Origin: Chloroflexota bacterium
GTDB lineage: Bacteria; Chloroflexota; Anaerolineae; JAAYEA01
Direction: 5' to 3'
NCBI GenBank assembly: GCA_019873665.1
Contig: JAIOAV010000023.1
Coordinates: 1 to 51,369 of the forward strand
Length of the DNA stretch: 51,369 nt
Part shown: piece after piece, positions 1 to 51,369 of the stretch
How positions within the stretch are numbered: position 1 is the stretch's first letter
Layout of the letters: each line of letters starts with the position of its first letter
Made by a program: the position numbers and the translations under genes
The notes under the pieces: model-generated
Databases searched by the model: none
Told to the model about the DNA's origin: nothing
What the model saw: only the letters and a program-made list of their open reading frames with translations

Positions 1-30
1 CAGGCGCGCAAACCGGCTCAGTAACACAAC

Positions 31-53
31 GAGGCGGTCACATGGGCCGCCTC
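31..53 (-). terminator. Hairpin downstream of the beta-propeller gene
   Basis: A 7-bp perfect stem (GAGGCGG at 31-37, CCGCCTC at 47-53) with a 9-nt loop lies 58 bases past the stop of the minus-strand gene ending at 112. On the minus strand it is followed by a moderately T-rich stretch (GTTGTGTT). This fits a weak intrinsic terminator, but there is no strong T tract. Confidence 0.35.
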
Positions 54-111
54 TGGAGCGTCCGGAGAGAGGTTCGAGCAGCGAATTGTGGCGGTAGTGC
101 AAACACACCTC

Positions 112-1287
112 TTAAAGACGGGAATTTACGATTTCAGATACGTCCATCAAGTACATTTGTCGCACGCCTTCGTGAATCGAGTCAAAGCATACGCATGTGC
201 CGTCTCGGTTCCAGCGCGGATGCAGGTCGCAACGGATCTCGCCGGTGATCTCCGGCGCGGAGTAGAAGCGGCCCACGTTAATGCGTGTGTTGGTGGCTGG
301 ATGATAAAGCAAGATGGTGCGCTTGGATTCGACGCGATCGGGATAGGTGTCCGTCAGGATCCAATGCCGGTCCGGGCTATAGGAGCAGTGGCCGTCTTGG
401 TCCAGCACATCGCCGCCCACGATCTCCACATGGTTGCTCCGATCGGCGTAGAGGTGATAGTGGTTCTCACCGTTGTGGCGCGACCAGGCAAGGATATGGT
501 CGTCGTCGCGCCAGTCAAAATGCGATACCATCCCCTCGCGCGCCAAGAGGAGCAGATCGCTGCCATCGGGGTTGGCGGTGAACATGCGCGTGTGGCGGTG
601 CGGCTGCCCTGGCTTGGCCCAGCGATGCAAAAAGAGAAAGCGCGTGCCGGATGGATTGAACTGCAGGTGGTTGAACCAGTGGCTGCAGCCATCCATGCTC
701 GCCTCATGCTCTGTCGCCACCGCCTGGGCGATGCTGACGATCAGGCGTGATTGCCCGGTCTGCAGGTCCATGTGATAGATGCCATCCGCCGCCGGCGCGA
801 GATCATCTGCCCACTGATCCGGCACGCCAACATAGCCGTAGCCTGGGCGATGCCGGTGCACGCGGCTAAAGTTGAGCGACACCGCCTGCGTGCCTCGGCT
901 GTCCACAGCATAGATCGGGCGGGGCAGGTGTCGCTGCTCGCCTGTTTGCACGTCGAGGATGGTGCAGCCAAAACCGGCCTCGCCCCGTCGGTTGAAGATG
1001 ACGAATCGGTCAGGCGCGGAGCCGAGCCATTGCAGCATCGTCCCCTGTTGCCAGTACCACGCCACCGTCTCGGCCACCGGGCGCCAGCGATTTCCCTGGC
1101 ATGTGTCCACCATGCCCAGTACGGCGATATCCTCTGGCGTCGGCGGGCGATTCATGAAGGCCACGCGCATGACCAGCACATAACGCCCTGTGGCATCCCA
1201 TGGACATTTGTCATAATATCCATAAAAGTGATAGAAAGGGCCTTCTGTCAGGCGAGTTACTGGACAGATATGTTCCGCGGTGGGCAC
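112..1287 (-). CDS. WD40/TolB-like beta-propeller protein (oligogalacturonate-lyase-like fold)
   Basis: This 391-residue protein has no signal peptide. It shows repeated blade-like segments such as FNPSGTRFLFLHRW, ANPDGSDLLLL, YSPDRHWILTDTYPD and HPRWNRDGTCVCFDS, which match the PD40/TolB beta-propeller pattern and the oligogalacturonate lyase family in general. The reaction is unknown. The start is GTG at 1287, with GGAG seven bases upstream. It lies 47 bases after the URO-D-like gene on the same strand and is probably cotranscribed with it. The His-rich central segment (HWFNHLQF) could bind metal, as His/Gln clusters do in oligogalacturonate lyases, but that is inference. The function call is weak; the fold call is fairly safe. 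Confidence 0.7.
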   Translation of the reverse strand: MPTAEHICPVTRLTEGPFYHFYGYYDKCPWDATGRYVLVMRVAFMNRPPTPEDIAVLGMVDTCQGNRWRPVAETVAWYWQQGTMLQWLGSAPDRFVIFNRRGEAGFGCTILDVQTGEQRHLPRPIYAVDSRGTQAVSLNFSRVHRHRPGYGYVGVPDQWADDLAPAADGIYHMDLQTGQSRLIVSIAQAVATEHEASMDGCSHWFNHLQFNPSGTRFLFLHRWAKPGQPHRHTRMFTANPDGSDLLLLAREGMVSHFDWRDDDHILAWSRHNGENHYHLYADRSNHVEIVGGDVLDQDGHCSYSPDRHWILTDTYPDRVESKRTILLYHPATNTRINVGRFYSAPEITGEIRCDLHPRWNRDGTCVCFDSIHEGVRQMYLMDVSEIVNSRL

Positions 1288-1334
1288 CGTTCATCTCCAA
1301 TCCGGGCAGGCTCGATCTCGGCTGGGGGTCTTGC

Positions 1335-2387
1335 CTACCAGCAATGCACTTGGCCGCGCAAATCGCGGCCGCGTGCCAGCGCTGCCTCAACCGCTTCCCG
1401 TTTGAGGTCGAGCAACTTGATCCCCTTGTCAATGGTGTGCTGAAAGATCGTTTCCATGTCATTGTATTCCGGCTGCGACAGGTTGATGGCATAGAGATGG
1501 TCCATTTGCGTCATGCGAGGGATATAGTGGTCGCCCTTGCCGCAGAAATGGATGGCGCCGCCGCCGAACTCCCGCAAGAGGCGCTGGTCGAACGGATAGG
1601 CGAACGCCTCGTACATGTCGGGGGACAGGTTCATCGCCGAGTCATCGCGGATCATGATGTTCCCCTTGTGATAGAGGCCCCAGTGCGCGTTGCCCCCAGG
1701 ACGGAAAGGGACGATCTCCAGCCATTTGCGCATGAACGCGATGTACGTCTCGGTCGCCAGCTCCAGGAGGTCCCGCACGAGCTCCGGCTGGTCATACAGC
1801 GCGTAGAACATCGTGCTCCCCCAGACGACTTCACAGATATCTAGCGGGCCCTGCAGGTCAGGATGGTAGATAAAGACGTACTTGTCGATGTTGGGATATT
1901 GCGCCGCGATTTCCCTGTAGTACGCGCCCATCTCCAGCACCTGCGCGCCAAAGCCGGCGCGCAAGTTGGGCACGCCCGCCGCGATCAGCTTCTTGATGGC
2001 ATCTATGTCGTTCAGCGGGCAGGAGGTGGGAAGCGTGTCGAACTCCTCATCCATGATAAAGGGCTGCACGCCAAAGAGCAGGGGCACGATACTCGACCCA
2101 TAGTTACAGCGGACGTTGAGGATGTGTCCCGCACCCTCCGCGAGCAGGCGCGAACACGCCCCATACTGCTGTAACGCCATCTGATCATAGTTCTGCAACG
2201 CAGCGTTGATGCTCACGCGGGGCCATTCCACCCGCGGTGGCGAGTTGGCAGCGCGGCGTGGCGAAAAAAACCCACTGGAGAGGCGATTGTCGGTGAAATC
2301 CCTCCATTCCTGTAGCAGTCGCTCCTCTATCTGCGGTTGTATGCGGATCTCTAGGTCGTCCAAACACCTTTTCAGTGTCTCGTTCAC
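1335..2387 (-). CDS. Uroporphyrinogen decarboxylase (URO-D) superfamily protein
   Basis: This protein of about 350 residues has the URO-D superfamily layout: a TIM barrel, a central stretch resembling the substrate-binding strand (YHPDLQGPLDICEVVWG) and a C-terminal IHFCGKGDHYIPRM segment in which H-x-C-G-x-G recalls cobamide-dependent methyltransferases of the family. It is unlikely to be housekeeping HemE, because the usual N-terminal HemE Arg motif is not seen. The frame opens with GTG at 2402, but AAAGGA at 2394-2399 sits 6 bases before a second in-frame GTG at 2387 (VNETLKRC), which is the better start. A consensus promoter lies upstream, and the beta-propeller gene follows. Substrate unknown; a methyltransferase-like or sugar-related role is possible. 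Confidence 0.75.
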   Translation of the reverse strand: MNETLKRCLDDLEIRIQPQIEERLLQEWRDFTDNRLSSGFFSPRRAANSPPRVEWPRVSINAALQNYDQMALQQYGACSRLLAEGAGHILNVRCNYGSSIVPLLFGVQPFIMDEEFDTLPTSCPLNDIDAIKKLIAAGVPNLRAGFGAQVLEMGAYYREIAAQYPNIDKYVFIYHPDLQGPLDICEVVWGSTMFYALYDQPELVRDLLELATETYIAFMRKWLEIVPFRPGGNAHWGLYHKGNIMIRDDSAMNLSPDMYEAFAYPFDQRLLREFGGGAIHFCGKGDHYIPRMTQMDHLYAINLSQPEYNDMETIFQHTIDKGIKLLDLKREAVEAALARGRDLRGQVHCW

Positions 2388-2442
2388 AGCCAATCCTTTC
2401 ACGGGCAGCGATTCACCGTCGTTCCAGAAACATTATCGCGGC

Positions 2443-2471
2443 ATTATACCGCCGCTTGGAAGCCAGGTCAA
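2443..2471 (-). promoter_or_regulatory. Sigma-70-type promoter for the URO-D/propeller pair
   Basis: On the minus strand, TTGACC (2471-2466), a 17-base spacer and TATAAT (2448-2443) lie just upstream of the URO-D-like gene. This matches the -35/-10 consensus closely. Confidence 0.65.
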
Positions 2472-2505
2472 GGACAACACAAGGCGGCGAAGAGCCGGGC
2501 TTCTT

Positions 2506-2533
2506 TTGGTACTTGGCAAGAACGCGCTAGAAT
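2506..2533 (+). promoter_or_regulatory. Probable promoter for the small anchored protein
   Basis: TTGGTA (2506-2511), a 16-base spacer and TAGAAT (2528-2533) precede the GTG start at 2613 by about 80 bases. The match to the sigma-70 consensus is moderate. Confidence 0.4.
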
Positions 2534-2612
2534 ATTGCCTGAATTGCCTGAGAAGCGGGGCTGCGGCGGGGCGGCACAGCACTGCCTCTCCGACTGAGCG
2601 CACAGGTGGACC

Positions 2613-3119
2613 GTGAAAGAGACAGAATTGCTGGAACCCTCAAACCAGGATGAGCGGCTGGCGCAACGCTTGCTGGAGCTACGGCAGTCTGTCGGCAGCG
2701 CTCTCGCCGAGCACTGGCGCGGTTTTTCCAGCCTGCGGCGAGCCTTTTCGCTGGCGCTCTGGCCGCCACGCTGGGGCATTCGGCTCGTGGGCGAACATCC
2801 CCGCGCCGACTATACCATCGTGCCGCGTGGCGGGGATGAGGCCGAGTTGGAGGCGGGCCTCGCCAAGACGGTGCACTTTGTGTTCCGCTTTCGGCGCCGT
2901 GACCTTGATCGCCTGCTCGATGACTGGCGGCGCGGGCCCCAGCAGGCGATTTCCCAGCCATGGCGGGTGGCGCGTCTCATCCTGACCCATGTGCGCGCCC
3001 TGCGCTGGCGCACGCCCAGCGGGGTGCTGACCGATCCGCGCCCTATCGCCCTTGGCACCCTCGTGCTGATCGCCGTGTTGGTGTGGCGTTTCTGGCCGCG
3101 TCCAAGGAGAGGTCACTAG
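2613..3119 (+). CDS. Hypothetical protein with a C-terminal membrane anchor
   Basis: I do not recognise this 168-residue protein. It starts at GTG 2613 with AGGTGGA two bases upstream. The body is rich in Arg and Leu (LRRAFSLALWPPRWGIRL; HFVFRFRRRDLDRLLDDW) and the C-terminus has one hydrophobic helix (LGTLVLIAVLVW) followed by a basic tail RFWPRPRRGH. This is a tail-anchored or single-pass topology with the N-terminus in the cytoplasm. It stands alone on the plus strand between minus-strand genes and has its own promoter-like sequence. A frame on the other strand (2679-3116) is open too, but lacks a good start and reads as a low-complexity shadow. Confidence 0.5.
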   Translation: MKETELLEPSNQDERLAQRLLELRQSVGSALAEHWRGFSSLRRAFSLALWPPRWGIRLVGEHPRADYTIVPRGGDEAELEAGLAKTVHFVFRFRRRDLDRLLDDWRRGPQQAISQPWRVARLILTHVRALRWRTPSGVLTDPRPIALGTLVLIAVLVWRFWPRPRRGH

Positions 3120-3146
3120 GCGAGTGATGGGCTCAACACGACACGC

Positions 3147-4175
3147 CTAGATCAAGCCATAGTCAGCGCAAAGCCGCCGCATGATCGGCGCGATGCGCGC
3201 GTGCAGCGCCGGATTGGCGTATGCCAGCCACGAGACGTTGTCATCCACCGTCAGTGGTGCCGCCAACGGCTCATCGTCCAATCCTGTAACGATGACGCCT
3301 GCCTCGCGGGCGACCAGCTCGCTGGCGAGGTCGTACGGGTGTACGGCAAGGCCCGGCGGTGGCCCGGGCAGGTGCGATGCGTGCATCAGATGCGCGCGGA
3401 TGTCGCCGTTGAAGCGGTCGTGGCCCATCATCAGCTCGTAAAGCTGGCCGCCGGTGCTGATGTACTGGTCATTGAACACGCGTACTCGGTCCACATCCAG
3501 CGCGCCCATCTCTGCTACCAGCCGATCCTGCATTTCCGCGATGATGGCCCGTCGCCCTGGAAAGAACTCGCTCAACATGGCAAAGCCGTGGTCAAGATCG
3601 CTTGCGCCACTCGGCCGTGGCGTGAACGGCTGCTCTTCGCCGGTGAGCAGGTTGCGGCGGATGCCGTGCGTCCCCTGCCCGCGGATCGCCCAAATCGTGT
3701 CCGCCAGGTATTGCTTGGTCGTGGGCAGCTCGCTTTGCGCCGCCACAACAATGTCGCGCAGGCTCGTCCCCGCGCCGCGGTTGGGTGCGACCCCGGCCAG
3801 CGACCAGGCGCTCCGTTTGTCGTACATCAGGCCCCGCGTGCCGTCAATCGGGTCCATGATAACACGCAGTGCTGCATCCTCCGGCGCGGTGCCGTGCGGC
3901 AGGACGACCGATCCCTCCTCGTCTCCTTCGCCGATTCCCTCGGCAATAAGGATCAGCGGGCACTCGGCGCTCCATCGCTCGCAGTAGTCAATGAGCAGCC
4001 GCTCCACCTGCAAGTCAATGCGATAGATAGTATCACCGCCGCGCTGGGTGGCGACAGCGGCCAGCGTCTCGGCCTGCTGGGTACGTAACGCTGCGATCAG
4101 GGTATCACGGATCGCCGCTTGCAGCTCTAGCAGGCGGTCGCGGACGCGTGCGGGCGACCAGGGTAGAGCGGTCAT
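3147..4175 (-). CDS. Inositol monophosphatase family protein
   Basis: A 342-residue metal-dependent sugar or inositol phosphatase of the FIG/IMPase superfamily. The signature is clear: IMDPIDGTRGLMYDKRSAW (D-P-I-D-G-T binds the metals), an upstream acidic segment LILIAEGIGEGDEEG where the catalytic Glu is expected, and the C-terminal VHPYDLASELVAREAGVIVTG, in which H replaces the usual W of W-D-x-A. It is longer than a typical IMPase (about 260 residues), with an insertion between the two signature regions. The start overlaps the stop of the GH1 gene by 4 bases (ATGA), so the two are translationally coupled. It may dephosphorylate a sugar phosphate produced in the same pathway; the substrate is unknown. 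Confidence 0.85.
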   Translation of the reverse strand: MTALPWSPARVRDRLLELQAAIRDTLIAALRTQQAETLAAVATQRGGDTIYRIDLQVERLLIDYCERWSAECPLILIAEGIGEGDEEGSVVLPHGTAPEDAALRVIMDPIDGTRGLMYDKRSAWSLAGVAPNRGAGTSLRDIVVAAQSELPTTKQYLADTIWAIRGQGTHGIRRNLLTGEEQPFTPRPSGASDLDHGFAMLSEFFPGRRAIIAEMQDRLVAEMGALDVDRVRVFNDQYISTGGQLYELMMGHDRFNGDIRAHLMHASHLPGPPPGLAVHPYDLASELVAREAGVIVTGLDDEPLAAPLTVDDNVSWLAYANPALHARIAPIMRRLCADYGLI

Positions 4176-5548
4176 GATACGCCTGTGCCTTTCCCATTCT
4201 CTTTGGCTAGAGGGCCATTCTCGGCGATGACATCGTGATACCAGCGGGCGCTATCCTTCGGGATGCGCTCGCAAGTCTCATAGTCCACATAGACGATGCC
4301 GAACCGCTTGGAGTAGCCATAGGCCCATTCAAAGTTATCCATCAACGACCAGACGAAATAGCCGCGCAGCTTGACACCGGCCTGGATCGCTTCATGCGCC
4401 TTGATGAAGTGATCGTGTAGATAGTCAATTCGCTCCTGATCGCGCACCCGCCGCCCCGGCTCCAACACATCCTTGAACGCCGCACCGTTCTCGGTGATAT
4501 ACAGCGCCGCCGGATCATAGTCGCGCTGCAGGCGCGTCAGCAGATCATACAGCCCCTGGGGAAAGATCTCCCAATCCATGTCCGTGTACCTGGATTCTTG
4601 CACCCGCACGCTGCGATACCCCGCGCGCTGCGATGGGTCAGCGTGGACCACCTGTCGGCTATAGTAATTGACGCCGAGGAAATCAATGGGCGCGGCCATC
4701 GCCGCGAGGTCGTCGGGCGACCACTCTTCCATCTCGTCGGCAAAGCGCTCCTGTAACTCTTCGGGGTAATGGCCCCGGAAAATCGGATCGAGGAACCAGC
4801 GGTTGCTAAAGGCATCGGCTTTCTGCGCCGCTACTGCGTCTTCCGGGCTCTCGGTCGCGGGATAGGCGGGGGAAAAGTTGAGCGTGATGCCAAGCTGGGT
4901 GGCGTCATCGAGGATGTCGCGTAACGCGCGGACAGTCTCGCCATGCGAGAGCAGAAGATGATGCGCTGCCAGTACGGCCTGTCGGGAGTCAGCAATCCCT
5001 GGCGCATGCACGCCGGTCATATAACCCAGTACAGCGGTAACCCACGGCTCGTTGTGCGTGATCCAGTGTCGCACGCGGTCACCCAGCGCGTCGGCCACGA
5101 TCGCCGCATAGTCGCGAAAGTAGTAGGCAACATCGCGGTTCGCCCAGCCGCCCATGTCCTGCAACGCCTGCGGCAGGTCCCAGTGGTAGAGCGTGACAAA
5201 GGGGATGATCTCTGCATCCATGAGACGGTCCACGAGCCGGTCGTAGAACTCGATCCCGGCCTTGTTGACCTTGCCCTTGCCTTGCGGCAGGATGCGCGGC
5301 CAGGAGATGGAAAAGCGGTATACCTGGAGGCCGAGTTTTGCCATCAGCGCCACATCTTCCGCGACGCGGTGATAGTGGTCACATGCCACATCGCCGGTAT
5401 CGCCACCCCAGATCTTGCCCGGCGTGTGGGAGAAGCGATCCCAGATGGACTCGCCCTTGCCTGCCTCATCGTAAGCGCCTTCGATCTGGTACGAAGCGGT
5501 CGCCGCGCCCCAGAGAAAGCCCTCAGGAAACAACAGACGCTCTGGCAT
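4172..5548 (-). CDS. bglA: GH1 beta-glucosidase
   Basis: A 458-residue family 1 glycoside hydrolase that cleaves terminal beta-D-glucosyl or galactosyl residues, probably in the cytoplasm because no signal peptide is present. The N-terminal LFPEGFLWGAATASYQIEG signature is complete. The acid/base Glu is in THNEPW (about E167) and the nucleophile is in LYITENGAAF (about E353). The C-terminal WSLMDNFEWAYGYSKRFG motif for the glycone pocket is also intact. Length is typical. AAGGAGG lies 5 bases before the ATG. It is coupled to the downstream IMPase-like gene and follows the GT9-like gene by 98 bases. Confidence 0.95.
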   Translation of the reverse strand: MPERLLFPEGFLWGAATASYQIEGAYDEAGKGESIWDRFSHTPGKIWGGDTGDVACDHYHRVAEDVALMAKLGLQVYRFSISWPRILPQGKGKVNKAGIEFYDRLVDRLMDAEIIPFVTLYHWDLPQALQDMGGWANRDVAYYFRDYAAIVADALGDRVRHWITHNEPWVTAVLGYMTGVHAPGIADSRQAVLAAHHLLLSHGETVRALRDILDDATQLGITLNFSPAYPATESPEDAVAAQKADAFSNRWFLDPIFRGHYPEELQERFADEMEEWSPDDLAAMAAPIDFLGVNYYSRQVVHADPSQRAGYRSVRVQESRYTDMDWEIFPQGLYDLLTRLQRDYDPAALYITENGAAFKDVLEPGRRVRDQERIDYLHDHFIKAHEAIQAGVKLRGYFVWSLMDNFEWAYGYSKRFGIVYVDYETCERIPKDSARWYHDVIAENGPLAKENGKGTGVS

Positions 5549-5646
5549 GTGTTCCTCCTTGACGTGTCCGATCGGCTGCCATTATCGCGTGAAAGCTGCG
5601 GGACGCCAAATCCGGGTTGGGATGCGCCCACGAAGGTGTCTCTCGC

Positions 5647-7185
5647 CTATCTGCGCAGCCAGCGATAGGCTGCCATTGTTGCGGCCAGCAGCGCTTCCCG
5701 CTCCGCCGGGGGAAACGGTGGATCGCTCCCCGCGGTGATGACCTCGACATGCCCCGGGCTATACGGTTTCCAGCGCTTGGCGATGAGTGGGTACTGCCGA
5801 TCCACAAAGATATCAATGGTCGGCACGCCCAGCGCGGCGGCGATGTGTTGCCCCGCCGAGTCATAGCCCAGATAGAGGTCGCTGGCGCCGATGAGACCGG
5901 CGAACGCGCCCAGGCTGCCCTGCCACGCCACCACGTCGGAGAGGGGCGATGGTGGGGCGTCGACGTCAGGCGCGATCTCGCTGACGGTGTGGCCGCGCGT
6001 GCGCAGCATCGCCAGCAGCCGCTCAGCGTGCGCCACCTCTTCTGCCCCCACCCCCTTCGCCAGCAAGAGGCGGCTCCCCGTAGTGAGCAGGCGCGCCATC
6101 AACTCGGCCTCGAAGGCATCATCCACGCGCTTGCGCTCGTTGCCGCCGACACCGAAATTGAGCAGGACGAGATGCGGGCGCGCCCTATCGCGCAACGCCG
6201 TGGCCATCTTGCGCCCATACGCCACATCCGCCGGGGCAAGCGCCAGGTATGGCGCGGCGGGAGGCTCCGCGCCGAATGCCTCTGCCAGCCACGCTGCGGC
6301 CAGCTCGCTGATCGCCTCCAGGCCCTCCAGGCGATAGCCGCGGCTGGGGAAAAAGTAGTAGCGCATATCATCCGCGATCAACGGAAAGATGCCGAGCTGC
6401 GTCAGGCGCGAATCCGGGTCCATGACGACGTACTGGCCTGCGGCCAGCCCTGCTGTCTCGACATCCACCATCGCCAGCACATCCAGCCAGGCGGTGAGTC
6501 GCTGGATCAAGTCGCCGCCGCGATCGTAAGCGATCGTTTGCACACGCACGCGCGCATCCCCTGCGTAGAGGGCGCGCGTCGCTGGCGGCGCCAGCAGGAT
6601 GATCTCAGCGCGCGGGAACACCCCTTTCGCCTTGGCCATGAGGACGCTCGTCACAGCGACATCCGCGCCGATCGTCACCCGCGATGGGATTAGGACCTTG
6701 CGCACCGCTTGCCGCGCCCCGAGTGGTAGGGGAGCGGGATGCTGCAGCCGCTGCTTGCGCTGCAGCAGCTCGTCAGGGCCATACAGGCCGAAACGGCGGA
6801 GTGCGTCGTCGAGCGCGGCCCCGGCGGGAAGCCGCCGCGCAAAGGTAACTACCTGCACAAAGAGGCGATCATAGAGGGCGCAGTAGCGTGGATCGAACGA
6901 ATCGCTGAGGCGCTCCACGAGGAAGGAAAAGAGGCCACGCCATCCCGGCTCTGCCAGCGCCGCGTCGGGCAGTATGGCGATCTCGCACAGCAGCGTGATC
7001 GCCTCTGCCAGGTAGCCATCACAGGTGTGATAGTAGGCGACAAAGTTGTCGGCGGCCTGACGCGCCCAGCGGTGCAGCCTCGTCGCATCCAGTTGCCCTG
7101 CGTCGCGCGCGCGGCGAAAGTCGGCCAACGTCATCGCGGCTCTCTGCGCGATACGGGCTGCGGGCTGAAGAGGCGGGATGGACAC
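5647..7185 (-). CDS. GT9-like (ADP-heptose:LPS heptosyltransferase-type) glycosyltransferase
   Basis: This protein of about 512 residues has a C-terminal GT-B fold half typical of family 9: VLLNFGVGGNERKRV (the strand-loop that normally reads P-G-S), then a helix and ASDLYLGYDSAGQHIAAALGVP, which matches the nucleotide-sugar site T-G-x-H-x-A-A-A-x-G-x-P with D-S-A-G-Q-H. The first 140 or so residues are an all-helical extension not seen in short GT9 enzymes. Since LPS is unlikely in this lineage, the acceptor is probably another glycan or a glycolipid. Starts at 7185 (GTG) or 7134 (ATG, MTLADFRRA) are both possible; neither has a strong ribosome binding site. It lies 18 bases after the reductase gene. 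Confidence 0.7.
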   Translation of the reverse strand: MSIPPLQPAARIAQRAAMTLADFRRARDAGQLDATRLHRWARQAADNFVAYYHTCDGYLAEAITLLCEIAILPDAALAEPGWRGLFSFLVERLSDSFDPRYCALYDRLFVQVVTFARRLPAGAALDDALRRFGLYGPDELLQRKQRLQHPAPLPLGARQAVRKVLIPSRVTIGADVAVTSVLMAKAKGVFPRAEIILLAPPATRALYAGDARVRVQTIAYDRGGDLIQRLTAWLDVLAMVDVETAGLAAGQYVVMDPDSRLTQLGIFPLIADDMRYYFFPSRGYRLEGLEAISELAAAWLAEAFGAEPPAAPYLALAPADVAYGRKMATALRDRARPHLVLLNFGVGGNERKRVDDAFEAELMARLLTTGSRLLLAKGVGAEEVAHAERLLAMLRTRGHTVSEIAPDVDAPPSPLSDVVAWQGSLGAFAGLIGASDLYLGYDSAGQHIAAALGVPTIDIFVDRQYPLIAKRWKPYSPGHVEVITAGSDPPFPPAEREALLAATMAAYRWLRR

Positions 7186-7203
7186 GGTGCGATCGCTCCC
7201 ATG

Positions 7204-8118
7204 CTAGAACCAGGCCGCAAACCGCGTTGGATAGCCCGCCGCTTCGCGGGCCCGCATGTCGCGGAGTCCCTCCGCCACCGGTGAGATGCGCGCGTGCAGG
7301 AGACGCTGCATCTTGCCCGTGTCGAGAATCGCACGGTCGGGCGAGATAGCGGCGAGCGCGGGGAGGTCATGCACCGACGCGTGCGCCACCAGCGCATCGG
7401 GCAGGCCAAAGACGCGGGCCAACTCCAGGCCGAAGGAGTGCCGCGTGACCACGTCCGGCCCCACGACATGCAGGATGCCGTTCAGCGGCGCGGGCCGCGT
7501 CGCCAGCTCGTAGAGCGCGGCCACCAGGTCGGGGATATAGGTCATCTGTCGCCATTGGTCGGCAAAGAGGGAGGCGCGCTGCCCAGCGCGGAGTTGGGAG
7601 AGCACCCATTCGGCAAAGCTGGTGCTGTACTGGCTGCTCCATCCGTACAGCACCGAGATGCGCACGATGGCATAGTCGCGGCTGACGCACGCCACGATCG
7701 CCTCTGCGGCGGCCTTGCTGCGCCCATAGACCGACATCGGGTTCGGCGCGCTGTCCTCATCGCGCGCCGCCTCGCTATCGCCGAAAACGACGTCGGTGGA
7801 AAGAAAGACAAAGCGCGCTCCGACGCGCTCGGCTGCCTCCACCAGGTACTTTGTGCCACCCACGTTGACACGATGGGTCATCTCCGGGTCTTGCTCGCAC
7901 GCCAGTGGCTTGGTCATGCCTGCTGTGTGGATGATCACCTCTGGCTGCAGATGCGCGACAGCCGCTTCAACGGCGGCGGGGTCGGTGATGTCCAGCGGCA
8001 GTGCGTTGGGATGTCGGGTCGCGTGCGTGGCATAGGTGGGATACAACTCGTGTCCAGGGTTTAGCAGGCAAAGGTTCGCGCCGAGCATGCCGCTGCCGCC
8101 GGTGAGGAGGATGCGCAC
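7204..8118 (-). CDS. RmlD-like NAD(P)-dependent sugar reductase/epimerase
   Basis: An extended short-chain dehydrogenase of about 304 residues resembling dTDP-4-dehydrorhamnose reductase. The N-terminus has the Rossmann motif LLTGGSGMLGANL, followed by THTAGMTKPLACEQDPE-like contacts (as in the N-x-A-A-x-T-x-V-D-x-A-E region of RmlD), FLSTDVVFGD and the catalytic YGRSKAAAE (Y-x-x-x-K). The longer frame opens at TTG 8139, but AAAGGAGG sits right before GTG at 8118 (VRILLTGG), which is clearly the start. It is 11 bases after the acetoacetate-decarboxylase-like gene. It may prepare a deoxysugar donor for the following glycosyltransferase; this is inference from position. Confidence 0.8.
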   Translation of the reverse strand: MRILLTGGSGMLGANLCLLNPGHELYPTYATHATRHPNALPLDITDPAAVEAAVAHLQPEVIIHTAGMTKPLACEQDPEMTHRVNVGGTKYLVEAAERVGARFVFLSTDVVFGDSEAARDEDSAPNPMSVYGRSKAAAEAIVACVSRDYAIVRISVLYGWSSQYSTSFAEWVLSQLRAGQRASLFADQWRQMTYIPDLVAALYELATRPAPLNGILHVVGPDVVTRHSFGLELARVFGLPDALVAHASVHDLPALAAISPDRAILDTGKMQRLLHARISPVAEGLRDMRAREAAGYPTRFAAWF

Positions 8119-8129
8119 GTTGACCTCCT

Positions 8130-8948
8130 TTACACCCAACGGTGCAGCACCTGGCCGCCGGGGAAGGTATAGCCGGAAGTATAATGATACGCGCCGATGA
8201 TCTCGCGCGGGGCGAGCGGCATGTGCTCCTCGATCTCGGATGGGAAGAAGCGGAGCGACCCCTCGCCCGCCCAGATATCATCGCCGTAGCGCACATTCTC
8301 CGTGCCAAGGCTCACCAGCTCCAGCACCGATGGCGGCGCGCCGCGCACAATGCTGGGAAAGTGGCGGATGTGAAAGAGAGGCGCGCCCATCGGGTAGGGA
8401 AGTTCGGCGCGGGTGATGCGCCGCACGATGCGCAGCGTCCCTTCGATTAGCCGTTCCCCATGCGCCGCGACGATCCCCTTCAACCGCACGCCGGGCCCCA
8501 GGGCTGGCATGATCGGGTTGCACGGGTGATACTGGGTGATCTGTATCTGCCCGAGCTTTTTGGGAAAGCCCATGAACCAGCCGCGTGCCATGGTAAAGTC
8601 GTTATCCACCCAGATGTGCACGCACATCTGCCCCGGCTGGCCCTGATATGAGCAGCCGATCCAGATGGCCGCCTCATGATACTGGGTGCGCTCCGGGCAG
8701 ACAAACGCCATATCCGGCTGGTTGTCCCAGAGTGACCACCACCGACTGAAGGCCACATAGGCGCGATCCGGCTCTGGCCCCGGCGCCAGCGGCTCCGGCA
8801 GATAAGCGGCAATAGCGTCCGGGTCGGCCCAGTAGGCGATGTTGACATATTCCGTGCCATAGTGCCAGGGCAGGTCGCCGACGATAGAGGAGATGCCGCG
8901 TGGTGTCAGTGGATAGCTGTACCCCTTTAGGTCCGTGATCTTGGTCAT
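8130..8948 (-). CDS. Acetoacetate decarboxylase (ADC) family protein
   Basis: A 272-residue member of the ADC superfamily. The stretch RGWFMGFPKKLGQIQIT contains the G-F-P-K-K region that carries the Schiff-base lysine in acetoacetate decarboxylase, and PYPMGAPLFHIRHFP is typical of the family's second half. Relatives act on other keto acids (decarboxylation, aldol or dehydratase chemistry), so the true substrate is open. The start is ATG 8948 (MTKITDLKG): GAGGAG lies 6 bases before it and falls inside the longer possible frame from 8969. Placement between an aminotransferase and a sugar reductase suggests a biosynthetic side path rather than solvent formation. Confidence 0.75.
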   Translation of the reverse strand: MTKITDLKGYSYPLTPRGISSIVGDLPWHYGTEYVNIAYWADPDAIAAYLPEPLAPGPEPDRAYVAFSRWWSLWDNQPDMAFVCPERTQYHEAAIWIGCSYQGQPGQMCVHIWVDNDFTMARGWFMGFPKKLGQIQITQYHPCNPIMPALGPGVRLKGIVAAHGERLIEGTLRIVRRITRAELPYPMGAPLFHIRHFPSIVRGAPPSVLELVSLGTENVRYGDDIWAGEGSLRFFPSEIEEHMPLAPREIIGAYHYTSGYTFPGGQVLHRWV

Positions 8949-9012
8949 CGCGCTCTCCTCATAACGCATGGCTCGCTAAGCTGTGCATCTATCTGCGGCT
9001 CAACTCCGACTC

Positions 9013-10131
9013 TCACGCGGGTGTTGTGGCCGCCAGCGCCCGCTCCAGCGCCGCGAGTGTGCGCGCATTCTCTTCCGCCGTGCCGACGCTGATGCGCAGG
9101 CCATGTCCCAGGCCAAAGGAGGTCAGCGGCCGCACGATCACGCCCTGCTCTAGCATCGCCGCATAGACCGGCTCGACCGGGCGGCCCAGGTCCACGAAGA
9201 CAAAGTTTGCCTGACTGCGATAGTAGCGCAGTCCCAGCGCGTCAAGGCCGACGTAAAGCTGCTCGCGCCCTCGCCGGTTCACGTCCAGCGTGCGCCGTAT
9301 AAAGTCCACATCATCCAGTGCTGCCAGCGCGCCTGCCTGCGCCGCGCGGTTGACGGGGAAAGGCTCGTGGGTGCGCAACAGCAGCCCGATGACTTCCGGG
9401 TGTGCGATGGCATAGCCGATGCGCAATCCTGCCAGGCCCATCAGCTTGGAAAAGGTGCGCATGATCACCAGGTTCGGATATCGGGACAGATAGGAGATGC
9501 TGTGCGGAAAGGCGGGATCGTCGGCAAACTCCGCATATGCCTCGTCCGTGATGATCAGTACCGACTCTGGCACACCCCTCAGCAAGCGGTCGAACTCGTC
9601 CGCGGTGATGATCGTGCCTGTCGGATTGTTGGGGTTGCAGAGGAAAATCATCTTGGTGCGGGGAGTGATGCGCGCCAGAAAGGCATCCACATCCAGCCGG
9701 TAGTCCGTCGTCAGCGGGATTTTGACATAGGTTGCGTCCATCTTGCACGCCATGTTCTCATAAGCGGAGAAGGTGATCTCGCCGCCCAACACCTCCTCGC
9801 CGGGATTGAGGAAAGTCAGGCCCAAGACGACAATGACGCCGTCCTCGCCATTATCGAAAAAGACCTGCTCTGGCTGCACGCCATAGAACTGTGCCACCTT
9901 CCGGCCAAGCTCGTGCGGCACGCTCTCCGGGTAGCGGTTGCCATTCTCCTGCAACTCCCGAATCATCGCCTGGAGCGCGAGTGGCGACGTGCCCAACGGG
10001 TTCTCATTGGATGCCATCTTGATGATATCGCTGAGCCCTAGCTCCCGCTTGACTTCCTCCACTGGCTTGCCAGGGATATATGCCTTACGACGTAGGATGC
10101 ATGGCCGCGCCAGCGCGGCGACCTTGCTCAC
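9013..10131 (-). CDS. hisC: Histidinol-phosphate aminotransferase-type enzyme
   Basis: A 372-residue PLP-dependent class I/II aminotransferase of the HisC type, which converts imidazole acetol phosphate and glutamate to histidinol phosphate in histidine synthesis. Seen: KMASNENPLGTSPLA at the N-terminus, FLCNPNNPTGTIIT, IITDEAYAEFAD, and the PLP lysine in IMRTFSKLMGLAGLRIGY, with a C-terminal RPLTSFGLGHGLRISVGT that carries the arginine binding the carboxylate or phosphate. The start is GTG 10131, preceded by GGAGGAA; the frame stays open 95 codons further but without homology. No other his genes are near. HisC-like enzymes can also use phenylalanine, tyrosine or other substrates, so the role in this operon is uncertain. 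Confidence 0.85.
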   Translation of the reverse strand: MSKVAALARPCILRRKAYIPGKPVEEVKRELGLSDIIKMASNENPLGTSPLALQAMIRELQENGNRYPESVPHELGRKVAQFYGVQPEQVFFDNGEDGVIVVLGLTFLNPGEEVLGGEITFSAYENMACKMDATYVKIPLTTDYRLDVDAFLARITPRTKMIFLCNPNNPTGTIITADEFDRLLRGVPESVLIITDEAYAEFADDPAFPHSISYLSRYPNLVIMRTFSKLMGLAGLRIGYAIAHPEVIGLLLRTHEPFPVNRAAQAGALAALDDVDFIRRTLDVNRRGREQLYVGLDALGLRYYRSQANFVFVDLGRPVEPVYAAMLEQGVIVRPLTSFGLGHGLRISVGTAEENARTLAALERALAATTPA

Positions 10132-10183
10132 CGATATTCCTCCTGGGGCCATATTCTGCCATCGGCGGTATCGGCCCGCCAGA

Positions 10184-10211
10184 ATTATAGTGGATTCTGC
10201 GGGCAGGTCAA
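10184..10211 (-). promoter_or_regulatory. Promoter of the hisC operon
   Basis: On the minus strand, TTGACC (10211-10206), a 16-base spacer and TATAAT (10189-10184) lie about 55 bases upstream of the GTG start of the aminotransferase. It diverges from the transaldolase promoter at 10225-10253. Confidence 0.6.
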
Positions 10212-10224
10212 CACCACCGGCATT

Positions 10225-10253
10225 TTGCCAGCCAGGCGGGATTGGCGTATCAT
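10225..10253 (+). promoter_or_regulatory. Promoter of the transaldolase gene
   Basis: TTGCCA (10225-10230), a 17-base spacer and TATCAT (10248-10253) lie about 60 bases before the ATG at 10314. Confidence 0.55.
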
Positions 10254-10313
10254 GTCGGACGTCTTGTCCTGCCGCCGGCAGGGCGATCTCATCACAGGAG
10301 GCAAGCCGAGCTG

Positions 10314-11381
10314 ATGACTGCTGCAGACAACTATTTTGTGCAATGGACGCGCCGCTATCCGACCGAGTTCTGGAACGATTCGGCAGAGCCGGCCGAGATT
10401 CGCCGCGCCGCCACATGGGGCGCGGTCGGCGTGACCAGCAACCCAGTCCTCATGCCACGCGCGGCGCGCATCTCTGCGCTGCGCTGGGATGTGGAGATCG
10501 CGGCGTACAAGCGGCAGGGAATCACTGACCCGGAGGAAGTGGCCTGGCACGTGGTGCGCGGCATCGCGCTGGAAGATGCCGCCATCATGGCGCCGGTATA
10601 CTACCGAACTCAGGGACACACCGGCCGACTCTGCGTGCAGGTGAACCCGAACAACCACGCCAACGCCGAGGCGATGATCGCGCAGGCGCGCACCATCAGC
10701 CGCTGGGCGCCCAATCTGTTGATCAAGCTGCCGGTAACGGCCGCGGGCCTCGTGGCGATGGAGGCGCTCACTGCCGAAGGGGTCAGCACCGTGGGCACGC
10801 TCAGCTACGGCGTGCCGCAAGTCATCGGCGTGGCCGAGGCATTCCGGCGCGGCCTCGCCCAGGCGCAACAGCGGGGCGTGGACACGAGCCGCGTGCGAAA
10901 CTATGCGGTGATCATGACCGGGCGACTGGATGATCATCTGCGCGACGTCAATCGCGAGCAAGGGCTGGGCATCGCGGAGGAGCTGATCAACCGCGCCGGC
11001 GTTGCCGTCACGCAAAAGGCGCTGCGTATCTTTCGCGAGCGCGCGTACAAGAGCGTCATCCTCCTCGCATCCTTCCGCCCCTACCATGACCTGGGCGATT
11101 TTCTCGGCGGCGACTATGTCGTGTCGGTGCCGCCAGAGCTGCAGGAGCGGATCATCGCGCAGGGGACGCCGCTGCGCGCCGACGTGGACAAGCCGCTGCC
11201 GCAAGATCTGCTCGAAGAGCTGCAGACGCGGCTGGCCGACTTTCGCCGGGCGTATGATGAGGACGGGATGACGCCGACCGAGTTCGCCAGCTTTGGCCCG
11301 GTGGTCAAGACGCTGCGCCAGTTCATCGGCGGCTATCGCGATCTCGTCTCGTATGTGCAGGAGCGTCTGGCGGCGCTCTAA
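10314..11381 (+). CDS. tal: Transaldolase family protein
   Basis: A 355-residue transaldolase-like protein. In the pentose phosphate pathway transaldolase moves a dihydroxyacetone unit between sugar phosphates through a Schiff base. Seen: GVTSNPVLM (usual family form T-S-N-P), the strand NLLIKLPVTAAG with the catalytic lysine (about K138), and GVSTVGTLSYGVPQV, the usual N-x-T-x-x-F-S-x-x-Q segment with N replaced by G. The start is ATG 10314 with GGAGG 12 bases upstream, a longish spacing; the frame is open back to TTG 10242 without support. The C-terminal 100 residues diverge from the small FSA/TalC type and match the longer type. The activity is probable but the substituted N leaves some doubt. 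Confidence 0.85.
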   Translation: MTAADNYFVQWTRRYPTEFWNDSAEPAEIRRAATWGAVGVTSNPVLMPRAARISALRWDVEIAAYKRQGITDPEEVAWHVVRGIALEDAAIMAPVYYRTQGHTGRLCVQVNPNNHANAEAMIAQARTISRWAPNLLIKLPVTAAGLVAMEALTAEGVSTVGTLSYGVPQVIGVAEAFRRGLAQAQQRGVDTSRVRNYAVIMTGRLDDHLRDVNREQGLGIAEELINRAGVAVTQKALRIFRERAYKSVILLASFRPYHDLGDFLGGDYVVSVPPELQERIIAQGTPLRADVDKPLPQDLLEELQTRLADFRRAYDEDGMTPTEFASFGPVVKTLRQFIGGYRDLVSYVQERLAAL

Positions 11382-11422
11382 GCCACGGGTGGCCGCTTAC
11401 TACATCATTGGGGGAGGTAACC

Positions 11423-12382
11423 ATGCCGGACAAGATTAGAGTGGCCGTGATCGGCGCGGGGGCGCTGGCCAATCGGGTGCATTATCCGTCGCTGCGGGCG
11501 ATGCCAGACGTGGAGATCGTGGCGCTGTGCGACCTGGTGGAGAGCAAGTGCCAGAGCACCGGCGATGCTTTTGGTATCAGCCGGCGATATACCGACTATC
11601 GCCGCATGTTGGACGCGGAAAAGGCCGATGCTGTCTATGTCCTGATGCCGCCGTATCACCTCTTCGATATCACCATGGACGTCATCGAGCGCGGTCTACA
11701 CGTCTTTATCGAAAAGCCGCCTGCCGTAACGACCTTTCAGGCGGAAAGCCTGGCGCTCAAGGCGGCGAGCAAGGGTGTGCGCACGATGGTGGGCTTCAAC
11801 CGACGCTTTATCCCGCTGATGCGACAAGTGCGTGCCATGGTCGAGTCGCAAGGGCCGATCAATCACTGCGTCTCGGTCTTTTACAAGGCAATGCCAGAAG
11901 CGCTCTACTATCGCGGCGCTATTGACTATTTACACTGTGATGCGATCCACGCGGTGGACGCGCTGCGCTGGATGGGCGGAGCAGTGGACGAGGTGGCCAG
12001 CGTCATGGGCCACTTTGGTTGGACGCGCGAGAACGCCTGCCACGCCGTGGTCAAGTTCGCCAGCGGCGGCACCGGCGTGCTGATGACCAACTGGGCGACC
12101 GGCGGGCGCGTGCACACCTTTGAGATGCACGCGCAGGGGATATCGGCGTTCATTGATCCGGATCGCGAAGCGCGCATCTACACGCCAGAAAGCCCGCAGG
12201 GCCGCGTCATCACGACGCAGGAGAGCGCAGGCACCGATGAGTGGCACGTCTACTATGGCTTTTTCGGGGAGAACCGGCACTTCATAGACTGCCTGAAAGA
12301 GGGCAAAGAGCCGGAGACGAATTTCACCGAGGCCGCTCGCAGCATGCGGCTGGTGGACGATCTCTACGCGGCGGCGGCATAA
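11423..12382 (+). CDS. Gfo/Idh/MocA family oxidoreductase
   Basis: A 319-residue NAD(P)-dependent sugar or inositol dehydrogenase-like protein. It has the N-terminal Rossmann motif VAVIGAGALANRVHYPSL, the conserved GLHVFIEKPPAV (E-K-P, with the lysine acting in catalysis) and a C-terminal beta-sheet domain with DYLHCDAIHAVDALRWMGG, where H-x-x-D contacts the sugar. AGGAGGT-like GGGGGAGGTAACC sits just before the ATG. It lies 41 bases after the transaldolase gene and is probably cotranscribed. The substrate cannot be read from the sequence. It ends before a strong hairpin at 12388-12420. Confidence 0.88.
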   Translation: MPDKIRVAVIGAGALANRVHYPSLRAMPDVEIVALCDLVESKCQSTGDAFGISRRYTDYRRMLDAEKADAVYVLMPPYHLFDITMDVIERGLHVFIEKPPAVTTFQAESLALKAASKGVRTMVGFNRRFIPLMRQVRAMVESQGPINHCVSVFYKAMPEALYYRGAIDYLHCDAIHAVDALRWMGGAVDEVASVMGHFGWTRENACHAVVKFASGGTGVLMTNWATGGRVHTFEMHAQGISAFIDPDREARIYTPESPQGRVITTQESAGTDEWHVYYGFFGENRHFIDCLKEGKEPETNFTEAARSMRLVDDLYAAAA

Positions 12383-12387
12383 TGCGC

Positions 12388-12420
12388 AACCTCCCGCAGG
12401 GATTGGCCCTGCGGGAGGTT
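12388..12420. terminator. Bidirectional hairpin terminator
   Basis: A perfect 13-bp stem (12388-12400 with 12408-12420, arms AACCTCCCGCAGG and complement) and a 7-nt loop lies between two convergent genes, 6 bases after the oxidoreductase stop and 4 bases before the end of the dynamin-like gene. T runs are short (TTTTC on the plus strand). Confidence 0.7.
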
Positions 12421-12424
12421 TTCG

Positions 12425-14221
12425 TCATCCTTCGATGGCGTTCTGTAGACGGGTTGCCTCTTGCTTCACTTCGTTCAACTGGTCTTGCACGCTCTGCAGC
12501 TCATCGCGCAGCCGTGTGAGATAGCTCTCTACCGGCGTCAGAGCCTGGTGAATCTGGCTGCGAAACGCCGTGAACTCCTGGCTGGTGGAGGCCGATAGCG
12601 CCTCTTCGAAAGTCCGGCGCAGTTGGCCGATCTGTTCCTGCAGCGCCTGCTTGGCCTGCTGCCGGGCGCGCGGCAAGCGCCGCGAGATGAGCCAGGCAGA
12701 GCCACCCAGCGTGGCTGCTCCGCCTACCGCCCACCCCAGGGGACCCACCAGGGCAGAGATAGTCGCCCCGGCCTGTATGGCGATCAGCGCGCGGATGATG
12801 TCGTCTATCACCGCCATCATAATGATGCCGCCGACCAGCCCCGAGACACCGGTGATGATGGTCTCGCCGATCGCGCCGAGCTGGATATCGCGCACGGAGC
12901 TGGCGGCATCCTGCCGGCTATAGCGCATCAGCGCTCTCTCCGCCTGCCGCACATTGTCCTCGAATGCCTCTAGGCTCACCTGGAAGTCGTCGTCCACCGC
13001 GCCGATGATCTCGTCCTGGTGGCGCATGAGCATCTGACGCATCGCGGCAAAAGTGGCTTGCCACTGTCTGCGGTCTTCGGTGATGAGCTCGTCTACTATC
13101 TGGTTCACCTGCGAGGTGATCGCCGCGGGAGCATCGGCGATGACCGCCTCCTGGAAGCGGTTCTGGAACTCCTGTCGGTTCAGGAGGTGTGCCAGCGCGC
13201 GGAATTGCAGGTTCTCGTCAATGAAACGGTTCCCCCGCTGCAGCATCCCGTCAAAGGTCGGCTCTAGGCGATCCAGCTTGCGATCCAGCCGCGAGGTAAT
13301 CGTCTGCTGATAGGCGTGCTCCTGCGCCTCGATCTCGTTGATGGCGGCGAAATCGCGCGCCAGCAGTGCCAACTGCTCGGCGAGCGCGCCCTGGTACCGC
13401 GTGGCGACCGTTTGCACCACCCGCAGCGGCGTGGATAGCTTCTCGCGCAGACGCACCTCTTCATTGAGGCGGTTGTTGACCAAGTCCACCACCTGCTGCA
13501 TGTTGCTGTCTTCCCACAGCTTGCGACGGTGTGGCAGATTGTGCAGGCGGAACGATTCGGTGGCCCACTTGGCGGAGACCGGGATGATCTCCGGCCGGAA
13601 GCCGAGGAGCGAGGCGCACTGCTCGCCGATGAAGCGTTCCACTTCGTGCACCTCCCTCTGATCGGCAAGGAGATCAATCTGGTTGAGAATGATGACGACC
13701 TTGGGGCCGTACTGCCGCACCAGCTCCAGATAGACGCGATCCGTCTCGGCAAAGGCGTGCGTCGCCGCCATCACAAAGAAGACGAAATCGCTGCGGTGCA
13801 CAAACTCGTGGGCGAGCTTCTCGTGTTGGCGAAAGACCGCATTCGTGCCCGGCGTATCCACAATGCTCATCTTTTCCAACACCGGCGCAGGGTGCGTTAG
13901 CACGATCATCGAATCCTCGTTGCGGCTCCCCTTGAGCACCCCATGACGGACGATGGTGATCCTGGCGGTCGTGGGAAGGATGCCCACTGGCAGATAATCG
14001 TCCTGTAACAACGCATTGATGAAGGTGGACTTGCCCGAGTTGAACTCCCCAACCACCACCAGCAAGAAGAGCTGGTTCAGGTGTTCCAGCATATCCTCGA
14101 CGCGCTTCAGGTCCTCCGCCGACACGATGTCGAGCCGCGCCAGCGCCGCACGCGCGGCAGTCAGCAGGGCGATCTCTTCTTGATAGATGCGGTCGTATGG
14201 CGGGGGGAATTGACGTTCCAT
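12425..14221 (-). CDS. Dynamin-like GTPase (second of tandem pair)
   Basis: A 598-residue bacterial dynamin-family protein. G1 is GEFNSGKST (residues 58-66), G2 the TT pair at 84-85, G3 DTPG (122-125) and G4 NQID (180-183). Coiled-coil helices follow, and a hydrophobic stretch at roughly 440-520 (GVSGLVGGIIMMAVIDDII, then SALVGPLGWAVGGAATLGG) should act as the membrane paddle or anchor. The C-terminus is again coiled coil (RDELQSVQDQLNEVKQEA). Such proteins hydrolyse GTP to remodel or stabilise membranes, often as hetero-pairs. It starts 6 bases after the stop of the first dynamin-like gene, at ATG 14221, and is last in the chlD operon. Confidence 0.9.
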   Translation of the reverse strand: MERQFPPPYDRIYQEEIALLTAARAALARLDIVSAEDLKRVEDMLEHLNQLFLLVVVGEFNSGKSTFINALLQDDYLPVGILPTTARITIVRHGVLKGSRNEDSMIVLTHPAPVLEKMSIVDTPGTNAVFRQHEKLAHEFVHRSDFVFFVMAATHAFAETDRVYLELVRQYGPKVVIILNQIDLLADQREVHEVERFIGEQCASLLGFRPEIIPVSAKWATESFRLHNLPHRRKLWEDSNMQQVVDLVNNRLNEEVRLREKLSTPLRVVQTVATRYQGALAEQLALLARDFAAINEIEAQEHAYQQTITSRLDRKLDRLEPTFDGMLQRGNRFIDENLQFRALAHLLNRQEFQNRFQEAVIADAPAAITSQVNQIVDELITEDRRQWQATFAAMRQMLMRHQDEIIGAVDDDFQVSLEAFEDNVRQAERALMRYSRQDAASSVRDIQLGAIGETIITGVSGLVGGIIMMAVIDDIIRALIAIQAGATISALVGPLGWAVGGAATLGGSAWLISRRLPRARQQAKQALQEQIGQLRRTFEEALSASTSQEFTAFRSQIHQALTPVESYLTRLRDELQSVQDQLNEVKQEATRLQNAIEG

Positions 14222-14227
14222 TCCGGC

Positions 14228-16075
14228 TTATCCCTCTTGTTCTGAGCTGAGCATAATCTCCAGGGAGAGCATGGACGCCTCAACCTCATTGATACGTGCT
14301 ACGTTCTGATGAAGCCTTGCCTCCTCCGTGCGCACTAGGCGGCCGAACGGCGCGATCGCTGTCTCGGCTGTATCGCGGTAGCGCTGCACCTGTCGCTGGA
14401 CCCGCTGTGTGATGCGCGTTTGCAGCGCCTTTTGCAGGCGTGCGATGGCCCGATGCAGTATGCGACGCGCCCAGGCGCGGCGCAACGGCAAGAGTGCAAG
14501 CGCCAGACTGCCCAGCACGAGGGCTCCGGCCACGATCCAAATATAGAGTTGCGTGCGCTCCTCAGCCGGTACAAAGGTGCGCACATAGTAGCTGAGCGCC
14601 AGCGCGGCGACGAGCACGACGACCTCCCATGCGATGGTGCGCCACCATGCGCCTCGCGCCAGCGCCGTCCAACGCTGCACGAAAGGGACAAGCTCGCTTT
14701 CACGTAAGGCCTGCTCCAGCCCCTTGGTTGCCTCCTCTAGCTCGGCGGAGGGCGACGTCTCTGAGGCTGGCACGCGAATCTCGCCAATCATGCGCGAGGT
14801 GAGCGCTGGCCGTGCGGGCGAGAGGTAGCGATTGACGTGTTGCACGGTATCCCGCACCATCGCCTCCCCCTCGCGTCGCACCGATGCGTCCACATCGTGG
14901 AGCAGACAGCCCAGTTGCTCCGGCACGTCCACTTGCAGAAACCGAGTGAGTGCTCCTTCCTTTTCCTCGCGCGGTGGGCCAGACAAGAAAGGAATACGCA
15001 AGAGGTGGCGTGCGATCTCGCGCCCGACATTGCCCAGCGAATAGTCCTCCTGCAGGCTCTGCTGTGCGCGCTCACCGATCTGCGCGATGGTGGCATCCAG
15101 TCGCGCTGTCAGCAGTGGCAAGCGCCCGATTGCCTCGCTCTGATAGGTCGCCAATTGCGCCTCGATATTCCCAACGAACTCGATATCCTCCTGCCATTGA
15201 GCTAGTTGCGCCTCCACCAGCGGCCGGTAGCGGTTGAGCAGCCATTGCCCTACGCGCAGCGAGGTCAGCAGGCTCTGGCGTGCCCGGCTCTCGGCCGACG
15301 TCTCGCGCCGGATGATCTCCCAGATGCGGTCCATGCCACTCTCTGCCTGCAAGGCCCTCCGCTCGCCTGGATCGGTGGCCTCTGCCGCCTGGAAGGCCAG
15401 CCGTGCCGATACAGGCACGACCGGCAGGTCAACGCCGAAAAGTCGACGCGCTGTGTCGCGCACGTATGCCAGCACCTGGGCTAGCTCATCCGTGCCTCCC
15501 AGCCGATCGGTTTGCGAGACGACCAACACCGTCTTGGCGCCAAACTCGCGTAGCAGGTCCATATAGAGCCGATCCGTCTCGGCGAAGGGGTGGTTGGCGG
15601 CGATGAGGAAAAAGAGGATATCGCCGCGGTGAATGAACCGGCGTGCACGCTCCTCGTGCTGGCGAAAGATGGTGTTCGTGCCGGGAGTATCTACGAGGTA
15701 AAGGGCGCGCAGCCATTCGGCGGGATAGGTCCACTCAACGATATCGTCGCCACGTCGCACGATGGCGGCCACGGGCCCATGTGTGATCATATGGATGCGG
15801 TCGGTTGTCGGAGTCGCGCCCTCTGGCAGCAGGTGTGTGCCCAGCAGCGCGTTGATCAGGGTGGACTTGCCCGAGTTGAACTCGCCGAGCACAACCAGCG
15901 AAAAGAGTCCGCTCACATGCTGGATGGCATCCTGGAGCTTTTGCAGATCGTCTGGAGAGACACCGGAAAGAGGCGAAAGCACATCCACCAGTGCCAGAAG
16001 ATGCTGGCGGAGCTGTTGGCGAAAAGCCTCGTACCGCTCGTGCCACCCTTCCTCTGTGTGAACGTTCACATCCAC
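14228..16075 (-). CDS. Dynamin-like GTPase (first of tandem pair)
   Basis: A 615-residue dynamin-family GTPase, paralogous to the next gene. G1 is GEFNSGKST (64-72), G2 is in GATPTT (86-91), G3 DTPG (129-132). G4 is SQTD (187-190) rather than N-K-x-D, so guanine specificity may be relaxed. Two hydrophobic helices near residues 455-520 (VVVLVAALALSYYV and IWIVAGALVLGSLALALLP) predict membrane insertion, with a basic coiled-coil tail behind. It begins 13 bases after the VWA end of the chelatase gene; GAGGTGG lies directly before ATG 16075, and a GTG at 16069 is an equal candidate. Tandem arrangement matches known two-component bacterial dynamins. Confidence 0.9.
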   Translation of the reverse strand: MDVNVHTEEGWHERYEAFRQQLRQHLLALVDVLSPLSGVSPDDLQKLQDAIQHVSGLFSLVVLGEFNSGKSTLINALLGTHLLPEGATPTTDRIHMITHGPVAAIVRRGDDIVEWTYPAEWLRALYLVDTPGTNTIFRQHEERARRFIHRGDILFFLIAANHPFAETDRLYMDLLREFGAKTVLVVSQTDRLGGTDELAQVLAYVRDTARRLFGVDLPVVPVSARLAFQAAEATDPGERRALQAESGMDRIWEIIRRETSAESRARQSLLTSLRVGQWLLNRYRPLVEAQLAQWQEDIEFVGNIEAQLATYQSEAIGRLPLLTARLDATIAQIGERAQQSLQEDYSLGNVGREIARHLLRIPFLSGPPREEKEGALTRFLQVDVPEQLGCLLHDVDASVRREGEAMVRDTVQHVNRYLSPARPALTSRMIGEIRVPASETSPSAELEEATKGLEQALRESELVPFVQRWTALARGAWWRTIAWEVVVLVAALALSYYVRTFVPAEERTQLYIWIVAGALVLGSLALALLPLRRAWARRILHRAIARLQKALQTRITQRVQRQVQRYRDTAETAIAPFGRLVRTEEARLHQNVARINEVEASMLSLEIMLSSEQEG

Positions 16076-16088
16076 CTCGCCCGGGCAG

Positions 16089-16931
16089 TCACTTGGCTTT
16101 GAGCTCGTCGCGCACCGTCTCGTACAGCGCCTCGGCCCTGATGTCCCCCAGGCTATAGCAGGGCGCGCCGAGCTTGTCAGCCAGCCCTTGTGCCAATCCT
16201 CGATCTAGGGCTTCGTGCTCGGTGTTGATGACCACAGAACGCACGCCACTGTTCTTGATCATGCTGGCGATGTACAGCGCCTCTTCCTGCGGCGGGTTGT
16301 CCGAGATAGACACATTCCCGGCGCCATCCGTCAGAAGGATCATGAGCGGCATGACCTCCGGGTTCTTGCGCCGCGCCTGCATCATGACCTCATACGCCAT
16401 ATAGAGGCCGCGCGAGAGCGGGGTCTTGCCGCCCACCGGCAGGTCGCACAACAGTTTCTGCGCCAGGTCAACGCTGGAAGTGGGAGGAAGCACCAGTCTG
16501 GCCGATTCCTTCTGGAAGGTGATCATCGAAACCTGGTCACGCTTCTGGTAGGCATCCATGAGAAGGGAGAAAACCGCCCCCTTGGTGGCCACCATTCGCT
16601 CCGCTGCGGCCATAGACCAGCTGGCGTCCACCACAAAGAGGATCAGATTGGCGGCACGGCGCACGCGGATCTTTTCGCGGAGATCCGCGCTGTCCACATT
16701 GATCGCCAGATTGCGGCGCGGGCGCCGCACCTGGTGCGGCGCGGCTTCCCGGATGGTGGCGTCGAAGGCAAGATCGGTCAGCCGCCCTTTCGGTGGACGG
16801 CTGGAGACATACCGACCGCGCTTGCGGCTAGTGCGGGTAAAGCTGCGCTTGCCGCTGGAACGCCGCATGAGGCGATCTAGCGGCGTCGCCAGGCGCTGGG
16901 CACGAAATGGCTCGCCCACCTTGACCGGCAT
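16089..16931 (-). CDS. VWA-domain half of chlD (would be called a separate gene)
   Basis: This frame holds the VWA domain: ANLILFVVDASWSMAAAERM with the metal-ion-dependent adhesion site, GGKTPLSRGLYMAYE with the MIDAS threonine, and LLTDGAGNV. It starts with ATG 16931, but no Shine-Dalgarno sequence precedes it (upstream is CAGGCGGAT), and the frame stays open upstream into the A9 run of the AAA+ part. I therefore regard it as the second half of the frameshift product rather than an independent gene. If it is made alone, it would be a 280-residue VWA protein. Confidence 0.6.
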   Translation of the reverse strand: MPVKVGEPFRAQRLATPLDRLMRRSSGKRSFTRTSRKRGRYVSSRPPKGRLTDLAFDATIREAAPHQVRRPRRNLAINVDSADLREKIRVRRAANLILFVVDASWSMAAAERMVATKGAVFSLLMDAYQKRDQVSMITFQKESARLVLPPTSSVDLAQKLLCDLPVGGKTPLSRGLYMAYEVMMQARRKNPEVMPLMILLTDGAGNVSISDNPPQEEALYIASMIKNSGVRSVVINTEHEALDRGLAQGLADKLGAPCYSLGDIRAEALYETVRDELKAK

Positions 16932-18115
16932 ATCCGCCTGGCGAATAGCCGAGATCGTCGGGGCGTCCGCGTGGTGCCCTTTCAGCGGGACTCCCTGGCC
17001 GGGGGTCGGGGGAGTGGTTGCAGGTTGGTCACCAGAGGCTTTTTTTTTACCTCCTCTGGCGGCAGGTTGGCCGGCGCGTCGGTCGGCAGCTCAGTGCGCA
17101 CCTTTTCCAATTTGGATTCGAGCTTTTGCATCTGCGCTTCGATCTCCTGGAACGGCTGCTTTTTCAGGCGATGCGGCAGCGCTAGCTCGGCGGCCAGCAG
17201 GATATCGTGTTCGTTGATCTCGGTGCGTCCCTCAAAAGCGGCCTGCGCGATCGCCGTCTTGAGGATCACGATGTCCGCGCGGTGGCCATCCACCTGGAAC
17301 TCGGCGGTCAGTTGCGCGATGCTATACAGATGGTGCATGCTGTAGGTAACGTGTGGCAAAAAGACACGCGCCTGCGCGATGACCCGTGAGAGCGTCTCTT
17401 CCTGGGGCAGCCAGTCGGCATAGAACTGTTCCGGGTCTTGCTCATACGCCAGTCGCCGCATGAGGATATCCACGCGCTGCTCCGGATCGGCGATGCCCTT
17501 GATCTCGACGCAGAGCGCGAAGCGATCCAGCAACTGCGGCCGCAGCTCGCCCTCTTCCGGGTTCATGGTGCCGACCAGGATGAAGCGCGCCGGATGCGAG
17601 AAGGAGATGCCCTCCCGCTCGACCACGTTCACGCCCATGGCCGCCGAATCCAGCAGCAGGTCCACCACATGATCGTCGAGCAGGTTGACCTCGTCCACGT
17701 AGAGCAATCCACGGTTTGCGGCAGCCAACACGCCGGGCTCGAAATGCCGCTCACCTTTCTTGATCGCCTGCTCGATGTCAAGTGTGCCCACGACGCGATC
17801 TTCGGTGGCGCTCACCGGCAGATCCACAAAGCGCGTGCGCCGGCGCGTTGTTGGCAGCGGGCCGCGCTCAAGGTTTGCTTTGCAGAAATCGCACAATGCT
17901 TCCCGCTGGTTCGGATCACAGCTAAAGAGGCATCCTTCGACCACCTCGATCTCGGGCAGGAGCGCCGCGAGCGCACGAGCAGCGGTGGATTTGGCGGTGC
18001 CTCGCTCGCCGCGGATCAGGACGCCGCCGATCTGCGGGTTGATGGCGTTCAAGATCAACGCCCGTTTCATCTGGTCTTGGCCGACGATCGCCGTAAAGGG
18101 AAAGATTGCTGTCAT
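16089..18115 (-). CDS. chlD: ChlD-type chelatase subunit made by -1 frameshifting (AAA+ plus VWA)
   Basis: Reading from ATG 18115 and slipping back one base in the A9 run at 17048-17040 gives a continuous protein of about 675 residues: AAA+ domain, Pro-rich linker, then VWA domain with the MIDAS motif DASWS (about D497). I followed the -1 frame codon by codon from the A run to 16931 and found no stop. ChlD/BchD proteins have this size and order. Known work (Antonov 2020) describes chlD genes that use frameshifting to yield both the small and medium chelatase subunits; I infer the same here. No large subunit (ChlH/CobN) is in the window, so the metal or even chelatase activity is uncertain. 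Confidence 0.75.
16982..18115 (-). CDS. chlI: ChlI-like AAA+ ATPase, zero-frame product of the chlD gene
   Basis: The zero-frame product is 377 residues. It has the chelatase AAA+ features: Walker A GERGTAKST (36-44), the family cluster CDPNQREALCDFCKANLERG, Walker B GLLYVDEVNLLDDHVVDLLLD, sensor 1 LVGTMNPEEGELRPQLLDRF and the C-terminal helical lid. This size fits ChlI/BchI (about 340-380 residues), which forms hexamers and drives metal insertion with ChlD. The start at 18115 (MTAIFPFTAIVGQ) has GGAG 8 bases upstream; the frame stays open to 18241 but crosses the promoter. The tail after the A9 run (18 residues, Pro/Arg-rich) is not conserved-looking, as expected for a product ending just past a recoding site. 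Confidence 0.88.
   Translation of the reverse strand: MTAIFPFTAIVGQDQMKRALILNAINPQIGGVLIRGERGTAKSTAARALAALLPEIEVVEGCLFSCDPNQREALCDFCKANLERGPLPTTRRRTRFVDLPVSATEDRVVGTLDIEQAIKKGERHFEPGVLAAANRGLLYVDEVNLLDDHVVDLLLDSAAMGVNVVEREGISFSHPARFILVGTMNPEEGELRPQLLDRFALCVEIKGIADPEQRVDILMRRLAYEQDPEQFYADWLPQEETLSRVIAQARVFLPHVTYSMHHLYSIAQLTAEFQVDGHRADIVILKTAIAQAAFEGRTEINEHDILLAAELALPHRLKKQPFQEIEAQMQKLESKLEKVRTELPTDAPANLPPEEVKKKPLVTNLQPLPRPPARESR
17032..17059 (-). promoter_or_regulatory. -1 frameshift site: A9 run within a hairpin, preceded by AGGAGG
   Basis: On the minus strand the run of nine A (17048-17040) contains A-AAA-AAG in the zero frame, the slippery heptamer of E. coli dnaX. AGGAGG (17055-17050) lies just upstream. 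CCAGAGG (17059-17053) pairs with CCTCTGG (17038-17032) to make a 7-bp stem with the A run in its loop. A second stem, ACTCCC (17015-17010) with GGGAGT (16995-16990), lies downstream. Ribosomal slippage is likely; slippage by RNA polymerase on A9 would give the same products. Confidence 0.7.
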
Positions 18116-18131
18116 CCGATACTCCAAGGGT

Positions 18132-18177
18132 GTTTTGACAGACCAAGTATACACCCGTGCGGGGTGTCTGTCAAAAC
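18132..18177 (-). promoter_or_regulatory. chlD operon promoter inside a 12-bp perfect inverted repeat
   Basis: On the minus strand, TTGACA (18174-18169), a 17-base spacer and TATACT (18151-18146) form a near-perfect sigma-70 promoter. GTTTTGACAGAC (18132-18143) and its exact complement (18166-18177) flank it, one arm over the -35 and the other at the expected transcription start. A shorter repeat, ACACCC/GGGTGT (18151-18156, 18162-18167), lies inside. This is the layout of a repressor operator that blocks RNA polymerase. Confidence 0.7.
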
Positions 18178-18378
18178 GAGAGTGCTCCCAGGCCGCCTCG
18201 AGAGAAGCGACAATGTGGACAAGCCTGCAAGTCGTGAGCACCCATCCGTGTCGTGCACCGCGGTCGGCGTTGGTAGATGTCTGGAGCTATGCGTGTCTTT
18301 ACCATCTGTCAGCTTTTTGCTTATCGTTCGGGTCAGCAAAACCCACCTTTTGTGGTGTCCACATCCTTCATTTTGCCG
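18178..18378. other. Intergenic stretch between divergent operons, no gene seen
   Basis: Together with the promoters on either side this is a 327-base gap between ATG 18115 and ATG 18443. Frames that cross it lack a ribosome binding site and homology. Apart from the two promoters and the inverted repeat I see nothing further. Confidence 0.5.
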
Positions 18379-18407
18379 ATGACACGGACAGTATGCTAGA
18401 TTATACT
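18379..18407 (+). promoter_or_regulatory. Promoter of the pyruvyl transferase / acyl reductase operon
   Basis: ATGACA (18379-18384), a 17-base spacer and TATACT (18402-18407) lie 36 bases before the ATG at 18443. Both hexamers match the consensus at five of six positions. Confidence 0.6.
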
Positions 18408-18442
18408 TGTGCGTAGACCGCAGGTGGCGGAGGGAGGTAAGG

Positions 18443-19687
18443 ATGAAAACGAGTCAACCACGGGTGCTTCTTGTAGGCTACAATGGGGCCAATAACACCG
18501 GGGCCGAAGCATTGCTTTTGTCCGACATCGAAGACGTGCGAGCTGTGCTAGGCTCCGAGGCGCGCATCACAGTTCCAACGCTCAATGAGAGGAACCTGCG
18601 CCGCTACCTGAAAGAAGACCCCTACCTGGACATTGTACCCATCCCCTCGCTCTTTTTCGCTGTCGTCCACCGCCTGATCAAAGCGCACGACATGCTCTTC
18701 CTGGTGGAGGGCAGCACCTATATGGATACCTGGGCCTCGGCGCTTCTGTGGGCTTTTCTGTTGGCGACTCGGGCTGCGCATGCCGCGGGCAAGCCGTGCC
18801 TGGCGTATGCGGTGGATGCGGGGGAGGTCAAGTCGCCTCTCAACCGGCGGTTGATGCGCAGCGAAGCCAGCAAGACCGATCTGATTATCGTGCGCGCACG
18901 GGCTGCCGCTGAGCGCCTGCGCTCCTTTGGAGTGAGGGCGCCGATCGAAGTGACGGCGGATAATGCCTTCACCTTCCGCCCGGAGCGCGCCGACGAAGGA
19001 TGGGTCCAGCGGGCCTGGCCCTCTGCCGCAGGGCGGGGCATCGTTGGCCTGGCCGTGGTGGACCCATACCTGTGGCCCGTGGTCATCCGTCCCTGGGGAC
19101 GGCGAGAGGATTGCTACAAGTGGCCGTTCTACTACTCGCGTTCGCCGGAACGGTCGCGCGCGACGGAGGCCCTGGCCACCAGCTACGCCACTCTAGCCGA
19201 TTCCCTCGTTGCCCAGCATGACAAAGCAGTGGCCCTGATCTGCATGGAGCAACTGGACGAAGCGTTTGCTCAGCAGATCCTGCGTCGCATGGCGCATGCC
19301 GACCAGGCACGGTTGTTCTCGGCCCGCGAGTATAACGCCTCGCAGATGACGGTGCTCCTGAGGAGCCTAGATCTACTGGTGACCTCTCGCTACCACGCCT
19401 GCGTCCTCTCATTGGCTGCCCAGGTTCCTCAGTTGGCTGTGGGCCACGACTTGCGGCTCAAGACCATCTACGCCGACCTGGGCTTGCGGGACCGGTACTT
19501 TCTCGAGCCGCGCGATCCGAACCTGTATCTTCTCCTCCGGGAGCGCGTCGCGGAGCTGCTCGCCCATCCAGCATCTGTGCGGGATCTATTGCGGCGAGGG
19601 TATCAGGAACACACCAAACAGGCGCGGCGTAACCGAGAACTGCTGCGTGGCTTTGTGCAAGCGCGTGGATGGGAGGTGGCGACATGA
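18443..19687 (+). CDS. Polysaccharide pyruvyl transferase family protein (CsaB-like)
   Basis: A 414-residue protein with the family's N-terminal GYNGANNTGAEALLLSDI motif and the C-terminal DLLVTSRYHACVLSLAAQVPQLAVGHDLRLKTI motif region (S-R-x-H-A followed by a lysine). Members add ketal-linked pyruvate from phosphoenolpyruvate to cell-wall or exopolysaccharide sugars; CsaB pyruvylates the polymer that S-layer proteins bind. AGGGAGGTAAGG lies directly before ATG 18443. It overlaps the next gene by 4 bases (ATGA), so it is the first gene of a translationally coupled operon that otherwise looks lipid-directed, which makes a glycolipid or wall-polymer target possible. Target unknown. Confidence 0.8.
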   Translation: MKTSQPRVLLVGYNGANNTGAEALLLSDIEDVRAVLGSEARITVPTLNERNLRRYLKEDPYLDIVPIPSLFFAVVHRLIKAHDMLFLVEGSTYMDTWASALLWAFLLATRAAHAAGKPCLAYAVDAGEVKSPLNRRLMRSEASKTDLIIVRARAAAERLRSFGVRAPIEVTADNAFTFRPERADEGWVQRAWPSAAGRGIVGLAVVDPYLWPVVIRPWGRREDCYKWPFYYSRSPERSRATEALATSYATLADSLVAQHDKAVALICMEQLDEAFAQQILRRMAHADQARLFSAREYNASQMTVLLRSLDLLVTSRYHACVLSLAAQVPQLAVGHDLRLKTIYADLGLRDRYFLEPRDPNLYLLLRERVAELLAHPASVRDLLRRGYQEHTKQARRNRELLRGFVQARGWEVAT

Positions 19688-22506
19688 GTGACACGGTACT
19701 GCTTACGGGGGCGACTGGCTTCCTGGGCGGTCAGATCGCCGGGCGGCTTTTGCAGGACACGAACTGCGCTATCGTTGCCTTGGTGCGGGCGGAGGACATG
19801 GAAGCAGCCGCGCGGCGGCTTGTTCGAGTCTGGTCTGATTGGCCTGAGCTGGCGGGAGCCGTTGGAGGCAGGGTTCAGGTGGTGTGCGGCGATATCTCCC
19901 TGCCCCAGTTTGGCTTGGACAAAGACACTTACGATGAGCTCGCCCGGCGGGTCACGCACATCGTGCACGCGGCGGCAGACCTGAGGTTGAATGCGCCTAT
20001 CGAGGAATTGCGGGTGACGAACGTCCAAGGGGTAGCGAACGTGCTGGAGCTGGCCCGCGCTGCGCGCAGAAATGGCGGGCTGCAGCGTCTCGCTCACGTC
20101 TCCACCGCCTACGTGGCCGGATGCCGGAGGGGCTTGGTGCCAGAGGAGGCCCTCAGCGACGAATCTGGGTTCTCTTCCGCTTACGAGCAGAGCAAGTATG
20201 AGGGAGAGCGCCTCGTGCAGGCGGCCAAGGAAGAGCTGCCCGTTTCTGTCTTTCGCCCCGGGATGATCGTCGGCGATTCGCGCACAGGGGCGATACAGAC
20301 CTTCAACACGGTGTACTATCCCCTTCGCCTGTACCTGACGGGCAAGCTGCGAGTCCTTCCGGCCAGCTCCAAGCTGCGGCTCAACGTGGTTCCGGTGGAC
20401 TATGTGGCGCGGGCGATCGCCTCTCTCACTTTCGATCCTCGCGCCGTTGGGCTGACCTTTCACCTGACCGCGCCAGACGCCTCCCTGCCTGGGGTGGGGG
20501 ATGCGCTCGCGGATGTTCGTCAGTGGGCCAAGGAGCGGCTGGGCCTGAACCTGCCTCGGCTCGTATTCCTCCCGATCCCCCTGCCACATAGGCGGTATCG
20601 CCCTGGCCGCACGACACCTCAACAGGAAGGCTTGTTAGGTACGCTATCCGAGCTTATGCCCTACATGCAGGGGCGACAGCAGTTCGGGCGGGACAACATA
20701 GACCGGCTACTCGGCCCGTATGAGCTCCGGTGGCGCGAGTTCCTCCCCCATCTCCTCGAGTATGCTGTGCGTATGGGCTTTCTGCACCGCTCGGGCCGCA
20801 CCGTGCACGAGCAGATCCTCTTTCGCCTGGGGAGAAAGAGCCGACGTGTGACCTACCACGATATGTTCGAAGGCAAAACGGTCACCCGCAGTGCCCAAGA
20901 GGTGCGAGCGGACATGCTGCGCGCGGCAGGTGCGCTGCGCGCGTTGGGTGTCTGCCCTGGCGATCGCGTGGCTATTGTGGGCTTCAATAGCACGCGCTAT
21001 CTTACTCTGGATGTGGCCATCGGGCTGGTCGGGGCAGTGAGTGTGCCTCTCTACTACACCAGCCCCCCAGCCGAAGTGGACGCGATCCTCCAGGCCAGTG
21101 GGGCGAAGCTCCTTCTCGTTGGCACACCCAAGCTGCTGGGGCAACTGGATGAGCTGCGCACGTGGCTTTGCGCGGAACGGCCCATCGTCTCGTTCTGTCG
21201 GGGCCCTGCTCCTGAGGAGCTGCCCCGTCCGGTCATACCCTGGGATGGATTTCTGGCTCTGGGGACGGGGCAGGGCGGAGGCGCGGCCAGTGCTACAATC
21301 GCGCCGGTGGGCTTTGGTGATCTGGCAACGCTGCGCTACACGTCGGGCACTACCGGTCAGCCCAAAGGCGTCGTGTTCCATCACGCGCACCTCCGCTGGA
21401 TGGCCGAGTGCATAGCCTCGCTGCTGCCGTGGAAGGCCAAGCACAGGGCTGGCTCGTGGCTCTCATTTCTGCCGATGAACCACGTGGTCGAGGGCATCCT
21501 GGCGACGTACGCGCCCTATTACATCCCCGCGCCGGTGGACATCTACTTCCTCGAGGATATCCACGGCCTGTCTCGTGCACTGCCACAGGTCAGGCCAGCA
21601 GTCTTTTTCTCCGTGCCGCGCGTTTACGAGAAGATCTGGGAAACCTTCGCGGGGGGAGGGCCGGGGCGGCTCTACCTGAGGCGGCAGAAGAGCCTTATCG
21701 GGTGGGTGCTGCGCCCAATGCTACGTTGGGCCCTGCTCAGGAAAGCGGGGCTCGACCGTTGTGCCCAGCTCATCGTCGGTTCCGCGCCCGTCGCTGAGAG
21801 CCTGCTGCGTGCCTATCACGATCTGGGCATCGAGATATATAACGCGTACGGGCTCACCGAAGCGCCGCTGGTGGCCATGAACCGACGAGGCGCAAACCGG
21901 ATCGGAACCGTCGGCCAACCCCTGCCCGATACGGAGATTCGCGTGGCTGACGATGGCGAGGTGCTGGTGCGGGGGCCGCAGGTGACTGCGGGATACTTCT
22001 CTGCCGGGTCCCCCTGTCAAGACGGCTGGCTGCGCACTGGCGACCTGGGACGCCTGACCGACGAAGGCGATCTGGTCATCATCGGACGCAAGAAGGAGCT
22101 GATTAAGACTTCCTATGGCAAGTACGTTCACCCGGCCAAGGTCGAGACGTTGCTCAAAGAGATCCCTGGCGTCGCCGAAGCAATGCTAGAAGGTGAAGCG
22201 AGGCCATATTGCACCGCTTTGCTCTGGGCCAAGGGCGATGGATGCAACCCATCCTTGACCGAGGCAATCGACCGCGCTATCCTGGAGGTGAACGCTCACT
22301 TGTCACACCCGGAACAGGTGAAACAGTGGGTCATCTTGCCGGGCAGCCTTTCTATCGAGGGCGGGCATATGACGGCTAGCCTCAAGCTGAAGCGCCATGT
22401 GGTAGCACAGCAGTTCTCCGACATCCTGGACGCTTTGTACCGCGGCGAAAGCATGCCCGGATACACGCTGCACATCGGTCGAGCGCGCAAGGAAGGGACG
22501 ACGTGA
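19684..22506 (+). CDS. Fusion of fatty acyl (thioester) reductase and AMP-forming acyl-CoA synthetase
   Basis: A 940-residue two-domain protein. Residues 1 to about 370 are an NAD(P)-dependent thioester reductase of the male-sterility/FAR type: LLTGATGFLGGQIAGRLL, HAAADLRL, HVSTAYVAG and the catalytic Tyr-Lys in SAYEQSKYEGERLV. Residues from about 385 are a long-chain acyl-CoA synthetase: LRYTSGTTGQPKGVVFHH (about 547-564), YNAYGLTEAP (about 720), DGWLRTGDLG and IIGRKKELIKTSYGKYVHP. The expected reaction is activation of a fatty acid with ATP and reduction of the acyl thioester to aldehyde or alcohol. The order is the reverse of carboxylic acid reductases (A-T-R), and no phosphopantetheine carrier domain is seen between them, so free CoA thioester is the likely intermediate. 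Confidence 0.88.
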   Translation: MSDTVLLTGATGFLGGQIAGRLLQDTNCAIVALVRAEDMEAAARRLVRVWSDWPELAGAVGGRVQVVCGDISLPQFGLDKDTYDELARRVTHIVHAAADLRLNAPIEELRVTNVQGVANVLELARAARRNGGLQRLAHVSTAYVAGCRRGLVPEEALSDESGFSSAYEQSKYEGERLVQAAKEELPVSVFRPGMIVGDSRTGAIQTFNTVYYPLRLYLTGKLRVLPASSKLRLNVVPVDYVARAIASLTFDPRAVGLTFHLTAPDASLPGVGDALADVRQWAKERLGLNLPRLVFLPIPLPHRRYRPGRTTPQQEGLLGTLSELMPYMQGRQQFGRDNIDRLLGPYELRWREFLPHLLEYAVRMGFLHRSGRTVHEQILFRLGRKSRRVTYHDMFEGKTVTRSAQEVRADMLRAAGALRALGVCPGDRVAIVGFNSTRYLTLDVAIGLVGAVSVPLYYTSPPAEVDAILQASGAKLLLVGTPKLLGQLDELRTWLCAERPIVSFCRGPAPEELPRPVIPWDGFLALGTGQGGGAASATIAPVGFGDLATLRYTSGTTGQPKGVVFHHAHLRWMAECIASLLPWKAKHRAGSWLSFLPMNHVVEGILATYAPYYIPAPVDIYFLEDIHGLSRALPQVRPAVFFSVPRVYEKIWETFAGGGPGRLYLRRQKSLIGWVLRPMLRWALLRKAGLDRCAQLIVGSAPVAESLLRAYHDLGIEIYNAYGLTEAPLVAMNRRGANRIGTVGQPLPDTEIRVADDGEVLVRGPQVTAGYFSAGSPCQDGWLRTGDLGRLTDEGDLVIIGRKKELIKTSYGKYVHPAKVETLLKEIPGVAEAMLEGEARPYCTALLWAKGDGCNPSLTEAIDRAILEVNAHLSHPEQVKQWVILPGSLSIEGGHMTASLKLKRHVVAQQFSDILDALYRGESMPGYTLHIGRARKEGTT

Positions 22507-23051
22507 ACCCGGCAGTGGTTCTCCTACAGGCCCGCATGCCTGGCTGCATCAGGAAGCGAGTCTTGTGGGTGCTGCTTCGTGCCACGGCGCAGGCATTTGA
22601 CTGTCCAATCCCGTCGCTCGCCAGGCTATCGGCAGATGAATGCCTGCTCCGGTACGCGCAGTTCACGCAAGGCCGGGTGGCCGAGTTGCTGCGCGATGGC
22701 AACGATCTGCCAACCATTCAGGAGCGCCTCTACAGGAATGCGTATGAGCTGGGCAGGGCGTGTAAGAGGTTGGCTCTTATCGGCACCGTGAGAGATGCGA
22801 TGGCTTTGGGCCGCGTCCTTTATCGCCTGCTCGACATCGAGTTCCAGAGCGATGGGGAATGTGTCGTCATTAGCCGGTGCTACTTCAGTCGCTTCTATTC
22901 CGACCAGATCTGCCAAGTCATGTCAGCCATGGACAGAGGGTTGCTCGCCGCTCTCTCAGATGGCAGACAGCTCATCTTCTCCGCGCGGATAACCGAAGGG
23001 ATGGCCCAATGCCGGGCGCGCCTGAGTGTAAAGGGGGACAGACGAGGATGA
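22503..23051 (+). CDS. Conserved-looking protein of unknown function
   Basis: A 182-residue protein that I cannot assign with confidence. It starts with GTG 22503 overlapping the previous stop (GTGA) and ends overlapping the next start (ATGA), so it is made in step with its neighbours. It is mostly helical in the first half; the second half has a Cys-containing core (VVISRCYFSRFYSDQICQV, then FSARITEGMAQCRARL). This spacing of Cys and the R-I-T-E-G-x-x-x-C ending recall small proteins of the L-2-amino-thiazoline-carboxylate hydrolase type, but the similarity is impressionistic. A role as partner of the flanking reductase or GMC oxidoreductase is plausible from coupling alone. Confidence 0.6.
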   Translation: MNPAVVLLQARMPGCIRKRVLWVLLRATAQAFDCPIPSLARLSADECLLRYAQFTQGRVAELLRDGNDLPTIQERLYRNAYELGRACKRLALIGTVRDAMALGRVLYRLLDIEFQSDGECVVISRCYFSRFYSDQICQVMSAMDRGLLAALSDGRQLIFSARITEGMAQCRARLSVKGDRRG

Positions 23052-24334
23052 AACGCGCCATCGTAGTGGGGAGCGGTGCGGGCGGTGCGACTGTTGCCAA
23101 AGAGCTGCAGGGCCGGTTCGATGTGACCGTTCTGGAAGCAGGCGGAGCGTTCCGGCCTTTTGCGCTGCAGTTGTCGGCTATCGAGAGAATAAGGAAAGCC
23201 GCTCTGCTCTTTGACGAGAGAGAGATGTCTCTGGCTTTTCCCACAATCCAGATCCGAAAAACGCGCGACATGGTTTTGGTCAATGGCATCGGCCTCGGTG
23301 GCACGACGACGATCTGTACCGGCAACGCGCTCCGCATGGATCGGGATCTGAGGACCTTGGGCATCGATCTGGACGCCGAGTTCGAGGAGGTCTACCAGGA
23401 AATCCCGGTCACGACCGTGCATCAGAGGCGGTGGCGCGGGCACACACGGCGACTCTTTGAGATCTGCCGCGAGATGGATCTCGACCCTCAACCTATGCCC
23501 AAAATGGGAGATTACGAAAAGTGCATCGGCTGTGGCAGGTGTGTCCTCGGCTGCGCGCACGGGGCGAAGTGGGACAGCCGCCGATTCCTCCAGGTGGCAG
23601 TGTCACGCGGCGCCCAGGTGATCACCAAATGCCGGGTGGAACGAGTGGTCATTGAGCACGGGCGCGCGACGGGTGTGGAAGCGCGAAAAGGATGGTCTCG
23701 CCAGTTCTATCCCGCCGATCTGGTTGTCCTTGCTGCTGGGGGATTCGCTACGCCGGTGATCCTGCAGAACTCGGGTATCCCTTGTGAGCGGCGTCTGTTT
23801 GTGGATCCTGTCTTGTGCGTGGCTATCAAGCATGACGATGCGTCGCAGCACAGAGAAATCGAAATGCCGTTCGTGGTGCAACAGCCGTACTTCACACTGT
23901 CGCCCTATTTCGATTATGTGAGTTTTCTCTTCAACAAGATGTGGAGACACCCCGCCAAGGATATCCTGGGAATAATGATCAAACTAGCAGATTCGCCAAC
24001 CGGCACAATCTCGCCAAGGTCTCTTGGCAAAGCCCTGACTGACAAGGATAAGCAGCGGTTGAGCGAGGGGGTCGAGATCTGCAGAGAGATACTGTGCCGG
24101 TTTGGCGGCAAGCAGGATCAGATCCTCCTGGGGACCCTCAATGCTGGCCATCCAGGCGGGACGCTCCCATTGACTGAACAGGAGGCAGAGTCATTTCATC
24201 ACCGCAGGCTTCCCGACAATCTCTATGTTGCTGATGCCACCCTGCTTCCTCGATCATTGGGCGGCCCACCTATCCTGACCATCATCGCCATGGCGAAGCG
24301 TGTCAGCCGCATGTGCTCCCAAATGGAAGCTTGA
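23048..24334 (+). CDS. GMC-type FAD-dependent oxidoreductase with a ferredoxin-like Cys motif
   Basis: A 428-residue flavoprotein. The N-terminal AIVVGSGAGGATVAKEL binds FAD ADP (G-x-G-x-x-G), and NGIGLGGTTTICTGNALRM is the GMC flavin loop. The C-terminus, LYVADATLLPRSLGGPPILTIIAMAKRVS, matches the GMC C-terminal signature. Between them CIGCGRCVLGCAHGAKWDSRR has four cysteines spaced as in a 4Fe-4S ferredoxin site (C-x2-C-x2-C-x3-C), which suggests electron transfer to an iron-sulfur partner rather than to oxygen. In this operon the natural substrate could be a long-chain alcohol. The start at 23048 overlaps the preceding stop; upstream codons are a shadow. Confidence 0.85.
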   Translation: MKRAIVVGSGAGGATVAKELQGRFDVTVLEAGGAFRPFALQLSAIERIRKAALLFDEREMSLAFPTIQIRKTRDMVLVNGIGLGGTTTICTGNALRMDRDLRTLGIDLDAEFEEVYQEIPVTTVHQRRWRGHTRRLFEICREMDLDPQPMPKMGDYEKCIGCGRCVLGCAHGAKWDSRRFLQVAVSRGAQVITKCRVERVVIEHGRATGVEARKGWSRQFYPADLVVLAAGGFATPVILQNSGIPCERRLFVDPVLCVAIKHDDASQHREIEMPFVVQQPYFTLSPYFDYVSFLFNKMWRHPAKDILGIMIKLADSPTGTISPRSLGKALTDKDKQRLSEGVEICREILCRFGGKQDQILLGTLNAGHPGGTLPLTEQEAESFHHRRLPDNLYVADATLLPRSLGGPPILTIIAMAKRVSRMCSQMEA

Positions 24335-24449
24335 ATGGCAGATGCGCCCAAAAGCGCCGGGGCACGCGGGGCAGCTCGGGCCGTCTGCGTCCTCGTGGCG
24401 AGGTTCACCGCCCGGGGGCCATGCTCATGCCGCATCTTGCCCCTATCGG

Positions 24450-25619
24450 CTATCGCGCATACGGGTCGGCGGCATCGCGTAGGCCGTCGCCGAGAAAGTT
24501 GAAGGCAAAGACGGTGGCGATGACAAACAGCGCCGGGATGAGCTTCCAGGGTGTGTGGGCGATGGCCACGATATTCTGCGCGTCCTGGAGGAGCACACCC
24601 CAGCTTGTGACGGGCGGGCGCAGGCCGAGTCCCAAGAAACTGAGGGACGTTTCGCCCAGGATCATGCTGGGGATAGACAACGTGACGGAGACGATCAGGT
24701 AACTGGCAAAAGACGGGAGCAAATGGCGCACGATGATGCGCATCTCCGAGGTGCCGCCGATGCGGGCTGCCATCACGAAATCCTCCTCTCGCAGCGAGAG
24801 GATCTTGCCGCGCGTCACACGCGCCAGGCCGGTCCAGCCGATGATGGACAGGATCACCGTGATGCCAAAGTACGTCCGCTCCGGCGGCAGTGTCGGCGGG
24901 AGTGCCGCGGAGAGCGCCATCCACAGCGGGATGGTGGGAATCGAGCGCAGCAGCTCGATGGTGCGCTGCAAGATCGTGTCGGTGACGCCGCCATAGTAGC
25001 CAGAGATGCCGCCGAGCACGGCGCCAATGATCAAGCTAAGCATCACGCCCACCAGCCCGATGGAGAGCGAGATTCGCGCGCCATACAGCACGCGGGAAAA
25101 GATATCGCGCCCCAGGTCGTCGGTGCCCAGCAGGAACAGCGTATCCTTCTCACCCGTCACGCCAAAGAGGTGCAGATTGCTCGTCCAGCGACCCCAGAAC
25201 TTGTATTCGTCGCGGCGCACGAAAAAGTGGATCGGCGCAATCTTGGTCGTGTCCTCTTTGTAGGTGAGTCGCCACGTCACCGGATCGCTGTACTCCTGCA
25301 GGCTGTACACAAAGGGGCGCAGGTGAAAGTTGCCTTCTGCGTCCACAAAGCGGATGCGTTGCGGCGGTGCCGCATTGTACATGGAGTAGCGTGTCTGCAG
25401 CGGATACGGTGCGAGGAACTCGCAAAAGAGCGCGATAAAGTACATGATGGCGATAAAGATGCCGCCAGCGATCGCCATTTTGTGCTTGCGAAATCGCCAC
25501 CACATCAATTGCCACTGTGAGGCAGTGAAAATCCTTTCGTCGGCGCTGGCGGTCGAAGCTGGCTCTGTGTGAGGCAGGGCAGGCGACAATGTGTTGGGCT
25601 GCTCTTCGATGCTGCTCAT
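24450..25619 (-). CDS. ABC transporter permease, OppC/DppC type
   Basis: A 389-residue inner-membrane permease. It has an N-terminal hydrophobic helix (MAIAGGIFIAIMYFIALFCEF), a periplasm-side insertion of about 100 residues, then five more membrane helices. The coupling loop reads AARIGGTSEMRIIVRHLLP, the EAA-type motif that contacts the ATPase, and LLGTDDLGRDIFSRVLYGAR is the OppC N-terminal signature. Its start overlaps the stop of the partner permease by 4 bases. It should import peptides or oligosaccharides with the binding protein at 26731-28752; the ATPases must be encoded elsewhere. Confidence 0.92.
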   Translation of the reverse strand: MSSIEEQPNTLSPALPHTEPASTASADERIFTASQWQLMWWRFRKHKMAIAGGIFIAIMYFIALFCEFLAPYPLQTRYSMYNAAPPQRIRFVDAEGNFHLRPFVYSLQEYSDPVTWRLTYKEDTTKIAPIHFFVRRDEYKFWGRWTSNLHLFGVTGEKDTLFLLGTDDLGRDIFSRVLYGARISLSIGLVGVMLSLIIGAVLGGISGYYGGVTDTILQRTIELLRSIPTIPLWMALSAALPPTLPPERTYFGITVILSIIGWTGLARVTRGKILSLREEDFVMAARIGGTSEMRIIVRHLLPSFASYLIVSVTLSIPSMILGETSLSFLGLGLRPPVTSWGVLLQDAQNIVAIAHTPWKLIPALFVIATVFAFNFLGDGLRDAADPYAR

Positions 25620-26614
25620 CGGCTGCCTCCCTCAAAGCGGATGCGCGGATCTACCCAGGCCAGTAGTATGTCCGAGATCAGGGTGCCGATCACAGTCAGG
25701 ACGCTGATGATGAACAGGATGCTCCCCGCCAGGTACATATCTTGCGCCAGCAAAGCACCCAGCAACAGGGGGCCTACCGTTGGCAGACCAAGCACCACGG
25801 CGACGATCGTGCTGCCGGAGAAGAGGCCGGCCAACGACCAGCCAATGGTGCTGACGAAGGGGTTGATGGCCACGCGCACCGGGTACTTCCACAGCAGCCG
25901 ATTCTCCGGGAGGCCCTTTGCGCGCGCGGTGATCACATACGGCTTGTTCAGTTCGTCCAGCAGATTGCCGCGCATAACGCGAATCAGGCCGGCTGTACCC
26001 GAAGTGCCCAGGATAACCACTGCCACCCACATGTGCTTGGCCATGTCAACCAACCTGGCCAAGCTCCACGGGGCATCCACGAACTCGGGCGAGAAGAGCC
26101 CTGCCACGTTGCGGTTGAAATAGGCGATACCAATCCAGATGAGCACTAGAGCGAGCAGGAAATCGGGTGTGGCCAGGCCGATGAAGCTGATCGAGGTAAA
26201 GAGATAGTCCAACTTGGAGTACTGATGCGTCGCCGAATAGATGCCGATGGGTAAGGCCACTGCCCACGTGAACACCATGGTAAAGAAGGTAAGAAGCACT
26301 GTGGTCGCCAACCGATCAGAGATCAGTTCCGTGACCATTCGATTCCATTGGAACGAAAAGCCAAAATTGCCACGGCTGAGAATATTCCACATCCACTTGG
26401 TGTATTGCACATACACGGGTTGATCTAGGCCATACTCGAGCCTGTACGCGTCCAGCCTATCTTGCGTCATGATATCCCCGGTTGTTGACATGGCCGCGAC
26501 CAGCGAGGTTAGATAGTCCCCGGGGGGCAACTGAATCAGGATAAAGGAGATCACAGACACCAAGAACAGAGTCGGGATCATCAGCATGATCCGTCGCCCG
26601 ATGTATTGCAGCAT
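25616..26614 (-). CDS. ABC transporter permease, OppB/DppB type
   Basis: A 332-residue inner-membrane permease. The N-terminus MLQYIGRRIMLMIPTLFLVSVISFILIQLPPGD is the usual OppB start with its first helix and the P-G-D loop. Further helices and the coupling loop YVITARAKGLPENRLLWKY (EAA-type, A-R-A-K-G-L) follow. It pairs with the OppC-type protein to form the pore. It lies 117 bases after the binding-protein gene, with a strong hairpin in the gap, so it is probably expressed at a lower level than the binding protein. Confidence 0.92.
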   Translation of the reverse strand: MLQYIGRRIMLMIPTLFLVSVISFILIQLPPGDYLTSLVAAMSTTGDIMTQDRLDAYRLEYGLDQPVYVQYTKWMWNILSRGNFGFSFQWNRMVTELISDRLATTVLLTFFTMVFTWAVALPIGIYSATHQYSKLDYLFTSISFIGLATPDFLLALVLIWIGIAYFNRNVAGLFSPEFVDAPWSLARLVDMAKHMWVAVVILGTSGTAGLIRVMRGNLLDELNKPYVITARAKGLPENRLLWKYPVRVAINPFVSTIGWSLAGLFSGSTIVAVVLGLPTVGPLLLGALLAQDMYLAGSILFIISVLTVIGTLISDILLAWVDPRIRFEGGSR

Positions 26615-26636
26615 CTATTCCTCCGGCACAGTACCG

Positions 26637-26670
26637 CTGGCTACGGCAGAGCGAACTCTGCCGTAGCCAG
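26637..26670 (-). terminator. 15-bp hairpin between binding-protein and permease genes
   Basis: A perfect 15-bp stem (26637-26651 with 26656-26670) with a CGAA loop lies in the 116-base gap of the ABC operon. No T tract follows on the minus strand, so it may act as a partial terminator or as a 3' RNA-stabilising structure that raises binding-protein mRNA over permease mRNA. Confidence 0.65.
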
Positions 26671-26730
26671 GATCTAGATTACCCTTCCTAAGAACAGGCT
26701 TGTGTGGGCGCTGCTACGAAGAATGTGCTG

Positions 26731-28752
26731 TTACGACTTTTTAATGAAATACTGCTCGGGATGGGTGTTCTTCTCGGTCAGGAACGTCGTGTCGTTGATG
26801 GCAGTTGCCGGCACATTGCGGAAATTGTTCTTGACGACCCAGGGCGCATCCATTGCTTGCACGATGCCGCAGGTCCAGACGTTTTCCGAAGCGATATCCA
26901 ATACCTGCGATGCCAGCTCTATCTGTCTGGCCTGATCTGTCTCCACCAGAGCCTCGTCGAAGAGATCCAACGCCTTCTTGACATCGCCATAGGGCGCCAT
27001 GCCTTCCTTGCCGCCGGTTTCGCGCCACTGGCCGATGGCAGGTCCGATCCGAACCGAGCCTCGCACCCATGGCACAATCCAGTAGGCATAGTTGAGCCAT
27101 GACGGGTAGATGGCGCCGTCCATGCCCCACATGGAAAGCTCGATCTCGTTCGCCGTCATGCGGTTATAGTGGATGGTGCGCTCCTCTTCTTTGACCACAA
27201 CCTTGAGGCCCACCTTCTTCATGTACTCGGTGATCAACTGGGCATCGGGAGCATAGGCCGCGACGACATAATTGATCAGCGTGAGGGTCTCGTTGTTCTC
27301 CGGGGCGATGCGATACCCTTCGGCGTCTCGCTTGGTCAGGCCCAGCTCGTCCAGCATCTGGTTCGCCTTGGCCACATCGTACTGGATGTAACGCGTGGCG
27401 AACTCGGGCTTGAAATCCGCCGACTCATCAATGACGGTTGCCTGACGTGGCTTGGCGCGCCCCAGATACCGCACGCGGTTAAAGTCATCGCGGTCAATGG
27501 CATGCGAAACCGCCTGGTGGAACTTTTTGTCGCGCAGATACTTGGCCTTTACCGGGTCGGCATCGAAACTCATGTTGAACATGACCATGCTGCTGACGCC
27601 CGTCGTGGACTTCCAGAGGAGAACACGATAGTCGCCTTTCTGCTCGTTTTCCTTGAGCAGCGGGATGTCCTTGAAACCCAAGTGACGGCCTTGCATGTCG
27701 ATCTCGCCGGCGATGCACTTGGCCAGGACGATGTCGGCCCCACCCACCAGATCGTGCACGATGTAATCTATGTACGGGAGCTGATTGCCCTGCGGGTCTA
27801 CCTTCCAGTAGTAGGGGTTGCGCTCCATGGTGTGGCGCTGATCGGCATTGCGGCTCTTAGTCACCCAGGTATGCCAGGTGGGGAGATCTGGGTTATCGCT
27901 GGAGTTGTTCTTGGCGCCAAAGAGCTGGTTCCATGTCTCAAACCCGGCCGCTTTGGTGTCCGCATCCAACTTGGCTTTGTCCACATACTTGGCGTGGAAC
28001 TGCTTGAGGTAGTGCTTGGGCGTGATCAGGATGCCGCCGGCCAGGATCAGCGGGAACAAGGCGTACGGCTTGATGAACTTGAAGCGGACGGTAAAGTCGT
28101 CCAGCTTTTCCATGACGCCGGGCTCGCCGCCGAATTTGAGCCACCCCGGAACGTTGGGAGTGAGCTCTTTGTTTAGAGCGATGTCCTCATACGCAAAGTA
28201 GAGGTCGTCTGCGGTGGCAGGCACGCCATCGGACCACTTGATCCCCTCCCGCATGCTGCACGTATAGGTCTTGCCCCCGTCGCTAATCTCCCACTTGGTA
28301 AAGACGTTCGGCTCGTAACTACTGCCATCCACGCTAAAGTGGAGGAGCGATTCGCGATACAGCCGGACATTGCTGTTGGGGATATCGGCGGGGCCAATGT
28401 GCGCGCGTCGCCAGGTGCCACCATATTGCCCGATCTCCTCCACGACTGGCACCACGAGCGGCTCCTTGGGCAGGCGCTCTTCCACGGGCGGCAGCTTGCC
28501 CGCCTTCACCAGCTCGGCCAGCATCGGCGCTTCGTTGAACTTGGGCTTCGGGACCGGGGTAGCGGTCGCCGGGACGGGGGTGGCGGTAGGTTGGGCTGGC
28601 GCCTTTGTTGGCTGGGCAGGAGCGGTCGTCGGCTGGGCAGGGGCGCTGGTCGGCTGAGCCGGCTGGGCGCAGGCTTGCACCGCCGCGCCGATGGCGGCGA
28701 TCACCGAGAACTTGAGAAAGCTGCGACGTGAGATTCTTCTCTCTTGAGACAT
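26731..28752 (-). CDS. Family-5 solute-binding lipoprotein (DppA/OppA type)
   Basis: A 673-residue extracellular binding protein for an ABC importer. The N-terminus has a twin-arginine signal (S8-R-R-S-F-L-K14) followed by a lipobox ending at Cys28 (AAVQAC), so it should be exported folded and lipidated. A Thr/Ala/Pro linker with four AQPT units joins it to the SBP_bac_5 domain (WSDGVPATADDLYFAYEDI; HQAVSHAIDRDDFNRV). AAAGGAG lies 7 bases before ATG 28752; the open frame extends to 28782 without support. It is longer than most family members (about 540 residues), like relatives that bind oligosaccharides or long peptides. Confidence 0.93.
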   Translation of the reverse strand: MSQERRISRRSFLKFSVIAAIGAAVQACAQPAQPTSAPAQPTTAPAQPTKAPAQPTATPVPATATPVPKPKFNEAPMLAELVKAGKLPPVEERLPKEPLVVPVVEEIGQYGGTWRRAHIGPADIPNSNVRLYRESLLHFSVDGSSYEPNVFTKWEISDGGKTYTCSMREGIKWSDGVPATADDLYFAYEDIALNKELTPNVPGWLKFGGEPGVMEKLDDFTVRFKFIKPYALFPLILAGGILITPKHYLKQFHAKYVDKAKLDADTKAAGFETWNQLFGAKNNSSDNPDLPTWHTWVTKSRNADQRHTMERNPYYWKVDPQGNQLPYIDYIVHDLVGGADIVLAKCIAGEIDMQGRHLGFKDIPLLKENEQKGDYRVLLWKSTTGVSSMVMFNMSFDADPVKAKYLRDKKFHQAVSHAIDRDDFNRVRYLGRAKPRQATVIDESADFKPEFATRYIQYDVAKANQMLDELGLTKRDAEGYRIAPENNETLTLINYVVAAYAPDAQLITEYMKKVGLKVVVKEEERTIHYNRMTANEIELSMWGMDGAIYPSWLNYAYWIVPWVRGSVRIGPAIGQWRETGGKEGMAPYGDVKKALDLFDEALVETDQARQIELASQVLDIASENVWTCGIVQAMDAPWVVKNNFRNVPATAINDTTFLTEKNTHPEQYFIKKS

Positions 28753-28962
28753 CTGTCTGCTCCTTTGTATATGCAGCAACACTATCGGATCAACCGAGGG
28801 GAATTGTGAGACTGAGACACCTCCTTTCGGCAGATCGCCGTTGCCACGGTATACATCACGCTATCAGCTAGCACACTCGCACTTATCCGCAGTAAGGCGA
28901 TGTATGCAGGCTATATGGACAAGGTGCAGCGATTGTTGTATGAGAGATGCTAGACCGCCATT

Positions 28963-28991
28963 AGTATACAAGACTTCTTGGCGGCTGTCAA
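28963..28991 (-). promoter_or_regulatory. Promoter of the ABC transporter operon
   Basis: On the minus strand, TTGACA (28991-28986), a 17-base spacer and TATACT (28968-28963) match the sigma-70 consensus at all but one position. The leader to ATG 28752 is about 200 bases, long enough to hold control elements, but I see no known riboswitch. Confidence 0.7.
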
Positions 28992-29101
28992 GCGTGACAC
29001 GCCGCGATCGCAGGGCAATTGCATGAAGGCCAATCTGGTCGGCGCAGTGGGGTGAGAATGTCTTGATGCCATTGCCCTGGCCGCGATCGCACAATAGGGT
29101 T

Positions 29102-29130
29102 TTGACAAAATGATGCGGTTATAGTACAAG
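29102..29130 (+). promoter_or_regulatory. Possible promoter of the toroid-fold gene
   Basis: A perfect TTGACA (29102-29107), a 17-base spacer and a weaker TACAAG (29125-29130) precede the GTG start at 29319 by about 190 bases. Confidence 0.4.
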
Positions 29131-29318
29131 TAGCTCATATCAACACTCGGATCGAGAGAAGCGTTGCCCGGAACGTAAGCGCTCTCTGAGTGTCACTCGG
29201 CGTACTGTGGGAACGTGTAGCAGAGCAAGATGTGGGGGTGGCTGCCACTGCGATGTGCCTGGCCCCGGATGCGCCGCAACGGGGCCACCCCGCAACTGTC
29301 AGGAAGAAGGAGACAACT

Positions 29319-31154
29319 GTGAATGCAACCGATGCTCTACGACAGCAGCGCCAGCGCGGCGCTCTCCTGCGTGAACGCCTTCGCCGCCTTGGCGATCGTG
29401 CCTATGACACAGATGCGGCGTTACTCACGCGGTGGAGCTCGTTCTTTCCACGTTTCAGCGGCCATACCGTAGGGCAGCAATCCCTGGAGTACGCTATTCT
29501 GCTCCTGCACTCTGACGACCGCACTTATGGCTCGGATGATGCAGGCGAGGCCAATCGCATCATCCGCCGCATCCTTTCGTATCAGGACCTTCGGCCCGGC
29601 TCTCCGACGTACGGCAACTTTTTCTGGATGACTCATTGGGATCGAGTCAAGGACGCCAACGCGGTCTCTTTTCTCTGCGCCGGGCTCGTCTATGCGTACC
29701 TGACCTTCCCGAAGAAACTGCAAGAGGAGACCAAGGCGGCGCTCGAACGCACCTTTCCAGAGATACTCAAGGGCATACGGGGACACAAGGTTCGCTGGCA
29801 GTACACCAACATCTTCTTCCTGAACCTTGGCGGGCTGGTCAGTCTCACCCGCGTGCTGGATGACCCGATGATCCACGCCGAGGCAGTGGCAGATTTTGAC
29901 ACCTGGCTGGCCGGCACGGCGGAGGACGGTTTTCACGAGTTCAACAGCCCCACCTACACGCCCGTTACCCTTTTTGGCCTTGAGGCGGCCTGGACCAACA
30001 CAAAAGACCAGGAGTTCCGCGCGCGTCTGCAGCGAATCATGGACATCATCACTTACCAGATGGCGGTGAACCTGTCTCCCAACGGCTTCCTGGGCGGCGC
30101 GGCGGCACGGGCCTATCAGCGCGATGCGCTCACGGGCATGGGCGGCTCCGCGTTCTATGCCCACGTCAAATTTGGCACCCCTTGCCCACCCTTGGATGCA
30201 GACACCTCCATAACCTACGCGAACCACACGCTTTTCGACTATGTGCCGCCAGAGTCGGTCCGCGTTCTAGCTCATACCAAAGCGCCCTATGCCGAGATTC
30301 ATGACCGGGGCGTGTCCCTGGCGAGCCGCCGCACCCACGTGATCACCCCTTCGTTTAGCCTCGCGTCTCAGTGCATTGAGCGCGTGGGCGGACACTCGCC
30401 GCCCTCGTACATCCTGCTTGTCCGTAACAGCCGTGCGCCCCGGCCGAGCGTCCCCTTCCTGCCGGATGAATCGTTCACACATCAGCCCTGCGCGTCGTTC
30501 CTCTCCCGCCAAGATGGCCGTCGGATCGTCGGTCGGCTGCATTATGACCTGGTTGAAGAGCAGCGCGCCAAGTTCATCGAGGACCCGGCCTTTTTCTGCG
30601 AGCCTCGCGTGCTCTTTGGGCGACGCGACCAGATCCGGGCGGTTCGTGTCGGGAATGTGGACTGGGGTGGAGGCGATGTGCGACTCCTGCCCGGGCAGTC
30701 GGTCGCCGTTTCCTACGGCGACCTGTTCCTCGGCGTTGTCGTGCTCCTTCTGGATCGCGCTGGCCAGCCGGCACGAGGCAGGGCGCTCCTGGCCTATGGC
30801 GAGGATGGCGAACTGCGGCTGCACCTGCGCCTCCACGGCGGCCCGGATACCGGGCCGGAGGACGAGCCACTGGACGCACTGCTTTACGTCGAGGTGCAGA
30901 TAGCCGAGGAGGGGCGAGACCTGATGGCCTTTGCCGACGAGCTGGGCCAGTGGCAGCTTTCACAGGGAGTTGCTGGCGAGCAGATCACCTTTGCTGCCAT
31001 GCATCCGAGCGGAGTCTCACTCAGCTACCCGCGTCCGGAAGGGGTGCCCGATCCTCTTGGCGACGCCCTGCATGTCTCGCCCCAATTGACGCTCTTTCCG
31101 GGCGATCTGCGTGCGCTGGTCAACGGCCATATGCCGCTGCCCTTCTCGACGTAG
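29319..31154 (+). CDS. Putative alpha/alpha-toroid protein, perhaps a polysaccharide lyase-like enzyme
   Basis: A protein of about 611 residues without a signal peptide. The first half looks like a helical toroid (LLLHSDDRTYGSDDAGEAN, then helices around NFFWMTHWDRVKDANAVSF and EFNSPTYTPVTLFGLEAAW), and the second half is beta-rich with a His-containing core. This two-part build is common in heparinase II/III and alginate-lyase-type enzymes, but I see no diagnostic signature, so the function is a guess. The start is GTG 29319 with AAGGAG six bases upstream; the frame from 29190 is longer but unsupported. It is divergent from the ABC importer, which may supply or take up its sugars. Confidence 0.6.
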   Translation: MNATDALRQQRQRGALLRERLRRLGDRAYDTDAALLTRWSSFFPRFSGHTVGQQSLEYAILLLHSDDRTYGSDDAGEANRIIRRILSYQDLRPGSPTYGNFFWMTHWDRVKDANAVSFLCAGLVYAYLTFPKKLQEETKAALERTFPEILKGIRGHKVRWQYTNIFFLNLGGLVSLTRVLDDPMIHAEAVADFDTWLAGTAEDGFHEFNSPTYTPVTLFGLEAAWTNTKDQEFRARLQRIMDIITYQMAVNLSPNGFLGGAAARAYQRDALTGMGGSAFYAHVKFGTPCPPLDADTSITYANHTLFDYVPPESVRVLAHTKAPYAEIHDRGVSLASRRTHVITPSFSLASQCIERVGGHSPPSYILLVRNSRAPRPSVPFLPDESFTHQPCASFLSRQDGRRIVGRLHYDLVEEQRAKFIEDPAFFCEPRVLFGRRDQIRAVRVGNVDWGGGDVRLLPGQSVAVSYGDLFLGVVVLLLDRAGQPARGRALLAYGEDGELRLHLRLHGGPDTGPEDEPLDALLYVEVQIAEEGRDLMAFADELGQWQLSQGVAGEQITFAAMHPSGVSLSYPRPEGVPDPLGDALHVSPQLTLFPGDLRALVNGHMPLPFST

Positions 31155-31198
31155 GCGGGGCACGGCGCGTTCCTGCCGAAGAGACGTGTAAGGGACAG

Positions 31199-31231
31199 GA
31201 CGAGGCCCCATGGCAAACATGGGGCCTCGTC
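31199..31231. terminator. Bidirectional hairpin between convergent genes
   Basis: A perfect 14-bp stem (31199-31212 with 31218-31231) with loop GCAAA separates the toroid-fold gene from msrA. Its outer arm (ACGAGGCCC) is shared with the hairpin on the other side of msrA. No long T tract follows on either side. Confidence 0.7.
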
Positions 31232-31237
31232 TGGTGT

Positions 31238-32071
31238 CTACTCGGTGGTCGGTGACGGCACGGGGCAAGCAGGTGCGATCGCGTTCGAGCCAACCATCCG
31301 CAGCAGCATCTGCGTCGCCGCCTGCGACAGGCCAAGCTGTAGGATCGTGTCGGCATCTTGCGGCGTGCCATAACCACCCACATACCCGTTGGCGCGTGCT
31401 ACCGCCGTCGAGTGGATCAGGCTGGCTGTGTCGGCATAGATGGCCTCGAACTCGCGGAAGAGATTGCGCTGGCTCCGCAGGTAGTACTTCTGGTGATAGT
31501 CCTCCGCCAGATAGAAGCGGCCGGCAAGCTCGATGTCAGTATAGAGCCTGACGCCCAGCGCCTCCTCACGCTGCTGCTTGCTCTCCCGCGCGATCCGCTC
31601 CTGCTCTTCGTTATGATAAAAGATGGCCGAACGGTATTGCCGAGACCACGCCGGGGAGGTCGGATCGTGGCTCTGCCAGAAGACGGCCAACAGCTCCGCG
31701 TACGTTATCTGCGTCGGGTCATAGTCGATCTGCACCGTCTCGGTGTGATCGCCCAGTTTGTAATACGTCGGATTGACGGTCGCGCCGCCGGTATAGCCGA
31801 CGCGGGTGCGCACAACTCCGGGGATGCTCCCGAACCGGGAGTCAGGTCCCCAGAATCAGCCCAGCGCCAAAGTGGCGGTCTCGACAACAGCGGGCGCTGC
31901 GGCGTCAATGGCCGGTATCGTGGATCTCGCCTGCTTGATCATCGCAGTCTCGTTACTCTCCTTCGCTGCACTGTTCGTCGGCTTCTGCCCTGCCCAGGTA
32001 ATGGCCAGAAGGCCAGCAAATAGGATCATCCCGGCCAGGGCCAAGCTGATGTACTTGATATATGGTGTCAT
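31238..32071 (-). CDS. msrA: Membrane-anchored MsrA, probable selenoprotein (TGA at the catalytic site)
   Basis: Peptide methionine-S-sulfoxide reductase repairs oxidised Met. The frame from ATG 32071 to 31238 is interrupted only by one TGA at 31858-31856, exactly where the family has Cys in G-C-F-W-G: here LALG-TGA-FWGPDSRFG. Downstream are GYTGG, YDPTQITYAELLAVFW, HDPTSP, RQYRSAIFY and AEDYHQKYY, all intact, so the domain is complete. Residues 5-27 form an N-terminal membrane helix, putting the enzyme outside the cell. I read TGA as selenocysteine (U72; total 277 residues), as known for MsrA in some algae and bacteria. A hairpin right after TGA supports this. A nonsense mutation is the alternative. 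One Cys near the C-terminus (APAC) may resolve the selenenyl intermediate. Confidence 0.82.
31820..31858 (-). promoter_or_regulatory. Sec codon and candidate bacterial SECIS hairpin
   Basis: TGA is at 31858-31856. Four bases on, GGGGA (31851-31847) pairs with TCCCC (31824-31820). Inside it CTCCCG (31841-31836) pairs with CGGGAG (31832-31827), leaving a GTT apical loop, with a 5/2-nt internal loop between the stems. The apical G lies 20 nt beyond TGA, in the distance range reported for bacterial SECIS elements (about 16-37), and G and U in the loop fit SelB contacts. Pairing was done by eye. Confidence 0.7.
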
Positions 32072-32169
32072 GGGTTGCCCCTCTGTAAATATTGTCCCCA
32101 TAGCAGTATAGCACATGACGTGGCACGCGGATATGAGCGGGATCATGGCTGCTCTGAGCGGAAAAACAC

Positions 32170-32201
32170 ACGAGGCCCTGCAGTCTCCTGCAGGGCCTCG
32201 T
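32170..32201 (-). terminator. Intrinsic terminator upstream of msrA
   Basis: A 14-bp perfect stem (32170-32183 with 32188-32201, arms ACGAGGCCCTGCAG and complement) has a TCTC loop and on the minus strand is followed by GTGTTTTTC. This is a good intrinsic terminator for the minus-strand genes ending before it, and it isolates msrA from them. Confidence 0.8.
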
Positions 32202-32236
32202 CGAGAGACGTCATAGCGGCGTAGAGCAGAGTGCTT

Positions 32237-32345
32237 TCAGCGGCTCGACACCTGGCCGGGCAAGATGCCGTGGTGCTCGCCCTGACCGACCACCACCGGG
32301 CCATTCACCAGCACGTAGGGAATGCCCGCAGGGTGCTGATCAGCA
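32237..32345 (-). pseudogene. C-terminal remnant of a D-aminoacylase/amidohydrolase gene
   Basis: Minus-strand reading gives HPAGIPYVLVNGPVVVGQG and then EHHGILPGQVSSR before a TGA at 32239-32237. This matches the C-terminal end of N-acyl-D-amino-acid deacylases and related metal-dependent hydrolases, where the typical form is Y-V-L-V-N-G-x-V-V followed by H-T-G-x-x-P-G-x-V-L-R. Only about 35 codons remain; upstream sequence to 32524 shows no catalytic domain. The terminator at 32170-32201 lies behind it. I take it as the stub left after a deletion. The other bases of 32072-32524 hold nothing else I recognise. Confidence 0.55.
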
Positions 32346-32524
32346 CATCCAGCATGTCGTCCTCCTCAAGATGGGCTAGCTCTCGATTCCCCACGCCTCA
32401 TATCAGCATGGACAACGTCATGCTGATAAGGGCGGGGGCGACAGGCGATATAGCCGGTCCGGGCTACAAGAGGCCCACTTGAACTCAGCAATTCTGTGGA
32501 CCGTCCGCGCCGGGATAGCCAGCT

Positions 32525-33772
32525 CTACGCGATGGCGTCGCGCAGTTCGGCCGCATGAGCCTTGAGCTTGGCGATGGCGTCGAGGATGGCGCGCATGCCC
32601 TCAGGCCCCGAGAGCAGCACAGCGTGCGGTATGGTGATCTGCTCCTCGGCGCAAAAGTGCTCGGCAACTGGCAGGTACAGGTTGGGATAATCTGGCACGT
32701 CCTCCACCGCGCGGCCCAGCAATTCGGCCACATACGCCCGCGCAAAAGCGGGTTGCTTGTAGAGCGGCATGCCATAGCCAGAGCCGCACGGCACTCCCTC
32801 TGCCTGCAGCGCCGTGATAAAGGTGCGCAAGGGCACGTCGGCAAACTCGCGGCCATCGTAGCGCAACACCAGAAAGTAATAGCCACGTTGCGTGATGCGT
32901 TCATCCTGCTTTAGCATTTTGATCCCGCCGATCTCCCGCAGCCCCTGCGCCAGAATCGCAGCGTTCGCCATGCGCTCCTGCACTTGCCGCGCGAGGCGTG
33001 TGAATTGCGAGAGGAGAAGAGCTGCGCTCAGTTCGGGCAGCCGGTAGTTGGAGGCCAGCACAAAGTGCTCGTAGCCCGGGAAGCCCACCTTGCGACCGAT
33101 GTTGTGGTAGAGGCGCGCCTCCTCGGCCAACCGCGGGTCGCACGTGATGACCATTCCCCCTTCCCCCGCCGAGAGCGACTTGGATTGCTGGAAGGAGAAG
33201 CAGCCAAAGTGGCCGAAGGAGCCCGCTTTGCGGCCGCGCCATGCTGTGCCCTGCGCATGCGCGCAGTCCTCGATCAGGACCAGGTTGTGCTCTCGTGCCA
33301 GACGCACAAAGGCATCCATGTCTGGCGGGTAGCCGCCATAATAGACGATGACGATGCCGCGCGTGCGCGGCGTGATTGCCGCCTTCGCTGCGGTCGCTGA
33401 CATGGCCAGCGTTTCCGGATCGGAATCCACAAAGATGGGGATAGCGCCCTGGCAGGCGATGGCGCTGGCGCTGGCGATGAAGGTCACCGCGGGGACCAGC
33501 ACCTCATCACCCGGGCGGATGCCGGCGGCCACCAGGGCCAGTTCTAGCGCCACGGTACCGTTGCTCACCGCGATGCCGAAATCAGCGTCGTGATAGGCGG
33601 CGAAGGCCTTCTCGAAGGCCTCGGCGCGGGACTCGGGATAGAGGCGTCCCCAGTTGCGCGAGTCTAGCACCTCCATGACCGCCTGACGGTCCTCCTCGGT
33701 CAACAGCGGCCATGCGGGAACACGCAACGACTCGGCGGCCTTTGGGCCGCCCTTGATGGCTAATGTGCTCAT
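32525..33772 (-). CDS. DegT/DnrJ/EryC1/StrS family sugar aminotransferase-like protein
   Basis: A 415-residue PLP-dependent enzyme. The family transfers an amino group to keto sugars on nucleotide carriers. Seen: VSNGTVALELAL (phosphate binding), the aspartate in LVLIEDCAHAQG (pyridine N contact) and the PLP lysine in FSFQQSKSLSAGEGG (K198). Length is normal. The start is ATG 33772 with GGGAGGA 6 bases upstream; a longer frame from 33850 overlaps the previous gene and lacks support. It lies 20 bases after the glycosidase gene and is probably the last gene of that operon. The nearby sugar genes suggest an amino-sugar substrate, and some members are dehydratases instead. Confidence 0.9.
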   Translation of the reverse strand: MSTLAIKGGPKAAESLRVPAWPLLTEEDRQAVMEVLDSRNWGRLYPESRAEAFEKAFAAYHDADFGIAVSNGTVALELALVAAGIRPGDEVLVPAVTFIASASAIACQGAIPIFVDSDPETLAMSATAAKAAITPRTRGIVIVYYGGYPPDMDAFVRLAREHNLVLIEDCAHAQGTAWRGRKAGSFGHFGCFSFQQSKSLSAGEGGMVITCDPRLAEEARLYHNIGRKVGFPGYEHFVLASNYRLPELSAALLLSQFTRLARQVQERMANAAILAQGLREIGGIKMLKQDERITQRGYYFLVLRYDGREFADVPLRTFITALQAEGVPCGSGYGMPLYKQPAFARAYVAELLGRAVEDVPDYPNLYLPVAEHFCAEEQITIPHAVLLSGPEGMRAILDAIAKLKAHAAELRDAIA

Positions 33773-33792
33773 GTGATATCCTCCCGGTATAG

Positions 33793-35475
33793 TTATGGGT
33801 GCAACTTGGCCACACCATATGCCACGATATTGGCGGATGCGCCGTTGCACGATGCAGTGCTGGGCTGCCCGCTCACGTCATTCACAACGATCTCTGGCCC
33901 CTCTCGCGTCACCCGAAAAGCCGTCACATGCACTGTGTCCGGGCTCACCGTCAGCAAGCTTCTCTCCGCCGGCCATTCCGCGCCTGTCGGCGAGACTGCC
34001 AGCAGCGGCACGCCGGTGCGCAGTCGCCGAGCCGCCAGCGCCACGCCCGTGTGATCAGCAAATACGAGCGCGAACCGGTGGTCATAACGATCCAGGAGCG
34101 CGTCGGCGTCCGGGATGACCACATGCTGCGCCGTGCCATCTGGGCGGATGTTGCACTCAGGTCGTCTGCCGGGCCTGGCCTGTTTCGAAGCGCCCAGGGC
34201 TGCCGCCACAATCCCTTCCTGGCCGACTACCTGAAAGCTCTGGTTGCCTCCCAAAGCGACCAGGCCAAAGGACGCTCCCCGTCCTTCGATGGCGGCAAAG
34301 CGCTGCGCGGCGACAAAGGAAGGGGTGTCATACGGATGCTGCACGATGGCGTATGGAATGTCATAGAACGCTGCGCCCGGCTGGCCTTGGAATGCCAGCA
34401 AAACGCCTGCCGGATCGAACCTGATCTTGCCGATGCGGCGCGGCGCATCCACATAGACCTCTGCCGCGATCTCGATGTGCGCCTCCCGCAAGCTGATCAC
34501 CAGCCGCAGCCACACTGCCCAGGCCAGCTCGCTCAGGACTTCGAGATCAGCACTCAGCATGGTCTGGCGAACTCGCGTCTTGGCCTGGTCCCAGGTGGGC
34601 ATCACATCTTCTGTCTCCGCCACCCCGGCGGGATCGGAAAGGGCAAAGGGCGAAATGGTAACCTGCACCTGCTGATCGCCCTCTTGCACTGTCAACACCC
34701 CCGCCGATAGCGAGGCGCTCCTGCCTGCAAAACGGACGTTGTGCCCCTCCTGCCAGCGCACCGTCTCGATGCGATCGCTATCCTTGAGCCCCAGCAGCCG
34801 ATAGCCGTAGGCGGGAAGCGCCACGCGTGCCGTTGCCAGCCACTTGCCATCCTGCAGCCGGATGGCCGTGGGGATCGGCGCGCCATCCGCCCCCACAAAC
34901 GCCTGGGGGCGGGGTGTCTCCGCCGTTACCTCCACGGTGCGGGCCGGAGCGGCGTTGAGCGCCAGCCGGTATGCGTCGGCCTTGCTTTGTGGCAGCCGGA
35001 TCTTGGCGGCGATCCGCTGCGCAAACCGCCATAGCAGTTCCTGCGAGAGGGCATGTGATGCCTGCAATACGATCTGGCGATGCCGCGTGCGGGGCACCCA
35101 TGGCACCCATCCGCTGGCATCGGAGTTCAGCCCGATGAGCAGATGATGCCAGGCGCGAGAGAGAAGCGTCGAGTGCCCGGCGGGCGTCAGATACCTGGCC
35201 TCGGTCTCCGGGTATTCCAGCACATGCTCAAAGTGGTGGTCCCAGACGTTATCCGGCTCGGTCGTCCACGCTTGCTCGACCGCGACGTCAATGGGCGCGA
35301 GACGATGAAGCTGCGCTGCCAGCTTGGCAAAGCCCGCGCTGCGGATGGCGTCGAGCGCCTGCACCGCATGCCCATGCCAGATCATGTCCTCCGGGTCGCT
35401 CACCCACCGCGAGAAGCTGGGGCTTGACGCGCGATCCTCAGCGGCGTGACCGTAGGGCGAAGGCGCATCGCCCAT
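33793..35475 (-). CDS. C-terminal part of a GH38/GH57-like glycosidase (frameshifted)
   Basis: A 560-residue frame that is open from about 35511 and has its first ATG at 35475. It starts abruptly with MGDAPSPYGHAAEDRASSPSF and contains a helical bundle (QASHALSQELLWRFAQRIA) followed by a long beta-sandwich (YGYRLLGLKDSDRIETV; FVGADGAPIPTAIRLQDG; FDPAGVLLAFQGQPGAAFYDIPYA), as in alpha-mannosidase-like enzymes. No catalytic domain is present. It lies in the next reading frame of, and overlaps, the preceding frame (35438-36187), so the two are one gene broken at a GAGAGAG tract near 35497. No ribosome binding site precedes ATG 35475. If unrepaired, this half is unlikely to be translated well. 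Confidence 0.65.
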   Translation of the reverse strand: MGDAPSPYGHAAEDRASSPSFSRWVSDPEDMIWHGHAVQALDAIRSAGFAKLAAQLHRLAPIDVAVEQAWTTEPDNVWDHHFEHVLEYPETEARYLTPAGHSTLLSRAWHHLLIGLNSDASGWVPWVPRTRHRQIVLQASHALSQELLWRFAQRIAAKIRLPQSKADAYRLALNAAPARTVEVTAETPRPQAFVGADGAPIPTAIRLQDGKWLATARVALPAYGYRLLGLKDSDRIETVRWQEGHNVRFAGRSASLSAGVLTVQEGDQQVQVTISPFALSDPAGVAETEDVMPTWDQAKTRVRQTMLSADLEVLSELAWAVWLRLVISLREAHIEIAAEVYVDAPRRIGKIRFDPAGVLLAFQGQPGAAFYDIPYAIVQHPYDTPSFVAAQRFAAIEGRGASFGLVALGGNQSFQVVGQEGIVAAALGASKQARPGRRPECNIRPDGTAQHVVIPDADALLDRYDHRFALVFADHTGVALAARRLRTGVPLLAVSPTGAEWPAERSLLTVSPDTVHVTAFRVTREGPEIVVNDVSGQPSTASCNGASANIVAYGVAKLHP

Positions 35476-36187
35476 ATCTCGAATGCCGACCTCTCTCGTA
35501 GCGATCCACCGTCATCCACTCGATGATCTTGCCGCGTTGTGCCAGCTCCTGGATCTTGGCGACAAAGTCCTCGACCCTGCCAAGCATCTCAAAGTCGCCG
35601 CCGGTCATCACGAAATCGCCATCCTCATGGCTATCGTAGAACTCCTCCAGCCTGTCCAGACGGCAATTCCGGCTGTCTGTGGGATAGATGACCAGCTCGC
35701 TCCCCTCGATGCCCCTCACACGCCCTGGCCGGCTCCATCCCTCTGGTCCTGAGATCAGGCGCGTGGCGCCGATCTGCCTCATGATGTAAGGAAATTGCTG
35801 GTGGAAAGGGGCCTCTTGCGAGAAGAAGGTCGAGATGTCGGGCTGCAGCTCGTCGCGCATGGCCTCCATCGTCACCCGATCCGCCACGAGGTCGCTCTCC
35901 TCGTCCGCGCACATGGCGTGGCTGGCCGCGTACTGGCAGCCGACCATGACCACCTGTCCGCGAGCGACCAGTGGCTGAAGCTCCTCCAGTAGCCACGGGG
36001 CGTGGTGTTTCAGGCTGAGCAACGTCAGCCCGGGAAAGTCAATATGCGCCGTTACTTCGGGAAACCTGTGCATTGCCCGGATGCCGTTGGCATAGATCGC
36101 CGGGAACTTGGCGCGTATCTCCTGCTTGGTGTACCGGTCGTAACACATGTTGCCGTGCAGATAGAAGGAAATGTAGACCTTTTTCAC
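35438..36187 (-). CDS. N-terminal catalytic part of a GH38/GH57-like glycosidase (frameshifted)
   Basis: A 249-residue frame with the N-terminal (beta/alpha) barrel half of a GH57/GH38-type enzyme: VYISFYLHGNMCYDRYT, HIDFPGLTLLSLKHH, LVARGQVVMVGCQYAAS and FFSQEAPFHQQFPYIM. The acidic and His residues of the metal or nucleophile site are probably in these segments. It should act in the cytoplasm, as no signal is seen. The start is GTG 36187 with GGAGG 6 bases before; longer frames to 36298 are unsupported. The end, after DRYERG, turns into a basic tail (RHSRYGRCAFALRSRR) that is out-of-frame reading of the next part. A +1 frame change near 35497 joins it to 35475-33793. Confidence 0.65.
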   Translation of the reverse strand: MKKVYISFYLHGNMCYDRYTKQEIRAKFPAIYANGIRAMHRFPEVTAHIDFPGLTLLSLKHHAPWLLEELQPLVARGQVVMVGCQYAASHAMCADEESDLVADRVTMEAMRDELQPDISTFFSQEAPFHQQFPYIMRQIGATRLISGPEGWSRPGRVRGIEGSELVIYPTDSRNCRLDRLEEFYDSHEDGDFVMTGGDFEMLGRVEDFVAKIQELAQRGKIIEWMTVDRYERGRHSRYGRCAFALRSRR

Positions 36188-36309
36188 CCTCTGCCTCCGC
36201 GCATGCACGTCGCCCAGTGTCCGCCGCATGCCGGGCATCGCGAACGATGAATGGCTTACAGGCCCTTTTCGCACTGTTGCCCGCCCTGGGTTCATCATGT
36301 CTGTACCGC

Positions 36310-36343
36310 ATTATACGCAGCGTGTCCCCACATGTGAATTCAC
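36310..36343 (-). promoter_or_regulatory. Promoter of the glycosidase operon with a palindrome over the -35
   Basis: On the minus strand, TTCACA (36338-36333), 17 bases and TATAAT (36315-36310) form a good sigma-70 promoter, about 125 bases before GTG 36187. GTGAATTCAC at 36334-36343 is a perfect 10-base palindrome over the -35 box and may be an operator. Confidence 0.55.
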
Positions 36344-36701
36344 GATGTGCTCTTCGTTGCTGTCCGCCGCCAGGCGGAAAGGAGACGGATGCCATTCGCT
36401 ACCCGCTGAAATAGATCCTGCTGCGTTTGAGCGATGATTGGCATGGGCACTGGCTCTTCCCTTTCTGCTATCTCCGGTACTAGCAATGCCACAGAAAAGG
36501 TCATTGGGCGAGTCGAGCAACGCGGCTACAGCGCGCGCGGCTACAAGCGCGTCACCTCTCGACGGCCCCCTCCATCGTAGTGCCGCTCTCGCCTGATACA
36601 CACCTGAGACCGCAACCAAAGCCCTCTCACCCTCTTGCTCAAGGCTCGCCCACCATCTGCGGGCAAGTCATCTCCGGCGGCGCACCTATTATGGCGCGGT
36701 T

Positions 36702-36729
36702 TTGCCTGGGGTGGGGGATGTGCTATGAT
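36702..36729 (+). promoter_or_regulatory. Promoter of nagA
   Basis: TTGCCT (36702-36707), a 16-base spacer and TATGAT (36724-36729) lie about 30 bases before the nagA start. Confidence 0.5.
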
Positions 36730-36760
36730 CAGGCCCCAACCAAGAACGAGGGAGAGAATG

Positions 36761-37924
36761 ATGCGGAGACTAGGGATCGTCAATGGCGATATCGTTACGG
36801 AGGGTGGGCTGCTGCCACATGGCGCGTTGTTGTTGGAGGATGGCAAGATCGTCGCCGTAGGCCTTACATGTGAAGCCGTCATCCTCGGCGATACGCCGGT
36901 GATGGATGTCTCTGGCCAGATCGTGACCCCCGGCTACATTGACGTGCATGTGCACGGCGCGGCAGGCTATGACACGATGGATGCCACGCCGGAGGCGCTG
37001 TCAGCCATGTCACGCTTTTTCGCGCAACATGGCGTAACGAGCTTTCTGCCGACGACGGTAACGGGAAGCCGCGCGCAAACGCTGGCTGCAATTGCGGCGG
37101 TGGCCGATTTCCAGCGGCAACGCCCTGTGGGCGCGCAGGCGCTTGGCATCCATCTGGAAGGCCCGTATATCAACCCTGCCAATCTTGGGGCGCAAAACCC
37201 CGAGTTCGCTCGTTCGGCGGACCCAGATGAGTATGCGGAGTTCTTCCGCTGGGGAAATGTCAAGCTGATCTCACTGGCCCCGGAAGATCCGGCCAATCTG
37301 CCGCTGATTCCATACGCTGTAGCACATGGCGCGGCGGTCGCCATCGGCCACTCATCGGCGACATACGAGGAGGTAATGGCGGCGGTGGAGCTGGGGTTGA
37401 CGCAGGCAACACATACCTACAATGCGATGAGCGGCCTGCATCATCGCAAGCCGGGCGCCACCGGTGCCGCGCTAACCTGTGATCGCATCTATGCACAGAT
37501 CATCGTTGACCTGATTCACGTCCATCCGGCGATGGTCAAGCTATTGGTGCGCGCCAAGGGGTTGGGTCGGACGGTGCTGATTACCGATGCCATGCGGGCG
37601 ACCGGCATGGCCGACGGCACGTATGACCTAGGCGGGCAAGAGGTGATCGTCATCAACGGTGAGGCGAGACTGCCAGCGGGCAACCTGGCCGGCAGCACGC
37701 TGACCATGGATCGTGCTGTGCGCAACGTACGGCAGGCCGCAGAGCTCTCGACGCTAGAGGCGATCCGCCTGGCGACGCTCACCCCCGCTCAATCGGTGGG
37801 CATCGCTGATCGCAAGGGAAGGGTGGCGCCGGGGTGCGATGCCGATCTGGTGATCCTCGATCAGGATCTGAATGTCGTCACCACGATGGTGAGTGGCGAG
37901 ATCGTGTATCAGGCCAGCGCATAG
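36761..37924 (+). CDS. nagA: N-acetylglucosamine-6-phosphate deacetylase
   Basis: A 387-residue amidohydrolase that removes acetate from GlcNAc-6-P to give glucosamine-6-P, used in amino-sugar catabolism and wall recycling. All family marks are visible: IDVHVHGAAGYDTMD (metal H-x-H), GIHLEGPYINPANLGAQ (metal Glu), AIGHSSATYEE, THTYNAMSGLHHRKPG (His ligand and substrate loop) and ITDAMRATGMADG (catalytic Asp). GAGGGAG lies 6 bases before ATG 36761; an ATG at 36758 is adjacent. No nagB or PTS gene is near, so it stands alone, apart from sugar genes on the opposite strand. Confidence 0.95.
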   Translation: MRRLGIVNGDIVTEGGLLPHGALLLEDGKIVAVGLTCEAVILGDTPVMDVSGQIVTPGYIDVHVHGAAGYDTMDATPEALSAMSRFFAQHGVTSFLPTTVTGSRAQTLAAIAAVADFQRQRPVGAQALGIHLEGPYINPANLGAQNPEFARSADPDEYAEFFRWGNVKLISLAPEDPANLPLIPYAVAHGAAVAIGHSSATYEEVMAAVELGLTQATHTYNAMSGLHHRKPGATGAALTCDRIYAQIIVDLIHVHPAMVKLLVRAKGLGRTVLITDAMRATGMADGTYDLGGQEVIVINGEARLPAGNLAGSTLTMDRAVRNVRQAAELSTLEAIRLATLTPAQSVGIADRKGRVAPGCDADLVILDQDLNVVTTMVSGEIVYQASA

Positions 37925-37997
37925 GGTGATCGCCGATGTGCGCGAACTGGTAGCGTCCGACGGCAGTGTCGGCGCAGAGAGCGTGGCCGCTCCCGAT

Positions 37998-38026
37998 TTG
38001 AAGCAGAACCGTTTCGGTGCTATAAT
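37998..38026 (+). promoter_or_regulatory. Promoter of the tRNA-Ser gene
   Basis: TTGAAG (37998-38003), a 17-base spacer and a perfect TATAAT (38021-38026) end 16 bases before the mature 5' end of tRNA-Ser. Confidence 0.7.
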
Positions 38027-38042
38027 GTGTGTTACGTAGAAT

Positions 38043-38129
38043 GGAGAGGTAGCATAGCCCGGTCGAATGCGCGCGCCTGGAGAGCGCGTGAGCAGCAATG
38101 CTCCGTGGGTTCAAATCCCACCCTCTCCG
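38043..38129 (+). tRNA. tRNA-Ser (anticodon GGA)
   Basis: An 87-base class II tRNA. The acceptor stem is GGAGAGG (38043-38049) with CCTCTCC (38122-38128). The anticodon stem CGCGC/GCGCG (38072-38076, 38084-38088) encloses loop CTGGAGA, so the anticodon is GGA at 38079-38081, reading UCC and UCU. The long variable arm (GAGCA/TGCTC) and the T arm (GTGGG/CCCAC with TTCAAAT) confirm serine. CCA is not encoded. A T-rich tract (CTTTTTCTTT) follows and ends transcription. Confidence 0.95.
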
Positions 38130-38168
38130 CCTTTTTCTTTCCTCCTCATCCCTGGCCCCGGATGCGGT

Positions 38169-38197
38169 TTGCGCTGCTCTGCTGATGGCGTTATAAT
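38169..38197 (+). promoter_or_regulatory. Promoter of the AMMECR1 gene
   Basis: TTGCGC (38169-38174), a 17-base spacer and TATAAT (38192-38197) lie about 70 bases before ATG 38268. Confidence 0.55.
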
Positions 38198-38267
38198 GGC
38201 AAGTAGGCGAGCAGACGCGGCGAAGATGTGCGCTTTCGCCGCATCGTTATTCCTTAGGGGGGAGATC

Positions 38268-38789
38268 ATGGCACAAGAGCACCCGCTCGTTGAGCTAGCC
38301 CGCAAGACCATCGAGAGTTACGTCCGCGATGGGAGGCGGATCGAGAGCCCCAGAGAGCTGCCGGAGATCATGCGCGGACGGGCCGGCGTCTTTGTCTCCT
38401 TGCACCGCCATGGCCAGCTGCGCGGCTGCATCGGCACCATCAGCCCCACAAGGCCGAACCTGGCCGAAGAGGTGATCCAGAACGCCATCAGCGCCGCCAC
38501 GCAAGACCCGCGATTTCCTCCCCTGACGGCGGGCGAGCTGCATGATCTGGATATCTCCGTTGATGTGTTGAGCACGCCCGAGCCAGTCTCTTCGATCGCT
38601 GACCTCGACCCAGTCAAGTACGGCGTCATTGTCGAGTCGGGACGGCGGCGTGGCCTTCTCTTGCCGGATCTAGAAGGCGTTGACACGGCGGAGCAGCAGG
38701 TGGAGATCGCGCGCCGCAAAGCGTGGATCGGGCTGCAGGAGCCGGTCAAGCTCTACCGGTTTACCGTCACCCGCTACGGCCATCACTGA
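38268..38789 (+). CDS. AMMECR1 family protein
   Basis: A 173-residue protein of the widespread AMMECR1 family, whose function is not established. The invariant LRGCIGT motif is at residues 51-57, after [11 protein letters not shown], and the second half has the usual [15 protein letters not shown] and [18 protein letters not shown] segments. The start is ATG 38268 with GGGGGGAG just upstream; the frame is open back into the tRNA but that part is meaningless. It has its own promoter after the tRNA and reads alone. In other prokaryotes it often sits near MEMO-like and radical SAM AmmeMemoRadiSam genes, which are absent here. Confidence 0.92.
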
Positions 38790-38852
38790 TAGCCGGGTGA
38801 ACGTGCCCTCAACAGTCGGTGCTGAGCACTTTGCAGGACGCTCGGCGGTAGC

Positions 38853-38887
38853 AAGTTGTTGCCTTTATAGGCATAGCAACTTATAAT
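38853..38887 (+). promoter_or_regulatory. Promoter of the sortase operon with overlapping inverted repeat
   Basis: TTGCCT (38859-38864), a 17-base spacer and TATAAT (38882-38887) form a strong promoter. AAGTTG (38853-38858) and CAACTT (38877-38882) flank it, with GCC/GGC (38861-38863, 38870-38872) inside, so a hairpin or operator covers the -35 to -10 region. Confidence 0.6.
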
Positions 38888-38970
38888 AGCTTGATGATTC
38901 GCAGCGATCGCTCATGCGTTCCGAGGGTAGGTTGCCGCGCGGTGTCCGAAAAGACGAGGAGGGACGTGGT

Positions 38971-39843
38971 TTGAGACGCCGCGATAGGTGGGCCAATCTG
39001 TTGATTCTATTGGGCATTATCATGCTTTGTGTCGCGGTTCTCGGCGTAATCTATCAGACGCGGAGCAATGGTGCTCGCGCCGGCTCCTCGGCGGCGACTC
39101 GCCCCATCGTTGTGCTCTCGTCTCCCACAGCCGTCGTGATAGGGGATCAATCTCCGGTCGCCTCTCTCGCACCGACAGGGATATCTACCGCCATGAGCTC
39201 CCTGTCGCGGCCGACGGATACTCCGACGGAGCGGCCAACCCATCTGCCGACCGCATTGGTGACGGCGGGAACGCCATTGACGCCCACGGCGCTTTCCCAG
39301 CCGCTGACGCCACTTTCCCCGATGCCGGCGTCGCCGACGTCAGTATTGCCTACGGTGGCCTTGCCGACGCCGGCGTCGCGCACGTCGGGCGTGGTGGCAT
39401 GGCCCCGCGTGGTCATCCCCAAGATCGAACTGAGTGCCAGCTGGGAGCCGGTGCACTGGCGCGCAGTGGCGACGAATGACGGCATCATCGGGGAGTGGGA
39501 GACACTTGATGAGGGAGTCGGCTATCATGTCGGCAGTGCGGCGCCGGGAGAGCGTGGCAATGTCGTGATGTCTGCCCACGGCCGCCCCGGGGGTCCGTTC
39601 GCTCGCTTGGCAGAACTCAAGGCGGGTGACGAGATCTGGCTTGAGACTAGCGAGACGAATCGCCACCGCTATGTCGTCGTGGAAATGGCAACGGTTCAGG
39701 AGGTTGGGGCGTCGCTAGCGCAACAGCAAGAGCATGCGCGATATCTCGCACCCACCCAGGACGCGCGTCTCACGCTGATCACCTGCTGGCCGCCATGGGC
39801 CTATACACACCGGCTTATCATTGTTGCCAGGTTGCAGGGCTGA
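38971..39843 (+). CDS. Sortase
   Basis: A 290-residue membrane-anchored sortase, the transpeptidase that links surface proteins to the cell wall or to each other. It has an N-terminal helix (WANLLILLGIIMLCVAVLGVIYQ), a Thr/Pro/Ser-rich linker of about 100 residues and a C-terminal sortase barrel. The triad is present: His203 in VVMSAHGRP, Cys272 in LTLITCWPPW and Arg281 in THRLIIVARL. AGGAGGG (38957-38963) lies 7 bases before TTG 38971, which is the better start than ATG 38914. The stop overlaps the next start by one base (TGATG). A likely partner is the LPATGG-ending protein at 45593-46279. Confidence 0.9.
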   Translation: MRRRDRWANLLILLGIIMLCVAVLGVIYQTRSNGARAGSSAATRPIVVLSSPTAVVIGDQSPVASLAPTGISTAMSSLSRPTDTPTERPTHLPTALVTAGTPLTPTALSQPLTPLSPMPASPTSVLPTVALPTPASRTSGVVAWPRVVIPKIELSASWEPVHWRAVATNDGIIGEWETLDEGVGYHVGSAAPGERGNVVMSAHGRPGGPFARLAELKAGDEIWLETSETNRHRYVVVEMATVQEVGASLAQQQEHARYLAPTQDARLTLITCWPPWAYTHRLIIVARLQG

Positions 39844-40742
39844 TGATCACATGGCGCGGGTATAAAGGCAGTCGCCGGCTGGAGCGGTTGGCCTTGGGGC
39901 TTGGTGTGGTCGCGATGGCGCTCTGCGTTCTGGTCGCCTGCGGCAGCGAGTCGCCGCCGTCTCCTGGGCGTTTTGGCGTATGCGCTGAGCCGGCGCCGAA
40001 ATTGCAGGCACAGCTTGATGCGGTTGGCGATATCTGGTATTATGATTACCATTTTGCCACCGCGAGTGTGACAGGACATCAGCGCCTGTTTATGATCCGG
40101 TTTCAGCCGCTGGACGAGACGCTGGAGTCGGTGGTGCGGGCCAATCCGGGTGCATGGTGGGTGGTGGGAAACGAGCCGAACGATCCGCACCAGGATAACT
40201 TGTCGCCAGAGGCATATGCGGCACGTTTTCACGAGGTCGCCGAGTTCATCAGACGGGTTGATCCAAGCTGCCAGATCTTGCCGGCGGGTCTGGCGGATGC
40301 AGACTGGCGGTGGGCACGGGAGTTTCGGGAGGCATACCGCCGGCGCTACGGGCGGTACCCGGTCATGGCCGGTTGGAACATTCACAACTATTTGCTAGAG
40401 CCGGGCGTTGATCCATACGATGTGGCAGAGTTCAAACGCCGGATCGTGGCCTTTCGTCATTGGATGCTGGAGATCGGCGAGGAGGAGAAACCTCTCTTCT
40501 TGACCGAGTTCGGCGTTCTGTATGGCGCAGGGTGTTGCGATCGGCCGGTGGACCCGCCGGAGAGGACTGTTGCGTTCATGCGTGAGACGGTTCAATGGCT
40601 CGCGACAACGGGTTACGTCCAACATTGGGCTTGGTTCATACTCAACAATGCGGGCGAGTTCAACGGCGGCTTGTACGAGGAGGGGCTCACTTTGTATGGG
40701 CAAGCATACCGGGATCTGGTGCAGCAGTATGCAGCCCCTTAG
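39843..40742 (+). CDS. Lipoprotein glycoside hydrolase-like protein (clan GH-A, Asl1/GH128-like)
   Basis: A 299-residue exported protein. The signal peptide ends in the lipobox LVAC (Cys33). The TIM-barrel body has acid/base Glu111 in WWVVGNEPNDP and a nucleophile-like Glu222 in LFLTEFGVLYG, spaced as in clan GH-A enzymes. It is most like the Asl1-type (GH128-like) beta-glucanase group; GH39 is the alternative. The ATG overlaps the sortase stop by one base, so the two proteins are made together. It is paralogous to the catalytic half of the protein at 43798-45462. A role in trimming surface or wall glycan is likely but unproved. Confidence 0.78.
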   Translation: MITWRGYKGSRRLERLALGLGVVAMALCVLVACGSESPPSPGRFGVCAEPAPKLQAQLDAVGDIWYYDYHFATASVTGHQRLFMIRFQPLDETLESVVRANPGAWWVVGNEPNDPHQDNLSPEAYAARFHEVAEFIRRVDPSCQILPAGLADADWRWAREFREAYRRRYGRYPVMAGWNIHNYLLEPGVDPYDVAEFKRRIVAFRHWMLEIGEEEKPLFLTEFGVLYGAGCCDRPVDPPERTVAFMRETVQWLATTGYVQHWAWFILNNAGEFNGGLYEEGLTLYGQAYRDLVQQYAAP

Positions 40743-40830
40743 AGCAATGACCGGAAGGGCATCGTCCCCCATTTGCCCCAAGTAGCGTGCGTAAGCAGAT
40801 CGTGCCGGCGCACGCTGGGGAGTTGTTAAC

Positions 40831-41994
40831 ATGAGATCTATCAAGGTTTCCTGGCGGCAAAACGATTGGGTCGCGGCGCGACGGCGATTGGTGGCTCTGT
40901 GTATCGCCGCCCTGGTGATCTTGGTGCTCTTGGCGACGCCCACGACGGGCGCGCCCGTGGGCCTTGATGCGACACCGGTGCCTCCGCCGCGCGTGCGGGT
41001 CTGGATGATTGCCGTGGATCCGCCCGATGCGCGGGTGGCAATCGGCGGCGAGATCACCTTTTCGATCACAGTGCGCAATGTTGGTGTCATCCCGATCACT
41101 TTTCTCTGGGTCATGGATCAGTACCCACCCGATTGTCTGGCTTACGCCTCGGCAGTACCATTTGGCCTGGATGATCAGCGCGGGCGGGTTATCTGGTCAC
41201 ATCTGACGCTTCCCACAGGCGGGCTGCAGCCGGGCGCGTCGATCTCGTTGATGATCACGTTGCGGGCGTTGGCCGAGTGCACCAATGTAGTGAACGAGGT
41301 TTTCGTCAGCGGTGTCAGCGCGCTGGATCAATCCATCCCGCCTTCGTATGACTCCGTGGCGATCACGGTGTTACCGCGAATTACACCGACGCCAGTGCCG
41401 ACGCCGACAGCGACGCCGCTGGCGCAGACCCGAGTATTTCAGCAGGGTCATGAGGACTATGATGGGACGCGTGATACCTACTTGAGCGCATGGTATACCA
41501 CGAAGAACTATGATCGTGCCAGTTCGCTGGCACTACGCGCCGGTGGGCTCATGGTCCCGCTCATCCGCTTCGATTTGGGCGCGTTGCCGCGGGATACCGA
41601 GATCGCCGAAGCCACATTGATCCTTACGGTGGTATCCGGTGGATTCTATGAGCAAGAGGTCAGCGTCTATGAGGTGTTAATGCCATGGGTGGCGAGCGAG
41701 GCTACTTGGCAGCAGGCGGCGACAGGCGTGCCATGGCGCACGGCGGGGGCAAATGGCATCGGGGAGGATCGCTCTGGCGTGGCTGTGGACACGGAGCTGG
41801 CGATCGCGTTCACGGTCATCGAATTCGACATTACGGAACTCGTCGCCAAATGGGTGGCCGACCCAGCCACCAACTACGGCATGCTCTTGCGAGGTACATC
41901 CGGGATTGCAGTGCAGCATAACTTGGCCTCTGCAGAGCACTGGAACAGAGCCGTGCGCCCGCAGTTGGTGGTTCGCTATCGTGTTGGTTCGTAG
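40831..41994 (+). CDS. Secreted DUF11 plus DNRLRE-type domain protein
   Basis: A 387-residue surface protein. It has a signal peptide (RLVALCIAALVILVLLATPTTGA). The first domain (about residues 55-180) is an immunoglobulin-like DUF11 fold (ITFSITVRNVGVIPITFLW). A Thr/Pro linker (PTPVPTPTATP) follows. The second domain (about 200-387) starts with DYDGTRDTYLSAWYTTKNYD and LIRFDLGALPRDTEI, typical of DNRLRE repeats in adhesion or wall-associated proteins. No catalytic residues are seen. It probably binds or bridges surface structures. The start has no close ribosome binding site but matches the signal peptide. It lies in the sortase module on the same strand. Confidence 0.75.
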   Translation: MRSIKVSWRQNDWVAARRRLVALCIAALVILVLLATPTTGAPVGLDATPVPPPRVRVWMIAVDPPDARVAIGGEITFSITVRNVGVIPITFLWVMDQYPPDCLAYASAVPFGLDDQRGRVIWSHLTLPTGGLQPGASISLMITLRALAECTNVVNEVFVSGVSALDQSIPPSYDSVAITVLPRITPTPVPTPTATPLAQTRVFQQGHEDYDGTRDTYLSAWYTTKNYDRASSLALRAGGLMVPLIRFDLGALPRDTEIAEATLILTVVSGGFYEQEVSVYEVLMPWVASEATWQQAATGVPWRTAGANGIGEDRSGVAVDTELAIAFTVIEFDITELVAKWVADPATNYGMLLRGTSGIAVQHNLASAEHWNRAVRPQLVVRYRVGS

Positions 41995-42032
41995 GAAGGC
42001 GATCGGCTAATAGATGGGAAAGGAGTCAGACG

Positions 42033-43688
42033 ATGAAAGCTATGGATTCCCGGTTGCTCAAGCAGGTTCTCGCTCTCGTGCTCCTGGCGGCAGTGCTGCT
42101 CCTGCTGAGCGCGACCGCCGTGCCAGCTCTCGCGGACAAGCTGGCCCAGGCCACAATCCCGCCGCCGCCTGGGATTCTGCTGAGCAAGTCCCTGGCGTCG
42201 CCGCCGGTGGCGTGCGTCGTAAGCGATACCCTGGTGTACAATATCCAGCTCAAGAATGTGGGCAGCACCAAGTTGACCACCGTTTGGGCCGTGGACGAGT
42301 ATCCGGCGCAATGCATCGAGTACGTTTCGGCTGTGCCGGTGCCTAGTTCGGTCAATGCCATAGACGGCAAGTTAATCTGGAATGACCTGACCACTTTCTT
42401 CGGCGATATCGTGCCGGGGCGCACCATCACGGTGACGGTCGAGTTCCATGTGCATCAGTGCTGCGAGACCACCCTCAACAAGTTCCTCACGACAGTGATC
42501 GACACGAACGGCGCCAGTCGTACTGCGGCTGCAACCCACGTCGTGCCGTGCGTCAATCTTTGTTGCACCGATACATTCCCTGACTATGCGCCGAACGGCA
42601 TGCCCGATTTCGACCAAAAGCAGGATGAATGGTCCCTGACGGTGGATGACATGGCACTAGCCATGGCAGAGCGATGGACGCACGACGGGCCGGTCGCTGC
42701 CGCGGATGCTCTGTGGTGGCTGGACTCTCGCTATGAGACGAACACTACGCCGCCGCCTTTCATCAGCGATACCTACCCGTTGGTGACCGCCTATGACCCC
42801 AAATGGGATGACCATGCGCCGGAGAACGTGCCGCTCTTTGTGGAGGAGCTTGCCCAGTATGTGGACACCAACGGGCTGCGTACTGCCGCTGATGTGGAGG
42901 GCACAGAGGTCGAGATGCTATACCACGGCATCGAGGATTACATCGCGGATCAAGGACTCGCGGAAGACTATGCGGTTCACCTGGAAAAGGCGCCAACCTA
43001 TCAATGGGTGAGAGATCAGGCTGACTGCTGCATAGATCAGGATTGCTGCGCAGCCGTGATCCTGCTGCTCGGCTTCTGGGAGCGTCAGGATACCGGGTGG
43101 CAGCGCCTCGGCGGGCACTATGTCGTGGTGGATTGCGTGGGCCTGGATGAGCCGCCGCTCATCTCCTTCAGCGATCCCTTCTTTGACCGCGCCGAGCAGG
43201 GCTGGCCGGGCCGGGTCGCACCTGTCCCCGATCACGAGCATCCGCCGTATGTGTTGCATAACGATGCGGCGTATCTGTCGCACGATCGCTACGCCGCGGT
43301 CAACGTCAGTGCGCCGATCGGCGTGTGGGCGCCACAAGGCTATGTGACCGAGTATGCGGATATCAGCAATTTCGTCGGGCAGAACTTTGGCGAGGAGCTG
43401 GAGCCGTATCGGGCGGCGGCCTATGAGGGTGGTGCCATCCTCACGTCGGTCGAATACGCGATAGCGGTGCAGCCGGCGAAAGAGTGCGCGGTAACGCCGA
43501 TCGTGACGCGCACCCCGACCGCGACCGGCACGCCGACGGCCACGCCGACCCCCACCACAACTGGGGTGGTGGAGGAGACGGCCACACCGACGGCGACGGA
43601 GGCGGTGGAGGAGACCCCGACTCCTACAGCAACGCCAACTACGGGTCCTGGGGCGTATCTACAGTACCTGCCACTCGTCATGAAATAA
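42033..43688 (+). CDS. Secreted DUF11 protein with a papain/C39-like domain and LPLVMK C-terminus
   Basis: A 551-residue exported protein. It has a signal peptide (LALVLLAAVLLLLSATAVPALA), a DUF11 domain (about 50-165, DTLVYNIQLKNVGSTKLTTVW), then a domain with DGPVAAADALWWLDSRYE and GGHYVVVDCVG followed by ISFSDPFFDRA. In relatives the first motif is C-G-P with the nucleophile Cys; here it is D-G-P, so the protease-like domain may be inactive. A Thr/Pro linker (TPTATGTPTATPTPTTT) ends in QYLPLVMK, a short tail found on many Chloroflexota secreted proteins. AAAGGAG lies 7 bases before the ATG. A binding or scaffolding role is as likely as proteolysis. Confidence 0.7.
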   Translation: MKAMDSRLLKQVLALVLLAAVLLLLSATAVPALADKLAQATIPPPPGILLSKSLASPPVACVVSDTLVYNIQLKNVGSTKLTTVWAVDEYPAQCIEYVSAVPVPSSVNAIDGKLIWNDLTTFFGDIVPGRTITVTVEFHVHQCCETTLNKFLTTVIDTNGASRTAAATHVVPCVNLCCTDTFPDYAPNGMPDFDQKQDEWSLTVDDMALAMAERWTHDGPVAAADALWWLDSRYETNTTPPPFISDTYPLVTAYDPKWDDHAPENVPLFVEELAQYVDTNGLRTAADVEGTEVEMLYHGIEDYIADQGLAEDYAVHLEKAPTYQWVRDQADCCIDQDCCAAVILLLGFWERQDTGWQRLGGHYVVVDCVGLDEPPLISFSDPFFDRAEQGWPGRVAPVPDHEHPPYVLHNDAAYLSHDRYAAVNVSAPIGVWAPQGYVTEYADISNFVGQNFGEELEPYRAAAYEGGAILTSVEYAIAVQPAKECAVTPIVTRTPTATGTPTATPTPTTTGVVEETATPTATEAVEETPTPTATPTTGPGAYLQYLPLVMK

Positions 43689-43703
43689 CAGATAACATGG
43701 CCT

Positions 43704-43741
43704 GCTGAGCAGATGGCGACATTGATCGCCATCTGCTCAGC
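43704..43741 (+). terminator. 16-bp hairpin between surface-protein genes
   Basis: A perfect 16-bp stem (43704-43719 with 43726-43741) with a 6-base loop lies in the 109-base gap after the DUF11 protein gene. A smaller hairpin (43760-43765 with 43771-43776) follows, then TTTG. They could end transcription or shape mRNA decay; T tracts are weak. Confidence 0.6.
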
Positions 43742-43797
43742 CAAGATTTGCATCGCTGGCTGGACTATCGGTCCAGTTTGGGCAGGAGTGTTCTTCG

Positions 43798-45462
43798 ATG
43801 CGCCGAGCGACCCGTGTATGTTGCTTCATTGCAGCCATATTGCTGTTGCTGATGCCGATCTTACCTACTGGGGTCGTAAGGTCGGACATCGAGCTGGCTG
43901 CGGGTTCGCTCCCGCCTTACACGCTCCGTGCCCGCTTTGGCATTGGCATATCCTCGCTATGGGGCCGTACCGTCAATGACTATCCTCTCGGCACGAAACT
44001 CCTCAATGCTGGGTGGTACACCGACTGGACCTGGCAGATCAACCCCGGTCGGCCGAACGGTATGGAGTATGTGCAGACTATCCCAGTCAACGTCTATTTC
44101 ACCGACTGGGAGCGGCTGCGACAGGCGGTGCTGGCCAACCCCGGCTCCACGTGGGTCATTGGTAACGAGCCTGAGACCTGGGGCCAGAACACCTGCACGC
44201 CGTGGGACTATGCTCTGCGCTACCACGATCTCTACACCTATATCAAGGGCGTGGACCCCACCGCGCTGATCGCCATCGCCGGGGTAGTGCAGGCTACGCC
44301 GTTGCGTCTCCGCTGGCTGGATGACGTCATCAAAGAGTATCAGGCTCTCTTTGGCACGATGATCCCTGTGGATGTGTGGAATCTACACGAGCAGATCCTG
44401 CGCGAGGATTTCTATGGGTGGGGGTGCGGCGTGCCGCTCAACGCGGAAAACAAGCCGCTCTACTGTCGCAAGGATGGGCAGATCGTCTATTGCCAGCCAA
44501 GTGATCCGTCGAGCATCTGGGTGACGACGGGCGAGATGTACCTCGTTACCGACAATGCGAACCTGAACCTCTTCAAACAGCACATCGTTCGTTTCCGGCA
44601 GTGGATGAAGGACCATGGGCAGCAGGACAAGCCTCTGATCATCACCGAGTACGGGGTGATGATGCCGCGCGATTATATCTCGGATAGCGCCCTCATCAGC
44701 TATATGAAGGGCACTTTCCAGTATATGCTGGACACGCGCGACGTGGGGCTGGGCTATGCCGCGGACGACTATCGCCTGGTGCAGCGTTGGGCCTGGTTCA
44801 GCCTGAACACGTGGCCCGATCCCTTCAGCGCGCCGCCCGGCTCTTCCTTCTATGGCTATAACGGCAATCTATGCGAGTGGGACCGGGACGTGATGACCGT
44901 GTTCGGCCACGCTTACAAGGAGGCCACGCAAGAGAAGATCTCTCTCGTCGCCGGCTGGAACCTGATTGGCTTACAGGGGCCGCCGGTGAGCACCGTGGCG
45001 ACCGACGTGCTCGCCAGCATCGCCAGCAAGTATGACCTGGTGTATGCCTATGCTGCGTTGGATGCAGTGGATCCCTGGAAGATCTACGACATCGCCCGCC
45101 CTCCTTTCTTGAATGATCTGACGACCATTAACGAGACGACAGGCTTTTGGATCCGCGCCACGACTGCCTGCGATCTGCTCATCTACGGGCATCCTTCTGG
45201 GCCGGTGGATATCCCGCTGAAGGCCGGATGGAATCTGGTTAGCTATCCATCCGAGACGAGCCGGCCTGTAACGGAAGCGCTGGCGAGTATCGCGGGCAAG
45301 CACGACCTGATCTATGCCTACGATGCGGCGGATGCTGCGGACCCCTGGAAGATCTATGATATTGCCCGTCCCCCCTTTCTGAACGACCTTGTCACGATGA
45401 CGCCCAAACGCGGCTACTGGATCCGCGTCAGCGAAGATTGCACATGGCGCGTGCAGCCCTGA
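43798..45462 (+). CDS. Secreted glycoside hydrolase-like protein with two C-terminal repeats
   Basis: A 554-residue exported protein with a signal peptide (CFIAAILLLLMPILPTGVV). The catalytic TIM barrel (about 40-380) has Glu124 in WVIGNEPETWG and a nucleophile Glu284 in LIITEYGVMMP. It is a paralogue of the lipoprotein at 39843-40742. The end holds two near-identical modules of about 80 residues (about 382-465 and 472-554), each with KAGWNLVSYP-like and DPWKIYDIARPPFLNDL motifs, which resemble the GWNL carbohydrate- or wall-binding domains. It probably acts on an extracellular glycan. AGGAG lies 9 bases before the ATG. No cleavage or sorting motif is seen at the C-terminus. Confidence 0.75.
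   Translation: MRRATRVCCFIAAILLLLMPILPTGVVRSDIELAAGSLPPYTLRARFGIGISSLWGRTVNDYPLGTKLLNAGWYTDWTWQINPGRPNGMEYVQTIPVNVYFTDWERLRQAVLANPGSTWVIGNEPETWGQNTCTPWDYALRYHDLYTYIKGVDPTALIAIAGVVQATPLRLRWLDDVIKEYQALFGTMIPVDVWNLHEQILREDFYGWGCGVPLNAENKPLYCRKDGQIVYCQPSDPSSIWVTTGEMYLVTDNANLNLFKQHIVRFRQWMKDHGQQDKPLIITEYGVMMPRDYISDSALISYMKGTFQYMLDTRDVGLGYAADDYRLVQRWAWFSLNTWPDPFSAPPGSSFYGYNGNLCEWDRDVMTVFGHAYKEATQEKISLVAGWNLIGLQGPPVSTVATDVLASIASKYDLVYAYAALDAVDPWKIYDIARPPFLNDLTTINETTGFWIRATTACDLLIYGHPSGPVDIPLKAGWNLVSYPSETSRPVTEALASIAGKHDLIYAYDAADAADPWKIYDIARPPFLNDLVTMTPKRGYWIRVSEDCTWRVQP
44941..45450 (+). repeat. Tandem coding repeat of about 273 bases
   Basis: Two copies of a module start near 44941 and 45211 within the glycosidase-like gene. 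The segments at 45068-45119 and 45341-45390 are nearly identical and encode the same residues, DPWKIYDIARPPFLNDL. The high identity points to recent duplication or ongoing gene conversion. Confidence 0.75.
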
Positions 45463-45592
45463 TTTCTCCCGTCAGACAAGCCTCCGGTTTGACAGAATGG
45501 CGCAAGGGGTGTAAAAGTGAATCCAAACCTGGTGGCGGGAGCTGTCTTGCCGCCGCCTGGAATGAACCCGGTTGCAGAGAGGATCGTGCCTG

Positions 45593-46279
45593 ATGGGATC
45601 GCATCCTGAACAGCAGGCAAAAGAGCAGCTACCTGCTCGGCTTGACGGTCGAGGCCGCTGGTGGTTTGTGGCGCTGATCGTTTGCGGCGCGATCTTTCTC
45701 CTGGCGAGCTTTGATGCGGGCAGCTTCACCTGGGGGCTGGCAGCCGGACAGACGGTGCCGCGGACGCCCCCGCCTACATGGACGCGCACACGCACTGCTG
45801 CCCCACCGACAACGGAGACGCCGGTGGCGCCGCCCACCGCAACGGCCACACTGGCGCCGGGCGCGCCGACACCTGTGCCGCAGCCCGATCCCGCCCTGTG
45901 GCTGAGTATAGAGCCAGCCTTCGGCGGCCCCGAGGACGTCATCCGCTTTACCGTGCGTCTGCGCAACCACGGCTCTGCCGTCGCCACGAGCCTCGCGGTA
46001 ACGCTGCCCTGGCCCGACCCGCTTTTCGTGTTGGCGCTGTCGGCATCCGCTGGGGAGGTGAGCGCCGGCTCAGGTGAGATCGTGTGGCGACTTGGGCAAC
46101 TGGCGCCAGGCGCTGAAGCCGTATGGACGCTGGAGGCGCAAATCGCCGCAGATGCAATGCCTGACCAAGTGCTGCGTTATCGCGCCAGGCTATCTTTTGA
46201 TGGCGGCCTCCGCGAGTCGGAAGAGCGGACGCTGCTCCTGCCGTGGACGCGCCTCCCGGCGACCGGCGGCACGCAGTAG
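45593..46279 (+). CDS. Membrane-anchored surface protein ending in LPATGGTQ
   Basis: A 228-residue protein. It has one N-terminal helix (WWFVALIVCGAIFLLASF), a Thr/Pro-rich stalk (PPTWTRTRTAAPPTTETP) and a single Ig-like/DUF11 domain (about 100-215, FTVRLRNHGSAVATSLAV). It ends with LPATGGTQ and then stop. LPxTG is the classic sortase motif, but the usual hydrophobic helix and basic tail after it are missing, so either the gene is truncated or the sortase at 38971-39843 uses a short form. The start is ATG 45593 with AGAGGA nine bases before. It lies between two secreted glycosidase-like genes on the same strand. Confidence 0.65.
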   Translation: MGSHPEQQAKEQLPARLDGRGRWWFVALIVCGAIFLLASFDAGSFTWGLAAGQTVPRTPPPTWTRTRTAAPPTTETPVAPPTATATLAPGAPTPVPQPDPALWLSIEPAFGGPEDVIRFTVRLRNHGSAVATSLAVTLPWPDPLFVLALSASAGEVSAGSGEIVWRLGQLAPGAEAVWTLEAQIAADAMPDQVLRYRARLSFDGGLRESEERTLLLPWTRLPATGGTQ

Positions 46280-46355
46280 GTTGACCTCGCTCGCCTCGCC
46301 TCCGGAGCATTGCACATCCCATTTGCCCCTCATCAAGTCATACAGGAGTGCCGAT

Positions 46356-48374
46356 TTGTCTTGCTGCAAGCCCAAGTCGTGGGCCCTCTGGGCGGCCATG
46401 ACATGCTTGATCGTCTTTTTGTCCGCCTGCACACTGGGTAGCCCCTCGCCGTTGCCGTCTCTGCTGCCGGCAACAGCCGAGCTTTTACCCTCAGTGACAT
46501 CGCCGCCTCCACACTTTACGCCGATCGCCGCGTCCTCCGCCACTGTGGCGACCTCGACAATGGCTCCGACTCCTTATCCGCCGCCGGCGACAGTTGTTAC
46601 GCCCACCCCTGCCTCTTCTGCCTACCCACCGCCGATTACGGTGGGCATCACGCCGGCGTATCCAGAGCCGGCCAGGTCGCCGTCTGTAGCGGCAACTGCC
46701 ACTCAGGTGAGTGAGCGGCCACCGACGCCGCTCCCGCCGTTCACGAATGCGCCCACACCCCTCCCCACATCCATGCGCCCGGATGGCATCTCCACCATCG
46801 TGCCAATCATGTATGAGATGCACGACTGGGAGAATGTTGATTTCCAGCGCCGCTTTCCCGACTGGGGGCCGCTGGGGAGCTGGATGTGGTGGTCATGGGC
46901 ACAAATCGAGCCGCAGCCGGGGCAGTATAACTGGAGCATGATTGACGCCTACCTGGCGCAAGCGGCGAGGTACACGGTAACGCTCGCGTCAGGCGAGGTG
47001 ATCCCCAAGCCGGTGGCGATCAGCATCGAGGTGTATCCCGACTGGGGGATGGATGCGACCCCCCAATGGGTCTATGAGCGTTTCATCTCCGATGCTCCGC
47101 TGTTGGGGGGGCAGCGAGTGGGCTGGGTGGTGGACCCCGATGGCCCCGATGGCCCTTGCGCGGCGATCGGTGTACCCCGCTGGGGCGACGCGGCATGGGA
47201 GCGCCGCTTTGACGAGTTCGTCATGGCGCTGGGCCACAGATATGACAAGGACCTACGCGTCAACTCGGTGTGGATCGCCACCGGCCTTTACGGTGAGACA
47301 ATCGAGGAAAAAACACTAAATGGCTGTCGCTATGCGCTGGCACAGGGGCCTAATCTGGCCTACTGGGTGTTGCACCTGATGGACACCTATCGCCAGGCCT
47401 TTCCCACCAAGCCGCTCTTTGTCATCAACAGCGGTGGCTGGAGCATCCGCCGCGAGACGGCTGCCAAGGCAGCCAAACTGCAACCGCCTATCGGCCTGAA
47501 GCTGAACGTGCTGGCGCCCGACCTGTCCGATGCCTATGGCTACAAGTCCCTCGCCGGCGGCGGCAAGATCGAGGTAGTGAACCGCTACTCGGATACGCTC
47601 CCCATCGCCTTTGAGCATGCGTTCCCACCGCGCCCGGCGGATGCCTACTGGTCCATCATGAACGCGCTGGCGCACCGCGCGGTGCTGCTGGATTTCAACT
47701 ATCCGGACATGTTCGAGGTCATCAAGAGCATTGACCCGATCTTTCCCCTCTGGCGCTTTGTGGATACACACCTGGGGCGCGACGCCACGACGACGCCTGA
47801 TGTCTGGATCTTGCTGCGCGAGACGCAGCATCCCGCCAGCCTCTACCAGGAGTGGTCATCTGGCGAATATGGCGACTGGCATTTCTTCCTGACCAGACCG
47901 GAAGGGATCCCGGAAAACAACACAGTGGCGATCACCGATATGCGCTCGTCAGAGATTCCCGCACCGGCGCGCAACCACATCTACGGCGCGCACTCGACGC
48001 GGCGCACCGACCAGGCCACAGGCAATCGGTACATGTCCTTTGATGTGGACAACCGCTATCTCTTCTGGGGGCAAAAGCCCATCGTCGTTGGAGGCACGGT
48101 AGGGTACCGCATAGAGGTCGTGCTGCTGAACAAGGGGAACGATCAGATCAGCCTGGAATACAGGAACGCGGCGGGGGAATGGGTTTCACGGCCGGTCAAC
48201 AAAGGGCCGGCATTGGGGCCAGTGGATGACTGGGTCACGGTAACGTGGACGCTGCATGACGCATATATGAACGACGCGTTGCCCGGAGGCGCGGATTTCC
48301 GCCTCGATTGCATGGGCGATGGCGACGAGTACATCCACCGCGTGCGGGTCGAGGGGTTTCGCTGGGGGCAATGA
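46356..48374 (+). CDS. Lipoprotein TIM-barrel glycoside hydrolase-like protein (GH42-type fold)
   Basis: A protein of about 672 residues. AGGAG (46344-46348) precedes TTG 46356 by 7 bases; the frame open from 46074 overlaps the previous gene and lacks support. The signal peptide ends in a lipobox (VFLSAC) and a 100-residue Pro/Thr/Ser linker follows. The catalytic region contains WMWWSWAQIEPQPGQYNWSMID, the GH42-like W-x-x-x-E-P-x-x-G-x-Y-x-W pattern, and a barrel with WIATGLYGETIEE. A beta-sandwich closes the protein. Substrate unknown, but an extracellular polysaccharide is likely. It ends 12 bases before the convergent DUF3786 gene. Confidence 0.75.
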   Translation: MSCCKPKSWALWAAMTCLIVFLSACTLGSPSPLPSLLPATAELLPSVTSPPPHFTPIAASSATVATSTMAPTPYPPPATVVTPTPASSAYPPPITVGITPAYPEPARSPSVAATATQVSERPPTPLPPFTNAPTPLPTSMRPDGISTIVPIMYEMHDWENVDFQRRFPDWGPLGSWMWWSWAQIEPQPGQYNWSMIDAYLAQAARYTVTLASGEVIPKPVAISIEVYPDWGMDATPQWVYERFISDAPLLGGQRVGWVVDPDGPDGPCAAIGVPRWGDAAWERRFDEFVMALGHRYDKDLRVNSVWIATGLYGETIEEKTLNGCRYALAQGPNLAYWVLHLMDTYRQAFPTKPLFVINSGGWSIRRETAAKAAKLQPPIGLKLNVLAPDLSDAYGYKSLAGGGKIEVVNRYSDTLPIAFEHAFPPRPADAYWSIMNALAHRAVLLDFNYPDMFEVIKSIDPIFPLWRFVDTHLGRDATTTPDVWILLRETQHPASLYQEWSSGEYGDWHFFLTRPEGIPENNTVAITDMRSSEIPAPARNHIYGAHSTRRTDQATGNRYMSFDVDNRYLFWGQKPIVVGGTVGYRIEVVLLNKGNDQISLEYRNAAGEWVSRPVNKGPALGPVDDWVTVTWTLHDAYMNDALPGGADFRLDCMGDGDEYIHRVRVEGFRWGQ

Positions 48375-48386
48375 GTGCCGCTAAGC

Positions 48387-49031
48387 CTAGGTGCCGGCCT
48401 TGATCAGGCGACTGGCGACGATACCGCCGAGCACGGCGAGGTCCTCGATGTCTAGGTAGTGCTCTGCCGTCGCATCAAAGAGCACGCTGGCAGCAGCGAG
48501 AAACTCCTCATCCGCCAAGTGCAATATCACAGCAACGGGCAGGCGCGGCAAGAGGCGGAACATGAACGAGGCGTCGCCGTAGGTAAGCCGCACGCCTCCC
48601 AGAGCATGTCCGGCGCGGATGAAGCGCTCCTTGTCGTGGCCAAAGGCCGCGGCGATCCGATCGCCGGAGCGTGCCTGAAAGGCGCCGTCGTATATGAGGC
48701 CGTCCGGGAACTCGCGAAAGGCTATCCAACGGTCGGCCAGCGGGATGCCGTCCGCTGTGATGAGATAGTGCAAGAGCAGGATTTGGGTGGTGATTAGCGG
48801 TGACCGGCGCGACGAGAGCTCCCGCACTTTTCCCTCTGGCCACTTGATCGCATATTCCTCATCCCAGAAGGGCAGGATGAACTCGCCGGTCTCCATGCCG
48901 CCTGCTCCGATGCCACTTGCCTGGTACACGACACCGCTGCGATAGGCCACGAGCTGCGGAACCATGTCGCGCAGCGCAGCTATCGCCTTGTCGCGCGCGA
49001 TCTCATAGTTCCTCTCACGGTTGCTGCTCAT
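48387..49031 (-). CDS. DUF3786 family protein
   Basis: A 214-residue cytoplasmic protein. It matches DUF3786 in general shape: LLHYLITADGIPLADRWIAFREFPDG near the middle, ALGGVRLTYGDASFMFRLLPRLPVAVILHLADEEF and a C-terminal ATAEHYLDIEDLAVLGGIV. The biochemical role is unknown; relatives are often found next to corrinoid or methyltransferase genes. GAGG precedes ATG 49031. It lies 10 bases after the queA stop and is probably the last gene of the queuosine operon. Confidence 0.8.
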   Translation of the reverse strand: MSSNRERNYEIARDKAIAALRDMVPQLVAYRSGVVYQASGIGAGGMETGEFILPFWDEEYAIKWPEGKVRELSSRRSPLITTQILLLHYLITADGIPLADRWIAFREFPDGLIYDGAFQARSGDRIAAAFGHDKERFIRAGHALGGVRLTYGDASFMFRLLPRLPVAVILHLADEEFLAAASVLFDATAEHYLDIEDLAVLGGIVASRLIKAGT

Positions 49032-49041
49032 CGTTCTCGCC

Positions 49042-50112
49042 TCACAGTATCAACATGCTGTCGCCAAAGCTGAAGAAACGGTACTCGCGTTGGATGGCCT
49101 CCCGGTAAGCGCGAAGGATCAGGTCACGCCCGGCAAAGGCGGCAACCAGGGCGAGCAACGTCGAGCGCGGCAGGTGAAAGTTAGTGATCAGCGTGTCCAC
49201 CACGCGAAAGTCAAAGCCCGGGTAGATGAATAGCCGGGTCCAGTCGGCCAGCGGCGCGACGACATCGCCCGCATTGCGCCGATCATCCGACAGAGGCGCG
49301 CGCGCCGCCGATTCCAGTACGCGCACACTGGTTGTGCCCACCGCGACGACGCGTCTTCCCTCCCGCTTGGCGCGGTTCACTTGCTCTGCCACTGCCGCGC
49401 TCAGCTCGGCGTACTCCGAGTGGATCACGTGATCCTCGATGTGCTCCTCGCGCACTGGCCGAAAGGTGTCCATGCTGATGTGCAACAAGACAAAGGCGAA
49501 CTCGATCCCCTGCGCACGCAAACGCGCCATTAGCCCTGGTGTCAGGTGGAGCCCGGCGGTGGGCGCAGCGGCCGAGCCGCGAACGCGCGAGTAGACCGTC
49601 TGGTAGCGCTCGGCGTTTTGCAGCGGCGTGTGGATGTAAGGCGGCAGCGGCATCACGCCCAATCGGTCCAGAATCGGGTCCAGCGGCTGCGAAAAGCGCA
49701 ATAGTCGCCCCCCCGCGGCGGTCTCCTCAAGCACCTCCGCTGTGATCTCATAAGCATCGGCTGGCAGCGGCTGCCCTGCATCGGGAAAGCCAAGTGTGCT
49801 CCCCGCGCGCACATGCCGCCCGCGAACCAGCGCCTCCCAGTGTCGCTCGTCGCGGCGGTGGACAAGAAGCAGCTCCACCCGTCCCCCGCTGGGGATCTTG
49901 CGGCCAAAGAGTCGGGCCGGGATCACGCGGCTCTCGTTCGCGACCAAAAGATCGCCTGCACGCAAATAGTCGCCGATGTCACGGAAGTACCGATGCTCGA
50001 TCTCACCGCTCCGCCGATGTACGACCATCAGCCGGGAGCTATCGCGTGGTTCCACCGGCGTCTGGGCGATCAGGCGTTCCGGTAGCTCATAGGCGAAATC
50101 CTCCGTTCGCAT
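49042..50112 (-). CDS. queA: S-adenosylmethionine:tRNA ribosyltransferase-isomerase
   Basis: A 356-residue enzyme that transfers and isomerises the ribosyl moiety of SAM to preQ1-modified tRNA, making epoxyqueuosine. It begins with MRTEDFAYELPERLIAQTPVEPRDSSRLMV and shows the family's RVIPARLFGRK, PTAGLHLTPGLM and VGTTSVRVLES, ending LILITNFHLPRSTLLALVAAFAG-like sequence (TLITNFHLPRSTLLALV). Length is typical. I chose ATG 50112; an upstream TTG at 50124 adds four residues. It is in a queuosine operon (ruvB, queH, DUF2905, queA), with the classic ruvB-queA linkage kept. Confidence 0.96.
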   Translation of the reverse strand: MRTEDFAYELPERLIAQTPVEPRDSSRLMVVHRRSGEIEHRYFRDIGDYLRAGDLLVANESRVIPARLFGRKIPSGGRVELLLVHRRDERHWEALVRGRHVRAGSTLGFPDAGQPLPADAYEITAEVLEETAAGGRLLRFSQPLDPILDRLGVMPLPPYIHTPLQNAERYQTVYSRVRGSAAAPTAGLHLTPGLMARLRAQGIEFAFVLLHISMDTFRPVREEHIEDHVIHSEYAELSAAVAEQVNRAKREGRRVVAVGTTSVRVLESAARAPLSDDRRNAGDVVAPLADWTRLFIYPGFDFRVVDTLITNFHLPRSTLLALVAAFAGRDLILRAYREAIQREYRFFSFGDSMLIL

Positions 50113-50129
50113 CCTGGGCGACAACTCCT

Positions 50130-50363
50130 CTAGCGGCGTAGCAGCCGCACGATGATGTTCACTAGGAGGGTCAGCAGCAGGCTGAGGAGAAGCGAGGTCA
50201 TGAGCGGCACAAAGAGCGTGCAGCCGCCGCGCTGGATCACGATGTCTCCCGGCAAACGTCCCGGCAAAGAAACCTTGCCGAGCAACAAGACGATGATCCC
50301 CAGGAGTAGCAGGACTGCGCCCATGGTCAGCAGGACACGCGCCAGGGTCTCATACCCGTTCAT
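50130..50363 (-). CDS. DUF2905 small membrane protein
   Basis: A 77-residue protein with two membrane helices (LLTMGAVLLLLGIIVLLLG and SLLLSLLLTLLVNIIVRLL) and the DUF2905 central loop SLPGRLPGDIVIQRGG between them. These proteins are commonly found between ruvB and queA; their function is unknown. It lies 6 bases after queH and 17 before queA. Confidence 0.9.
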   Translation of the reverse strand: MNGYETLARVLLTMGAVLLLLGIIVLLLGKVSLPGRLPGDIVIQRGGCTLFVPLMTSLLLSLLLTLLVNIIVRLLRR

Positions 50364-50369
50364 CCGCCC

Positions 50370-51113
50370 CTATCCAGCCCCCTTTCGCCCTCTTTGTTGC
50401 GTCGCCTCCCATTCGCTGTAGAGGCAACCGCAGTACGATTGCGCATATAGCCCGTACTCGCGAGTCAACTTGCCGCGCTCCGCCCAGCCGCGGCGGAAAT
50501 TCTCAAAGTGAAATGCCACACCCACCTCGGCGGCCAGCGCCTCGCCGATCCTGCGGATGGCAGCCTGATCCTGGTAGGGGCTGATGAGCAGCGTGGTGGT
50601 AAAGGCGTCATATCCCTCAGCACGAGCGCGTGTGGCGGTGCGCGCCAGCCGCAGCCGATAGCAGATGGGGCAACGTTCGCGGAAGCGCTCCTGGTTGGCC
50701 ACAGCCCGGAAAAAGACGGGCATTTCGTAACCATCTTCGATGAGCGGCAGTTGCACCTTTTCGGCAAATGCATCCAGCGCCTCCCGGCGCTTGACATGCT
50801 CACTGTATGGGTGGATGTTCGGGTTATACCAGTGGCCGGTAACGGCGTATCCCTCTGCCCGCAGCGCGCGCACGGGATATGTGGCACATGGTCCGCAGCA
50901 GATGTGCAGCAGGAGGCGCTTGCCCTGACCGATCCCGCCTGGCCTGCACTCCTGCGGCGCTGGCGGCAGTTCCACGGCATAGGTGAGGCGGATGGTCAGC
51001 GGCTCCCGACACACGACGGCCGCCCTGCCCGCCTGTAGCAGCCTCTCGGCTCGCTCCGGGGTGCAAGGGGAAAGACGCGTGCCCTCTTGGTCCAAAATGA
51101 TCACCTGACTCAT
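50370..51113 (-). CDS. queH: Epoxyqueuosine reductase QueH with N-terminal PLMP/RRXRR-type domain
   Basis: A 247-residue protein that completes queuosine synthesis by reducing epoxyqueuosine in tRNA. The QueH part (about 65-235) has LLLHICCGPCATYP with Cys72, Cys73, Cys76, ERCPICYRLRL with Cys148 and Cys151, TTLLISPYQD and YCGCLYSEW with Cys228, Cys230, giving the Fe-S and metal ligands. Residues 3-46 (VIILDQEGTRLSPCTPERAE, then RLLQAGRAAVVCREPLTIRL) match the PLMP/RRXRR domain at the start of IscB-type HNH nucleases, which I would not expect here. I chose ATG 51113; ATG 51131 adds six residues and has no ribosome binding site either. Confidence 0.9.
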   Translation of the reverse strand: MSQVIILDQEGTRLSPCTPERAERLLQAGRAAVVCREPLTIRLTYAVELPPAPQECRPGGIGQGKRLLLHICCGPCATYPVRALRAEGYAVTGHWYNPNIHPYSEHVKRREALDAFAEKVQLPLIEDGYEMPVFFRAVANQERFRERCPICYRLRLARTATRARAEGYDAFTTTLLISPYQDQAAIRRIGEALAAEVGVAFHFENFRRGWAERGKLTREYGLYAQSYCGCLYSEWEATQQRGRKGAG

Positions 51114-51160
51114 GAGAAAACCTACGGCCATAACAGACGTGTGGGTGCATGCCTACCCGC

Positions 51161-51369
51161 TCAGAAAAGCCCGGGCTGTTCGGGCTTTTCCGGGTAGAGT
51201 CGACCCAGATGCTCATAGGCACGGCGGGTGGCGACGCGACCCCGTGGGGTGCGGTCCAAGAAGCCGAGCTGGAGAAGATACGGCTCGTACACATCCATGA
51301 TCGTATCCGGCTCTTCGCTGATTGCCGCGGCAATGGTCTCCAAGCCCACCGGCCCCCCGTCGAACTTGT
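51161..51369 (-). CDS. ruvB: RuvB Holliday junction helicase, 3' end (truncated by window)
   Basis: This is the C-terminal part of RuvB, the hexameric motor that drives branch migration of Holliday junctions with RuvA. Residues [19 protein letters not shown] and [20 protein letters not shown] are typical of the winged-helix DNA-binding domain, followed by [18 protein letters not shown]. The gene continues past the right edge of the window, where no start is visible. The last residues ([11 protein letters not shown]) form a short extra tail. Confidence 0.93.

Follow-up and report, generated by a model that had tools for sequence, protein, structure and literature searches.

Evidence for a selenoprotein MsrA, probably exported, encoded across an in-frame TGA codon in a Chloroflexota genome

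The window analysed here (the whole stretch of 51,369 nucleotides from a Chloroflexota bacterium) carries on its minus strand an msrA gene whose catalytic codon is TGA, and we consider it very probable that this UGA is read as selenocysteine (Sec), giving a probably exported, Sec-dependent MsrA (methionine sulfoxide reductase) of the CoMsrA type that acts by the mechanism proposed below. CoMsrA is the selenoprotein MsrA of Clostridium (Alkaliphilus) oremlandii OhILAs (PDB 4LWJ, 4LWK, 4LWL, 4LWM and 4U66). Sec insertion at the UGA is something we infer, from comparative evidence that supports it strongly. Bacterial Sec-MsrA have been known since 2006-2009 and are structurally characterised, and the window gene is a solid new example of them; its interest lies in the export leader found in most copies, which raises the matter of how a selenol enzyme stays reduced outside the cytoplasm of anaerobes. 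Standard annotation would lose this MsrA, as it would most selenoproteins. The features of the locus are collected in Table 1.

Table 1. Features of the msrA locus, with positions numbered along the window
Feature	Position	Strand	Basis
Selenoprotein MsrA gene (predicted)	31238..32071	-	277 residues with Sec72; one internal TGA; PMSR and TIGR00401 matches
UGA codon 72, catalytic position of G-U-F-W-G, predicted to be read as Sec	31856..31858	-	TGA in 70/80 relatives, TGC/TGT in 10
Hydrophobic N-terminal leader, signal anchor or signal peptide	31990..32071	-	Hydropathy 2.61 over LALAGMILFAGLLAI; predicted helix 5-27
MsrA catalytic domain, about residues 64-203	31463..31882	-	Pfam 65-202; E111 and Y103/Y104 correspondences
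C-terminal helical domain, CoMsrA type, about residues 204-262	31286..31462	-	CoMsrA alignment; model helices 202-261
Cys269 in C-terminal Cys-Pro tail, possible resolving residue	31265..31267	-	Cys-Pro tail in 9/81 sequences; same-family genome G001
Predicted SECIS core hairpin, CUCCCG-GUU-CGGGAG	31827..31841	-	Fold, consensus, compensatory pairs, synonymous null, slid-pair and permutation controls
GUU apical loop of the SECIS hairpin	31833..31835	-	GUU in 69/71 TGA and 4/10 Cys sequences
Intrinsic terminator of the upstream gene	32170..32201	-	Strong
Long GC-rich hairpin right behind the msrA stop	31200..31233	-	Terminator-like, no T run; -30.1 kcal/mol, z -6.4

The msrA frame and its relatives

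The frame runs for 278 codons from the ATG at 32071 to a TAG at 31240-31238, and its sole internal stop is the TGA of codon 72, which sits at the catalytic Cys codon of MsrA, so that the motif G-x-F-W-G reads G-TGA-F-W-G. The read-through product matches Pfam PMSR (PF01625) over residues 65-202 with 153.7 bits (cut-off 23.7), and the NCBIfam msrA model TIGR00401 with 136.6 bits, also over its cut-off. This upholds the sequence-only reading of the locus, which had described this motif in an otherwise unbroken MsrA frame. The start that it proposed also stands: GAGGGG lies about 8 nt upstream of the ATG and, in the alignment of relatives, residues N-terminal to the TGA are conserved in one frame across it, which implies that msrA translation begins upstream of the TGA. 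The GC3 content is alike on either side of the TGA (0.72 and 0.79), and the frame behind it is open to its end and retains the residues of the catalytic and helical domains.

Relatives came from a scan of a species-level genome collection, which yielded 400 encoded relatives, the best 80 of which were kept. At the catalytic codon, 70 of these 80 have TGA, five TGC and five TGT; one search pattern had a Cys codon at this position, so any search bias would have acted against TGA. With TGA or Cys at the catalytic codon and no general decay of the frame among these best 80 of 400, the homologues agree with the Sec codon proposed earlier. The TGA copies within the same 80 come from Chloroflexota, Thermodesulfobacteriota, Myxococcota, Bacillota, Planctomycetota, Synergistota, Spirochaetota, Acidobacteriota, Nitrospirota and other phyla. 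Judged by this set of relatives, the usual form of this MsrA branch in anaerobes is the one with Sec. A quick tree was weakly resolved, and its use is limited to the spread of Cys and TGA. Thermoplasmatota archaea are the source of three of the ten Cys copies; in these three loci (L043, L063 and L076) an MsrB-like gene lies directly downstream of the Cys MsrA of this branch, and the archaeal genes were likely acquired from bacteria by horizontal transfer. One further locus, L122 (G022:C365:5000-7000), from a relative of the same class that has tRNA-Sec, keeps both the msrA TGA and a lipobox and shifts frame a few codons past the TGA; this points to an error of assembly or to a broken msrA copy.

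The window gene is the sole MsrA in the assembly of the source genome, in which no MsrB was found. The terminator of the upstream gene (32201-32170), together with the hairpin behind the msrA stop, indicates that msrA is probably transcribed as a single gene. In several Chloroflexota loci (L023, L025, L030, L040, L070 and L094), a Sec or Cys msrA closely follows the end of an MsrB-like frame; this suggests an msrB-msrA operon that is absent from the source genome.

The hairpin behind the UGA

The predicted SECIS hairpin has a core stem of 6 bp, which occupies positions 18-32 counted from the U of the UGA and starts 14 nt past the UGA; its GUU loop lies 21-23 nt after the A of the TGA, close to the distance of about 20 nt first given for it. 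A loop-G criterion has been described for the apical loop of bacterial SECIS elements (PMC1088965), and the window hairpin has a small apical loop with a G, immediately 3′ of the UGA. Rfam, at its gathering thresholds, returned only tRNA from the window and no match to a SECIS family.

When RNAalifold was run on 71 TGA sequences (the window and the 70 relatives from the best 80 of 400), the consensus was the core hairpin alone. The two-part hairpin described from the sequence is thus retained for its core, whereas the outer stem forms on folding the window sequence and is absent from the consensus. Across these 71 sequences the inner C-G pairs 20-30, 21-29 and 22-28 are invariant. At pair 19-31 there is U-A in 32 sequences and G-C in 29, and at pair 23-27 there is G-C in 52 and A-U in 11. 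The pair cells are formed in 93% of cases with their real partners, against 21-61% when the partners are slid, and for pair 19-31 there are 66 paired cells against a permutation maximum of 48. The mean hairpin energy of the TGA set is -9.64 kcal/mol, compared with -2.61 kcal/mol on synonymous recoding, and was reached by none of 200 nulls. Pair 19-31 also couples residues of the protein: where residue 78 is Ser, residue 82 is mostly Ser too, and where it is Ala, residue 82 is mostly Gln or Leu, so that the constraint on the RNA is visible in the protein. We conclude from these comparisons of sequences that selection acts on the hairpin at synonymous sites, with covariation; its conservation, its compensatory changes and the synonymous nulls bear out the SECIS nature that had been proposed for it. 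Together with the TGA or Cys codon found in all of the best 80 of 400 relatives, the nulls rule out that the arrangement arose by chance.

In eight of the ten Cys copies the hairpin is weaker or missing. A strong SECIS-like hairpin is kept in the other two, L038:421-1290 (-10.7 kcal/mol), which belongs to a Syntrophobacterales relative, and L040:5001-5792 (-11.4 kcal/mol). SECIS remnants in Cys copies are described in PMC1794560, and L038 and L040 are probably recent Sec-to-Cys conversions, of which a Cys copy with a kept hairpin would be the mark.

Decoding machinery and other readings of the TGA

The source genome (G000; 4.16 Mb in 185 contigs, 91.5% complete, 6.15% contamination) contains tRNA-Sec (70.4 bits, cut-off 47; anticodon TCA by ARAGORN), selA (582.7 bits) and selB (355.5 bits), and in these three genes it has the Sec-decoding apparatus that the sequence-only reading called for. 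The fourth gene that it named, selD, did not turn up: none was over the cut-off in the 91.5% complete assembly, and the two best matches below it look like other proteins of the AIR-synthase family, one of them being HypE beside HypD. Formate dehydrogenase likewise gave only matches below the cut-off in the source genome, and these lack a TGA.

The missing selD lends itself to a reading in which the Sec apparatus does decode the UGA and, for want of SelD, mostly delivers Cys or Ser there. We think this very unlikely, since the assembly is incomplete, and 34 of 41 searched genomes of the class (the source genome being one of the 41) have selD over the cut-off, among them G001, of the same family. 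The level of completeness and the presence of selD in a same-family genome make an assembly gap the likely cause. G001 also has tRNA-Sec, and one of its contigs ends in the last 52 residues of an msrA that is 77% identical to the window copy and has the same APACPVP tail. The selD genes of the class (G001-G040) nearly always carry an in-frame TGA of their own, that of G001 too, which makes their products selenoproteins as well; annotation pipelines would be prone to cut such genes short.

Could the TGA instead stem from an error in sequencing, or from a nonsense mutation in an msrA of the Cys type that is decaying? The source is a draft assembly, and the copy of the class relative G022, in which the frame shifts close behind the TGA, may be taken as a sign that broken copies exist. 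Against this, the same TGA is present in 70 of the best 80 of 400 relatives, the hairpin covaries and is selected at synonymous sites, and behind the TGA the frame is open, with the even GC3 and intact residues noted above. The shared TGA and the covarying hairpin refute error or decay for the family, and for the window copy itself we regard it as extremely unlikely.

A mechanical gene call does split the locus, as had been foreseen for ordinary annotation, into ORFs at 31856-32146 and 31238-31813, which would suit a short membrane peptide ending at the TGA followed by a separate MsrA fragment that starts at GTG 31813 and lacks the catalytic residue. That there are two genes here is, however, hardly credible: the residues before and after the TGA show the conservation of a single protein, and a product from 31813 would be without the catalytic residue and the first strand, so we reject this reading on the conservation of one frame across the TGA codon. 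Some bacterial lineages read TGA as Trp, an ordinary sense codon, and the likelihood of such a code here is practically nil, because TGA serves as the ordinary stop of 10 of the 22 large frames in the window, selA, selB and tRNA-Sec are present, and a Trp where relatives have Cys would leave the enzyme inactive.

Architecture, export and comparison with known MsrA enzymes

By sequence, the best solved relative of the window protein is CoMsrA, which scores 198 bits where the next MsrA scores 113, in an alignment that extends to residue 234. CoMsrA is also the top fold match of the AlphaFold2 model (TM-score 0.89 of the target, about 200 residues), in which mean pLDDT is 89.4 and the C-terminal tail is of low confidence. 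The two proteins share Sec at the catalytic position of GUFWG in the same catalytic domain, where CoMsrA Glu55 corresponds to E111 of the window protein, invariant in the alignment of relatives, and Tyr47/48 to Y103/Y104; both also have an extra C-terminal helical domain, which is absent from other MsrA structures. CoMsrA depends on that domain for its activity, loses 20-fold in activity when its Sec form is compared with the Cys form, and is reduced by glutaredoxin and not thioredoxin (PMC4333827, PMC4479559). They differ at the two ends: Sec is residue 16 of CoMsrA, which has no leader, whereas in the window protein a leader and a linker to the catalytic domain place 71 residues before Sec72; and CoMsrA is without any Cys, whereas the window protein has Cys269 in its flexible Cys-Pro tail.

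The standard Cys MsrA enzymes (E. coli, Mycobacterium, the MsrA domain of PilB) have the same catalytic fold over about 150 aligned columns, but they use Cys in place of Sec, lack the helical domain and are recycled through a resolving Cys and thioredoxin. Nearer to the window gene are the Sec-MsrA of Syntrophobacter fumaroxidans and other anaerobes, which are also bacterial with GUFWG; that of Syntrophobacter was listed in 2006 (PMC1794560) and the family has a row in PMC13188914. No leader or export is described for them in the accessible parts of these two papers, the comparison being one of descriptions. With the Syntrophobacter listing in PMC1794560 and the crystal structures of CoMsrA, the novelty first claimed for the window gene was overstated.

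The N-terminal leader suggests that the window MsrA is probably exported or membrane-anchored and works outside the cytoplasm. An anchored form had been called less familiar for this lineage; the leader is no peculiarity of the lineage, since many relatives share it. A simple rule based on hydropathy assigns one to 57 of the 71 TGA sequences (56 of the 70 relatives when the window is set aside). A lipobox-like motif occurs in about 30 of the TGA sequences and a twin-arginine motif in three; all these counts are approximate, as starts were taken from the longest frame. The window copy has no lipobox after its leader. Among known exported enzymes, SpMsrAB2 of S. pneumoniae with its Etrx lipoproteins (PMC3914529) and the MsrAB of H. 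influenzae (PMC9404787) resemble it in their presumed repair of methionine outside the cytoplasm; SpMsrAB2 and H. influenzae MsrAB are, however, Cys enzymes with redox partners that are known or studied, while the window enzyme would use Sec. We found no description of an exported Sec-MsrA in the open-access literature searched, an absence that is not proof.

We propose that the hairpin recruits SelB with Sec-tRNA(Sec), whereupon the ribosome would read the UGA of codon 72 as Sec. By analogy with CoMsrA, the selenol of Sec72, helped by Glu111, would attack methionine-S-sulfoxide and release methionine, and the C-terminal helical domain would maintain the geometry of the active site. Most likely the enzyme is exported by means of its hydrophobic N-terminus and stays anchored by it on the outside of the membrane, in a place where it would repair proteins of the envelope. 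Regeneration would probably draw on an extracytoplasmic thiol donor, possibly with the participation of Cys269: glutaredoxin, the reductant of CoMsrA, is an improbable partner outside the cytoplasm, which is why we propose a thioredoxin-like protein of the envelope or the Cys269 tail. No thioredoxin-like partner stood out adjoining msrA within the window. The Cys-Pro tail is found in nine of 81 sequences (the window and the best 80 of 400 relatives), and that Cys269 acts as a resolving residue is no more than a proposal. Extended to the clade, the idea would be that most of its Sec-MsrA, across many anaerobic phyla, are extracytoplasmic, as lipoproteins or membrane-anchored proteins, and that a subset has a Cys-Pro resolving tail, giving a Sec/Cys pair absent from CoMsrA; we hold the chances of this to be evenly poised. 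If it is true, the bacterial Sec-MsrA described so far would represent a cytoplasmic branch that is out of the ordinary, and there would be an extracytoplasmic reductant, dedicated to a selenoenzyme, to be found.

Elsewhere in the window, two adjacent genes on the minus strand (12425-14221 and 14228-16075) encode dynamin-family GTPases and are probably a bacterial dynamin-like pair. On the plus strand, the region 38914-41994 has a sortase gene a short way past tRNA-Ser (GGA), and after it a gene for a DUF11/CBM96 protein of the surface type.
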